A stretch of DNA of 64,000 nt from Agaricus subrufescens (taxonomy: Eukaryota; Basidiomycota; Agaricomycetes; Agaricales; Agaricaceae): contig CM057067.1 of assembly GCA_029945375.1 (NCBI GenBank), positions 1,116,001-1,180,000 on the forward strand, given 5' to 3'. Within the stretch, counting starts at the first letter, position 1. Each line of letters begins with the position of its first letter. The notes under the pieces are model-generated. The model saw only the letters and a program-made list of their open reading frames with translations, searched no databases and was not told the origin of the DNA. The translations under genes and the position numbers were made by a program. Positions 1-64,000 of this stretch are shown in pieces.

Positions 1-2862
1 CGACGTCATTCTGGCTCAAGCCACCGAAGTCTTTTTCGAGAAATGTACGGATGAGAAGAAAGGGAACGCTTTGGTATCAAAGATTGCTGCACAGGCTGCG
101 TTCATGTACACAACCTTGACAGAGGATGTGAAGGAGTTTATGGGTAAAGGCATTTTTGATCGTAATTGGGTGACGGTCATTCAGGTACGTCATAGCCTTC
201 TGATCTCCGGAAATTCAGTCTGACCCGATCGTCAGATCAAGAGCAAGCATTTCCAATCGGTTGCCCAATACTATCGCGGTCTTGCAGATGATGCTGCTGG
301 CAAACATGGAGATGCCCTTGTCCGTTTCACGTTCTCCGAATCCTTAGCCAAGGAAGCTATGAAATCGGCACAATCTTTCAATTCAATGTTTCTCCCTACC
401 ATGTCTGCCAATCTTCCTTCCGACGCAGGATCGTCAATCTTTGAACGCGTCAAAGCACATCATGCCATTTGCTCTGAGAAAAAATCCGAAGCGACCCGCG
501 AGAATGATCTCATCTACAACGCGATTCTACCTTCACAGGAAGCCCTCCCCAATATCGAGAAGACGGCAGTGGCGACACCGATTCATATCCACGACGTCTA
601 TGCCGCGCCTGACGTTCAAAAAACGATTGGACAAGACTTTTTCTTGAAATTGGTTCCGCTCAGCGTACATGAAAGCGCTAGTGTGTATTCGGAAGAAAAA
701 GCTAAACTTGTCAGAGCTGAAGTCGAGAAAGCTGATGCTGCGGAGGGAGAGGCTCGGAGCGTTGTTGACGGTATGGGAATACGTGAAGGCCTTTCTCGGT
801 TTAAGGCTATGGCTGAAGGCGAGGTGGGAGGCGGAGAAGAAGTACCACTTGATGTGAGAAGATGGAAAGAGGATATTGAACTGGTGGAGGAACGCGAACC
901 TGTGCAAAATCTTTTGGCGGATTTGGGCAAGAACAAGGGGAGTGTGCAGCAGGAATTGGATACTGTGTCGAGGGATTTGGATGTCGAATCTAGGGAATGC
1001 GAGATGATGCGCGTCAAATATGAACACTTGTGGACTCAAGACCCTAGTGCTATGTTGACCAAGTCCATGCGACAAGATCTTAAAGGTCATTCATCGGCTT
1101 TGGAAGCCGCTGCTGCATCTGACCAGCAAGTTCAAGTATTGTGGGATGCGGTCGGTGCGGATATTCGACTATTGTTGAGTCCTGAAGTGGAGAATGTCTT
1201 TAGGGAGCGCGGAGGAGCAGGTGCGGAGAGTCTATTGGATTTGGATGTTGGATCGGAGCATGAGGATGCAAGGGAGAGAAAGAAAATTAAGGGGTATGTT
1301 GATGAGGTTGAAGAAAGATTGACGCGATTGCGTAAGATTGCAAAAGAGAGAAATGAAGTGTTGAAAGACCTCAAAGACAAGGTACGTTCTTTCCTTTCGA
1401 GTCATAACTGAATCTGACTGCAGAATGTAGATTCAAACTGATGACGTTTCACATTTGCTTTTGTTGAATCGTCGCAACTCGGGTGTTGAGCCAACGTTGT
1501 TTGCTAGTGAACTCGAGAAGTTTAGACCTTATCAGCAGAGATTGGCTTCGAGTGTTCATGCGCAAGAGGTTGTGCTTCAGGAGGTGACTACACTTTGGAA
1601 GGGGTTGAAGGACCTTGCTGGGAGGGGACCTGGCGCGAGGAGATGGGAGGAGAGGGAGAAGAAGAAGAAGGATACTGTTAGGCGGTTTTCACGTGCAAGG
1701 GATGGATACATGGAAGTCCGAGATGGTATTGCGTGCGTTTCGACAGTTTTCCTTTCGTCAAACAGTTCTGGCACTAACTTTTTGGTTTAGCAAGGGCTTA
1801 CAATTCTACTCTGAGCTTCTGCAGATGGCAAAGGAGCTGCAGGCGCATGTTCACACGTATACCACTCGACGGGCAGCGGAACGTGAGGCGTTGGCTGCGA
1901 AACTTGAGACTGAGAAGCGTCTTGCGGCTCCTTTACCCTCGGCCCCTTCGAAACCCCCACCGCTACCTGCGAAGTCTGGTTTGGATACAGCGCTTGCTAG
2001 TATGAGTATTCATGATACTCCGTCGCCGCCTCGTTCGTCATTGCAGACTGAACAGGCGCCTTCTAAGAGACAGGATTCGTATCATCATTATACCACTTCA
2101 CCTCCACCTTTACCACCACAACAGAGTCACCAATTTACTCCGCCTCCACCTCAGCAACATCACACGCCTTCGCATTCTCAATTTGCCTCATCGCAACCGC
2201 AGCAGCAGCAGTTTTCTCCAAGCTATCAGGCACCATCTTATCAAGGTCATAGTGTGTCGCTTCCACCCCCGCCACCACCTCAACACCAATCACCTCCACC
2301 ACCTCAACGCCAGCAGAGTTTCTCTTCACCTTTCCCACCTCCGCCTACATCTCATTCGTATGGAGGGAATGCGTATCCTCCTCCCCCGCCACAAGCACCT
2401 CAATATCAATCGTCGCCGTCTTCGTCAGCGTTTTTACCACCTCCGCCACCTAGGCCTGTTCAATCGTCGATGCAGTCGCCTCAGAGTAATCATGGTGGTG
2501 GTGGTGGTGTACCACCTCCTTCTCAGAGTGGAGGAGATCCGTATGCGAGTCTTGCGTTGTTGGGATCGCAGGCTTTTAATGTACCGAGTCAAGTGCCTGG
2601 ACAGGCATCGTCGATGATCTCGCCGCCACAGCAGCAACAGAATTACGGGTATAATTCGTATCATACTCCTCCTTCGCAACAGGGACCTGGGATGCCTCCT
2701 CCTCTACCACCTTCACAGCAGCAGCAGCAGCCGTATGGAGGATTTGGAGCACCGCCACCGCCACCTCAGTCGCATATGCAACCGCAGCAACAATATCAGT
2801 ATCAGCAACAGCCTCAGAGTGGGTATGGAGGATATCAACAAGGCTATCCGTATGGACGATAG
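1..2862 (+). CDS. BRO1: BRO1/ALIX-like ESCRT-associated protein (5' truncated by window)
   Basis: Exons read as <1-184, 236-1381, 1431-1732 and 1791-2862; the N-terminus lies outside the window. The first exon carries LAQATEVFFEK, the conserved LAQAxExFxEK stretch of the BRO1 domain, followed by AAQAAFMYTTL. The middle is a long charged helical part (V-domain-like). The last exon is a 300-residue Pro/Gln-rich tail with many PPPP runs, ending in YPYGR. Bro1 proteins bind ESCRT-III (Snf7) on endosomes and recruit the deubiquitinase Doa4 for multivesicular-body sorting. The related PalA/Rim20 acts in pH signalling. The very long proline-rich tail fits Bro1 better, but I cannot exclude PalA without the N-terminus. 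The three introns are 49-58 bp with GT-AG ends; the third donor is GTGCGT at 1733. Confidence 0.85.
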
Positions 2863-3035
2863 TAGATTGGTAAAATTGTATTGTGGAATATTAGAAGTAG
2901 GATTTTATTGTAAAATGGCTCTGACTTGGTACTGTATTAGGATATTCACGCGATGGGAGACACCTCTTCATCGGTATATGTATATATATGCTATGGAAGT
3001 ATACAGATAACAAACTATGGAATGGGCTCTTTTTT

Positions 3036-4144
3036 CTACGTGGTTGTAGAGTTACCTGCGCCGGGGCCCATTCCTGGGAGTGGGAGATCATTTTCGCCAC
3101 CTATCACGTAGTAACCGAAGAAAAGGACTTTGAAGGTGAGGGCAAGGCCGAGGTGGAGTATGGCGAGTATGATGATGATGAGGCGGGTTGCTTTTGCTTC
3201 GGCCTGTTGGTGGTTTAGTGGACTGGGAGGGGGAGAAAAAAGAGTTGTGACGTACGGAGGCTAGGATTGGGTAGATGTTGGCTGCGAGGAACCAGCCTGA
3301 GGATGCGGTGGCGAGTCCTACGAGTACCCAACGGACGATGGGTTCGGGGATGACGCAGAGGATCTGTGAGATAGAAAAGTTGAGTATAGGCTTGGGAAGT
3401 TGGGGGCGTTGTATACGCACTGAAACTGGAATCCAGACGAATTGCGCGTACCCCCATACTGCCATTGCTTCGACAATACTCCAACCCCCTACTCCGACAT
3501 ACCTCAAGGCGATCCATAATAGGATGGGTAGTGCTAGACCATAGGCGTATACAATGGATACGGCTAAGCTGAGGAGGGTGAAGTCGTAGTCGTAGCCTTT
3601 GCCTTCGGCTGAGAGGTATGCAGATATGGAGGCAGCGAGGGAGGAGGAGAGGAAGAGGGTGAAGATGAGGGTTGTGAGAGTCCAGAAGGGGCCGTACATG
3701 TCTGGAGGGTTGAGATGGGTGGATATGTAGGTTCGGGATTGGGTGGGGATGAGGGTTGAGTAGCAGCGTTTGAGGACGGTTCGGGTGTCTATGTCGAAAT
3801 ATTGTTGGTAGTAGTCGACGGTCCAGAATCCGCCGCTGTTGGATTTGTTGGGGCCAGGAGAGTCGTGGAGGTAGCCTAGAGGGGTTTTGTAGAGTGGGAC
3901 AGTGGTTTGGTGGGAGGATACTAACCTCTGTCGGCGTTTCCGACACCAGCTGAGTTGGATGAGCCATTGGAGGGTAGAAATGCTGCGGGGTCATGTAAGG
4001 ACTACGTAGGTAAGAAGCGAGTTGCACGCACTTTTGAACTGGAGACCCTCGGGGCCTTCTTCAAGACGCTACAGACGATGAGATAGGGCCGTGTACGGAG
4101 AGAGTGGCACTCACATCGTCGGCGTCTACCTGGACATAGGCCAT
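3036..4144 (-). CDS. Yip1-domain Golgi membrane protein (YIPF1/2-like)
   Basis: Six exons on the minus strand: 4144-4115, 4068-4032, 3982-3926, 3875-3421, 3363-3256, 3203-3036. The protein opens MAYVQVDADD and has an N-terminal cytosolic part with FWTVDYYQQYFDIDT, then the diagnostic DMYGPFWTLTTLIFTLF that begins the Yip1 domain. About five hydrophobic segments follow, including a final TRLIIIILAILHLGLALTF. This order and the PDxYGPFW motif are typical of YIPF1/YIPF2 (Yip5-like) proteins, polytopic Golgi/ER membrane proteins linked to Rab GTPases and vesicle traffic. Length (about 285 residues) fits the family. The neighbouring BRO1 gene converges on it, with 173 bp between the stop codons. 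Confidence 0.85.
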
Positions 4145-4956
4145 TGCTGAGATTGCAGAGTCGACGTGTGCATGTTCACCGGTCACACTCACACATCAAT
4201 CGCCGACGGCAATCAACGAGTCATCTGTCCATTAAGCACTCGTCCTGTTTTTTTAGACCACAGGGAAGTATCAAACTTCTCTGCTCGCTTTCTATCAAGG
4301 GTGAAACATGGCAAATGGTCACGAAGAAGAGATGATAGCGATTTGGACACTTCTCGTTCGCTCCTTGTGCGAGAGGATCGGATATGACCCGGGATTTGGC
4401 TTCGCCTTTAACTCAAGCTTTGAGCGCCCGGTGGAAAGCATATGGTCTTGATTTTTATTCTTGAATTTTTCTTTTAAACTACAATTACTCGTCGATGTCT
4501 TGCGACCTGGTGATTGTAGTGTATTCTCACTTCGTCGTTGCTAGTTCACTGTTTATTAATTTTGGCACCTGTCGCGGTGGCGTAGATCACGCTGGCTATT
4601 TCGTATATAACAGTTCTTACTCTTTTCTCTTCTTACCATGTTCCTCGCTCGCTATTCTGCCCGTCCCTTGGTAGTAAATGGTAACTAAACGTACCGAACC
4701 CACACAGCGCCCCGATCCTGGCGGGGTGTTTATCTACATTCAGACGCGTTAAATCGGGCTCAAGATTCTCTGGACTGACATGTGAACGCCCAGAAGTAGA
4801 AGTCTATGCGAGCTACCCATCTGCATTTGTGGTCGGATGTACAACCGACCCGTTTGAAGGACCCCAGAGTCCTGGTGTCTTTGTATTTTAAGACACGGCT
4901 TTACCTCTTACTCTACGCAAGTGGGCACTCACCACCACCGACCTCTGGAAAAAACC
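4145..4956. other. Divergent intergenic region
   Basis: About 0.8 kb between the Yip1-domain gene and the permease, which are transcribed away from each other, so it should hold both promoters. A TATA-like string (TCGTATATAA, around 4600) lies about 350 bp before the permease start. I see no conserved ORF or RNA gene. Confidence 0.6.
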
Positions 4957-7612
4957 ATGAGCTCTTCGTCGTCGAAAGAGAAATCGGAACCGGATGCTTT
5001 CATCGCTATCACACCTCCTGGAGCAGACTCGCCCCGAGAGGCTCCCCTGGATTCCGATGGCCCTCCTTCATTCGAGTCTTCTCAGTTTGCGATCATATAC
5101 CGTCGCCAGAGGAAAGCAACTAACGTCAAAATTATGCACACGCCATCCAGGTTCATTCATCTGTCTAATGCATTTGAATTTGCTGGCTGGGGTGAGGTGA
5201 AACGCGTGGTGTTGTCCGGGGAAGATATGGCCGTTGGTAACTCGACTATGGATTACTTTACACGACACAAGATCTTGGGGCAGTGGACTGCCAGCGCGCT
5301 GGCAGGAAACGACGTGCTCGGTAGTGTGTTCTACGCATTTCCCGCTGTTGTCGCACAAGGCGGCGTGTTGTATGTTCCATTTTTCTTCATCGTACACACC
5401 GACCCGTACTAATCATCGACATACTAGTTCTCCTATATCACTAGTAGTTGCGACACTCATTCTGTTCCTTTGGAGGCCCATCATGGAGGAACTTGCGTCC
5501 GCCCTTCCAATAAGTGGCGCCCCGTATACATATCTGTAAGTTTCATGTTGTTTTCAGGCACTCATCACTTATGTGGGATTGACAGCTTGAATGCCTCATC
5601 AAAGCGTCTTGCTCTCATATCTGCCGCGCTACTATTATTGGACTTTGTTTCTACTTCCGTGGTTTCTGCCGCCACGGCCGCTACATACCTGGGGAACGAA
5701 GTTGGACTCCCGTTCCCCTATTGGGTCGTTGCCGCACTTGTACTCCTCTTGTTTGTGGCTGTCAGTCTCTCAGGATTGCGCGAAACGGCACGAATAGCTC
5801 TTTCCGTCTTCTCTTTCCACGTGAGTCTATTCACGCTGTAACTTATAGCCGGTGTATCTAAATCTGCGGCACACGAGGCGATTACAATGTGTATTCTGAT
5901 AATAGCGGCGGCGAATCGATGGAGAGAGATCGGAAACAGTCAAATTCGGGCGAATTGGAATGAAGGACTTTCAACCCAGGGCTCCAGCCCTAGTGTCATT
6001 ATCAGACAGATTTACTTTGGATTTTGCTTGGGAATGCTTGGAATGACTGGATTTGAATGTGAGCAGAGTTTATTTCACCTTTGTAGATTCTCATCGGACT
6101 CTATACGCTAGGCGTGCCTTCGTATGTGTCTCGCATAAAGGAAGGGAGATATCCACAGGTGTTGCGAAATTTGCATCTACCGGCCATTGTATTGAATGGT
6201 CTTCTCATGCTTCTGGTGCTCGCCGTTGTGCCTTTGGACGTCGTTCTCGGGGGGGCTAACGTTTTGAGTGCTTTGGGTCTTAGGGTGGGTCACTAAGGAC
6301 CGTGGAATTGATCAAACATTTCCTTACCCTCTCTTGCAGGCTTCCGGAAATTGGCTACGCATACTGATTATCATTGATGCCATGATAGTCTTGTGTGGCA
6401 CCGTTCTAACGGGTATGAGCTTCCAGCCAGTTTTCGGGCGCGGTGAGTTGACCGAGAATTTAGGAATCCTTTCGGCCTGTGAACTGCTAGAGCAACTGGC
6501 ACAAGACCGTGTGCTCCCATCACTCTTCCTCAAAACCTTACCTGCAACGAAAGCGCCCTATGCTTCTATTCTGAGTTTCGCGGGACTCTGTGCATTATTG
6601 TTCGTAAGCGCTGGAGGTCAACTCCAGGTTGTATCACTTATGTGAGTCAACCATTGAGTACTGTGTTGGTTTGTGCCTGACACCAATGGAGGTTTTCCCT
6701 GGTTTGGTTGACAGTGATGTCCTTATTTCCCCTTTCCCTGTTGCTTTTGAAGTATAATCGTCGCCGTATCAAACGCGATACACGTGCCTCACTTCTTGTC
6801 ATCGTGTTTGCTCTTTTGATTGTCTCCGTGAGCATTGCTGGCAATATAGCGATTGACCCTCGAACCTTTGGGTGAGTGTAATTCGACGAGTTTTCAAATG
6901 TTTCGGCTGATGTTTGAGAAGATATTTTGCAGCTTACTTCATTGGAATCACATCTGTTTTCTTTTTGACGCAAAATAAGTCATCGTTCCTAAAGTCCTTG
7001 TATTGGACCATTGATCAGTACCCCTCTTGGGGTTGGACTGCTCGGTGGGGAGCATCTCTCGTCAATGCCATAACTCGGGTAAAGCGGAGGCCGGTCTGTA
7101 TTTTGACGAAGGGCGATGAGGTAGGATCAACCTCTTTCCCGTTGTACCGAAAGAATTCTCACCAAACACTAAATGACCAAGATCAATCAACTTATGCGTA
7201 TGGTAATGTATGTACAGAAGAATGAAGAGGCTTCGAATCTTAAGATAGTCCACTTCCGCGATCACGAGAAAGGGACTCCATCGGAATTAGAAGCTAACGT
7301 AAAGAGTATGTCTCCATTCTTTGACTGTTTCTGTGGATGGTGCTAATATTGTTCCCTTATAGTATTGGATGAAGCTTTTCCAGAAATCAGTATAGATCTC
7401 GTAAGTAACCTTTCCTGAGATACTTTTCTCTCGCGTTCGTGTGCTTACATTTCTTCTCGTAGGTTCTGGTAGAAGAGAGTTTTGAGCCCAAGACCGTGGC
7501 AGCGCTGGCGCATAATCTCAAGATACCAACATCGCTTATGTTTATAACCTGTCCGGGCCCAGTTTTTCCATACCAAGTCGCACAATTTGGAACGAGGATT
7601 ATATCGTTATAG
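4957..7612 (+). CDS. APC-superfamily amino-acid permease with cytosolic C-terminal domain
   Basis: Exons: 4957-5369, 5428-5535, 5586-5820, 5878-6058, 6112-6284, 6340-6412, 6464-6641, 6692-6871, 6922-7120, 7182-7305, 7363-7400, 7463-7612. The start ATG is followed by a Ser-rich cytosolic N-terminus. The transporter core begins at HKILGQWTASALAGNDVLG, with the discontinuous-helix region SALPISGAPYTYL; the conserved GFECVPSYVSRIK and SACELLEQLA are also present. About 12 hydrophobic segments can be read. A soluble tail of about 150 residues follows (VKRRPVCILTKGDE onward), with alternating strand and helix character and the stretch KIPTSLMFITCPGP. The fold suggests amino-acid import at the plasma membrane; the substrate cannot be read from sequence. 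Unrelated to its neighbours. Confidence 0.85.
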
Positions 7613-7877
7613 TTGGCTGGTTTTTTTTTGTTTGTTTTTTTTTAACAAATATATTCTGGCTGAATCTTGTACTGCAGTCAGTTCGAGTAGTTTGCTCTAA
7701 TGTAGACTTTCTTCTACAGTGGATTTCGTATTTGCGTTGTGCTTTATATGCGATATGTAATGTTGTCACGTTATCTAGGAGTATGTATTCAAAAGCTTTT
7801 GATCTTTGATGTCAGGCTCCTTCCCATCCCCTCTGCTGAGCCGCTCGAGGTCACGTGGGTTCCCACAAACTTTGTTT

Positions 7878-7922
7878 GCGAGCGTCAGCGAGGGGCTGGC
7901 GACATACGGGTCGGCAATCACC
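7878..7922 (+). repeat. Left terminal inverted repeat of the helicase/DUF6589 element
   Basis: Contains GAGGGGCTGGCGACATACGG (7890-7909). Its reverse complement recurs at the other end of the element. Over 7878-7910 the two arms differ at two positions (GCGAGC/GCGAAC and CAGCGA/CAGTGA). The match continues as TCGGCA-ATCAC after a 3-base gap. It ends 110 bp before the helicase ATG, so it may also carry promoter elements. Confidence 0.85.
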
Positions 7923-8031
7923 GAGGCTCACAGCCACCCTCTTATGTGCCGAACTTGCTCAGACACAAAATGTCGTTTTTGGTAGTAGACTAATTAATCT
8001 ATTTATACATACGTCACACATATCTACTCTC

Positions 8032-10784
8032 ATGTCTGCATCCCTGGCCCTGCAACTCGAAGAACTCACCTCGCCGTGGACATCTGAGCGCATCAGAGAC
8101 TTAGTCCAATCAAAATTTCATAAGCGGGCATGTTGGTATCAAATAGAAGCCGCTAGAGCCTTCTATTCCGGCCACGATGTGATCGGTTGCGCTCCTACTG
8201 GTGCCGGCAAAACACTGTCGTTTTGGATTCCTTTGCTCATGGCCAATGAGGATGGGATTTCCAAAATCCTCTTTGTGATCAGTCCTCTCAACGTACTTGC
8301 TAAGGATCAGGCCAAGGAGCTGAAGAAGGCCGGCATTTCGGCCATTGCTGTTGCTGCCGAAAATGCAACAGTAAATACATTCAAGGTACATATCTCATTT
8401 TGTAGCTCAAATCTCCGCTCACTATGGCCAGAATATTGCCTCTGGAAAGTATCAGGTTGTTATCACCAACCCGGAAATCATGGTGACGAATGACCGGCTC
8501 AAAAAACTGTGGACTACATCAACATTCACTCAACGTATCCTTGGTTTTGTTTTCGACGAGGCCCACTGTATAACTCAGTGGGGGAAGTTCAGAAAAGCAT
8601 ATCTCGCTGTTGGAATTATCAGATATTTGATATCTGATCCTGTACCATTTTACCTCGCTTCGGCAACTCTTCCCCCACCACTACTCGCCGAAACACGAAA
8701 GCTCCTTCATATGAACCGTGCACACACTGTCGATCTATTATGCAGTAATGAGCGGCCAGATATAGCGCTCATGGTGCGTCAAATGGCCTACCCTGGATCT
8801 TCCTATCGCGACCTCGAGTTTCTTGTGCCATACAACTGGCAAGACGGCATGTTACAACCACGGAAGTTCATAGTTTTCTTTGATAATATCAAAGAATGCG
8901 AAGGAGCCAAAGATTTTTTCGACGGACGATTACTTCAAGAGCATCATGACAAGATCATGTATTTTCATTCAACAATGAGCTCACAGTATCGTGATAAGAT
9001 GCTTGACGCATTTCGAAGAGGGGACCTTTGGGGACTTCTCTGCACTGATGCGTTTGGTTTGGTAAGTTGTACATATCTAAATAATTGAATTGTTTACTTA
9101 CAAAGAAAAATCAAGGGAATGGATGTTGGCGACATCGAGGTGGTTGTCCAATACAAAGCTACATGCGAATTCTCGACGCTGTGGCAGCGGTTTGGTCGTG
9201 CGGCGCGGCGTGAAGGCGTACAGGGAGTCGGAGTGTTGCTTGTGGAGAAAAAAGATGTGACGGCTAGCAGGAGGACAAAAAAGGCATTCGCATCGACGGG
9301 CAAACGATCAAGAGACGACTCACAGGGGGGAAGAAAAAAAAGGCAACGACGAACATATGAGATGGCGGCATCAGTCATTGTCAAAGAAGAGGAGAAGCCC
9401 GGGAATGTCGCAACTGCGGACCCTATCACAGACCCTGCCAAGGAATGGACGTGTGAACGAAGGAAGAGATATTTAAAGCCGGAAATAGCACCAAACGATC
9501 CGACTAACACAAAAAAAGGGAAAAACCCGGGTGTAATCCCTGGGTCTGCAATCGACGACTACATTAATCTCCCCCCCTTTATCCCATGTCGTCGTCTAGT
9601 CCCTCAGTTATATTTTGCAAACGATACCAGAGGTAAGTACTATTCTTTGTTTCCGGCTGTTCGATTGCTTATACTTTTAATAGTAATTGATGGGCATCTC
9701 CAGTGTGACCCTGTAACGAACGGCGGCTGCCAGCGTTGCAGACCCCGCACTTGCACCATGTGTTGCGACAAATGCAACCCAGGCTATTTTGTGGACTTCT
9801 TTGTCTGCCCAACAAAACGACCATCTGCGCCCCGACGTTCAAATATCAATCAAGACTATATTCGGCTGCCTCAGCACAAGACGTTTGAGCAGGCATTATT
9901 TGACTGGCGTGGTACTCAAGCACTCCAACAATTAGGGGAGGATGTTATTTCAGACTTAGGGCCGGAACTCCTCATGTCCGGAGAGGTTATGTCCCGCATA
10001 GTTGATTGTTGGACTTTTGGGAAGATAGCTAACCTTTCTGACTTGCGTAGGGAAACAAGCTGGGCAGACGAATGGATAGACTTGTGTGGTCAATCGCTGA
10101 TTGACCTTGTCATCACTCATTCCAACTTCGTAGCTCAAGAGGCTGCTAACGATCTCACTTCCGCCACCATGACCTCGGAACCACTGATCCTCCTATCGGG
10201 AACTTCGACGGATACTGTCACTAGCAATACCAATATGGTATCGTCAACATCGTCGACTCTACCTGCCTCAGCACTGCCTCAAATATGTTCCGAAACTGTA
10301 CACCTTCCATCATCAACGCCACTGTCCCCTCCCCCCTCCACACCATTAATGCTGGCCCCTTTAGTCCCGCAAAAGCGTGTGCTAAGATGCAAGTTGTGTC
10401 AAAGAACGGGCCATAATCGTATGTATCATTTTCACATCCCTCTTAATAGAGAACTCAACAAGACACGAACATGTAGAAAGAACATGCCCACTTCGTGATA
10501 CATCACATATATCGAGAGAGGTAAAAATTGAACTAATTGATCACATAGAACAAGAAAATCTCCATCGCATGACCCTGACTCCCGTTGCCACGACTTCGCT
10601 CCCCACAGCCTCCACTCCAACTGCTTCAGTGGCTCGACCTCCACTCCGCTCCCGTGGACAACAACAAGAAAAATACATATTCGAAAGTTATGACTGGCTG
10701 AGCTATGATCGACTTTCTCAAGTTGCAAATTTGCAGGCAACTCAATCATCAACGAATAATGTTCCATCATCGAAGATATCTTGA
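8032..10784 (+). CDS. RecQ-like DNA helicase with C-terminal Cys cluster and zinc knuckle
   Basis: Exons 8032-8385, 8432-9061, 9116-9632, 9684-10418, 10477-10784 give 847 residues. Helicase motifs in order: I APTGAGKTLSFWIPLL, Ia ISPLNVLAKDQ, II DEAHCITQWG (RecQ-type DEAH), III ASATL, IV KFIVFFDN, V TDAFGLGMDVGDIEVVVQY, VI QRFGRAAR. All key Walker residues are present, so it should be an active ATPase. After motif VI comes a basic stretch rich in Lys/Arg, a Cys cluster within CQRCRPRTCTMCCDKC, a Ser/Thr/Pro-rich linker and a CCHC knuckle (CKLCQRTGHNQRTC, split by the last intron). I see no canonical RQC or HRDC domain. Agaricomycetes carry many such RecQ-like genes, resembling telomere-linked helicases. 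Here the gene is half of a TIR-bounded element, and its 3' coding end overlaps the DUF6589 gene. Expected role: DNA unwinding during element mobility or copying (inference). Confidence 0.8.
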
Positions 10785-13732
10785 TCATCCTCGAGGTCCG
10801 GTTCTTCTCTGGTGTCTTCTCTCATCCTGTCGTCAATTTCGCTCTCTCTCTCGGCTAGGCTGCTTGTGCTCGAGTTGTGCTGATTCTCTATTTGCGCTCT
10901 CATGCTCTCTTGCTTCGCTGCTTTCAAGACTTGTGCCCTCCTGGTTTCCTCAACATTAGCTGTCAGCTTGCTCATTCCAATTTCCATCGTGTTCGGTATT
11001 TTGTATCCTGCATCCCGCCCTGCAATAAAACTGTTTACCCGATGCTCTATCATATAGTTGGCTAGCCTCGTGAACGTATGCTTCATTTTGGGCGGTGAGT
11101 GATGAGTTGTTTTGTGAGATAAACAAAACATCGATTCGAATTGAGATCGAACGTCTTTATAAACTTCAATCAGCGGGGAGGCTTCGAGCATTCGATGTAC
11201 AGTATGATTCGAACCCGATCCGCCAAATATTCTTTTGATATATAAATTATTGTGCTCGATAACCCAATCAATTGCGCGGAAGTGATCGGGTTTACCGGTG
11301 GGATTGACAAGAGAGTTATATCGAATTGCACGACTGTCATGAAGGTGAGTGTCAAACTTACTAATGAATGAATGATGCAACATACGCTAATGATTTTGGA
11401 TATAGGATATACATGTTTTCTAGGTATTGACGGAGTTCTCTGGCGTATTTTACCTTTCCGCACCCCATAAAGAAGTACATCCAGGTAGGTAAGCATCGAT
11501 CAAGTCGCCCAATGTCGCCATGGTTCATAGCGTAAGTCGTTTCTTCATATAGAAGAAAATCCTTGCTTAGAGTCCTGGTCAGCTCAAATACTTTATCTCG
11601 TTCACTGTCATCCTTCTGAGCCTCGCAGAGCAGGCTTGCAGGTGCGACATAATTTTTGACAAGTGTCTCTGCGATCTGACATATGTCCTCCCAACTAGGT
11701 TCCGAGTTGGCCCATTCACTGAGGGATGAAAACCCATATCGACGTTGCACCTCTTCACGCCATCCTTCAAGACGAAGTACTATGCCTACGTGTTGGATCA
11801 CTTCGTGCATTTGACGGAAACCAGGGTTTGCCTGAATTTTGCGCGTTTCCATTGGTCGAAGTTTGGCAACATAATTGATTAGTGCTGCAGGCACCTTTTC
11901 CGCATCTGGTCCGCTATTAATATGTCGCCTCCAAATAGCGTCAGCGCAAGCCATACGAACGTGGAACCATCCAGGACAATAAATGACTGGTTGGAATCGT
12001 TGAAATGATGTCACGTCCACACAACGAGATGCTTGAAGACTCCGTATGTTTCTTCCTGTTCCTAGGTCACCAAAAACTAGGATATTGTGATTGCCAATTT
12101 CAACAGGGATTTTCTTTTTCTTTGTTGATGCGGAGCCTACTGGCTCTGGTTCCCGAAATTCCATATCTGATCCAGAATTTGTACCCTCCTCCACTTCCTC
12201 TCCAACATTCGCTTGTTGGAAGAACTCTTGCATTACGGTTGCGTTTTTAGCGGGAGTATCAGGCCCTGTTTCTGAAGCACGAAGTGGAACTTGCGTTGTT
12301 TTTATGACAGGTATGCACTCAATCTCTTCAGGACGCTTGAGCTGCTTGTTGAATTGTGCGAAGGAGGGTGGACCGTGTTGAATCAAATCATCGAGGAACT
12401 TCCATCGATTGAAACGATCACGATAGGTGAGATTGTTCTCGTCTCGTTTGTCTGACGGTAGAGCTGACAGGAGTTCTTTTGTGCTTGCTGGAGGAGGTGG
12501 ATTAAGCGTAAGTTCACGGAGAGTATCAGAGAAAGCTAGGTCCTCCTTTGTAACGCCGTGATTCAATGGAAACATAGATGCTGTAGTCAGATGTACGAGG
12601 GTGTCCGACATAGAATGCTCCTCAGTAGGTCTAGAGTGAGGGAGATCGACATCCAGGTTATCATAAGCGTATGAAGTTAGAAGCGTTGCACCGAGATCCC
12701 GCATTTGAGTAGTTGCCTCAGCAGACAAATGCCTCATTGCCCGATCTATTGTTTTGACGGCGACTGACACTCCAATATGTGCCAGAAATTGCCGAACTTG
12801 CTCCGCGACATTGCAGGACTGCAGAAAGACACCAACGAGTGCCTGCAGCATGTTGGCTCGTTGGTTTGTTGCTTGCATCATAATGCTGATGCAAGTAATC
12901 TTTTTCTATAAGCTGTTATGAATAAAAATTTCTTGAACGACGGACAAATACTCACAACTTTTATCAGTGTATTCCACCGATTTTCCAGTTGGTCTTCAAC
13001 ATCCTCTGGCTCATCTTCATCTTGACCAATAAACCAATTTAGTTCTTCAACGTTTTTCTTTCGCTTTGATGCTGGTTTTTTCCCATCCTTATTGTTTAAC
13101 CGTTGTTTCTCCCTAATCTCCCGTTCAATTCTTCGCCGTTCAGCCAATTTCGGATCAGCTTGTAACAACTCCCCTACAAGCTCCCATAAATCTGGTGCAT
13201 GTTGAATGATACCCTCCTCAATCCGTTTGATAGAACACTCTTGCATGCGTTCTGCGGTCATTGACGTGGCAGTAAAATGGAAGCCATGTTGGACTTTTGT
13301 GAGTTCGTGGACTTGAGATTTCAAATTTTCCAAATATGCTTCTCGCATCCAGATGTTCACAGTGGACTGTGTTTGTGGATGTACAGATAGGTGGTGAAGC
13401 AGGGATGGCAACGTGTATGTAAAGCTGGAGGTGTACAATGGGTTCACCGCTCCTGGTTCGCTCAAGATACGTTGGACAAAGCTTTCCAGGGGGATGTCGT
13501 TACACTGGAGTAGGTTCACTGCATGTTGAAATGCAGATTCTTTTGCACTAGGGGAATACATGGGTAGGGAAAGAAAGAGTAGTATTGCTCTACTAATATT
13601 ACAACACGTATGCGAAGAGACTGTGCTTCTCGGTGCGTCGCTGGTAGGCAAGGCAGCCATTGAGTTTGCTTGACTGCCTTCTCTGCCTCGATGCTCGAAA
13701 TAGCTCAGTGTTACGGCTGTCACGCCCGCCAT
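10742..13732 (-). CDS. DUF6589-domain protein (possible transposase-like partner)
   Basis: Exons 13732-12956, 12905-11386, 11333-10742 give 962 residues. The N-terminal third is helical with a highly basic segment (KKPASKRKKN) and an acidic one. The C-terminal two thirds match the fungal DUF6589 family as I remember it: LVFGDLGTGRN, CPGWFHVRMACADAIWRRH, a conserved NPGFRQMHEVIQHVG, FLLYEETTYAMNHGDIGR, and NPTGKPDHFRAIDWVIEHNN. The spacing GDxxT ... PGxFHxxM recalls RNase-H-fold transposase cores, but this is inference; no function is established that I know of. The start ATG lies 42 bp inside the right inverted repeat. The last 43 bp overlap the helicase coding end on the other strand. No frameshift or stop was found in the spliced frame. 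Confidence 0.8.
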
Positions 13733-13773
13733 TTATATTCAAGATGTATTATGCAAGCTGTGGGAAAAGATCA

Positions 13774-13819
13774 GTGATGCCGATTTCCCGTATGTCGCCA
13801 GCCCCTCACTGACGTTCGC
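13774..13819 (-). repeat. Right terminal inverted repeat of the helicase/DUF6589 element
   Basis: Reverse complement of the left arm, with two core mismatches and one 3-base insertion. It lies only 42 bp upstream of the first ATG of the DUF6589 gene, so it must overlap that gene's promoter or 5' UTR. Confidence 0.85.
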
Positions 13820-13920
13820 TGACCCCTTTGGGTCAAAAGTATCGAAGATCACGTGCGAAATGAGTCAGTGAGAGGGATGGGTAGGAGCCTGTCTTCAAGC
13901 ATTCATTACCTCTCTTAGGA

Positions 13921-16900
13921 ATGTATAACAACAATTCTTCGCAGGCAAACACTGCAGATTCGATAACATCTTTCAGTATGGAACTACAACGACCACGTAC
14001 TGGACACTCTATGACAACGCGTCCTGCTACGGCTAGACCAACAACTGCAGCTTCGACTACGCGTCATGAAGCGAGCTATGTGGTAGCCTTGTTAGAAGGA
14101 CGTGGAGTGTCGAGGGAAATTGGTATGGCTGCTTTGGATAAGGATACTGGAATATGTGTACTCGTTCAGGTTTGATTTCGAGTTTCTATCTTCCTTTTGA
14201 CTCTATCAATGTTTGATAAACGGTTGACGAGCGCATATACATATATGCTTTTTTTTTTGACAGATTGCTGATTGTCAGACATATGTGAAGACACTTCATC
14301 AATTGCATTTGCACCCACCTATAGTGGTGCTCGTGCCCGATACGTTTTTATCTATTCAGGACCCTGCATTTGTGAATTCTGTTGGAGGGAGTCATGGTGT
14401 GAATGTTGGAAGGAAAGCGAGAGGGGTTGGAAGTGGGGGTGGGGTTCCGACGAGCACGTCTTTATTGGTTGAGTACGTGAGGGAAGAGTTTCCTAATGCT
14501 GTTGTTGAACCTGTTGGGAGAAAATATTGGAATGATACTGGCGGTTGGTTCTTTCCTTTAGATAACCTGATTTTGATTCGGATTACTGATATGAGGAAAT
14601 GTAGGTCTTGAATTTGTGACACAGCTGTGTGTTGAAGGAGATGAACGTGCCGCAACTATTCTTGCTGCATCTAACAAGTGCGCATATATTCACTCTGGGT
14701 GCTCTTTCGTATACAATTTCTTCATTCCAGGTATTATGCCCTCTCAGCGGCATGTGCTTTGTTCAAATATGCCGAAAGTCAACTCAATATTCGCTTCGCG
14801 AGTAATTCTCTGAGGATACGATATATAGTTGTTGAAGGTACTATGATGATCGACCCTGAGACTGTTAAGAATTTGGAATTGGTGAAGAATGTCATGAATA
14901 GGAAATCGCCTCATACGCTATTTGGGTAATTCTTCTATGATCATGAAGTTAAGTTTGTTTTCTGAATAGCTGACTTGGGTTTATTAGGGTTTTGAATTAT
15001 ACTTTTACAGCGATGGGTGGAAGACTTTTGAGAGTCAATATCCTATCGCCTCTAACTGGTGCCTGATTCGTCCTGTGAGTTCGGCCTCAGTATGACTTAC
15101 GTTTGTATATATAGACCGCCAAGCTGTAGATGCACGACTCGACGTTGTCGCGGGTAAATCTTTCTTTGAAGGTGTTTGAGTGGTGAATTCTGATAGGGAT
15201 GTTAGAGTTTGTACAAAATGAAGACCGCTTCAATGACGTCAGGGAAGCTTTGAAACTGCTAAACAAAATGGATTTTGATAAACTTGTTGTTTCGGTTCGT
15301 CGACTTATGTCCACGATCGCGTTCATGAGAAAGCTCACTGGAGAGTGAATGACCTTTGTTTCGTTAGCTTGCTTCATCCGAGGCGAGGCCGATCACTACT
15401 GCTAAGGGGGCATTTTCTAGGGTGACCCAAATGCTTAATCTGCGCAATTTGGTCAAGTACTTGCCTAGCCTCAAACGAGCTTTGGCTGGTAGCGAATCGC
15501 GGCTGTTGCGGATTGTTCATGAGGTATGAATAGTTCCTGTCTAATAGGTGTACGGTCATTGATTTTCTTGGAAGATGATTTCGGATGAGAGGTTGGCGGT
15601 CATCGAGGAACTTGTCTGCGCGAATTTGAACGAGGAAACGGTTGTAGCGAAGGTATATTTTCCGACTATGGTGGTCAGAAGATAGGATACCTGACGCTTC
15701 GCTAGGGTGGCATTGGTGCTGTAAATGCTCGTGTATACGCAGTCCGAGTAAGTTGGGTTTTCCTAAAAAGATTATATTTCGCTGACTGTCTCCGTTAGGC
15801 GAACTGCAACAAACTACTGGATGTCGCTCGCGAGACCTACAAAGAGAACGTCAGCGACATATACGAACTGAACAAGATGCTAGCGGATGAACATGAGCTA
15901 CCGATTACTCTCATGTATCAGAACGGTGGCTTTGCTTTTGTCCTTAAGAAGACTGCCGCAATCGGAGAACTTCCGAAGAACTTTGTAAACGTCTCGTCAC
16001 GCAAAGGGAAATGGTTATTTTCGAGTATGGAGCTGGTATGCTATTTGAATGGCTGTTTTCTTGTCTTACTAATGTGGTTTTCCTGCAGAAAAAATTGAAC
16101 GCTCGGATGAAGGACGCTCTTGATGAAACGTTAATCCTTAGCGATAAGTGGGTGATTTCCATCACCTAATTCGAGAATATTTTATATATTTTCACGTAGA
16201 ATCATCCAGGATCTTGTATCCGAAATTGTAGCCGAGATTGGAGCTTTGTATAAGGCCTCGGAAGCTGTGAGTAATTGGCGACCTGGCCCAGATAATTGGC
16301 GATCCGATGTTTCCGCAGGTTGCTCTTGTGGATATGTTATGGTCATTTTCTCATGCTTCGATCAGTAAGTTTTATTTTCAGAGTCTTATGTGATTGAACC
16401 ATGTTGTATTTCAGTGCGAAACTATAGTGAGCATCGAGTGCCACAAAAGTGTACTTGTCCTGACCATTTGAAGCGAGACCGGAATTCACGGGAACACTAG
16501 CCATTAAATCAGGGCGACATCCTATATTAGAGACTGTACAGGCTGCAGGGTCCCTTGTCCCTAATGACGTTTATTGTGATGATGCGTCTTCGTTCCAGGT
16601 CATACAGGGCCCAAAGTTTGTCCATCCTCTATTCGTTTAAAAGCATCAATACCTGATTGTTGAACAGCATGTCTGGAAAGAGCACGTATCTCCGACAAAT
16701 CGGCCTGTTGACAGTCATGGCCACATGTGGATCTTTTGTCCCTGCTGAATATGCTAGCTTCCGGTCAGTCGGAGCCTTCTCCCGCGTAAAGTCAACATTG
16801 ATATCATAACAGCCTCCATGACTGTCTCCTGACTCGCTTGTCAAACGATGATGATCTTGAGAAGAGTCTAAGTACATTTGCCAGTGAGATGACAACGTCA

Positions 16901-17812
16901 GCCATGATCCTCGGCATGGCTACACCAATGTCACTTATCCTCGTTGACGAGTTGGGGCGTGGAACATCACCGAGAGATGGTATCGGGATATCTCATGCTA
17001 TTGCTGAAGCCTTAATTGCAATCAAAGTGCGTCATAAACACCACCGATTTTTTTGTGGCTAGACTCCTTTTTTATAGTGTTTTGTTTTCTTTGCAACGTG
17101 GGTTACAAGTTGCATTGAGATACCTGCCGTCTGACGAGAATGCAAGACATTATAAGGAATTGAAGACAACACTTTCTCGCCAACCTACAGTCGTCAAGTG
17201 AGCAACTAATCATGGCATAGAAATTATTCTCATCAATTTGTAGTCTTCATTTATCGGTTCACGTTCGTACTTTGCGACGCGTTTGTCCGAAATTGATGAA
17301 AAAGATATTCTAGCAAACTCGCAAAACGACCTCGAACTTTGGCCTCACGTTTCAATACAAGTAGGTCTAGAACACGAGCGAAATTTTTATTGAGTGATTC
17401 AACTTGATAGGATTGTCGACGGCTCCTCTGATGAATACGGACATTACGGTATTCAATTCTTGACAGATGTGCATTGAACTAACGCCTCTATGATCTAGGC
17501 CTAGAGCTTGCGCGGCTTGCTGATTTGCCAGAGGACATTATCGTCGAAGCAAGAAGAGTAGCTGAGCATCTGACTCAGGTTGACGCCCAGCACGAAGAAG
17601 ACAGTGAGAGCAACAAAATTGCGAAACGCCGAAGGGCATTGTTGAAGGTGACTCTGAGGCACGGAGCTTCTTGATGGATGCATCTTATTGCCTTTCCACA
17701 GCTCAAAACCCAACTTATGCAAGCTTATGAGCATTCTGCCTTGCCTGATGAAGATCTCCGCGCCTATGTTGGAAGATTCAAGAATGACATTATCCACGCC
17801 TTCATGCGTTGA
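13921..17812 (+). CDS. MSH4: MutS homologue MSH4 (meiotic crossover factor)
   Basis: About 25 short exons, first 13921-14169, last ending at the TGA 17810-17812. Signature segments read in order: [56 protein letters not shown], Walker [16 protein letters not shown] (split by an intron), [19 protein letters not shown], Walker [33 protein letters not shown], and [19 protein letters not shown] in two parts (intron within HYG|LE). The lack of an N-terminal mismatch-binding domain and the NDD signature identify MSH4 rather than MSH2/3/6. With MSH5 it forms a clamp that stabilises recombination intermediates and promotes crossovers. One in-frame TAG in exon-like sequence is removed by a 54-bp intron with a GTTCGT donor and TTCTAG acceptor (near 17274-17312). 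The gene appears intact although a mobile element ends about 100 bp upstream of its ATG. Confidence 0.9.
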
Positions 17813-17989
17813 TATAGATATGCAAGTACAAATCATTAGCAACCACTACAAGTCAATAGCAACCACGAAATTCAGGTAGCGCCTGTGATGTTCCCCCAAA
17901 GAACCCTGAATACAGGGCGTTATCCGACGCCAGTACAAGTACAATCATGCAGCTCGTGATCGATGTCGTGAATTCCGTTTGATGATGAT

Positions 17990-19048
17990 TTATGGCTTCG
18001 GAGCAGATGAGGAAGCACCACCGGTACTAGCCTCCTGAGCCGCCTTTTCCTGAAGATATTTCTTTTCATTTATCCCGAGTTCGACCGGCAACACGGTGAA
18101 ATTGAAAGTAGCCATTGTCAAGCCCATCTGTCTTCGAACCCTCGACTCCCAGCCCTCAGGAAGTCGTTCTTCAAGCAAGATGGTTTCAAGGTCTTTGACA
18201 CGCCCACCGAAGATAGTCAGGAGAGTTGAGGAGCTACAACACGTGCATCACACGACTCATCAGTACTGGAAGAGCGAGATTTATTGATGAGATGACTGAC
18301 TTGGAACTTCCGAAAATACGGTGGAAAAGGTCGAGACTGAAATCCTTGTTGTAACTTCTGGCTTCGGCGCGACGTTTGGACGAGTATTTGGACAGATCCT
18401 TCTTGGTGAGAAGTGGGTTCCCATCCTTGTCCTTCCCTGTGGCGTGTGCGAGCAGCTCTTTGATGTAATCGACATGAGGCTTGCTTTGATCGGGAGTGAT
18501 GGCACTATCCTCGCCTGTGGTAATAGACTCGATGGGCGGCGAAGAACGGGTCAAGTACAACTGATTAACTTACGACAGAGGGAAGCGTCGTGTTCAATAC
18601 CGTTGTGGAGATCAAGCTCGACGAGGTCAAATGTGTCCTTGTTGTAATCCTTCTTCAACATCTCGGCGGCAAAGTTGGGTACGAAAAAGCAGAAACTCGG
18701 TGAGAAATTGTAGGTGGCTCTGATAGTTCGACCCATCTCTTTGAATTGGATGTTTTTGCCATCGCGGGGGAGTATACCTTGGTTCAATGACACATTTAGA
18801 ATTATAACAAGATTCTTGTAAAGGTGAATCTTACCGTGGTTGGCCATGGCGTTCAAAGCGGGACATGAACACCTGCTATCGCCTTCTTTGGGAGGGATGT
18901 ATTCAGGCCACTGTCCACCAAAACCAGGATGCCCCTCTGGTGTGACCTTTCCCACTGTTCTGTTTGGGGTGACAAGGTTCACGAGAGTCAGACTGAAATC
19001 CCATGAGAAGACACCGAGGTCGCGGAAGATTTTGAAAAGAATGAACAT
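17990..19048 (-). CDS. Heme-thiolate peroxidase (chloroperoxidase/peroxygenase family)
   Basis: Exons 19048-18835, 18777-18574, 18514-18301, 18233-17990; 291 residues. The proximal heme-ligand region is CSCPALNAMANHG, where the family normally has PCPALNALANHG; the ligand cysteine itself is kept. The distal acid/base motif EHD is in DLHNGIEHDASLCRED. C-terminal EERLPEGWESRVRRQMGLT is typical of the fungal peroxygenase family. Such enzymes use hydrogen peroxide and a Cys-ligated heme for halogenation or oxyfunctionalisation. The N-terminus (MFILFKIFRDLGVFSWDFS) is hydrophobic but lacks a clear cleavable signal, so it may be intracellular or membrane-associated. Long AT-rich upstream DNA with TGACGTCA motifs (19627, 19655) may hold its promoter. 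Confidence 0.88.
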
Positions 19049-21336
19049 TGCTTTCGGTGCGCGCGCGCTCTCTCTCTCGGGCGGTTGAGCGGTGGTGGGT
19101 GGTGGTGGGTGGTGAGGAAGAAGATGCGGTGGGGATAGAAGAATAGGTTTGGTCCGGGTGTATGTATATATCAAGTTAGTTTTAGACGTCGGGAATGCTT
19201 CGTGGCGTCACGAGGTCGTGATTGGCTGGGAGTCGGATGACAGCTGGAATGGTTCGGCGGTTCTTTGACTTCCTTTTTTTTTGATGTTTTTGCATTGAGT
19301 TGTCAGATAGACTATAGGCTATGCACACAGTGATTTTTCTTATCGATGGTTTAGTCTCGAGGAAAAATAGATGTGGGTGGTGGATTTGGACATACGGTGG
19401 GATTAGTGTCCTTTTGTTTTTGTTTTTGTTTTGTTATGGTTCAGGGTTGGATTTGAATTGACGTAATGATCTAAAAACTTTGTGTTGAATTGAAGGAATG
19501 AATTGTGGGTGTTTGATATTCATATTGATTAAACATTGTGAAGCGTTTTGTGAGGGATTTTGCTAGAGCTTTTTGGTAGTGTTACGCTTTGTATGATGTT
19601 CGACATACTGTAGTCGAGGACGTTCATCTGACGTCAAAGGAGGAGAACGGCGAGTTGACGTCAAGGTTGGATATGGGAAAGAATTTGACTCAAGAGTGTT
19701 TGTTCAAGAATGGACAAGTGGGGAACTGCTTGAGGTGACAGAGAGAGAGAGGGAGTATCGTCGGGGAAGTTGATAAATATCGATCGAGGATATCAAGGGG
19801 CACAGTGAGGTAGCGGAGCGGATTTCCCCCCCAAAAAAAAACAGAATGTAGCTTTTTTAAACGTTTGTGGAATGGAATGAATTCAAGAAGCAAAAGTAAA
19901 AGTAAAATGTAGTGTTGCGAGATCTCAAGAAATCCGAAAAAATGAACTAAACGGAAATCACATTGCATACAATACATATTTATTGATCCGCTTCTTGAAA
20001 ATGATCAAATATTTCGCTGCATCGAGGTACGAAATACTACATACACACGAAAAGAATTGGTTTGGACTGGACTGTAATTTGTCTTATGAAGATGAAGATA
20101 CGAAGTGAGATTTGGATAAAGTGCGAAATCTTGGAATGGAGATGATTTTGGGTTTGACGTACGTGATGATTTGAGTTTTTTGGTCGGTTCAAGTTGAAGG
20201 GATTTGATGTATGTGCACTGTGCAGGTGTGTCCGGTATAATCGTTGTCGATTTTGTCTATTTCAAGCGTGTTTGTAAATTTTGTGTGTGTTGGAGGGATT
20301 CCAGACCCAGAGCTTTTTTTTTCTCGTTGTGCGCTGTATGATGTGCTTATCGAACGTGAGTTGAGAGAACGATGAATGACGTCAAGGGATGAATTTCAGA
20401 GTGTCAGCCTTTGTTCAAAAATAGAACAGTCTGGTGGTATTACTTGAGGAGAGAGAGAAATCTGATTGTAAGTAGGAAAAGTCAATGAAGTATTCGTTTG
20501 AGGATATCAGGAAGAGGGGGCGAAATAAAAGTCAAAGTAGAGAAAACGTTAGTTGCGAGAAATTTGAAAAGATCTTGTCACTTGTTTGTTAATCCCCACA
20601 CCTTATAGATACACTAAGACTTGTTCATCGAAACTTGCGAATCTCGGTACCAGTACTACACACACACACGAAAAAATACAAACAAGCCCGAGAGGTAATG
20701 GCCAATGTGGCATTCAAAGAAAGACCGTCGGTTGTCTCATAGATGATGAAAAAGAGATCGAGTGAATCTTAGAATGGAGTACTAAGGAACGCTCAGGGAT
20801 GGGGTTGGGGCGAGCGTACTACACCAGCGTAGTCATACTAGGAATCACGTTTTCGATTATTTCATCTCTCGCTCGGGGTTTTTGTTACAGGAGGTGTATT
20901 AGGTACTACTGGTAGTACGATGAGCTCCACGTTCTGTTTCGAGAATATTTTAGAGTAGATGGTTGACGTTACTCACCTCGGCGGTTAGTGAAATTTTTGT
21001 CTCATAAGAAACCCAGTCATTCGATGGTTTTTTTTTTTGATCTGGAAAAGTATCAGGTTTTTGTTTAAATTGCATGAAAAAGGTCTGGACTTGACGTCTA
21101 TATCTCCCTCATAATACAGTCTCTGGGGGTTACGATTTCCTTTTTGTCGAGCTAGGTAGACCACTAGAGATCTTTAGGGATGCCCGTGGCATGACCGAAG
21201 CCTGTAGCAAGACTTTTTTCAAGGGTGGATACACAAGGTCGATTTCCTCGGGGAATATTGATTGTTTGGTGTGTTTTGGATGATGGGAGGCCCGGAATTT
21301 CGGAGCGCCTTTATCAAATCAGGACTTGCTCTCTCA
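19049..21336. other. Gene-free region
   Basis: About 2.2 kb, AT-rich with many poly-T and poly-A runs and short purine tracts. I found no ORF with family similarity. It contains TGACGTCA sites (19627, 19655), near-matches TGACGTCA(A) at 20382 and TGACGTCT at 21090, and a diverged tandem duplication described separately. It probably includes the peroxidase promoter and the Nudix-gene promoter. Confidence 0.6.
19380..20720. repeat. Diverged tandem duplication (two copies)
   Basis: Blocks recur in the same order about 620-740 bp apart: GAGCTTTTT...CTGTATGATGT (19567 and 20309), TGACGTCAAGG (19655 and 20382), TTTGTTCAA(G/A)AAT (19700 and 20410), GAGGATATCA (19785 and 20502), AGTTGCGAGA (19915 and 20553), TACTACATACACACGAAAA (20034) and TACTACACACACACACGAAAA (20655). 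Similarity is interrupted and moderate, so this is an old duplication. Confidence 0.6.
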
Positions 21337-22634
21337 ATGCCGTCATCGACAGAAAACAAGTTCTCCTATCTCGACTTGATCAACCTGTGCGATAACGTTC
21401 ATGTACCCGTAAATGGACAAGCGCCACCGGAGGCTAAAGGATTTGATGCGGAGAGGCTTATCCCGTTATATCTGACGGAATCAGTTGAGAGTGCGATCGT
21501 TGGATTGCTGCGACCTGTGATTGTCGAGCAGTTGAAAACCGAGAATGAACGGAGTAGGCGGTTGGGGGGTGAAGAGTTGTGGGATATTAGAGTAGAGGAG
21601 GATCAGGTTAGGATGTTGAAGAGTGGGAGGGTGGGCCCGAGTGTGAGTTTCGCGAGATGGTGTGATACACCGGGTAAACGGACCGAGGCGATGAAAGAGT
21701 TGTGTGAGCGGTGGAGGGATGAGGGGTTGTTTTCAGATGTGTGTGGGCCGATGAAGTGGAGGGACGAGATGTATGCGGTGTATGCGGACCCGTTTGGGAG
21801 GCACGATCATCCGAGGGACGGGGGAGAGGAGAATGAAATGAATTTTGTATTCGAGATGGAGAGGTCTGCGTGTGCATTGTTTGGGGTGGTAACGTACGGA
21901 GTACATATGAGCATCTACGGCGAGGAGATGGATGGAGAGGGACGGCGACGGCTCCGTGTCTGGGTGCCGACGCGGGCCAAGACGAAGCCAACGTAGGCAG
22001 TGTGTGGCTCAGTGGTGTGCCAGGCTGACGCGAGCGAGCAGGTTTCCCGGGATGCTGGACAACAGCGTGGCGGGGGGGATCGCGAGCGGGACGGGGGTGT
22101 TGGACTCGCTGGTGAAGGAGAGCATGGAGGAGGCCGGGCTCGAGGCAGCGCCGGTGCGGGAACATGCGCGAGCAGCTGGAGCAGTCAGCTATTTTTACAG
22201 GTCGGTGGCAGCAGTGTCGCGCCTGCGCGGGAGCTGACGCGTTAGCGCAGGACCTCGCACGGCTGGCTGCAGCCCGAGATAGAGTATGTGTACGACATGG
22301 CCGTCCCCGATCCGGCGGTGTTCAGGCCAAGGCCGCTGGACGGAGAGGTCGAGTCGTTTGAGGTGAGCAGCGCCGCTCTGTCTCGCGCGGGTGATTAATT
22401 CTGCAGCTCATGGACCAAGACACGCTGACGGAGCGGCTCCGCGCGGGAGCGTTCAAGCCCAACTGCGGCCTTGGTGCGTAGCTGCCGTCCTGTGCGCCTG
22501 CCTGCGCTGACGCCCCCCCCCCAGTGCTGGTCGACCTCTTCGTGCGGCTCGGATACATCGTGCCTGACGACGAGCCGGACTACATGGAGCTGGCGAGCCG
22601 GCTGCACGGGCGGTTTAGATACGAAATGTGGTAG
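21337..22634 (+). CDS. DUF4743/Nudix hydrolase (thiamine-pyrophosphokinase-related)
   Basis: Exons 21337-21992, 22042-22200, 22251-22362, 22407-22472, 22525-22634. I start at 21337 because YLDLINLCDNVHVP, the usual DUF4743 opening, follows at once; an in-frame ATG at 21262 adds 25 unconvincing residues. N-terminal DUF4743 is followed by a Nudix domain: RVWVPTRAKTKPT, MLDNSVAGGIASG, LVKESMEEAGLE (Nudix box with REExEE-type acid residues), VSYFYR, WLQPEIEYVYDM, GAFKPNCGLVLVDL. Homologues include yeast YJR142W and Arabidopsis NUDX24. They are thought to hydrolyse damaged or oxidised thiamine diphosphates, but the physiological substrate is not certain. The gene is much richer in G+C than the flanking intergenic DNA. 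Confidence 0.82.
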
Positions 22635-22726
22635 CTAGACATAGGGGAAGTGTGGGAACGCGGGCTTGGCGAAAAATGTGACTGCTCGCTGCTCCTCGTA
22701 CTAGAACCAGCACTCGAGGCCCGGCC

Positions 22727-24878
22727 ATGTCCTCTCCCCTGCCATCGTCCCCCATGGCCCTCTCCAAGCCCTCCTTCCTCAGGAAGCGCCAGTCCCAGTC
22801 TCTCGCCGCCGCCATGCCCTCCGCCGCCTCCTACCTCAGCGCCCTCAGCCAGGCCGACGCCCGGGCCCGCAGCAACCACAACCACGTCCGCTCGCCCTCC
22901 TCCACCCCCGCCCTCTCCATCTCCTCGTCCCTCACCGCCTCCTCCGAGGACACCTCCCTCAACGACGACGACGACAACACCGACGGGCTCGCCCTCCCGG
23001 CCCGCCCCCCCACCTCGGAGCAGGTCTTCACCACCGTCCACACAGAGTTCGGCCACTGTGCAGACGAGAGGTACCGCCTCACCTCGGCCCATGTCCAGGG
23101 TACCGACGTCCCCGAGCACGTCGAGCACGACCCGCCCTACTACATCCTTCTCTCCACCTACGTCAGCTATCTCATCCTCATCTGCCTCGGACACGTGCGC
23201 GACTTTGTTGGTAAACGCTTCTATCCCTCGGCCTATTCACACTTGATACCTAAAGACGTGCGTCTGCTGCCTCCTGCCGCATCCAGCTGTTGTACTGACT
23301 GCCTCCCTCCAGGGCTACGCTCCCCTCAACTCTGACTTTGACTCGTTCTATACCCGCCGTCTCAAAACCCGGCTCGACGAGTGCTTCTCCCAGCCCACCA
23401 CCGGGGTCGCCGGCCGCACCATCGTTCTCTTGGACCGCATCTCCCCCGACTACAACCACACCCAGTACTTCACCGGCACCCGCACCCGCGCCCTCAACAT
23501 CTCTTCCTACAACTACCTCGGCTTTGCCCAGGCCCGAGGTGGGTGTGCTGATGCCGTCGAAGAGTCTATCAAACGATACGGTATCTCGACCTGTGGCACT
23601 CGTCTTGCCGGTGGCTCTAGTGACCTCCACACTATTGGCGAGGCCCTCGTTGCCAAGTTCGTCGGCACGGAAGATGCCCTCATCAGCTCCATGGGTTTCG
23701 CCACCAACTCGACATTCATCCCTGCCTTGGTTGGAAAAGGCTGTCTCGTCATCTCCGACGAGCTCAATCATGCTTCCATTCGTTTCGGAGTCAGGCTAAG
23801 CGGCGCAAACGTAAGGATGTTCAAGCACAATGATATGAAGAGCCTCGAGTCTTTGCTGCGAGAAGTCATCAGTCAGGGGCAGCCCAAGACCCATCGTCCA
23901 TGGAAAAAGATTCTTCTCCTCGTCGAGGGTCTGTACTCCATGGAGGGTACTATGGTCAATCTACCGGCTGTGATGGAACTCAAAAAGAAGTACAAGGTAT
24001 GTGTCGTCAGATCACCTTCTCGATCCACGCTAATCTCTCTCCATCGCCAGTTCTACCTCTTCGTCGATGAAGCCCACTCCATTGGTGCCCTTGGACCGAA
24101 CGGACGCGGAGTCGCCGATTATTTCGGTATCGACCCCAGGTCGATCGATATTTTGATGGGCACTTTTACGAAATCATTTGGTGCTGCCGGAGGCTACATT
24201 GCCGGCAACAAGCAGCTCATCGATCGTCTGAGGGTGCATGGTCACTCTGGCGCGTATGCAGAATCCATGACCCCTGCCGTTCTTACGCAAGTCATCGCCA
24301 GTATGGCCAGTATCATGGGACTCGCCCTTCCACCTATGCTCCCCTCGTCGTCGTCTACCACTCTCCGTCTTTCCTCCACCACCGCTCCCAACATGGAAGA
24401 AGAGTACATTCACCCCGGCCCTGTGTCCCCTACCGCTCTTCCCTCGTGGCTTACTCTTCCACCGGCTCTTTCTTCCGGAGCTGAAGGATCAACTCGGCTA
24501 CGACGTCTGGCATTCAACGCACGTTACCTCCATAACGGACTCAACAAGCTCGGATTCATAACATACGGACACCCCTGCTCACCTATTGTCCCACTTTTGT
24601 TATTCAACCCGGGGAAGATGAACATGTTCCATAGGATGATGAAGGACAGGCAGACGCCGATTGTGGTTGTTGTTGTTGCGTATCCTGCGACGCCGCTTGT
24701 GACGAGTCGGGTGAGGTTTTGTGTTAGTGCGGCGCATACGAAGGAGGATGTGGATACGGTATTGAGGGCTTGTGATGAGATTGGGGATATACTTGATTTG
24801 AAGCATGGTGCGCAGAAGAGTGAGAGGTGGAGTGTGGAGGAGATTTGTGAGAGGGCTGTGGAGGTTGCTGAAGTGTAG
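22727..24878 (+). CDS. LCB2: Serine palmitoyltransferase subunit 2
   Basis: Exons 22727-23257, 23313-23996, 24051-24878; 680 residues. After a 125-residue Ser/Pro-rich N-terminus comes PPYYILLSTYVSYLILICLGHVRDFVGKR in which the hydrophobic middle is the single membrane segment. Then NISSYNYLGFAQ, GTRLAGGSSDLH, ISDELNHASIR, FVDEAHSIGALG and the PLP-lysine motif GTFTKSFGAAGGY (K is the Schiff-base lysine), with HGHSGAYAESM after it. LCB2 is the catalytic subunit that, with LCB1, condenses serine with palmitoyl-CoA in the ER, the first step of sphingolipid synthesis. The N-terminal third is very GC-rich, which creates long false ORFs on the opposite strand. The stop lies next to the long repeat-rich gene-free region. 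Confidence 0.95.
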
Positions 24879-24939
24879 TTTGAAATACAGGGTTTGGTTT
24901 TTTTTCAATATCTCTTTTTTTGCGTTTTTTTTTTACGAG

Positions 24940-27420
24940 TACTCCTGGGCTGAACCGATTTGGGGGACAGTAGAGATGGAGGATGGAGGAAGATTACATA
25001 TATCTTATTTTTGTTGTATACAACTTTTTTTTTTGGTCGAGAAACGTTTTATATACATAACTACAAAAAAAAAAACATAATTCACGTTCTTTTGTTTTTT
25101 TTCTTGCAATTTAATTCCTTTTTTTCTTAAAAAAAAATGGGGAATTCCTAGATTTTTTTTTTGGTTTGGTTATGGAATGTGTTATGACCTTATGTTGAGG
25201 TTGTTATTCACGAAATATGATGATGGTTAGAGTGGAATGAATCTGAGGGATGAGTGGTTGAAGGAAAAGACTATTTTCTATATCTAATACTCGTCTCTGA
25301 AGGTACACAAGAGCCCCTCGATTGGCTCTGACTACGCCCAGGACTTGACCAAAAAGGCAATAAACGAAGACCTGGTAATTAACATATGGAAAAAGGGATC
25401 TTACATAGTATGGAACGAACCAAATTCATAGTACTACCCGGCCTCTCTCTTTTTTTTTTTTAATCTCTTCTACCCCAGCGAAATTAGTTGCTGTTGGAGC
25501 CGAATTTGACCTTGTCGGAGGCGCTGGATGTTAGAATGTCTGAAATTATTGAAGCTCTTTGAGCGAGGCGGTGGAAGGGAAAGATTGATCTAGTATTTGG
25601 TTTTTTTTGAAGGTGGTCACTGAGCATGTTATAATGAAAATTGAGTTGGTGTATATATGTGGACACCGGATTGATTTGGTTGAAAAGCTATAAAATGAAG
25701 ATATGGTGATTAGTATATGGAGAGGGATCTTAGAAGATGAAGACAGCGTAGATTAGGGAAGGACTGGATAGTAAATAATAGCCTGGTTGTTTGCCTAGTG
25801 GTGGGTGACAGTGGGTAACCGCTTCTTCGACCAAGTACTAGACAGATCCGCTCACCGAGTAAAACCCCCAAGTCCATACTCCCCCCCTCCCTTCTTTATC
25901 TCTTCTACTGGCCCAGCGATGTGATCGCTGTTATACCCGATTAGAGGTATATGATCTCAATTGCGGTTATGATCATGATCATGATGTTTTTGCACTCCCC
26001 CCCCTGAGCAGGGGGGTTTTTTTTTTTTGGTTGCCCGTTTTGTTACCTGTTTTTTTTTTTCGGTTGGGGACAATGGAGCTGGCGGAGGAGGAGAATCTTG
26101 TATATCTTATTTACTGTGTTTTTGGTCCAAACGTTTTGTGTCATCATGTCCCCCAACCAGTATGGTTAAGACTTTATTATCATGATCGTGATGATCAAAA
26201 CGCCTCTGTTTCTCTTGTGGAAAACTTTTATGGACTGTTGGCTGGTCCAAATTGACCACCTGCTCCAGACTATCCGTTGTTGTTTTTTTTTCTTTTCACT
26301 ATTACTCTTGGGCTGAACCGATTGGGAGAGATAGCCGAGTTGGAGGAGGGTTAGAACCTTATTTATCTTATTTGTTGCTTTTCTTTTTTTTTTTGGTCCA
26401 AACGTTGTGACATACCCTCCAACGAGTATTTAAGACTTTATTAGACCGTCGGCTGGTACTAGGCTTGGTTTTCTATCTTACCAGGTGGATTGAACCAGAG
26501 TGGTGACCGAGCAAAGCCGTGAAATTGATTACCTATCACGCTTTTGCACTCCTCCCTCAGGTTATTTTTTTTTCTTAGGTTACCCTTTTTTTTTCCTGTC
26601 ACTCCTAGGCTGAATGGATTGGGGGACAGTAAAGATAGAGATGGACTCGGAGGAGAATGGTACATACCTTATTTGTTGCCTTTTTGGTCCGAACGTTGTG
26701 TCATGTTCCCCCCAGCTGGTAGTTAAGACTTTATCATGATCGTAATGATTAAAGGCCTGTGCTTTTGTTGTGGAAAACTTTTATAGGCTGTTGCTGGTCC
26801 TAAGCTTAGTGATGACCGAGCGGAACCGTGAAATTGACCACCTGCTCGTGATCATGATTATGATCATGTTTTTATACTCCTTCCCCAGGTTATATATATA
26901 TTTTTGGGTACTAGGTAATATGGTGTCTGTGTAGTAGCACCGATGCAAGGTCATTCGGAAACAGGAGGTGCGCGTCATTTTTCGACAATTACTTCTGGGC
27001 TGAACCGATTGGGGACAATGGAGATGGCGGAGTAGAATCACATATCATATATCGTATGTGTGCATTTTTGGTCTGGCAAACGCACATAGATTGACATTCA
27101 TTTTCTGTACAATCTTTCCTCTTCATTTGGTCTTGAAGGCATTGATTTCTTTTTGGTATGAAATATGTCATGCCTCCCTCCCTAATTGAGACTTTGAAGT
27201 TACTAAGTATCACACGAACATGATTGTTGAAGTGGAATGAACCAGAGGGCCGGCGACACCGAGCATAGCCGTGAAATCATTTGACCACCCGCCAGTGCTC
27301 ATGATCATGATTATGATCCTGCTTTTGCACTCTTGTTCCCAGGCTATTTGTTCTATTTTGGGGTTGTAATGCGGTGGCGGCCTGTGCAGGTCTATCAGAA
27401 ACGGGAGGTGCACGTATAGC
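24940..27420. repeat. Degenerate tandem-repeat array (about 4-5 units)
   Basis: A composite unit recurs with decay. Block A, GGGCTGAACCGATTGGGG plus ACA(G/A)T(A/G)GAGATGG, is at 24947, 26311, 26608 (GGCTGAATGGATT) and 26997, with a headless version at 26061. Block B, TTTTTGGTCCAAACGTTGTG, is at 26121, 26391 and 26682. Block C, TTAAGACTTTAT, is at 26166, 26431 and 26723. Block D, GACCGAGC(A/G)(A/G)AGCCGTGAAATTGA or similar, is at 26501, 26814 and 27264. Block E, a CATGATCATGATTATGATC palindromic tract followed by TTTTTGCACTCC and poly-T, is at 25968, 26849 and 27299. The first A block lies in the 3' flank of LCB2. No ORF is conserved between units, so this is non-coding. Confidence 0.7.
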
Positions 27421-29460
27421 TCAGGCCTCGAAACCCTTTAAAGTTGGTACGCGGGGATCCAACCGTCTGATTCTGTAACTGACGTGAGTTTCGACTGCCA
27501 AACTTACTTCTCAGATATTATCTTTTTTGGTGTATACGGATTTACTAGGCCGAACCTATTAAGGTTAGTCCGCTGTCCACGAGGATCTCTTGCAGTGTAG
27601 TGCAGTCTGATGGCAATCCATGTGGTTGCAGGTTTGTAGGTCTGTCAGAAAACATAGGAGGTGGCACTTTGGTGGGAATCTGCCTAACCCGAGGATCTTT
27701 GGCAGATTCCTATCACCACATAGAACATCAAGGTGCGGGTAGGCGAAGTCAAGACTGCGGTTTCGTTGATGGAGATCAGAAACGATGTAAAGATAGTAGT
27801 TATGTCACAGGAAAAAAAAATGTTGGTAGCATGCTGCAGATTGAGCTATTGCGTACTTGACGGGACAAGGAAGCTATTCGGTATATTTAGTGATCATTGA
27901 CTGAGATTGAACGCTGTTTTCATCAGGAACTGAAACTGAAGCTTAATCGGTACGTTGAAGATTCCTTTTGAAGAATCATCATCATCATCAACACCATCAT
28001 CATCATCATCATCATTCTTCGTCGTGATATTAATGTATGTTACAGTCACTGGCGTGCTTGTACAATCTGCCAGTGATATCTATCTCATATCTCTTCTGTG
28101 CCCAAATGATGCCTTCCAGCAACAAAAGCCTAAACTAGCTCTGCAGATACGATGATTGTCGCCACGAAAAAAAGTAACGCTATTAATGTTGGTCTAAGAT
28201 TGTTATTTGTTTAATCAGTAATAGCACTACTGATGCGATTGAGTTGTGTCACGTTGAGGAGAACAAAGTCTTGTGTGCATTGAAGGACCTCATGGCTTGC
28301 TCAGTTGCCGGTCCCCTCGGGTCAGTGAGGGGAAAAGGGGACACGCTACATGGTTTTTGCGGTACCTCCCCGATACTGTATGATGATGTCCACGGGGTGT
28401 GATTTTGTTTCTTCTTTTTATCTTTCTAGCCGAAGTTGAGGCCTTGGTACCGTACGTACCTGTACCTTGTTTGGAAAAAAGTTCTGTTAGAAGCTATATC
28501 GGTCAAGTTGGTATTTTTTTTTTCTCCCCTTCTCATCATTTCTCTCTCTCTTCTTTCTTCTGCTTCTGCTTCTTCTGATTTTTATGATCGTTATTCTTCT
28601 CCCTTTCTTCTCCTTTTCGGTTCTGATTGAATGATTTTTGATTTGATCGATTTCAGTGAATGATATGGTATGTTGTTTGCAACACCTGGTAGATTTATAA
28701 GTGTCCAACAAACAAAAAAAATATGCCGATTTTTGAAAGATTAGAGTCCGGGGTCCATATGTACATTTAAAGAAAATACTATTGTGGGAGAGAGACAAAA
28801 TAGTTAAACTGAGTAGATGGAAAGGGATCGCGCCAAGCTCTGCGCCGTCCGCGTGTCAATGATAATGGTTGCCACCAACTCTGAGCAAATTAAATATATT
28901 GTGCATGTGTATCCTGTTCGCACTCGCGCCCAGGCTTCCATCAGTCGTGATATATATAATAGAATAGAATAAATATATTTAGTAGGCTTTATCCATATTC
29001 CATCCCTTCTCTCACATCGCAAAAGAAAAAACCAAGGCCGAGCTCTAGAACTATTGAAAGGATGACTGATAAAACGTCATGTGTCAATACCAAAATCAGA
29101 AAAGAAAAAAAAATCATGTGAGAATGAAGATGTCTGATTGAGAGAGATGTAATGAATGGACACGCATTTAACCTCGGACCCAGGGTCTTTCCTTTATCTA
29201 ATGAAAAGGCCTCAATTTATAGGTATGCACGAGACCCCCATGAAGAAAAGGGCAGTACAACACCCTTTTTTTTCTTAGTCATATTCCTATTCATTTTTTT
29301 TGCATTCTACCCAAAAAAAGACTATCCATTTGAAACCAATAATAAATTCGAGAGCACAATGTACATGACTGAGAAAATCAGAAAAGTGAAGGGGTGGAAG
29401 ATGAGGCCTCCAGGCCTGGAGTGCGGGTACGAGTTGCGGGTAACGAAAGTGGAGATTAAA
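27421..29460. other. Gene-free region between repeat array and desaturase
   Basis: About 2 kb with low-complexity tracts and no ORF I can relate to a family. A fragment at 27630-27670 (TGTCAGAAAACATAGGAGGTG) resembles array sequence near 27390 (CTATCAGAAACGGGAGGTG), so the array may fade out here. A 12-base match to the right inverted repeat (GTCAGTGAGGGG) lies near 28320. Confidence 0.5.
27975..28015. repeat. ATC/CAT trinucleotide microsatellite
   Basis: Thirteen or so ATC/CAT triplets with one ACACC interruption. A simple-sequence tract in non-coding DNA. Confidence 0.9.
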
Positions 29461-31877
29461 TTATTTATACTCTCGGATATCAACATCATCTGCCACTACT
29501 CTGGCAGCCTTTCCCTTACTGTTCTTATAGAATACGATATCCCCCTCGTCTTCAATGAAACAGCATTGTGTGAATGTCCGATAGAGCGCTCGGAATGAGT
29601 TCTGTAAATGTAAAAGAAAGAGGCGATAATGAGTATTTTTGTTTATCCCGGGCGGTGATGTTTATTGAAACGAGTGGGAAAGGAGCAACCGGAAGAAAAA
29701 AAATCAAGTGGTCTTCCGTGTGTCCGATAGATGGAAAAGAGAATGATGACGAGGTAAAAATATGTCATGGAGTGAGAGTTATGTGTTGTCAGAAGATGTC
29801 AAAAGACAAAGTATCATGAAATGAACGTGGAAACCGGGTGTAACCTCCGTGTCGACGAATTGATAAGAAATGTGTTGGGGGGGGAGAGAAAGATGGGAAG
29901 ATGTAAGTGAAAGAGAGAAAGGAATGTGGTACTCACGGTTGAATCGTAGTTATAATCGTCTCCAAGGACAGATTTGATGATTTGAGTCACTTGCGGAAGG
30001 TTATCTTGGTTTATGAAGTAAGACGGAAGTTAATAGATAGGCAGTCGTGTCGAACAATATCCATCATATCAAGGGGAGGAAGATGCAGGATTAAGATTGT
30101 GTCAGATTATTTGTGTACAGAACTGAAACCATCAAAGACACTCACAGAAAGGAATGCTTGAATTGGTGTGATGGGCGATCTAAGCGGCAGTTAGCGTAAA
30201 ATTGATGACGAATGATGTATAGAAAAAAGGGAAGCCAATTGACAGCCGTGACAATGTTGTCTTGGGTGGGTAGATGTATCCCCAATTGTTCGAATGACAT
30301 CAATTACGAAGAGAACGTGTTTGCTTACATGATCATGGCAAACGTTGTGGAAGAAATATCGACCAACCCAACCGAGAAATGGTCGGTCAACAGTCGCAAG
30401 GGCGCCGCGGAGGAATGTCCACTCCTGTTTACGGTAGTGAGGGATTGTAGGGTCCGAATGGTGAAGGTAAGTGAGCATAACTATCCCTTCAGGAACCGAA
30501 GACCGTGAGAATTTGGCAAAGGCCTGTTTTGATAACCGAGAACTTACAATGGTTGGCGAGCTGATAAAAGGCTGATGATCAGAAGGTGTGCCAGGCAGAA
30601 AAGGCCAAGGAAAGTTTACGAACAAGATACGGAATGAAATACAGTCGGACGAAACTGGCGAAGCCGACCTGCTTATAGAATACACTAAGCAGGCAAATCA
30701 TGGCGCAGAGCCCTATATCTGATATTATAATCCGACGTCGTAGATGTGGCTTGAATAACGGTGATGAGGGTGCGAAATGCTATTAGTCGGGAAGATATAT
30801 CAATTGACCCGGATGGCACCAATATCGCGGACTTACGTTTGCGCCGGGTGGATACATAGGGGATCCCATAGAATTGCGAAACAGGTAGGATTGCATCCCG
30901 AACAGCTGCATGAATACCATTCGTCCAAGGGTAAACAATGGCATCTCTTCGAATATTTCTTCGTAGTCTGATGTTTGCGCTTTCGGTTGTGGCGGCAGCT
31001 TGTAGTCCGATCGGGTTCGAGGAACGTAATTCTCTTCGCGTTCCATGGACATCGTTGCTTTCTGTCAAATTGTCACAAGATGTTAATAAGCCAGTCTCCT
31101 TGAAACCGGGTGAGGCATGGGTCTCCGTGTCAATTATCTCAACGTCTGACTAGAAAGCCACCGTGGTGGGGGCAATCAACGGCAAGTCAGATAAGGTTAT
31201 ATGGCACGTCAACATCCAGACATTCAACATCTCATGAAGTCGTGACCCATTCCCTATGGTTTTCGTAAAAAAAAAAATGGCTCACGTGGTGTGCATGATG
31301 TGTCGTGCGCCAAGAGAAGTAGGGAATTAAAAGGAACTAGCAAATAGCCATTAGCCTCTGACCAGGCATGAACCCAGACCCTGCATCCACACACCGTATG
31401 GAGGATGAATCCAAGTACTGAGTTGACCCAAGAGTAGTCGGAAAGCGTGCCATGTCCAGCTTCATGTCCCAAGCACCATAGGCTCGCGAAGCCGATGCCT
31501 TGCCAACAAAAGTACAACCCCCAAGCTACGCACGCAGTTGCACCAACCAACACCTGCTGGGTCGTTTGGCCGAGAGAGCTGGTTGATAAAGCTGAAGAAA
31601 TGGCCGCGGTAACAACGTCGATCTTTGTCGCCAGACTGTAGAAGACAAACACGCAAAGGATGTCACGGCAGAAATAATAAAAGCCCTTCCAGGTGGATTT
31701 CGCGTAGACATGCTGGGGAATGGCGGATCGAATATCCGCCACAGTTGCCTAGGAATTTGGGTTAGTATACGGCAAGTGCGGAGCGCGGAAAGCTCAGGTT
31801 ACTTTGGGAGGGCGGAAAGGCGTACGCTTCCGTTTCTCGTATTCGGGAGAGTCTCTAAAGATGGAGAGCAGAGGCAT
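29461..31877 (-). CDS. Delta-12-type fatty-acid desaturase, copy A
   Basis: Ten exons: 31877-31803, 31748-31395, 31336-31286, 31061-30837, 30779-30624, 30560-30548, 30486-30329, 30179-30146, 30004-29937, 29601-29461; 424 residues. Start MPLLSIFRDSPEYEKRK matches the usual N-terminus. The three di-iron histidine boxes are HEAGH, HHAHH and HIAHH (HDHIAHH), with MSMEREENYVPRTRSDY and LANHWIVMLTYLHHSDP between them. C-terminal FIEDEGDIVFYKN is also typical. These are ER membrane enzymes that convert oleate to linoleate with cytochrome b5 electrons. Exon 6 is a 13-nt microexon inside LANHW. The last intron (335 bp) and intron 3 (224 bp) are unusually long for this window; everything else is spliced by introns below 110 bp, apart from intron 7 (149 bp) and intron 8 (141 bp). 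It diverges from copy B across a 1.6-kb spacer. Confidence 0.9.
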
Positions 31878-33480
31878 TATTGGGCGAGCCAAGTGTTGAT
31901 CAGGCAATTAGGAGCCAAGACGTCAGGCATGTAACTTATATATGCAAACACAGCCGACATGATTCAAGGAAGGGCAGATCTGAAGGGCCAGGATTAGATC
32001 CGAACTGGGAGATAATTGTTGGGTCACGGGAGATTCCTTTGCGAATTGGTGATGTGTCAACCGTCGCTGTTGCAGATGTGGAGACAAGATATTTAAGTTC
32101 GTTCCTGTCTTCACGGATATCTTTGTACCCTCAGAGACCCCGGCAACCCCCGTCCGATATTCCAAGCTTAACCTGTGGTCAGTTATCAAGCATCTTAACA
32201 ACCTTTCCCGTTTCAAAGCCGTCGGCGACATTCATCGGCCGACTCGGCCTTTTCAATCCTGTCCAAAGCACAAACATTGCCGCACAGAGTTTGGACACCT
32301 CATCACAACTGCGACATTGATCCGCATTCGTAATCCTTCTTTGAATGGTCATGGCCTTGATTCCCGACTCATAGTTCGTGGCCTGCTGCGCTAAGTGAAG
32401 CGGCAGACATTTACCACAGTTTGTCACAAAAACTAGATATCCTGTCCATTTCGACGTTCTCTGCACCGATTCGGCTCGGACTTCGCGAAGGGTTGGCAAG
32501 CGTGATTCTGCCGTTGGGTGCCACGACATTAGCTCGCGGGTTGGATTTGCACACCCTTTCTCCCGCTGAGAGCTTCTTGGAAAGCTTGTCAGCTATATTA
32601 GAGTATTGATATGGCTAGCGTGGGCGCCCCAGAGAAGAAACTTTGCACCCCGAACCTCAATGATCAGTCCTTGTTCTCGGTGCGCCGCTCTCTGGTCGCC
32701 CGGTGAGAAGTTGGCTTTTAGGAGAAGTCCGCAAGCATGCCAGTTCTTTCTTCCCATAGAAGCGCCGATCCCGGGGGGCAAGGAATCCCTCCACCAGCTG
32801 GGAGAGATTTAGTCGGATGCTGGCACTGTCTACGCTTCCTTTCGTATCGGTCACTTCTGCTATGAAACGACGGACTTTTCATCGATCACGTCTGCCGCCC
32901 CTCGTCGATCTCGTGTTTCCGTTTACAGAATGCACCTGCTTCCACAGCGTCTTTCTTCCCGTCAGTTTATCATTCTTTCATCCTCGTCGCGGCCAAGTCA
33001 TTGACTAGGTTCTTGGCTTAGGCCTTGCGCCATGGGAATAATCAGTTTTCCTCCTCGGCTCACACCCCACGTCGACTAAAAAAAGAAGCTCTTTGGAAAC
33101 GTAGATGGCGACGACACGAATCATCATCTATTATTGTTTATCTGTCTTGATCACGATTAGTAGGTTCACTTAAATTACTTGCCAACGCGAAGAAATACCG
33201 GTATTCGGGGTCCTCGGCTTCGCTTTTAACTTTCTCCACACTCTCACTCGCAGGTGTGAATGCTCTCTGCACGCGGTATCAGTACGATATCCCCATTCAT
33301 CTTTAAATAGCCGCTTCTCACTAACGTTCATGGTGGTATCCGTAAACTTCTGCCTATGTTTACTCACCTTTTGATGGACCCTAATACATCCTTAATGGGC
33401 TGCGCGGACTTGATCAGATCTCGGTACAAGATGACAATGCCCCTTTCAGTGCAAATACATAAATATGCATTCATAGCCAA
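31878..33480. other. Divergent spacer between the two desaturases
   Basis: 1.6 kb shared upstream region of the two desaturase genes. Several ORFs of 60-146 codons occur but none resembles a family I know. TATA-like strings are not clearly placed. It should hold both promoters. Confidence 0.5.
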
Positions 33481-35227
33481 ATGTCAACACTCGTCCTTCC
33501 CCTCATGTCCAAGCCACAGGCCAAGTACTGCGAAGATGAACTTCCTACCTTCACTCCGATGGAATGGTACGCAGATTTTCGTGGCTTGGATGCCCACCGC
33601 CTTACCTTTAGATGCAGGAAGCTATCCGATATTCGTGCCGCTATACCCTCGAGATTGTTCGTGCGGGACACGCGCAGAGGACTCTGTTACCTTATTCGTG
33701 ATCTGCTGCTTGCAGCTACGGCCGCTTCTATAGCGCTCCGTATAGATCCATTCTGTGAAACCATGAGCACTGTCCAATACTTCAATCCTTACCTCGTCGA
33801 AATTCTACGATGGTGTGCCTGGTCTACCTAGTAAGCCTTCGTCTTGTTGAGCTTGTGATCCTCTATTAATATTCATTTTCAGCTGGTGGTTCCAGGGCCT
33901 CATCTTCACCGGAATTTGGGTAATCGGGCACGAGGTATTTAAAAATGAGTATAATCCAAATAACTGATCTGATAAATATTCAATCAAAGTGTGGACATGG
34001 CGCTTTCTCGAGCCACAAACTTGTCAACGACGTTATTGGCTTTGTAGGTCTTGTTCTTAGAGTGGCATGTTCAACTGATAATGTTCTTTGATAGGTGACC
34101 CATACTTTCCTGTGGACTCCGTATTTCAGCTGGAGGATATCCCACCACCGTCATCACAGCAACCATGCCTCAATGGAGAAAGATGAAGTCTACTTGCCAG
34201 AGACCCGTAGCGAGATGGGTATTCCCAAGGAGGACGATCCTCACTTAGACTACGAAGAAGTTCTCGGTGATACACCTATTTACACCCTCTATATTTTGAT
34301 CCAGCGACAACTCTTGGCGTTCCCCGCTTACCTTCGTCAGTCAAGCATTTTCATGTTTTCTTGCGACTCAGCACGCTCACCAATGTTTTAGTCTTTAATG
34401 TCTCAGGGCAGAAGACTTATCCGAAATGGACAAACCATTTTAATCGTAAGTCCGAAGTTCGGAGGTGATTGTAGATGCTGAAATATATCTCCGCCTTTGA
34501 TAGCAAAGTCTATACTCTTCACTCCGGCACAGAGAAATGCTGTCATAATCTCGAATGCGGGTATTCTCTTCATGATCTGGTCAGTTTGGAGGGCGAGCCT
34601 AGTCTTCGGCTTCGGGGAAGTAGTGAAGTATTATGGCATTCCGTGGTTGTTCGTCACACATTGGTGTAAGCATTTGTTTATATTGCCAAGCTGTCGCGTC
34701 ACTGACGCTCGTGACGTCTAGTTATCATGATAACTTACCTTCACCATACCGATCCTGTCATTCCTCATTACCGTGGGGCGGAATGGAACTACCAACGTGG
34801 CGCTGCTGCCACTGTTGATAGGCCTGTCCTGGGTTGGCAAGGAAGATTTTTCCTGCATGATGTGGCACACTTCCATGTAATTCACCACGTGAGTGACCTG
34901 GTTTGAGTGGAGTTAAGCACTTTCATTAATCTTAAAATCACAGTTTTTCCCAAAGATGCCGTTCTACCATACTCCGGAGGCTACAAAGTACTTGAAAGCA
35001 TTCCTCGGGGATCATTATGTCAGGGATGATACGCCTGCATTTAAGGCACTGTGGCGCAATTACAATCTTTGCCAATTTGTCGAGGATGAAGGTCAGCATC
35101 AAACGTATACTCTTTGTTTTTTGAATTATTAACGTAATACATCTCGACAGGTGATGTTCTTTTCTATCGCAACCGCCAAGGACAAGCGGTCCGACGACCA
35201 GCAAAACATCAAGCCAAGAACAATTGA
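33481..35227 (+). CDS. Delta-12-type fatty-acid desaturase, divergent copy B
   Basis: Nine exons: 33481-33830, 33883-33934, 33990-34043, 34095-34335, 34392-34445, 34504-34665, 34722-34888, 34944-35091, 35151-35227; 434 residues. Histidine boxes are HECGH (split by an intron after HE), HHRHH and [24 protein letters not shown] and [13 protein letters not shown] place it in the same family as copy A. Its first 60 residues ([17 protein letters not shown]) are unlike the usual DSPEYE start, and intron positions differ from copy A, so it is an old paralogue. A second ATG 24 bases downstream could be the true start. Likely an ER acyl desaturase; whether it still acts at delta-12 is uncertain. Confidence 0.85.
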
Positions 35228-35699
35228 TTGATCGGATGGAGAAAGAGAGCTTTTTTTTTTGGATAACGTTTTGGTGAAACCTACGAACTCTTGTGATCAA
35301 GGCTTGGGAGGTGATTTTGTGGTCTAATTAATGGAGAGATCAGTTGATCCGTACAGGGCGTATCAATTGCACAGTAGTCTATAGCCCATTTGGATAATGC
35401 ACCCTAACGGAAATAATCACCGAAATCATGATTGATGTGTATGTTCTAGTTCAAGTCCAGGTAGACTCGGAGCTCAGCAATAAAAACGTTTGTTCGGAAT
35501 TATTGAAATTCAATATGGAAATTTTTTCCAGGGGAGTATTCTAAGATTGGAACAATTGTGAGTAATTTGATCAATTTGACGGGACTTGTGATTCGGGGTC
35601 CTTGCAATGTGATACCGTGGCAGTACCGTGGAAGCAGGTTACATACTTGTTCGATTTTTGGGCTAGTTCAAACTTCGTCTGATACCTCTTCCTTTCTCG
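35228..35699. other. Intergenic region
   Basis: About 0.47 kb between desaturase B and DUS3. AT-rich, no ORF or RNA gene recognised; it should hold the DUS3 promoter. Confidence 0.5.
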
Positions 35700-38504
35700 A
35701 TGGCGACACTTGAAACAGCCGCAGCTCCTGTGGCAGCTGGTAACATAAGTTGTCCATCTGGCACTGCTCCTGTCAAGGCCGAGTAAATTCTCGTGGAAAC
35801 GATGCACTAAATGCGATGCTAATGAATACTCTTTTTGGTCACGTATTGTCTAGATATCTGATCTCATACACAACACAACATCTTCCTGATGATGATGTTG
35901 CAGAAGGAGCTTCGAATACCACACGTGGAAATCGGAAACGAGATGGGCAAGATGGATATGAGAGGACCCCTGGGCCTCAGAGAAAACATATGACGAAGGA
36001 GGAAAAAAAAGCTACCAGAGGTGCTAACAAGAATCGACGATTTGCCAAAACCAGAGATGAAGTTGACTTATGTTGGAGGGTTGCTAATGGCTCTGATTGT
36101 GATCATGGAGAGTAAGCCTTCTCTGTCAGCGGATTCTGATACCATTCGTTTGAACACCTGAATATTTCCCTCGGATTTACAGTAACTGCAAATTCTCTCA
36201 TGATGTATCTGCGTATCTTGCTGCAAAAATACATGACATACGAGTCCCTGATACAGTGGAGATATCAGACCACCAGCCATTTATTTCTTGTACCACGGGC
36301 GCGGGAGCATCTCACTTGAGCCATCCGTCGTTGGATCTTGGCACCGTATGTCCTGTATTTGCTGAGATGGGAGAGTGTCGGTGCGTGTGGTCTTTGCTTG
36401 ATTCCATTCCCATAAACTAATTCTAATGACAGTTATGGTTTCAAATGTCGCTTTCTTGGAGGACATGTGAATACAGACGACAAGGGTAATATTGCATTAG
36501 CAGGAGATGAAGACAAGAAGGCAAGAGCTGCGCTTACCGCTAACGAATTGAATTTCGTTACTAGTGACGTACGAAATGCGTTGCGGACTAAGAAGGTCGG
36601 GTCATTCATTCAGTCACGGTTAATTAATTGTTGCTGAGAGAAACAGTAGTATCCGACCCCTGTGTCCGCTGCCTATCTCGAAGAGTTGCAGGGTCCCGAG
36701 GGAAAAAAGAAAGAATTGGTGATCGTACCAAACGACAGTTCCGTCATAGTGACGGAACCTGAACAGGACTTGGGTTCCTTTGCGGCTGCATCAGGGAATC
36801 AGGAATGTCCAGCAGCCGGAGTAGACGAACTCATTCGAAAGCGAATCGGTGGCACAGCCCAACACGCCGATACCGACGACGTTCCTATCAGATTTCTTGA
36901 AAAGAAAAGATTACACTGGGCTGGTAAAACGTGTGAGTGTTCTAATTGCCGATGTCACTGGGCTACATGTAACTTATTGTCTTCAGATCTTGCTCCATTG
37001 ACAACTGTTGGGAATCTCGTAAGCACATTTGATGATTCGTTTGATTCGAGTCGATTTAACTCACATGAGATGGAACAGCCCTTCCGTCGAATATGCGTTT
37101 CTCTCGGCGCTGACATTACGTGCGGAGAAAGTTGGTTCCTGTTTGTCTGCAAATATCATTCATCTAACATTGGGCCACCTAAGTGGGATTGGCTACCTCA
37201 TTTTTGGCAGGATCAAAAGAAGAGTGGTCATTGGTTCGACGACACCCTTCGGAAAAGATTTTTGGTGTCCAGATTGCTGGAAACAAACCCGCAAATTTAG
37301 TACCAACTGCGGAGGCCATAGCCAAGGAGTTGGCAGGAGGCTTTGATTTTGTAGACGTCAATTGCGGCTGTCCGATCGACCTCGTGTTCAAACAAGGAAG
37401 TGGATCTGCACGTAAGTCAGTCTTCTGTGTGATATTCTTCTGATTGATTCGCATGCCACGATACGGTAGTAATCGACGCTCCTGGTAAATTGGGCAAAAT
37501 ACTGATTGGAATGAACAAAGCGCTGGGAGAGCTACCCGTAACAGTCAAGTTGAGAACAGGTGTTAGGGAGGCGAAGAACACCGCCCATAAATTGATGCCC
37601 AGGCTTGCTGTCGATTGGAATGCGGCTTGTCTGACTGTAAGTAATAATAGTGCCTGTTAATCTCATGGGCAACTTGATGGTCAATTGTTTGTAGCTGCAT
37701 GGAAGGACCCGACAACAGCGGTATACTCGTTTAGCAGACTGGAATTATATTCAAAAGTGTATTGAGGCTGTCCGGGCGCGCGAAGAAGAGGAGGACCGTA
37801 AGTTGAAATTTACCGACGCAAGTTTATTTTAATTCATGGTCTTTGTAGTTCCTCCCGTGCCGATTTTTGGAAATGGCGATTGCTTTTCAGCTCATGATTA
37901 TTATACAGACTTAGAACAAAGTAAAGCTGACGGTGTCATGGTTGGCAGAGGCGCCCTTATCAAGCCATGGATCTTTACCGAGATAAAAGAACGAAGAGAG
38001 TGGGATATCAGCGCAAGGGAGAGGCTAGACCTCATTCGAGACGTGAGTCTATCAGTTTAGAGATAGTGTTGACACTCACAGACAGCTAGTATGTTAATTA
38101 TGGACTCAAGTAAGTATACCTCTCGAGCACACGCGCTGTTTCTCATTTGACCCATTACAGTCACTTCGGCTCTGATACTGCCGGTGTTAACACAACGAGA
38201 CGGTATCTTTGCGAAGCATTGTCCTTCCAGTATCGATACGTCCCTATCGGGCTTTTGGAGCAGTTACCAGGGCGAATTAATGACAGAGCACCGGCTTTCC
38301 ATGGCCGTACAGACCTTGGTGAGTTCTTGGATAACCAGAATCAGCACAAGGTATAGGCTCATTGTGTGCGTCAAAGAAACGCTCCTATCGAGTGGGGATA
38401 GCAGAGACTGGATCAAGATCTCTGAAATGTTTTTGGGGCCTGCTCCCGAGTCTTGGGTATTCATACCAAAGCATAAAAGTAACGCATATGAGACGCAAGG
38501 TTAG
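35700..38504 (+). CDS. DUS3: tRNA-dihydrouridine(47) synthase
   Basis: About 13 exons, the first at 35700-35782, 35854-36111, with the stop at 38502-38504. The N-terminus ends PVKAEYL, followed by two CCCH zinc fingers: [20 protein letters not shown] and [22 protein letters not shown] (C-X8-C-X5-C-X5-H). Then the TIM-barrel: [58 protein letters not shown] with the catalytic cysteine of the CxxP-like [26 protein letters not shown] and [13 protein letters not shown] (FMN phosphate binding). Ends in [16 protein letters not shown], usual for the family. It reduces U47 in the tRNA variable loop with FMN and NADPH; Dus3 also modifies mRNA in fission yeast. It looks complete. Confidence 0.92.
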
Positions 38505-38698
38505 AGTCATTGTTGTAAGGCATTAGTGGAGCTGTTGTTGTAAAGTAGTGGTAGTTGTATCAATTCAGAATCCAGGATGTTGGCGACGAAACCTGCGTGA
38601 CTACGTTACCGAGGACTGTGTCACGGTAGTAATCAAGGGCTCTCGACTACTATCCTTCTGTCCTCTTCACTTTGCGACGTGCTGGAGTCGAAGCTACA

Positions 38699-41219
38699 AT
38701 GCAATCACCACCCAACATACCCCCGGAGACCGGGGAGGAAAGCGTACAGGTTAATCTACTGCTCGAGATGCTAGGCGACTCGGTCAATAGGACTGAGGCT
38801 TTGCGTGTCTATCGCAAACACAAGGGGAACATGGAGAGAGCCGTCGATGCCATGCTAGCTGGCGATAGGGGAGAAGACTACAACTGGGATAATACTCCTG
38901 CCTCAGCACCGCCAGGATATTCACAAGCCATACAACAACAGATCGGGCCACAACCACTCAAACCGTCAAACACAGTTATTGATCTGACAGGCTCGGACGA
39001 TGAACTCCAACGAGCCATGGCCTTGTCTCTGGAGACGGAGACCCAGTTTGGACCGAGCAATCGTACCCCGGATGTCAATTGGGCAATGGTCCCCACCAGT
39101 GTAGGTATCTGGCATGACACACTTTCCGGGGGGACGCTGAGACGAAGGGAAATAGCAACTCGGGGATAATACCGGCATTTCGAACGAAGAGAAGTCGTAC
39201 AATGACGCAATACAAGCAAGTTTGGAAGACTTGGTATCAACGAATGAATCGGACTTCCTCCCAATAGATGCAGCTGTTCGCGAAGGTGGAAGGTGTGTTG
39301 AGTTTACGTTGGAGTCGAGTTTTAGCTTGCTAACCACGTTCGTTCGGTCCACCAGACCTGTGGCATTTAGATCTAATGACCCTACCCTAGCGTACGCGGC
39401 GCTGGTAGGCAGACGACTTGAATCCTGTTCACCACTGCTCAACCCTTCACTAGTTCATTCAAGCGCTTTTCTTTGTTCCACAAGTTCGGGAACGTGTCGC
39501 GAATATAGAGCTACCCACTCTTTCCGATAGCTTTCCAGATCCTAGAGGCATGTTAGAGTGGCTCTCGCTGTCATTTATCCTGACATTCGCGTCGCAGACA
39601 AAGCTATGTGGAACTTGATGGAAGTCTTCGTCAACCTGGATCTAGCTCAACTTGCAACCATCATGGACTCAGAGGTCCTACCCTCCCTTATGGCCCAACC
39701 TCTACCCGATTATAGCCCCGTGGGCGAAGCGACAGCTGGTATGCATCTTCAGTCGCAAACCTAATAGTATGCTGATTTGGCATCCTTTTTACGCCAGACT
39801 TTCTCAAAAGCGTTGCGGATATTATCGAAGACTATCTGAAATTTCAGTCGGATGACGAGCCGTATGACGCTCCTTTCTATGAGGCGATGGTTCTAATTGT
39901 CGCTATAGGCCTCGTTTATTTAACTTCACACATGGTCATATTGAACTACACCGTCGTATTCCTCGGCACTCCAACAGAGCCCCTAGCGATAGCCATATAG
40001 TCTTGATAGAATTCGGCAACGAGACGACACCATACACGGATCTTATATCCTGCCTGTCCGGTACCCTTTCGAATTGGACAGACAGCGGATCCTCGCACGA
40101 TGTTATCATAGAACCCTCTGATGTTTTTTGTTTCCATGTTAGGCGGGCGGTCAATCAGGAAGGAAAATTCTCTCCGGAGCCATTCTCTTTCCCCAAGTCT
40201 ATCTACTTGGATCAGTTCTTATTGAAAAACCTTGAACTAGCAAACAAGACGCGACTAGAGGAGCGGAAACTTTTGGACAATATATCAGAGTTGACAAGGA
40301 TGAAGGAAGGTTTGACGCAACACAATGTGAGTAACTCTATTGATAATGCTGGTCAGGTCTGACCAGTCGAGCAGAATCGAGATATTATCAAGGACCTTGA
40401 AGACACTTTGTATTACTATGAGAATGTTGCACAAGCAGAAGACAACCTAGAACGTACAGAGTTTTTGAAAAAGACGAAAACAAAACTCCGGGACGTAATC
40501 ACCAATATATCACGCAAAATTGAAGGCAAGTCGTTTTAGTATCGAATGCTATGCGAGACAGTTCGTTTAATTCGGTACCATAGCAATCGACTACAAAATC
40601 GAGAAGCTACAAGCGGAAGTAATGAATGTCTACAATATACCGGAACTCCAGCAACATAGGGTGAGCTTCTGTTATACTTTCTGACTTAACGCTTTTTGTT
40701 CTCATATATCACTTTAGTACGATCTACGTGCCGTACTTGTACATACGGGACTTCCTGGCCGAAAACACAAATATTCATATGTCCAAGACAATCAAGGAAC
40801 ATGGTGGAAGACGGTAGACTACACTGTCACAGAGGTCAGCCGAACGTTTTCGGTTCTCGTAACCAGGCTGCTGAAAGAAATCTCAGGTTCCAGAAGAAAC
40901 GATATTTTCCGATACAGCGGGACTGCACCTTGGTGCAGGCCCATACATGCTTATCTATAGCCGACATGTTGGAACGGAAGACCTAACAATGCCTCAATGG
41001 CCCCAAAAATTGACGGTGAGTTGATCAGGTAATATTGTTGACTCTTATTGATGTCGTCTCGCTATCGTGAAGGACATTGTGGAGAAGCACAATAAGACAT
41101 TCCTAGATCAACTACCCCCAGAGGTTGCAGCCAAGGTGCAATTATCGACTGTAGAGTCACCACCTCCCTCTTCGTCATCAGCAGCTCCGTCACCGCCTCG
41201 AAGGGTTAAATCGGATTAA
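38699..41219 (+). CDS. UBA/UIM/USP-fold protein lacking the catalytic cysteine
   Basis: N-terminal UBA-like helices (LLLEMLGDSVNRTEALRVY), two ubiquitin-interacting motifs (DDELQRAMALSLETE and EKSYNDAIQASLEDL), then a USP-like fold: RPVAFRSNDPTLAYAALFIQ, ALFFVPQVRERV, PRLFNFTHGHIEL. After it come a coiled-coil-like insert (LEDTLYYYENVAQAEDNLE) and the C-terminal USP half (AVLVHTGLPGRKHKYSYVQD and GAGPYMLIYSRH). In active USPs the first box is GNTCYxNSxxQALF; aligned on QALF, this protein has TLAY-AALFIQALF, so Asn and the nucleophilic Cys are both replaced. Domain order resembles USP25/28. Two introns require GC donors: 39548-39597 (AG|GCATGT) and 40526-40583 (AAG|GCAAGT). A 47-bp intron near 39860-39910 is needed to reach the FTHG frame. 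Likely a ubiquitin-binding pseudo-protease rather than an active enzyme. Confidence 0.75.
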
Positions 41220-41854
41220 AGTAGAATCAGATATTCAATGTATATTTTCACCCACCCTTGTACCTAACACGATGTGCTGCGTAAGAAACCCCACCATTGA
41301 ATACTGAGGGCCCAGGCTATACAACTCTTCATCAGGAGCTGCCTAGGAGCTCCCGATATAAATTGGTCAAAGGACTCCGGTGGTCCGATGGGTCTACAAT
41401 ATTCTATGGGCCGGGTGGGTCAGTGCACGTACCTGTTTTGGGGCCCCGCATCAATATGCAAAGTGCCCCAATCAAAAATCGAGGCGATAGGTCAGATCTT
41501 TCCGCGGGGTAGTCTAATAATGATCATCAACATCTCAGCACTTCAATTGCGCGACGTTTAGCATCTGTGGTCCAGGACGGTGTCCTGCTCTCTGATGACC
41601 TGCCATTATTATTGGAAACATTCACCTAGTATTTGATCCTCTTCAACTGGCAAAACGTAAATCACACCGCTAGTTCATTACGTTTGTTTATACAGTTTTA
41701 TTCATCGTAAAAAAAAATACAAAGAAAAATACAACGGGTGTATCTAGGAATTTATTCGGATGGTGACTCTGGTCTACGAGTACAAGCGCGCGATGACTAT
41801 ATCATTACATATCTGGGCGTAATTTTTACCGTTTCAATTGGAGTAAATACGCTA
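41220..41854. other. Intergenic region between convergent genes
   Basis: About 0.63 kb separating the 3' ends of the USP-like gene (+) and the small hypothetical gene (-). Contains only short ORFs and an A-rich tract near 41709; nothing recognised. Confidence 0.5.
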
Positions 41855-42539
41855 TCACGGAAAGGGTGAAGCGTAAGAAAGGGCGGTACCTCCGATAGCG
41901 CCAGCTAACCCCAGAAGTAGGATGCGTTTCCTGTCCTGTGATAGATAAATGTTAGAAATTTATACAAAGGCAGAGTGTTCAGTTACTGACCTTATGTGGT
42001 TTTGAAGTTTTGTGAGAGAATGGCCTGAGGCGCGCTGGTCCATCGAATACCTCCACAAGGGTTGAAGAGGCATCGTGTGGCAGGGAAGGTGTGTGATGTA
42101 GATTGGTCTGCCTGGTGGAAGCATGTTTAGGGCTAGCTGCCTCGTCCACACGTTGCTTGATCGATAGTAAGGGTAAATTTCTCGGGCAAGCGGGCCCATC
42201 AAAGATGATGGGAGGAGGAAGTGTTGAGGGTGGAGGGCGCGGTAGAGAAGTGTCGATATCTTTTGGGATGTCTTTATCCGCCGACCTACGTGGGCGGATT
42301 TTTGTCGAGTGGATGAATTGGGTGCTTTGACCCAACCGTGAGGGAACGTCAAAGATATCAAAAATGGGGGGGATGATGAACTCTTGGGGCTCTGCCGTTG
42401 CTCGAGCGACAGCAGACTGGTGTACGAGGGCTCGACTCGGCTTTTGTGAGTAGACGAGTCCTACTCGTGGTGACATGAAGTGTAGTAGAGAGGGCGAGGG
42501 GAAATAGTGGACACGAGAAAGAACCAGAGAGTTAACCAT
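41855..42539 (-). CDS. Hypothetical protein with C-terminal membrane segment
   Basis: Two exons, 42539-41991 and 41935-41855; 209 residues. I do not recognise the family. The N-terminus (MVNSLVLSRVHYFPSPSLLHFMSPRVG) is rich in Arg, Ser and hydrophobic residues with no acids, as in mitochondrial presequences. The middle repeats a short motif three times: PIFDIFDVPSRLG, PIIFDGPACPR and VEVFDGPARLR, each following a Pro/hydrophobic lead. The second exon encodes DRKRILLLGLAGAIGGTALS, a single membrane segment with positive residues before it, then a 6-residue tail. The intron is 55 bp with good splice sites, which supports a real gene. A tail-anchored or inner-membrane mitochondrial protein is a fair guess. 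Confidence 0.6.
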
Positions 42540-43969
42540 GATGAAGATCTCTAGAGAGGTAGCACCGGTTTAGGGGAAGTTTATGGTCTCTTATAAGAGA
42601 CACGAGAAAACCTCGGGGGACCTGATTGAGTCACCCAGAAAGAATAAGGCCTTTCCCAAGTTAGGGATGTATATTCGCTAACGTCGACAGACGAACTGCT
42701 GACAAGCGAGAAGATGACTTTTTGGGCATGAAATGGACAAGAGGGTGTAGATGGATTGAATGCAACAGAAAGCGCCAACTCTCTGACAGGCTTGGCATTT
42801 TCTCTCTAGGCAGCTATTGGCTATAGGTGGAGAACCACGATGCACCAAAATTCCAGAGAGCGGCGATGAAGCGGCGATAGACAGGTCTTGCCTAGACACC
42901 ACGAAGTTTGTCAAATTAGTGTTGACCCGGCGTGTTGACTACTCGGATGACAAATTTTCATTCGGTACTTCGGATGGCGCCTCGAAAAGACCCCATGGGG
43001 TTGTATCAGAGTATTTACAGTGACCAGGTAGCTTGGCAGCAACCCTTCATAATAGAGGAGGGACAGTTCTCGACGTTTGAAACTTTTTCCGCGAGACCAG
43101 GCCATTGTTAATTCCGCGAGAAAGAGAAGCCAATCATTCATCTATCTTGCCAAGCGATCTACGAGAGAAGAAGAACCAGAGGAAGCTTCTTTTTATTTGT
43201 TGGTAGTGAACAGTCTCCTAACGCAAGGGACCAAGGACCAAGGTGGTTTAGGGATCGGCCGACAAGCTGCAGGTGACTCGGACAATCATTTGGAGTGAGA
43301 ATTCCAGAGGTCTGCGAGAAAGTCCAGGCACAGTTACCCGCTTTCGAGGCTTTTGGCTCTTCCTATCTACAAGTCTGTTATTGCAGAGACGTCGATGTCG
43401 GTCCCAGGTGAGTGTCTAGGGGCAAAACTTGAAGCTTTAGGTTTCAGGGCAACCGTTCCGGATTGTTTGTCCCTGTTGATTTTCCTATTTTCAGCTCCCG
43501 TTTCGTTGCACTTCTCCCAGTGGTACAATAATCTTGGGCTACGAGCACAAAACCTATGAAAGCCAGGGTGTACTTTGTCAGAGGTAAAGACTTTTACTGG
43601 AGCACCACTTTTTCTGACAAACGCCTTCTTTCCAGGCCTATGCGTTGCCTCTACCGTTGCTACCTTCTTGGTCGCCCATTAAATGATACAGACAATTGTG
43701 CCGAAAGGCATAGCATCATCGAACCCCCTCCGTACTCCGGCAGCCATTCTCCTTGAGCTCCGGAGCAACGAGAAAGCTTTTATGATCTTCTGGTTTCATG
43801 TGGATGGATGAAATTTCCATTCTCAGGCCATGCATGACACTCGCGGACTACACGTGTTGGTGACAATCCGCATAATATCCAGAGTCAGGGTCAAAACCCA
43901 AGCTTCGCACCCCCCGTTGTTTCAGCTGCGCCCGGCGTACATGAGGTGTCTCATCTGGGCCTCAAAAGC
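42540..43969. other. Divergent intergenic region
   Basis: About 1.4 kb between the hypothetical gene (-) and the DUF7587 gene (+). ORFs of 66-78 codons lack codon or family support. It should hold both promoters; I see no RNA gene. Confidence 0.5.
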
Positions 43970-46160
43970 ATGAAGAAACAATTGCGACCCTCCGTGAAAC
44001 CCTCAATGACTTCCCACCTACCTTCACCGACTCACGAGAGCAGGTCTCTACCTCAATACGGTTTTGGCCCCGATAACAAATTCCAATCATTACTTCCCGA
44101 TAATCCTTTTTTATTCCGTATATATACCCCTAAAGAACGCTCACCGTTCTTCGATGACACCGATCCGTACTTCCTCGCTCCCAAATTCAATGCGCAATTC
44201 GTTCGGTCGCCGGTAGAGGTCAGGGACTACCAGCGCCTCGTTGATGAGAGGAGATCTAGCTACTCTGATGTCGCAAAGCATATGGATTGGACCACCCGAA
44301 CAGCTTCCCCCTTTATCTCTACATCCTTCAGTTTTGCCTGGTGCATCTGGGATGCGTCGCGCCGATTCCATCAAGGTGTCAAGACTGATGTGCAGGTGGC
44401 CGTGATCGATGCACGAGCCCTCGCGGATCGTGCTATGACTGCAGTAGAGCTGCTGGAAGCAAGTTCTCCGAGCGAGTGAGTCTTCTATGCTTCTACTCAT
44501 GACATGACGTTAATCGGCTTACTTTAGGAGGGCCAAAGAGCACTCGAAATGGCATCGGTTTTCTCAAGAATCTCAGTCAGTCCTCGTCTACGGTTCGATA
44601 CCAGGGACAGCCGTACTCTCCTCCATCCCGCTCCTCGCCATTTTGCGGTACCTGCCCTCATATTTCTTGCAGCCTGACTACCGATTGCTTGAGACCGACA
44701 ATCCACTATTCAAGCTCGGATGGGACTACAAAGAGAAGAAATCAAGCTTTCGGCGATTTTGCCGCAACATGTCAGGGCAATACTTTGCCTTGAATACGGA
44801 GGAACGTTTGGCGGACGCCACCGCTGGTTCACTTGCCTTAGCATTGGCTTTTTTGCGGCCCTGGTTTCATTCGATGATTGATCATGAAGATGAGCAAGGG
44901 GTCCGCACTCTAGTGACTCTTGCTGTTATCATCGCGCGGTGGCCCTCGCAATCATGGATGCAAGAGCGCCCTGAAATTTACGACTTGATCAATGCCATGG
45001 CTTCAACATTGTCCCGAGAGTTGCGCGAAAAGCATGAGGTCCAAGTGAAAGATGAAGTTTCACGATTGAAAGGGGTTGTCGATGAGCTACACGAAGTAGT
45101 GAGAGAGTATGAAGTCAAGTTTAGCTCGCTGGGTAAACGGCCTAAAGCGACCCAGGGCAAAAGACCAACGCCTAGGTTGTTCATCAACTCTCCGGTGTTT
45201 TCCCCACCGACGAACATTGTATCGTTACCTGTGCCTCCTGCCCCCCAGACACCAGGCTCGAAGGTTCAGACTCCCCTTACCCCTCCTGACACTCCCCGAT
45301 CCTCGACGTCCTCCGTCTCTCGATATCCATCTGTCGCCGGTGGCAGTCGGCTTACAATGGGCCCGGATACCGAAGTGGATAGCCCCCCGAAACGGGGCTT
45401 GGAGGCGCCATTAATTTCGGTCCCCGAGACACCTTCTCCTCTCAGCGCTGCAGCTGTCATCTCGATAAATGCTATAGCCAATCAGTCACTTGCACCGAAA
45501 CACAGCCTCGATGGTCTATCTTCTTCGCCTTCAAACATTTCCAAAGCCCAATTCAGGACTACACCTATCGCACTAACTCCGCCTCGCCTGCACCCTCAGA
45601 CCTCTTATGCTCTTTCATCTGCTCTCTCGGAGATTAGACCTGAGGAAATTCCTCTCCCACCTACACCTTCTCAACATAGTCCCATTCGGCCGGTACATCA
45701 TTATCACCGCGCTTCGTCGTCTTTTGGTTCATGGACGATGGTAGGGTCTGATGATGAGGAACGTGATGATGACACCCAAGTCGATGATGATCTTTCTTAC
45801 CAAAAAGATCTACAAGACTCCGTTACGACATTACGAGACCTCGAAGAAGAACCAGAACCAGAAGAACAAGAACATGTATCACCTCCCGAATCACCTACCC
45901 TCGTCATGGCAGCGCCACTACCCAAAGCCCAAGAAACAGTACCAGAATACATTCCTCCCCGCCCCCGGTCGGGGTTATATGCCGAACCGCTAGAGTTGGA
46001 TTACACTCTAGTCGAGTTAGATGAAGAGGAACGAGTTTATCGTCGACATCCTGGCAAGTTTGAGACTGCCGGTTGTATTATTGCTGGATTTTTGGTTGGG
46101 GCAGTTGCTACTATGGCTTTATTAACGCCTCATCGTCGGATGATTGTTCACTTGACGTGA
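43970..46160 (+). CDS. DUF7587-domain protein with C-terminal membrane anchor
   Basis: Exons 43970-44475 and 44528-46160; about 712 residues. Start is uncertain (ATG at 43970 or 44006). The N-terminal domain (FLFRIYTPKERSPFFDD, DVAKHMDWTTRTASPFIST, SFSFAWCIWDA) has the layout of fungal DUF7587, whose R ... H ... SPFIS pattern resembles ADP-ribosyltransferase-like folds; I treat that likeness as inference. The centre is a helical all-alpha block and a coiled coil (REKHEVQVKDEVSRLKGVVD). A long Ser/Pro/Thr-rich disordered part follows with acidic clusters, then one membrane segment near the C-terminus (GCIIAGFLVGAVATMALL) and a 10-residue basic tail. It looks tail-anchored with the large domain in the cytosol. 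Function unknown. Confidence 0.7.
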
Positions 46161-46610
46161 GGAAATGTCTTGCGTCACCTCCTTGTCTTTTTTGTTGTTG
46201 TATAGTGTATCATTTACCCTGGAATTTGGATGTATGCATGTATGTACTGTATGTACAACTGACATTTGTACTTTTAAGCCGTCATAGATGGTTGTATATG
46301 TGAGTCTGGAACCACAACTGGATGTTTAGATTGCGTAAATAGAACAATATAGATGCTATGCTCCAGCTTGAACGTCCGGGGTAGTGGTGAAAGGCTAGCG
46401 AAAGAAGAAAAGAAGTTGCTCAGTATGAGGTCAAGATCGGTCGTTCAAGTGCTCTGTGGCAGAATAGCCAAACGCCCCGCGCAAGAACTGAAAAGAATCT
46501 ACTCGAACGGTTTTCTGTGACCATGTCACTGCAAACACGCGCAGAAATCAGACTCCCAACGCATAGCACAAAGACACAAAAAACGCACAAATAAAATTTT
46601 ACTGCCCAAA
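46161..46610. other. Intergenic region between convergent genes
   Basis: 0.45 kb between the 3' ends of the DUF7587 gene and the tRNA dehydratase gene. Holds 3' UTRs and terminators; no gene seen. Confidence 0.5.
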
Positions 46611-48369
46611 TCACATCACCCACTCCATAGCCTTCCTCGCCTCCTCACCTTTCCGCCTCACAGTGTCCTGTACCGCCTCCTCCCAAATACTACCAGGATC
46701 CACATGATCACCCGTAGAACTCCAACAAGCCTTCGCATGCTTTTCAGCATCCTTGAACTCAAAAACAACACAATTATCGATCGCGACTGGTTTACGAAAA
46801 TCCCATCTGACTAAAGTAGGTCGTTGGGGTACTTCATGGGGTGGAACTGCACTTCGTCCTCTATAAAGGTCTTCGAAGATCAATCCTACGTCGTCTTCGT
46901 CAATAGGAAGTCGGCTGGTTTTGGACGTTTCAGTATGATGTAGAGGGTTATGCAGCAGGAGAGAAAGCTCACTTGATTTGTTCTCCTGCAAGTTTGCATT
47001 CGCGCGATAGTAGGTCGCGATACATCCTCTCGTATAGTTTTCTTCGGTTTTTGATAGGTAATGGATTGAAGATAGGTTTTTCGGCAAGTTCACAGAGAAT
47101 GTATGTCGCCGCGTTCAAACCAAAGATGGCAGGAAGAGGACCTAGCGCGACACCAAAACACATGGCCTTGTTGAGAAGCTGAGAGAAGGGAAGAAAACAA
47201 GAAAATCACCTAGAACAGGTAAAATCCGCACTCGGAAATCATCGAACGCGCCCAACTCCTTTACAGGCCCCTTTTGAAATTCCTCTTCGGGTAGAGGAAG
47301 TAACTTCACGTCCCCGGGAACTTCAGTAGAGTATACCACAGGTATGCCACTATTGACTCCTAATAAACGAAGTCTTCGACGAACGGAACGCGCGAGGGGG
47401 TCATAAACGGTACTTGATATATCACTAATTTGGATTCTCGTTGGGTCGCATTTGGCTCCTGCCCCCATGGCGGAGAATACCTACAGGTGCACAGTTAATA
47501 GACCGAGATTCGTCGAAGAAGGAAACATGCCTTGATTCTATGGCTGTGGCAGTAATGAAGTAGGTCTACTTTGGTTTGAATATTATCGATAGCATCTACG
47601 AAACAAAAACAATAAGTCACCTAACGCAAAAGACAGAGAAAGAGACGCAAACCTATAACCCAATCAGCACCCTCTAGCATACCACCTCCATTTTCTTTTG
47701 TCCACATCTCTGTGACAGCCTCAACCTCAATCCATTTACACATCTGCTTCAAAGCCTTCTCGATACATTTAACCTTCGGAAACCCAACGTCACCCGGTCC
47801 AGCAGTAGCATGACGGTTCAACGACGAAACCGTAACCTGATCAAAATCAATAATCCGAATTTTCTTCACTCCTCTGCCAAAATAACACACACATATATAT
47901 TAGCTTGGCATTCGGAGGAGGATTAAGATATAAAAAAAGGGGGGGAGGGGGATGCAACGCACGATCTAGCAAGCATAACCGAAGCCCAACTGCCAACACC
48001 ACCAGCACCAACAATCACCACATAGCCATTCCTAACCTTAGCCATAGCCTCCTCTCCAAAAAAGGCATAATTCCGAGCAAGCTGCTCTCGTATCAACTCC
48101 TCAGTGACTTTATACCCACCACTAGAGTTCGTGTCATAATCGGAAGAGGAAGGAGTTGCAACAGGAGGAGTAGTAGGCGTCAAAAACCCCGAACTAAACG
48201 CAGGATCATGTTCCGCCAGAGACCTTTTAATATCTTCCTCGAGATACCTTCTGCGCTTTCTTCGAGAGAGGCGGTTATACGAAGTCAGGAGAGCCGCCGT
48301 GGCTAAGGACGCAGCGACGGCGGTGCCAATGAGCTGGACTTTGTGAGAGTGGAGGTCGAGCGAGTTCAT
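46611..48369 (-). CDS. tRNA threonylcarbamoyladenosine dehydratase (TCD1/TCD2-like)
   Basis: Exons 48369-47963, 47873-47653, 47595-47531, 47480 onward, with the stop at 46613-46611. An in-frame upstream ATG at 48453 could add 28 residues. A membrane segment near the N-terminus (QLIGTAVAASLATAALL) agrees with the outer mitochondrial membrane location of yeast Tcd1/Tcd2. Then the E1-like/HesA-MoeB-ThiF ATP-binding domain: VVIVGAGGVGSWASVMLARS, IRIIDFDQVTVSSLNRHA, WVIDAIDNIQTKVDLL, VFSAMGAGAKCDPTRIQ, GPLPAIFGLNAATYI. The enzyme uses ATP to cyclise t6A37 to ct6A in ANN-decoding tRNAs. The intron at 47530-47481 starts with GC (AAG|GCATGT), the only splice that keeps IK|VFSAMG in frame. An intron-containing tRNA lies just upstream. 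Confidence 0.88.
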
Positions 48370-48510
48370 TGCTTGTACGGCATCCAGCAACCCCGGAGTG
48401 TTGAAATTTCCAGCACAACATTTCGATGGCCGCTCTGCCCGCCCTGACATCACTCTTCTCCATGCGGCCGTGTTCTTGTCTTATTTCCTCTGTCTTGCAC
48501 ATTTCACAAC

Positions 48511-48592
48511 GTCCTTGTCGATTAGTGGTCAAATCATCTCGTTGTGGCTAGGCTGCTCCGAGAAGCCGGAAGTTCGAATCCTCCCTGGGACA
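48511..48592 (+). tRNA. tRNA-His (GTG) with short intron
   Basis: Cloverleaf by eye: acceptor GTCCTTG/CTGGGAC (one T-T mismatch, one G-T), D stem GATT/AATC with loop AGTGGTCA, anticodon stem TCTCG/CGAGA, anticodon loop TTGTGGC with GTG at 34-36. A 10-base intron follows position 37 or 38, and the T arm is GGAAG-TTCGAAT-CCTCC (one A-C mismatch). Internal promoter boxes look usable: A box TCGATTAGTGG and B box AGTTCGAATCC. A run of T (48594 on) forms the Pol III terminator. Two stem mismatches leave some chance of a decayed copy. It lies about 140 bp upstream of the tRNA dehydratase ATG on the opposite strand. Confidence 0.72.
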
Positions 48593-48826
48593 CTTTTTTT
48601 TTTCTTTTTGAAGTTAAGGCGTAGGCGGTCTACCAAGCGTAGTGCCAACAACGCCCTGTGTTCCTCAGACTCAGACAATCGGTCCTAGGAGTGCCATTCC
48701 ACAAACTGAGACAACATTAAATCACACTTGCATAGTCAATCTACAAAATCTACCGAGGTATAAAGTGTGCAGTACTAGTAACCATCCGTCCATTGAAAAC
48801 AAAATGTCACATGAAAATTTGAACAT

Positions 48827-50719
48827 CTAAGAGAACACAGGAGAGGGACGGCCGATGGTAGTGACCTAAGTCTTTTGTCAAGCACTGTTCGCCTACCAAA
48901 ATATAGATAATATTACTCACCTTGAAACCAATCTTGGTCAATTCACTAGCGTCAACAAGCAAACGTCCATCAAAGACAAAGGCAGGTTTGTTCATTCCCT
49001 TGTAGAGTGCCTCCCAATCGATTTCCTTAAACTCCTTCCATTCGGTGGCAATAACAATGGCATCGGAACCTTTTGCAGCTTCGAAGGCAGAAGGCGAGAT
49101 CGTAACCTGCTTCTTGACTAAGAATTTTAATCAAGTGTGTTAGTGACAATCCCCCTGAATGGCACGATCACGTACTGTTATCGAGCGGAACAAGCGGATT
49201 GGCTTCCTGTAGATCCATCCATATTTGGTCATGAACAACTTTAGGGTCATATATGTTCACATAGGCCCGTTCGGACAAAAAGTTGTTGATGAGGGTAATA
49301 GCAGCAGATTCACGTGTATCGCCAGTGTCAGCCTTGAAAGCGAAGCCAAGTACGGCAATGCGCTAATTGAAAAGATGAGTACCCAAGTGATAAGGACACA
49401 AAACAAGGTGAGCACCGACCTTGCCAGTGATAGTCTTGAAAAGAGTATCAACGACTCGTTGAGAGAATCGCCTCTTCTGATACTCATTCATCTCAACAAC
49501 CTGCCTCCAGTATGCGGCAACCTCAGGAAGATGGAGACTCTCAGAGAGATAGACCAAGTTAAGAATATCTTTCTGGAAGCAGCTTCCACCGAAACCAACG
49601 GATGCTTTCAGGAATTTGGGACCAATACGGGTATCATAACCAACAGCATTAGAGACTTCGTCAATGTTGGCACCAGTTGCTTCACAAATAGCGGAAAGCG
49701 CGTTGACAGAAGAGATACGTTGCGCAAGCATAGCATTAGCAGCGAGCTTAGATAACTCAGAAGACCAAAGGCCAACAGTAAGGATACACTCCTTTCTGTA
49801 TATAGATTCAGAATTCCGACTAACAGGAGAAAAAGACCGCCACTTACGGTACCCAATTTGCGTAAACGTCAGCAAGGCTTTGACATGCGCTAATACCTTC
49901 CGGAGTTTGAAGGGAACCGATGAGAACACGATCAGGCTTGAAAAGATCCGCGATGGCAGTTCCCTCTGCAAGGAACTCAGGGTTGGAGAGAATATCAAAG
50001 CGGCAATTGGGTTTCGAATTGGCCTCGAGGATTGTGCGCATCGACTCGGCGGTGCGGCAAGGAACAGTGGATTTTTCAACCACAATTTTGTTGCTTCTAG
50101 CGACATTGGCAATCCGACGAGTGGCGAGTTCGACGTAACTATAGAAAAATTACGTTGTCAGAACCCAACATTTAACCGATCACTGAATAAGAAGCCACGT
50201 GCAAGAAAAAGTGCATACATCCAGCAACATTAAAAATTGCAGGTCCCTAAAAGGGAAAAGCTCGACACTTACTTGAGGTCAGCAGCAAAACCAGCACCAA
50301 CACCAGATTTTTTGGTAGGAGTGTTGACGCTGACGAAGATGAGGTCGGCCTCTTCAATAGCTTTGTCGACATCAGTGGAAAAGAAGAGGTTGCGACCACG
50401 AGCTTGGCGGACGACGTCTTCAAGACCAGGTTCGTAAATAGGGAGGTTGAAGTCGGCGCTGTTCCAAGCATCGATACGGGACTGGTTCAGGTCGACAATG
50501 GTAACCCGGATGTGGGGGCATTTGAGGGCGATGACGGAACACGTGGGCCCACCTGTAAGGGGCGCGTAAGTGACTGTGTAGAGTGCATATATGTAGGTTT
50601 CAAGTACCGACGTAGCCTGCGCCAACTGTTATAGATGAAGACGTGTTAGCGGACGTGTGTGTCCATCAGGCAGGGATAGACTTACTGCAGCAGATTTTGG
50701 TGACCTTGACGGGAGACAT
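48827..50719 (-). CDS. UGD1: UDP-glucose 6-dehydrogenase
   Basis: Eight exons: 50719-50686, 50625-50608, 50552-50273, 50138-49848, 49795-49420, 49362-49176, 49117-48921, 48865-48827; 473 residues. NAD-binding GxGxxG is in IGAGYVGGPT, spread over three exons, the second only 18 nt. Then [33 protein letters not shown], the WVP|KECI junction, [11 protein letters not shown], and the catalytic cysteine in [14 protein letters not shown]-terminal [14 protein letters not shown] and FVFDGRL also match. It makes UDP-glucuronate from UDP-glucose with two NAD+, feeding UDP-xylose and capsule or wall polysaccharide synthesis. Length equals the family norm. Confidence 0.95.
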
Positions 50720-51008
50720 AAGGGATGAAAGGGCAAAAGAAGAGGGGATGGTGGTGGTAGTAGAAAAGGAGGGAGGTTTGATCGATGAAGGAATAATTTG
50801 TCGGCCCACATAAGTAGCAGCTCAAGTCTGGTCGCCGGTGCGGCATCCAAAGGCCGGTTGCCAAATATGTAGTTATATCCACTAAATTTCGTTACTACGC
50901 CAACATACTGATAGCCCAACTACACGTTTCCTGCAAAATCACGAAAATTTTTTACATTATATTTACTTATACACCTCCCGGTTTCCGCGTTTTAGCGGAC
51001 GCTATGCC

Positions 51009-52856
51009 TTACATGGCGACTTCGTATAGGTACGACCCCAACAATTTAGTCTACAAGTTAGATGTCAGCTCATCAAACGGTCCGATACGGCATTCGCCAC
51101 TCACCCCCTCGATAAAATTAAATCTATCGAGTTTCTCGTTCGTTGAACTACATGCAGTCAATATACGTGAGAGCTTGATATGGAGGACCTGGACTCACTG
51201 TGCTCCGTCGTCACCGCGTCCCATCGGAAGCAAGACAACATTCACTCCCAAACAATCCGCAAACGTAAGTGTGACAGGAATAGAGCCTCCTTCGCGAGTT
51301 AAATCAGGGAGCTTGCCGTAGACGCTCTATTTCAACAGAATCAGAGTTCATTTGTGGCTGAAATCTCCAGGACAACTTACAACGGTGGCTTTTTTTGCAG
51401 CTTCATAGTTCCAATGATTATGATCAGCCACCCATGGTTTTCCACCATGTAAGCTCTCAACTTCGAGTTTGCTCTTCGTATTGAGCCCCCTGAACAGCTC
51501 CTGGATGTACGAAATGACCAGTGGGTCAACACTCTCCGGTGTTTGGGGAGGGACAAGCCTTTTGCGGATTCAGATACCGCACCCGACACTATCGGAATAA
51601 TCAACTGACCGAATGCTAAATTTGCCAGATACTTTAGCGGGGATGACCGTCTTGGCACCTACGCCGCTGAATGCCCCTTCAATGCCATGCAAGGATAAAC
51701 TAGGATTCCGCATTCTTCCCATTAATACCTCCACTTTATCCGATGACAGGGCAATTGGAGCACCCGCCGACTCCTCTACGTCTTTGATCGAATAATCAAG
51801 AGACTCATAGATCTTCCTATATGTCATAGTGAACACCTCTTGGCTCATAATAGGAATCAATAGACAGACCGTTCTTCTGCGTCAGCAATGCTGACCTGAT
51901 TCTCAATCCCAGGAATGAGAATATTGCCTCGATTATCAACGAGTTTACTCATGATAGAGATAAGATCGGTCATGGGCTCATAAACGGTACGGCCAAACAC
52001 TCCTGAGTGCAAGTCGCGTGCGGGTCCAGAGACGGTAACCTTGTAGTATGACAGCCCGCGAAGACCGTAGGTAAGTGCGGGTGTCCTAGTATTCAACCAG
52101 TAGTTATCGGACTATAAACTTAAATCAGTCATAGATAGCAAAATGTCAGCTCTATACGCACAATGCAGACAGCATCTACACCATCGAACCAACCTCCGGG
52201 TTTACTCTCTCTCGCAACAAGGTCATCAAGTCCCTCGCTCCCACTCTCTTCCATTCCTTCGAAACAACACCTGAGATTAACAGGCAGCTCTTTCTTGTTC
52301 TCGTGATGCCATTGAAGTACGTTGACCCATCCGAGAACGGGACCCTTGTCGTCCGAGGAACCACGTCCAATCAGACGACCAGTCGCCTGGTCGTTTACCA
52401 ATGTGAATGGTTCTGTATCCCAGCCATCGCTTTTGAAAGCCTTTCGTAGCATACATCAACGTATCGAAAGAGAAAACAAGCCAATCATGCTGACGGGTTG
52501 GACATCAAAGTGACCATACACAAGAATGGTCTTCTTATTCTTGTCATCGCCAAGTTTTCCAAGGATAGCCGGGGGAAGAGGCAGTTCTTGACCTTCCAAT
52601 TGCTGTTTGCCAAGGTCGGTGAGTTGGGTCGTAACACCAACAGCCCTAAGTTGGTCGCTCAACCAGTTGGCCATCTTGATAACATCTTGGCGGCGTGAAG
52701 CATCACCACTGACACTGAAAGGGAGAGGATGTCAATGTTACATTCCAAATACGAGAATCGTGTCTACCCTGGTATAGCAACAGCCTCTGAGAGGCGTTGG
52801 ATGAAGACATCAGCCTTATCATCGATGTACTTGATGAATTCTAGGGGAGCAGGCAT
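51009..52856 (-). CDS. M20-family metallodipeptidase (DUG1/CNDP2-like)
   Basis: About eight exons on the minus strand, ATG 52856-52854, TAA 51011-51009. Opens [20 protein letters not shown]. Di-zinc site pieces are visible: GHFDVQPA (His and following Asp), [14 protein letters not shown] (bridging Asp), [16 protein letters not shown] (catalytic Glu and zinc Glu), DNYW and finally GAHSTNEKLD (C-terminal His). [20 protein letters not shown] and [11 protein letters not shown] also match cytosolic nonspecific dipeptidase. The yeast relative Dug1 cleaves Cys-Gly during glutathione breakdown. The splice after IENQ is the least certain (acceptor before GTGTTC near 51836). Divergent or tandem context gives no further clue. 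Confidence 0.88.
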
Positions 52857-52994
52857 ATTGACTGTAGAAAGCAAAAAGGGACAGGGACGAATCACAGGTG
52901 ATAAGATGTGGGTATAAGGTCCACGTGGTAACATCTAATTATACAGTAACACAGCGACAACACTTTCCTACAGCACAAAAGCAATATATAGATA

Positions 52995-53755
52995 TTAGGA
53001 CGTAGCTGTCGCACGAGAGGACGAAGGAATCTTGCTTCGCCTCCCTTTGAATCCCGGCGATGAACCCTGCTCAGGTGCTTTAGGCTCCCTGGCGATCTTC
53101 ACAGTATTCGGCTTCGGCAACGAAGTAGAATTGCTATTATCTTCGGAGCCGAAAATCCTCTCTCGTGCGGCGGCATATCTTGCTTCCCTTTCTTGCAACG
53201 GCTCCAATGGTGCGGTTGTCGAAGCCTTCTGTGAAGGCGAGGAGCTTTGAGGACGCTTGAGAATGCGTAGCGCAGGTTGAAATGCAGCCGCTGGAGGAGG
53301 AACTACTGAGCCTGTGCGGGAGGGAAGTAGAGTTGGCATCGGCGAAGCTACTCCAGTATTTCTAGTTCAACGCCATCTGCAGGTCAGAAATGGTGCAAGG
53401 TGTAGAGCGCCAAACGTACGCTGCCTCCCATAATTTCCGATTCTGGTCGGCATCGGCAGACGGTGCCTCTACAAGATTTGGCTGGGAAGGAGCGGGTGGC
53501 CCCCTACCATCGTCCTCGTCTATGTCGTCATCCTCCCAGTCATCCCGTACCACAGGCGCTGGTTTCCGTGGGAGCTGGGGTTTCTGTATGCACAGTTAAT
53601 GTCATGTTTGATAGAGCAGTAGGCTCGGGATTACTGTGCTCGTCTGTAGTTCCCATGGGTCCACGTTTTGCGGCGGATTGAACGACATTGCCATAGGCTG
53701 GGCCGAGACCGTAGCGCTCTCTCAGGTCGGCTCGCCGGCTGGCCAGGGCCATCAT
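52995..53755 (-). CDS. SUZ-domain protein
   Basis: Central acidic VVRDDWEDDDIDEDDG, then a SUZ motif: LWEAANTGVASPMP joins two exons across a 58-bp intron, and PLQEREARYAAARERIFG is the conserved SUZ helix. A basic Ser-rich tail (GRRSKIPSSSRATATS) ends the protein at 52995. SUZ domains bind RNA and occur in fungal and animal RNA-associated proteins. The 5' end is uncertain: a candidate first exon 53755-53635 (MMALASRRADLRERYGLG) ends in phase 1, while the next exon (from 53583) seems to need phase 0, so the true start or splice may differ. It is divergent from the ribosomal protein L10A gene, with at most about 140 bp between start codons. Confidence 0.65.
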
Positions 53756-53894
53756 ATGCACAACCTGGTGCTAGTCTCGTTTAGGCAGACCCTAACCCCA
53801 AGCTTTCAACTGTACAGTTCACCCGCCACCTCCATTCGCACGCCAGATATTTTGTATTCGTGCAGTCAGAGTCAGAGTACTCTTATCATCAAGC

Positions 53895-54756
53895 ATGAGG
53901 TTTGTCGTCGTTGTGGTCGTCGCCCGCTTGATATGCTGAAGCAAGTCATCCAGTTCCAAACTCTCAGTGTCTAGCGTGCGGGGTTCCGTCAAAGAGCTCC
54001 TTGCCGAGGCTACCGGCGAGAAGAAGCGCAAATTCGTAGAAACTGTAGAACTCCAGATCGGTCTCAAGAACTACGATCCCCAACGTGACAAGCGTTTCTC
54101 TGGAACCGTCAAGTGCGCCCATCTCTAGCCTGTTCTCAGCTTACCGAACTTATCATCTGCTTAGACTCCCCCATGTTCCCCGTCCTCGCATGTCCATCTG
54201 CATTCTCGCTGACGCTGCCGACATCGATCGTGCCAAGCAGATCGACCTCGAATACATGTCTGTTGACGACTTGAAAAAGTACGTTTCGCCCGGCTCTACC
54301 TCCTGTGCCGCTGCTGATCGTATGCTAGGCTCAACAAGAACAAGAAACTCGTCAAGAAGCTTGCCAAGAAGTACGATGCTTTCCTCGCATCAGAAACCCT
54401 CATCAAGCAGATCCCTCGTCTCCTTGGTCCCGGTCTTTCCAAGGCTGGAAAATTCCCCACTCCCGTATCACACGCTGAAGACTTGACCAACAAGCTCAAT
54501 GAAGTTCGTTCCACCATCAAGTTCCAGCTCAAGAAGGTCCTGTGTCTGGGTGTGGCTGTCGGCCATGTCGATATGAACGATGATCAGGTTCTTGCCAACG
54601 TCATGCTCAGTGCGCTTTCTTCCAGACCATGCCATACTCTTGACCTAATCCTTCACAGGCATCAACTTCCTCGTCTCTCTTCTTAAGAAGAACTGGCAGA
54701 ACGTCAAGTCTCTTCACATCAAAAGTACTATGGGCAAGCCCATTCGTCTGTACTAG
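53895..54756 (+). CDS. RPL10A: 60S ribosomal protein L10A (uL1)
   Basis: Five exons: 53895-53899, 53954-54113, 54165-54278, 54329-54609, 54659-54756. The first coding exon is only five bases (ATGAG), so the second residue is completed after the intron: [18 protein letters not shown]. Then [72 protein letters not shown] and [13 protein letters not shown] [11 protein letters not shown] at the end. All are uL1 signatures. uL1 forms the L1 stalk that guides deacylated tRNA out of the E site. The short 5' exon matches the pattern of fungal ribosomal-protein genes. Confidence 0.95.
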
Positions 54757-55711
54757 TTCAAGCTCACACATATCGTCATCTGTGTTGCTGTCCTTGTTTC
54801 CGTCGAGATCCCAAATGCGAATTATTTACGGGAGAGGGAGAACGATGTCCACAGACTTGCTGTCGTAATGCACAACATGGCCCCGCACGCTTAACCAACA
54901 ATGCCAAAGGGAGGGTGTTGATTGGGAGCTGATGCGACAGTATATTCCCTTTGGATACCGTGCCTCTTGACCTGTTTTCTTTGCCGTTGTTCTACTCGAT
55001 TGGATGCTTTGGATGGCTATGTATGTTTACGAACTGGTAAAACGTAAAATGTTATGAAAACAGTAAAACAGTCTATGTGTGAGCATCGAAATAACGGAAG
55101 ATTGAACGTAATGATTGCGCTTTCCTATATTCATCGTCGTGCTATTCATTACTGACTAAGTAACACTGCTTGTTCGCCTTAATGCTGACCATCGTTTCTC
55201 CGGAGCCCGATCGACATTGGACCGACAGCTTGCATGCACTGAACTTGAATGTAATTGTTCTCTTACACCTTCCCAAACGTTATCTCAATATTCTTCATGT
55301 CACCAGCTACTCGCGGTAACCAAATTCGAACGAACAGCTTTGCGTCCTCTTCATTGTGCCTCTACTGTCCAGGTCTGCTACGAACTAGACTCTACTGTTC
55401 TGAATGATGTACTGAGGTTCTAATGGCAGTTGTGGCATTGAATTCGATGCTCGTAACCTCCCTCTTGGGACATTCATGTAATTTTCTGAAATGCGTACGT
55501 ACGGCGACTATCACCGAGCCGCTAGTGGACTACTTGAAGGCATCTAGAAGCCACATTGTAGACCTCCCAGGATAAACTAGTACTTACTGGCACTTACAGG
55601 CGAAACATCTGACCACGAAAGACCATATAAAGACAGCAACCTCAGCAGTGTTCGACAATCCGATCCTACAGTTCCTTTGTGGTTCTTGTTTTCATTTTGA
55701 GGCCCACTAGG
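54757..55711. other. Upstream region of esterase 1; copy of the 61.7-62.5 kb segment
   Basis: The first part is the 3' flank of RPL10A. From about 55085 it matches 61690-62530 in order: ACGTAATG(A/G)(T/C)TGCGCTTT, GACCGACAGCTTGCATGCA(C/T)TGAAC, CATGTC(A/G)CC, and the promoter block. So this stretch belongs to the duplicated esterase unit. It contains the esterase 1 promoter. No independent gene seen. Confidence 0.65.
55536..55632 (+). promoter_or_regulatory. Esterase 1 promoter: 17-bp shared element and TATA box
   Basis: GAAGGCATCTAGAAGCC at 55536-55552 and TATAAAG at 55626-55632, 86 bp before the ATG. Both recur at equivalent positions before the two other esterase genes. The core TCTAGAA resembles a heat-shock element half-palindrome, but identity of any factor is unknown. 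Confidence 0.6.
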
Positions 55712-58111
55712 ATGTTACTTCGGCTTTCCTTGCTCGCGTTCGCGGCGATACTCGCTGATGCTGCTGCTACTCCGACAGTTGAGCTTGACGCTGCAACACT
55801 GACCGGCAATTCTGTCGGCAATGTCTCTGAATTCCTAGGTATACCATTCGCTCAGCCGCCGTAAGTGTCAAGTCAAGACTTCGATATGCCTTCGTACTAA
55901 CGACTTATTTGCAGTGTTAGCGACTTACGCTTTCGTAGGCCGTTACCCATCGGCGCATACAACCGATCTTTCCCTGCGACTGAGTACGGTCGGGCTTGCC
56001 CTCAGCAGCTGGTCAAGCGGCCTCCTCTCCGAGACGTTCCTAAGGACATTACTACAGCGTTCAACACTTTTAGTGATGAATTTCCCGACGACGAAGATTG
56101 TGAGTCGTCTCGTGTATCGGGTGACAGACAATTGATGTTGATCGTGAAAAATTCGACAGGCCTGACAATCAATGTCGCTAAACCCGCTTCGGCGACACCT
56201 GAATCCGGTTTACCAGTCTTGGTGGTATGTTTCGAGGTGTTATCGGGAAATTTGAACATTTGGTTGACGATTTACCGATATTGTAGTGGATTTATGGAGG
56301 TTAGTAGTTCGCACTTGTCGGATTTCAGTGCTCATATCAACGTGGTATATAGGAGGATTCCAAGTCGGCGGCACTCATCAGTCAGAAACAGTCATGTTGA
56401 AAAGAGATTACTAATATACTCATTACTTGCTAATATCTAGATTCAACGGGACAGCCATTGTCGAGAAATCTGTAGCCTTGGGCTCACCTGTTCTCTTCGT
56501 CAGCATGAACTACCGGTGAGTTTCTACTGAAATTTTGATTGAATTTGAGGGATCTTACAAGATCAACAGGAACACAGGTGAGTCGGTCCGGTCCACACAT
56601 AGGACTCGATGAGTAATGTGCCTAGCATTTGGTTTCCTTGCAGGTAAAGAGGTCAAAGCCGCAGGTGTTGGCAACCTTGGCCTCCATGATCGTAAGTCTT
56701 TCTTAAACATTTGCTAGTAATTCTATCGACTGCTTCAAAAATAGAGAGAGAGGCCTTGCGGTGGGTGCAGAAATATATCGCAGCTTTCGGGGGAGACCGT
56801 ACGAAAGTTACAATGTGAGTGCTTGCGATATCTGATAGATACGTAATTCATTTCTTCATTCAAGCTGGGGAGTATCCTCTGGAGCCATATCGGTATCCCT
56901 CCAAATGTTGACTAATGGGGGTGATGCGGAAGGCCTCTTCCGCGCTGCAGTAATGCAATCCGGAGCTCCCATCCCGGTTGGCGATATTGAGAATGGCCAA
57001 GTTTACTACGATGCGATCGTTAATGCTACTGGATGTTCGGAGGATTCTGATACCCTGCAATGCTTACGCGGTGTAAAATATGACAGATTGAAGGCAGCCA
57101 TCGACGCTACTCCTAATATCTTTTCATATCAGGTAAACTTAGGATCGTTCATCAATGAATTATAATCTGACGCGCCGGTGTATATGTATAGTCATTGAAT
57201 TTGGCTTGGGTCCCAAGGGCAGATGGTGTGTTTCTGACAGATAATCCTCAACGCCTCGTTCAAAAGGGGGAAATTGCTCGTGTCCCATTCATCACCGGTA
57301 AGCTGAACCTCAGAGTATCAGGCGTTTCGCGCTGAAAAGTAAACCTTTTGGTAGGCAGTTGTGATGATGAAGGAACTTTCTTTTCCTTTTCAACTACGAA
57401 CTTAACGTATGCGGTTCGTTCTTATATGTGACCTGCAGAATGATTGATTCTTTGAATTTTAGCAAAGAAGCTGATCTGACCGACTACCTCTTGAATACAT
57501 TTCTTCCTGGAACTTCACCTTCACAAATCTCAGATCTTCTCGAATTGTATCCCAAAAGGATCTCAGCAGGGTCACCATTCAACACAGGTCTATTGAACGC
57601 CCTGACACCTCAATTTAAGCGCATTGCTGCTATCAAGGGTGACGGAGTGTTCCAGGCTCCTCGTCGTTTCTTCCTTAATCATACCTCCGGGCATCAGGAC
57701 AGTTGGGTCTTCTGTGAGTGTATACTCAATACAGGGGGCGAAATAGCTCATTTACATTTTACTAGTGAACAAACGATTCAAGTTTCTTCCGTTTGTGGGC
57801 GCGGTATGATTTCGCGAAGCATAGAGAAACTTTCAACATACTCACTGCAATTTTGCCAGACGCACGCCACTGACATGGTTAATTCATTCTTCAAGGGACG
57901 AGAATTGCAAGATTATATTATTCGGTTCGCCGTCGCCTTGAATCCTAATGAAGAGGGAACTTTCAGTCTCCAGTGGCCAAAGTATACGAAGGAGGATCCG
58001 AGGCAACTGGTCTTCCGCGATGGTCTCATTCGTCAGTCCATTGGGAAGGACACTTATCGTAAGAAACAGATGGATTATTTGGCAGAACTTACCCTTGACG
58101 TGCCTCTGTGA
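55712..58111 (+). CDS. Secreted type-B carboxylesterase, copy 1
   Basis: About 13 short exons. Signal peptide MLLRLSLLAFAAILADAAA, then VSEFLGIPFAQPP and DLRFRRPLP, the conserved start of the alpha/beta-hydrolase. Oxyanion-hole region WIYGGGF, then FVSMNYR, FGFLAGKEVKAAGVGNLGLHD, QREALRWVQKYIAAFGGD and the nucleophile elbow WGVSSGA (G-x-S-x-G; serine is the third residue of GVS). Acid region AWVPRADG and NCDDEGT-like SCDDEGT; catalytic His is probably in VGATHATDMVNSFF. Type-B esterases/lipases hydrolyse ester bonds of lipids or aryl esters outside the cell. The gene is complete and has two downstream tandem relatives. Confidence 0.85.
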
Positions 58112-58638
58112 TCGTGCTTGTTCGGGATGATTGTAACTTGAATGCTTCCATGTAATGTTGTCTCAGTGTGCGAGAAGGAAATGTAATAATCTACGCAAAT
58201 CATGACTGTAATAAATGAAGCGAGATTATACCGAGCTGAAGAGAGATCTAGAATATACTGTGGGGCTGAATAGCTCTGTTATGTGCTTGACTGTTGCTCA
58301 GAAGTTTGTTGTTGCAACGCACAACATCGGGCTCCTTCCCAGTTCGGTTACTGCACGTCCGAGCAGGTTTCTTGACAATAAATTACCACGACCCCCTTAT
58401 AGAGCCCTGATCAGGCTAAATCCAGTCCCCCAACACTAGTCAAAACCTATGTATTACCGCCCACTAGTGGACCACTCGAAGGCATCTAGAAGCCTAGTTT
58501 TAGACTCCTCCGGTTGAACTAGCACTTTCAAAACTTTCTGGCTACAAATGGATATAAAGGAGGGAATCCCAGTACCGTTCGACAGTCCGACCTCACAGTT
58601 CCCTCTTGGTCTTGGTTCTCATCTCGAGACCCACGAGG
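58112..58638. other. Spacer between esterase 1 and esterase 2
   Basis: 0.53 kb of 3' flank and promoter. 58225-58330 (GCTGAAGAGAGATCTAG ... GTTGTTGCAACGCA) matches 61544-61620, showing the 3' flank was duplicated with the gene. No gene in it. Confidence 0.6.
58478..58559 (+). promoter_or_regulatory. Esterase 2 promoter: shared element and TATA box
   Basis: GAAGGCATCTAGAAGCC at 58478-58494 (identical to copy 1) and TATAAAG at 58553-58559, again 86 bp before the ATG. Confidence 0.6.
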
Positions 58639-61041
58639 ATGTTACTTCGGCTTTTCTTGCTCGCGTTCACGGCAATACTCGTCGATGTTGTTGCTGCTGT
58701 CCCAACTGTTGAGCTCGACGCAGCAACAGTGACCGGAAATTCCGTTGGCAATGTTTATGAGTTTTTAGGTATACCGTTCGCTCAGCCACCGTGAGTATCT
58801 GGTGCTGTCATTGCTATGTCCTTTGCGCTAATATATTATATTCAGTGTCGGTGATTTGCGCTTTCGCAGGCCGCTACCCAACGATGCATATAACCAATCC
58901 TTTTTTGCGACTCAGTACGGACGGGTATGCCCTCAGCAGCTAGCCAAGCCACCTCCTCTCCCAGATATTCCTGAGGACATTGGTACAATAATCAATTCTT
59001 TCAGTGATGGGATTCTCGACGGCGAAGATTGTGAGTCATCTCATGTATTGTGTGACAGGACCAATGTTGATCGCGAAAAACTCGGTAGGCCTAACAATCA
59101 ACGTCATTAAACCCGCTTCGGCTACGCCTACGTCTAATTTGCCAGTATTGGTGGTATATATCGAGGTGTTATTATTGCATAACTTGAAATTGATTTACCG
59201 ATCTTATAGTGGATTTTTGCAGGTCAGCAGTTCGCACCCCTCTGATTTGAGTTTTCATATCAATGTTGATTTTAGGAGCATTCCAACGGACCGGCAGTTA
59301 CCTGTAAGAATCAGTCGTGTTGGATAGAGATGATTGATATAATCATTGCTTATTGATATTTAGATTCAATGGGACAGGTATTGTCGAGAAATCTATAGCC
59401 TTGGGCTCACCTATCGTCTTCGTCAGCATGAATCACCGGTGAGTCCCTGTCGAAAATACAGCCGAAAAGGAGGAATCTTATACGAACAATAGGAACGCAG
59501 GTAAGTATGTCTGATCACTAACATAGGATTTGGTGACTGAAGTGCCCAGCCTTTGGTTTCCTTGCAAGTAAAGAGGTCAAGGCAGCAGGTGTGGGTAATC
59601 TCGGTCTCCATGATCGTAAGTATTTTTTTGACTTCGTCTTTCATGGTCCTAACTACTTCCCAAATAGAGAGAGTGTCCCTGCGATGGGTGCAGAAATATA
59701 TCGCAGCTTTCGGAGGAGATCGTACCAAAGTCACGCTGTGAGTACTTGCGAATCAGATAGATATGCAATTCATTTCTTCATTCAAGCTGGGGAGTATCAG
59801 CAGGAGCTATATCGATATCTCTCCACATGTTAACCAATGGAGGTGATACGGAGGGCCTTTTTCGCGCTGCGGTGATGCAATCCGGAGCTCCCATCCCAGT
59901 TGGTGATATTGAGCATGGCCAAGTTTACTACGATGCGATCGTTAATGCTACTGGATGTTCGGAGGATCCTGATACTCTGCAATGCCTACGCGGGGTGGAT
60001 TATGGCAGATTGAAGGCAGCCGTCGATAATACTCCCAATCTTTATTCATACCAGGTAAGCTTATGGTTGTTTATAGAGGTATTGATGTTGACTCTCTTGT
60101 GAATGATTATAGTCGTTGAATGGGGCTTGGCTCCCTAGGGCAGATGGCGTATTTCTAACGGATCATCCTCAACGCCTTCTTCAAGAGGGACAAATTGCTC
60201 GTGTGCCTTTCATTACCGGTGAGCTGAATGTTCAAGCGTCACACGTTCCAGGCTAAACAGTAAAACTTGGATAGGCAACTGTGATGATGAAGGAACTTTC
60301 TTTGCTCTTTCAAGCTTGAACTTGACGTATGCTCTTTGTTTTTGTGTGACCTGCGGAAGAATTGACTCCTTGAATCCTAGCGAAGATGCCGATGTCGCCG
60401 ACTACGTTTCGAATACTTTCATCCCTGGAACTACACCTTCACAAGTTTCCCGTCTTCTTGAATTGTATCCTCAAAATGTCTCAGCAGGGTCACCATTTGA
60501 CACGGGCTCACTGAACGCCTTGACACCTCAATTCAAACGTGTTGCCGCGCTTCTAGGTGACGGAGCATTCCAGGCCCCTCGCCGGTTCTTCCTCAATTAC
60601 ACCTCTGAATACCAGGATAGTTGGGTCTTCCGTGAGTGTATCTCTAAATCCAATTGGTCGGCACATCACAACTCCTCATATTCTTATCTATTAGTGAGTA
60701 AACGATTCAAATTTCTTCCGTTCGTCGGCGCGGTAAGATTTCGCGGGGCATAGGGAAAGCATCCAGGATACTTACTGTACCTTTACTAGCTGCACACCTC
60801 GGACATGGTGAATTCAATTTTCAAGGGTCAGGAGTTGCAAGACTATATCATTCGGTTCACTGCCACCTTGAACCCCAATCAAGAGGGAGCTTTCAGCTTC
60901 AAGTGGCCAAAGTATACGAAGGAGAACCCGAAGCTGCTTGTCTTTCGTGATGGTCTAGTTCGTCAGGCCATTGGTGAAGATACTTATCGTAAGGAACAGA
61001 TGGATTACTTCGCAGAACTTACCCTTGATGTGCCTTTGTGA
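58639..61041 (+). CDS. Secreted type-B carboxylesterase, copy 2 (altered oxyanion hole)
   Basis: Same exon layout as copy 1; signal peptide MLLRLFLLAFTAILVDVVAA, YEFLGIPFAQPP, WGVSAGAISI around the nucleophile serine, ADGVFLTD, and a C-terminal ELTLDVPL identical to copy 1. The oxyanion region, however, reads WIFAGAF (exons joined near 59210-59290) where copies 1 and 3 have WIYGGGF, and the next stretch FQRTGSYL is unlike VGGT/EGGT. FVSMNHR replaces FVSMNYR. The frame stays open to the TGA, so it is expressed-looking but may have weak or changed activity. Confidence 0.78.
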
Positions 61042-62536
61042 TTGCACTTGTTCTGGATGATTCCACTGCTTTTATCTCATTGCTGCCTCGTGAAAGCCGC
61101 TAATAGCGAGCATCGCAAAATTAAAATTACACTCGTTTCGCCTTCTACCTTAAAAATGTCTTCTTCTAACAGTGTATTATGTTACTGTGCCTTTTATAAC
61201 CTGCTGTCCCCTTTCCATTCTTGACCTTGACATTCATTTTCCTGTCTTCTGTTGTTAAAGTCCCTGTCTCTTCTGTTAGCTCCCTCCTACTCCTATATCC
61301 TCTTGTTTTACTCCCCCGTTGAGGAGACGAGCGTCACCTCTTTATACCTTGATGTCCGAAAAGGAAATGTAATTTATTACGTACATCATAATAAGAATTA
61401 TCATATCACCTTCTTGTCCACCCAATTTTGCCTACCTCTCCGACAAGAGGAGCTCAAGTAGGGCGGTCAGATTCCATTCATTAGGGGCATGTTCAAAAGT
61501 TTACATCAACTTGGGCAAGCTCAGGAGCCTGAGCTTATAACGGGCTGAAGAGAGATGTAGCACACATAGCGTTGGGCTGCCCTGTTACTTTTTGCCTAGG
61601 AAATTGCTGCCGCAATGCATGGCCACGGGCGATCGACTTTTGGCTCTGTTTGACAGATGAATAGGGGTGATCTTCGTGTGAACATTAAATTAGAGAGTGA
61701 TGGAGATTAACGTAATGGCTGCGCTTTTTTCTATCTCCGTCGTCATGCTAACGTTGACTGACAAAGAAGTCCTACTTGTTCGTCTTAGCTCTGATCGCAG
61801 ACGTTGCCCATAGGTAGTTGTGGCGCCGACCTGACCGACAGCTTGCATGCATTGAACCCATATATAGTTGTCCTCTTTCGCCTCCCGGATCCTATCTCAG
61901 TGTTATCCATGTCGCCGGTTACCTGGAGCCCGAAACCAAACCGAAGAATGCATTCATTAGCCGCGGAATTTTGCGTTATTCTCTGGAATAGACCGCCCTG
62001 CACCATCTGAGGGGCCAGTTCGGTCTCAAGAAAAAGGAGTGTCCAGGCCTGTTCAGATGCTAAAGAAGTCCTAGAGCAGAGGGCTGATCTCTTTAGGCTC
62101 ACTTAGATGTTATTTTGACCGTTGAATCGATATTTTTCTACGGAGTTGTTGGCTGTATCAACCAAGTTTTGCGTCTCCTCGCTGTGCTCTCGTACCACTA
62201 GCTGTCTGGACCTGCTCCGAGCTCCATTCTGATCCAAATGCCGTATGAGACTTAGGTTCTGGTAAATACGGGTGTGGCAAATCAATATTCGGAACCCGTA
62301 TCTTGGAACATTGTGTAATTTCCAAAAATGCTTTCGTGTAAATTACCATTGTGCTCCGAGTGGGTCACCCGAAGGCGTCTAGAAGCCAAGTTATCGACCT
62401 CCCTGAATGGACGAGGACTCTCAAGCGAACTTTCTGACGACAGAAGAATATATAAAGGAAGGAAACTTAGCAGAGTTTGACAATCCGATCCTACAGTTCC
62501 CTCGTGGTCTTGGTTTTTATCTTGAGACTCACCAGG
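61042..62536. other. Spacer between esterase 2 and esterase 3
   Basis: 1.5 kb. The first part (61480-61620) resembles the 3' flank of esterase 1; 61690-62530 resembles 55085-55700. Between them is unrelated sequence. ORFs on either strand (for example a 105-codon one at 61785-62102) fall inside the duplicated non-coding flank and are not conserved as frames. No gene called. Confidence 0.6.
62371..62457 (+). promoter_or_regulatory. Esterase 3 promoter: shared element and TATA box
   Basis: GAAGGCGTCTAGAAGCC at 62371-62387 (one change from copies 1 and 2) and TATAAAG at 62451-62457, 86 bp before the ATG. Confidence 0.6.
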
Positions 62537-64000
62537 ATGTGTCTTCGGCTTCTCTTATTTGCGTTCACAGCGATATTCGTTGATGTTGCTGCAGCTGCAG
62601 CTGCAGCCCCTACTGTCGAGCTCGACGCAGCGACATTGACCGGCAATTCTGTCGGCAATGTCTCTGAGTTTCTAGGCATACCGTTCGCTCAGCCGCCGTG
62701 AGTGTTAGGTTCTGATCCTAATACGTCCCTTGTGCTCATATGTTATTTGCAGTCTTGGCAACTTACGCTTTCAGATTCCTCAGCCTATCGATGAATATAA
62801 CCAATCTTTTTCTGCGACCAAGTTCGGACTATCGTGTCCTCAGCAGAAGATCAAGTTGCCTTCTCTCAAAGACGTTCCTCAGGATATTTCTACTGTGGCC
62901 AACACCTTTGGTGACGACCCTTCTGATGGTGAAGACTGTGAGTCAGATCGTGCATCTTGTAACATGGAGTCAATGTTGACCATGACGGTTTGGTAGGTCT
63001 TACGATCAATGTCGTTGCACCTGCTTCGGCTACATCTACATCTAATTTGCCAGTCTTGGTGGTATGTTTCAAAATATTTTTAATTGATTAATTGAAACAT
63101 TTTCTCAATTCAACTCGTGATATCATAGTGGATTTACGGAGGTTCGTGGTTCGCACCTCTCTGACCTCAGTCGTGATCTTAACATAGACCTTTAGGAGGA
63201 TTCGAAGGAGGTACCACTAAACAGTAAGTACTAGTTGTATTGAGGTGAAGTCATTGACGTACTTATCACTTATTGATTTTTAGGTTTAACGGGACAGCTG
63301 TTGTCGAGAAATCTATAGCCTTGGGCTCACCAGTCCTCTTTGTCAGCATGAACTATCGGTGAGTTTCTACTGAAAGTGCGGTCGAATTTGGGGATACTGA
63401 CAAGAACAACAGAGTCACAGGTGAGATGATCCGATTACCGACATAGGTCTCTGTAACTTAATTGCCCAGCTTTCGGTTTCCTTGCTGGTAAGGAGGTCAA
63501 AGCTGCAGGTGTGGGTAATCTCGGCCTCCATGATCGTAAGTCTTTCTTTAAACTTTTTGTCGATAACGGCCTTGACTACCTCTCAAACAGAGAGAGAAGC
63601 CCTGCGATGGGTGCAGAAATATATTGCAGCTTTCGGAGGGGACCATACGAAAGTCACACTGTGAGTATTTGTAATATCTAACAGATACGCGATTCATTTC
63701 TTTACCCAAGCTGGGGAGTATCCGCCGGAGCTATATCGATAGCTCTTCAAATGGTGACTAATGGAGGTGATGCTGAAGGCCTGTTCCGTGGTGCTGTGAT
63801 GCAATCTGGGGCTCCCATTCCAGTCGGCGATATTGAAAATGGTCAATTCTACTACGATAAGATCGTGAATGCTACCGATTGTTCGGAGGATCCCGATACT
63901 TTGCAATGCTTACGCAGAGTCAAATATGATACACTGAAGGCGGCAATTGATGATACTCCCAATATTTTCTCATATCAGGTAAATTTATGATCGTCTATGA
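62537..64000 (+). CDS. Secreted type-B carboxylesterase, copy 3 (3' truncated by window)
   Basis: Signal peptide MCLRLLLFAFTAIFVDVAA followed by an alanine run, then VSEFLGIPFAQPP, LRFQIPQP, WIYGGGFEGGTTK, FVSMNYR, FGFLAGKEVKAAGVGNLGLHD and WGVSAGAISI with the nucleophile serine. The gene runs off the window after DTPNIFSYQ and a GTAAAT donor at 63979. Oxyanion hole is normal. It is closer to copy 1 in the catalytic region than copy 2 is. Confidence 0.82.

What the first reader, a model, noticed from the sequence alone, without database searches (positions are those of the whole stretch)
7878..13819. TIR-bounded two-gene element pairing a RecQ-like helicase with a DUF6589 protein
Seen: two convergent genes lie exactly between inverted repeats of about 45 bp (31/33 in the core), and each gene starts just inside a repeat. 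Known: RecQ-like helicases and DUF6589 proteins are both expanded in mushroom-forming fungi, with no settled role for DUF6589. Inference: they are two components of one transposon family, with DUF6589 as the DNA-cleaving protein and the helicase unwinding or copying DNA, a combination I do not know as a described DNA transposon.
Basis: partly seen in the sequence, partly recalled or inferred. Interest (0 to 1): 0.92.

Follow-up and report, generated by a model that had tools for sequence, protein, structure and literature searches.

The report
Helicase-carrying jumping gene of a mushroom
This is a young, intact-looking jumping gene of a mushroom-type fungus that carries a DNA-cutting enzyme filed as 'unknown function' and a DNA-unwinding enzyme; its general type was described in 2020, but the likely nature of the cutting enzyme and the way it inserts are laid out more clearly here.

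The parts
7813..13891 (.). Whole element, 6079 bp, ends CAGGCTCC...GGAGCCTG
   Evidence: Four copies (window plus three with 1-2 differences) end exactly here
7813..7829 (+). Outer terminal repeat, left, 17 bp
   Evidence: Pattern CAGGCTCCTWCCCRTCC with up to 1 mismatch: 110 places in the genome against 5 for the reversed control; shared by subfamilies and by derivatives down to 79 bp
13875..13891 (-). Outer terminal repeat, right, 17 bp (16 of 17 identical to the left one)
7878..7910 (+).
   Evidence: a similar core can be read by eye in the ends of four diverged copies
13787..13819 (-). Sub-terminal inverted repeat, right
8032..10784 (+). RecQ-type helicase gene, 856 aa, exons 8032-8385, 8432-9061, 9116-9632, 9684-10418, 10450-10784 (introns inferred from GT..AG and frame)
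10742..13732 (-). DUF6589 transposase gene, 962 aa, exons 13732-12956, 12905-11386, 11333-10742 (introns inferred)
12660..12662 (-). Proposed first catalytic D (D341, in YDNLD)
   Evidence: motif position; D in 55 of 55 rows with a letter
12066..12068 (-). Proposed second catalytic D (D539, in FGDLGT)
   Evidence: (53 of 53)
11544..11546 (-). Proposed catalytic E (E713, in LLYEE)
   Evidence: (50 of 53); chosen for its place in a late helix, no geometry measured
10742..10784 (.). 43-bp overlap of the 3' ends of the two convergent genes

Best explanation
A young, open-framed, probably autonomous DNA transposon of AcademH type. The DUF6589 protein is a DDE (RNase H-fold) transposase: it binds the ends, cuts them and joins them to staggered target cuts, which after repair leave a 9- or occasionally 10-bp target duplication (duplication and empty site shown; fold predicted; catalysis inferred). 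The RecQ-type helicase is a co-evolving second component that probably opens DNA at the ends or unwinds the strand-transfer junction so that host repair can fill the gap (inferred). The 17-bp outer box is probably the essential end; the sub-terminal repeat is probably an extra binding site that helps full-length copies (inferred).
For: Three further copies with 1-2 differences in 6079 bp; the four copies stand for three insertion sites. Target duplications at 17 of 18 insertions examined at both ends, 16 of 9 bp and one of 10 bp; control with shifted positions 45 of 1,125,600, true ends 6 of 7. Empty site: 501 of 501 bases at C6:2266400-2266900 equal the joined flanks of the C2/C1 insertion with one copy of the duplication; unoccupied relatives also for two other insertions. 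23 of 24 DUF6589 loci have a convergent helicase relative within 12 kb, 19 of them within 2.4 kb. Helicase and transposase distance matrices of 11 loci correlate at r 0.90, 0 of 5000 permutations. Non-synonymous change well below synonymous in both genes against seven loci. AlphaFold models: pLDDT 85.1 (lead P0004) and 83.9 (window's own exon); the first 32 rows of VIA-align for the former and the first 16 for the latter are DDE transposases or RAG. AcademH is reported to make 9 or 10 bp duplications and AcademX 3 or 4 (PMC10045372 passages).
Confidence: 0.87

Rival explanations
1. A DDE transposon with an accessory helicase that is not Academ: a separate superfamily (for example near MuDR/MULE, or hAT/P by fold) that acquired a RecQ helicase on its own.
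For: Best fold matches are Hermes (hAT) and P element; MULE duplications of about 9 bp are recalled, from no call; no Academ reference could be compared.
Against: Pfam at E 0.01 finds only DUF6589 in the transposase; helicase plus 9-10 bp duplication matches what is reported for AcademH.
Confidence: 0.1
2. KolobokH: fungal Kolobok transposon with a RecQ helicase.
For: KolobokH has a RecQ helicase and is reported only from fungi; one rhodophyte Kolobok has the helicase on the complementary strand, as here (PMC9587614 passages).
Against: Kolobok duplicates TTAA (recalled); here the duplications are 9-10 bp of varied sequence.
Confidence: 0.01
3. Two ordinary host genes that happen to lie between chance inverted repeats.
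For: Only the lack of a target duplication at the window copy.
Against: Near-identical copies at other sites with duplications and an exact empty site.
Confidence: 0.005
4. A rival on mechanism only, compatible with AcademH: the helicase is a passenger, transposition needs only the DUF6589 protein, and the helicase serves another end (escape from silencing, host repair).
For: One 5317-bp copy (C7:1628234-1633550) has lost the helicase core and still has a 9-bp duplication, though it may have moved with help from other copies or lost the gene later.
Against: Helicase beside the transposase at 23 of 24 loci, low non-synonymous change, divergence in step.
Confidence: 0.2

Closest known systems
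AcademH (Academ DNA transposons encoding a helicase; Kojima 2020, Mob DNA 11:15; not held, known here through its title and passages of papers that cite it)
   Same: DDE transposase plus helicase, fungal host, 9 or 10 bp target duplications
   Different: No difference found; transposase sequence and termini could not be compared with references
AcademX
   Same: Presumed related transposase
   Different: Reported to carry a nuclease rather than a helicase and to make 3 or 4 bp duplications
KolobokH
   Same: DDE transposase with RecQ helicase, fungi
   Different: 9-10 bp duplications here; helicase is a separate convergent gene, not downstream of the transposase domain
hAT (Hermes) and P element transposases
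   Same: Best fold matches of the DUF6589 models
   Different: No Pfam match to either; 14% identity or less over the aligned residues
Pfam DUF6589 (PF20231)
   Same: Window protein scores 320 bits against a cut-off of 27
   Different: Pfam lists it as unknown function; here it looks like a transposase core

Membership tests
AcademH | Element encodes a helicase | tested here: met
   DEAD + Helicase_C, RecQ best in NCBIfam and PDB. PMC10799480 ascribes these two domains to AcademH, KolobokH or Helitron alike, so this alone is not specific
AcademH | Target duplications of 9 or 10 bp | tested here: met
   17 of 18 insertions: 16 of 9 bp, one of 10 bp; feature from PMC10045372. The window copy itself has none
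AcademH | DDD/E transposase | tested here: met
   Predicted fold and conserved D-D-E; Academ listed among DDD/E superfamilies in PMC9587614. Not assayed
AcademH | Transposase sequence groups with Academ references | not testable with these tools
   No Academ reference sequence at hand; paper not held
AcademH | Terminal motif of the family | not testable with these tools
   Published termini not available here
AcademX | 3 or 4 bp target duplications | tested here: not met
   9-10 bp
KolobokH | TTAA target duplication (recalled) | tested here: not met
hAT / P element / MULE | Match to a Pfam model of that family | tested here: not met
   Pfam at E 0.01 reports only DUF6589 for the transposase; distant kinship is not excluded by this
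hAT (Hermes-like) | Hermes-like DDE fold | tested here: inconclusive

The most novel reading that the evidence does not exclude
DUF6589 proteins of mushroom-forming fungi are, or descend from, the DDE transposase of a two-component transposon in which the RecQ helicase is an obligatory partner, so that a DDE transposon needs its own helicase to move; the 17-bp outer box with its first few neighbours is the whole cis requirement.
Probability: 0.35. Interest if true: 0.65.

Novelty: new member of a known kind. Interest (0 to 1): 0.42.

Why it matters
It gives a likely function to Pfam DUF6589, a family named 'unknown function', and so to mushroom gene models that carry it. The nearly identical copies, exact empty site and 79-bp derivative make a helicase-carrying DDE transposon directly testable: does the transposase need the helicase, and why are the duplications 9-10 bp here and 3-4 bp in relatives that carry a nuclease?

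Tried and rejected
Search for DUF6589 relatives outside mushrooms, to tie the family to Academ elements with a nuclease: two further protein searches gave 7 and 13 proteins, each list including its query (only about 8000 candidates scored in each). One search held the fusion P0048 (Paramarasmius palmivorus, DUF6589 + DEAD + Helicase_C), one more DUF6589 protein and five helicase-type proteins; one search held 13 DUF6589 proteins from sources without a named host. No DUF6589-nuclease fusion appears in these lists. Two scans of viral contigs confirmed no relative. A sequence search of solved structures with the DUF6589 profile gave two chance-level hits. Automatic search for ends plus duplication found 4 in the 20 loci; 16 gave none, and I did not resolve why for each. 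A first pairing of ends at C3:3810733-3816969 gave no duplication; the inner end 3810832 did. The joined-flank search listed no empty site for the window, C8 and C1:5419399 insertions, but it scored only 40 of 96 candidates, so absence is not shown. Papers: 'DUF6589' in 0 papers of the library, 'PF20231' in one unrelated paper; searches gave the citing papers used here or nothing on DUF6589. Host species not identified; a Marasmius oreades assembly of similar size is in print (PMC8290104, passages), identity not tested.

Limits of counts: the script got the 42 DUF6589 rows but 44 of the 88 helicase rows (mostly second pieces of loci already listed were dropped); and 50 counts are lower bounds by the tool's own note. 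Alignment A1 used 56 of the 60 proteins (P0048, P0058, P0059, P0060 left out); A3 used 43 of the 60 plus the window exon. Searches used seven and ten fetched loci beside the window, picked by me because both genes were in the stretch; L015 was trimmed; the last helicase exon was left out; there was no neutral control. The notebook says 20 loci within 2.4 kb; the recount gives 19 of 23.

Full report
What is there. It is not the end of the element. A search of the window's own genome (44,652,945 bases, 44 contigs) finds four copies that all stop at window 7813 and 13891, 6079 bp each; against the window copy they differ at 1 (C8), 2 (C2) and 2 (C1) bases. The ends read CAGGCTCCTTCCCATCC and, inverted, CAGGCTCCTACCCATCC. 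The 13-base core occurs at these two places without mismatch, and once with one, in the 64-kb window, 0.09 matches being expected. The C2 and C1 copies are identical for 1.5 kb beyond each end, so they are one insertion later duplicated (or duplicated in the assembly); the four copies thus stand for three insertion sites.

Genes. Splicing by GT..AG and frame gives a helicase of 856 aa in five exons (8032-10784, +) and a DUF6589 protein of 962 aa in three exons (13732-10742, -), whose 3' ends overlap by 43 bp; the introns are inferred, without transcripts. Pfam: DEAD 1.3e-24, Helicase_C 1.8e-17, ResIII 8.5e-6; DUF6589 1.9e-95, 320 bits. The helicase is closest to RecQ among solved structures (1oyw 2.3e-22, with WRN, RECQ1 and BLM among the next) and in NCBIfam (TIGR00614 recQ_fam 1.2e-37, 129.8 bits, below that model's cut-off of 219.8). 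It has APTGAGKT, DEAH and two cysteine-rich stretches (positions; the reading of the motifs is mine).

It moves. Target duplications flank 17 of the 18 insertions that I examined at both ends. Full-size or large: C8 GGATCGGGC, C2/C1 GACAAAAAC, C1:5419399-5425502 TGACTTGCCG (10 bp), C1:641335-647578 GATGTCACC, C7:1628234-1633550 TAACTGAAA, C5:3515582-3521721 GGCTTTGCA, C3:2415508-2421583 CCACTATCA, C3:3810832-3816969 GGCTGGCAC, C9:2489820-2501528 CAGATGTGG (11.7 kb with a doubled terminus, its inside not fully read). Short: eight derivatives of 79, 81, 117, 161, 753, 988, 1366 and 1685 bp, all with 9 bp. The eighteenth, the window copy, has CTTTGATGT on the left and TCTTCAAGC on the right, with no shared word of 7 or more within 60 bases of the ends. 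For position pairs shifted around the ends of seven loci, 45 of 1,125,600 gave an exact 9-bp repeat; at the true ends 6 of 7 did. A query of joined flanks found the empty site of the C2/C1 insertion at C6:2266497-2266776, 100% over 280 bases, and 501 of 501 bases in the fetched stretch. Two further insertions (C1:641335 and C7:1628234) lie in repeats with unoccupied relatives that run across the junction, at 91-99% and at 92-96%, the latter reaching only about 50 bases past the junction. For the window, C8 and C1:5419399 sites none was listed, but 40 of 96 candidates were scored.

The two genes are one unit. The family model PF20231 rings at 42 pieces in the own genome, which merge into 24 loci; 23 of 24 have a relative of this helicase within 12 kb, all 23 convergent, 19 with less than 2.4 kb between the pieces (44 of the 88 helicase rows were given). 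The exception, C7:1629730, is the 5317-bp copy that has lost the helicase core. Over 11 loci the helicase and transposase distance matrices correlate at r 0.90; 0 of 5000 permutations reach that, though near-duplicate loci among the 11 help. Against seven diverged loci, synonymous differences are near saturation (pS 0.74-0.86) while non-synonymous ones are 0.20-0.36, in both genes alike (no neutral control). Stops appear in the aligned part of at least one gene in six of these seven loci (all but L010).

How it most likely works. Shown: precise insertion with a 9-10 bp duplication, recent movement, a conserved helicase partner. Predicted: a DDE-like fold. Inferred: the transposase cuts both ends and joins them with a 9-nt stagger; the RecQ-type helicase opens the ends or clears the joined intermediate for repair. 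The 79-bp derivative keeps the outer 17 bp and, read by eye, lacks the sub-terminal repeat; the 81- and 117-bp ones keep somewhat more of the ends. So the outer box with few neighbours is probably enough in cis, and the repeat at 7878 would be an auxiliary binding site.

What is known. A helicase lineage of Academ was described by Kojima in 2020 (AcademH). That paper is not held; I saw passages of papers that cite it: 9 or 10 bp duplications for AcademH and 3 or 4 for AcademX, the difference linked to helicase and nuclease (PMC10045372); DEAD and Helicase_C domains ascribed to AcademH, KolobokH or Helitron, and AcademH as low-copy elements in Basidiomycota, Ascomycota and Mucoromycota (PMC10799480). 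A Marasmius oreades genome paper noticed widespread putative nonautonomous Academ elements and searched for autonomous ones with a profile (PMC8290104 passages). KolobokH joins a RecQ helicase with a Kolobok transposase (PMC9587614 passages). The features tested here fit AcademH; a sequence comparison with Academ references could not be made. In the library no paper holds 'DUF6589', and 'PF20231' occurs only in an unrelated one, so the link from DUF6589 to a DDE transposase was not found in print by these searches; subscription papers and Repbase were not searched.

Verdict. A real, young element with two open genes, of a described kind. The extra value lies in the likely function of DUF6589, the tight two-gene pairing and the exact insertion anatomy.

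Noticed in passing
window 7801-7812 and 13892-13903: The window copy alone of 18 insertions lacks a target duplication. Deletion at insertion or recombination between copies could explain it.
   Followed up: partly
G000 C11:595203 (L011) and C11:617095-617127 (L046): An end inserted in the 17-bp terminus of a resident relative, with GATGGGAAG beside both ends 21.9 kb apart; not shown to be one element and not counted among the 18.
   Followed up: partly
G000 C9:2501495-2501528 (L045): Doubled 17-bp terminus followed by CAGATGTGG, which also flanks the end at C9:2489820; may be a nested insertion into the terminus.
   Followed up: partly
G000 C3:3810832-3816969 (L043, L044): A copy inserted in the sub-terminal repeat of another copy (duplication GGCTGGCAC).
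   Followed up: yes
G000 C1:1540840 and C2:693336 (L003, L004): Two copies identical including 1.5 kb on each side, with an empty relative of the site on C6: a recent segmental duplication or an assembly effect.
   Followed up: partly
window 13921-14929: The element ends about 30 bp upstream of an ATG (13921) of a likely gene; it looked like MSH4 to me from memory, but Pfam found nothing in three short frames scanned.
   Followed up: partly
P0048: Paramarasmius palmivorus gene model of 1568 aa with DUF6589, DEAD and Helicase_C in one chain: fusion or merged gene model.
   Followed up: no
P0060, P0067-P0078: A divergent DUF6589 group (GDQLT motif in P0060) from sources with no named host.
   Followed up: no
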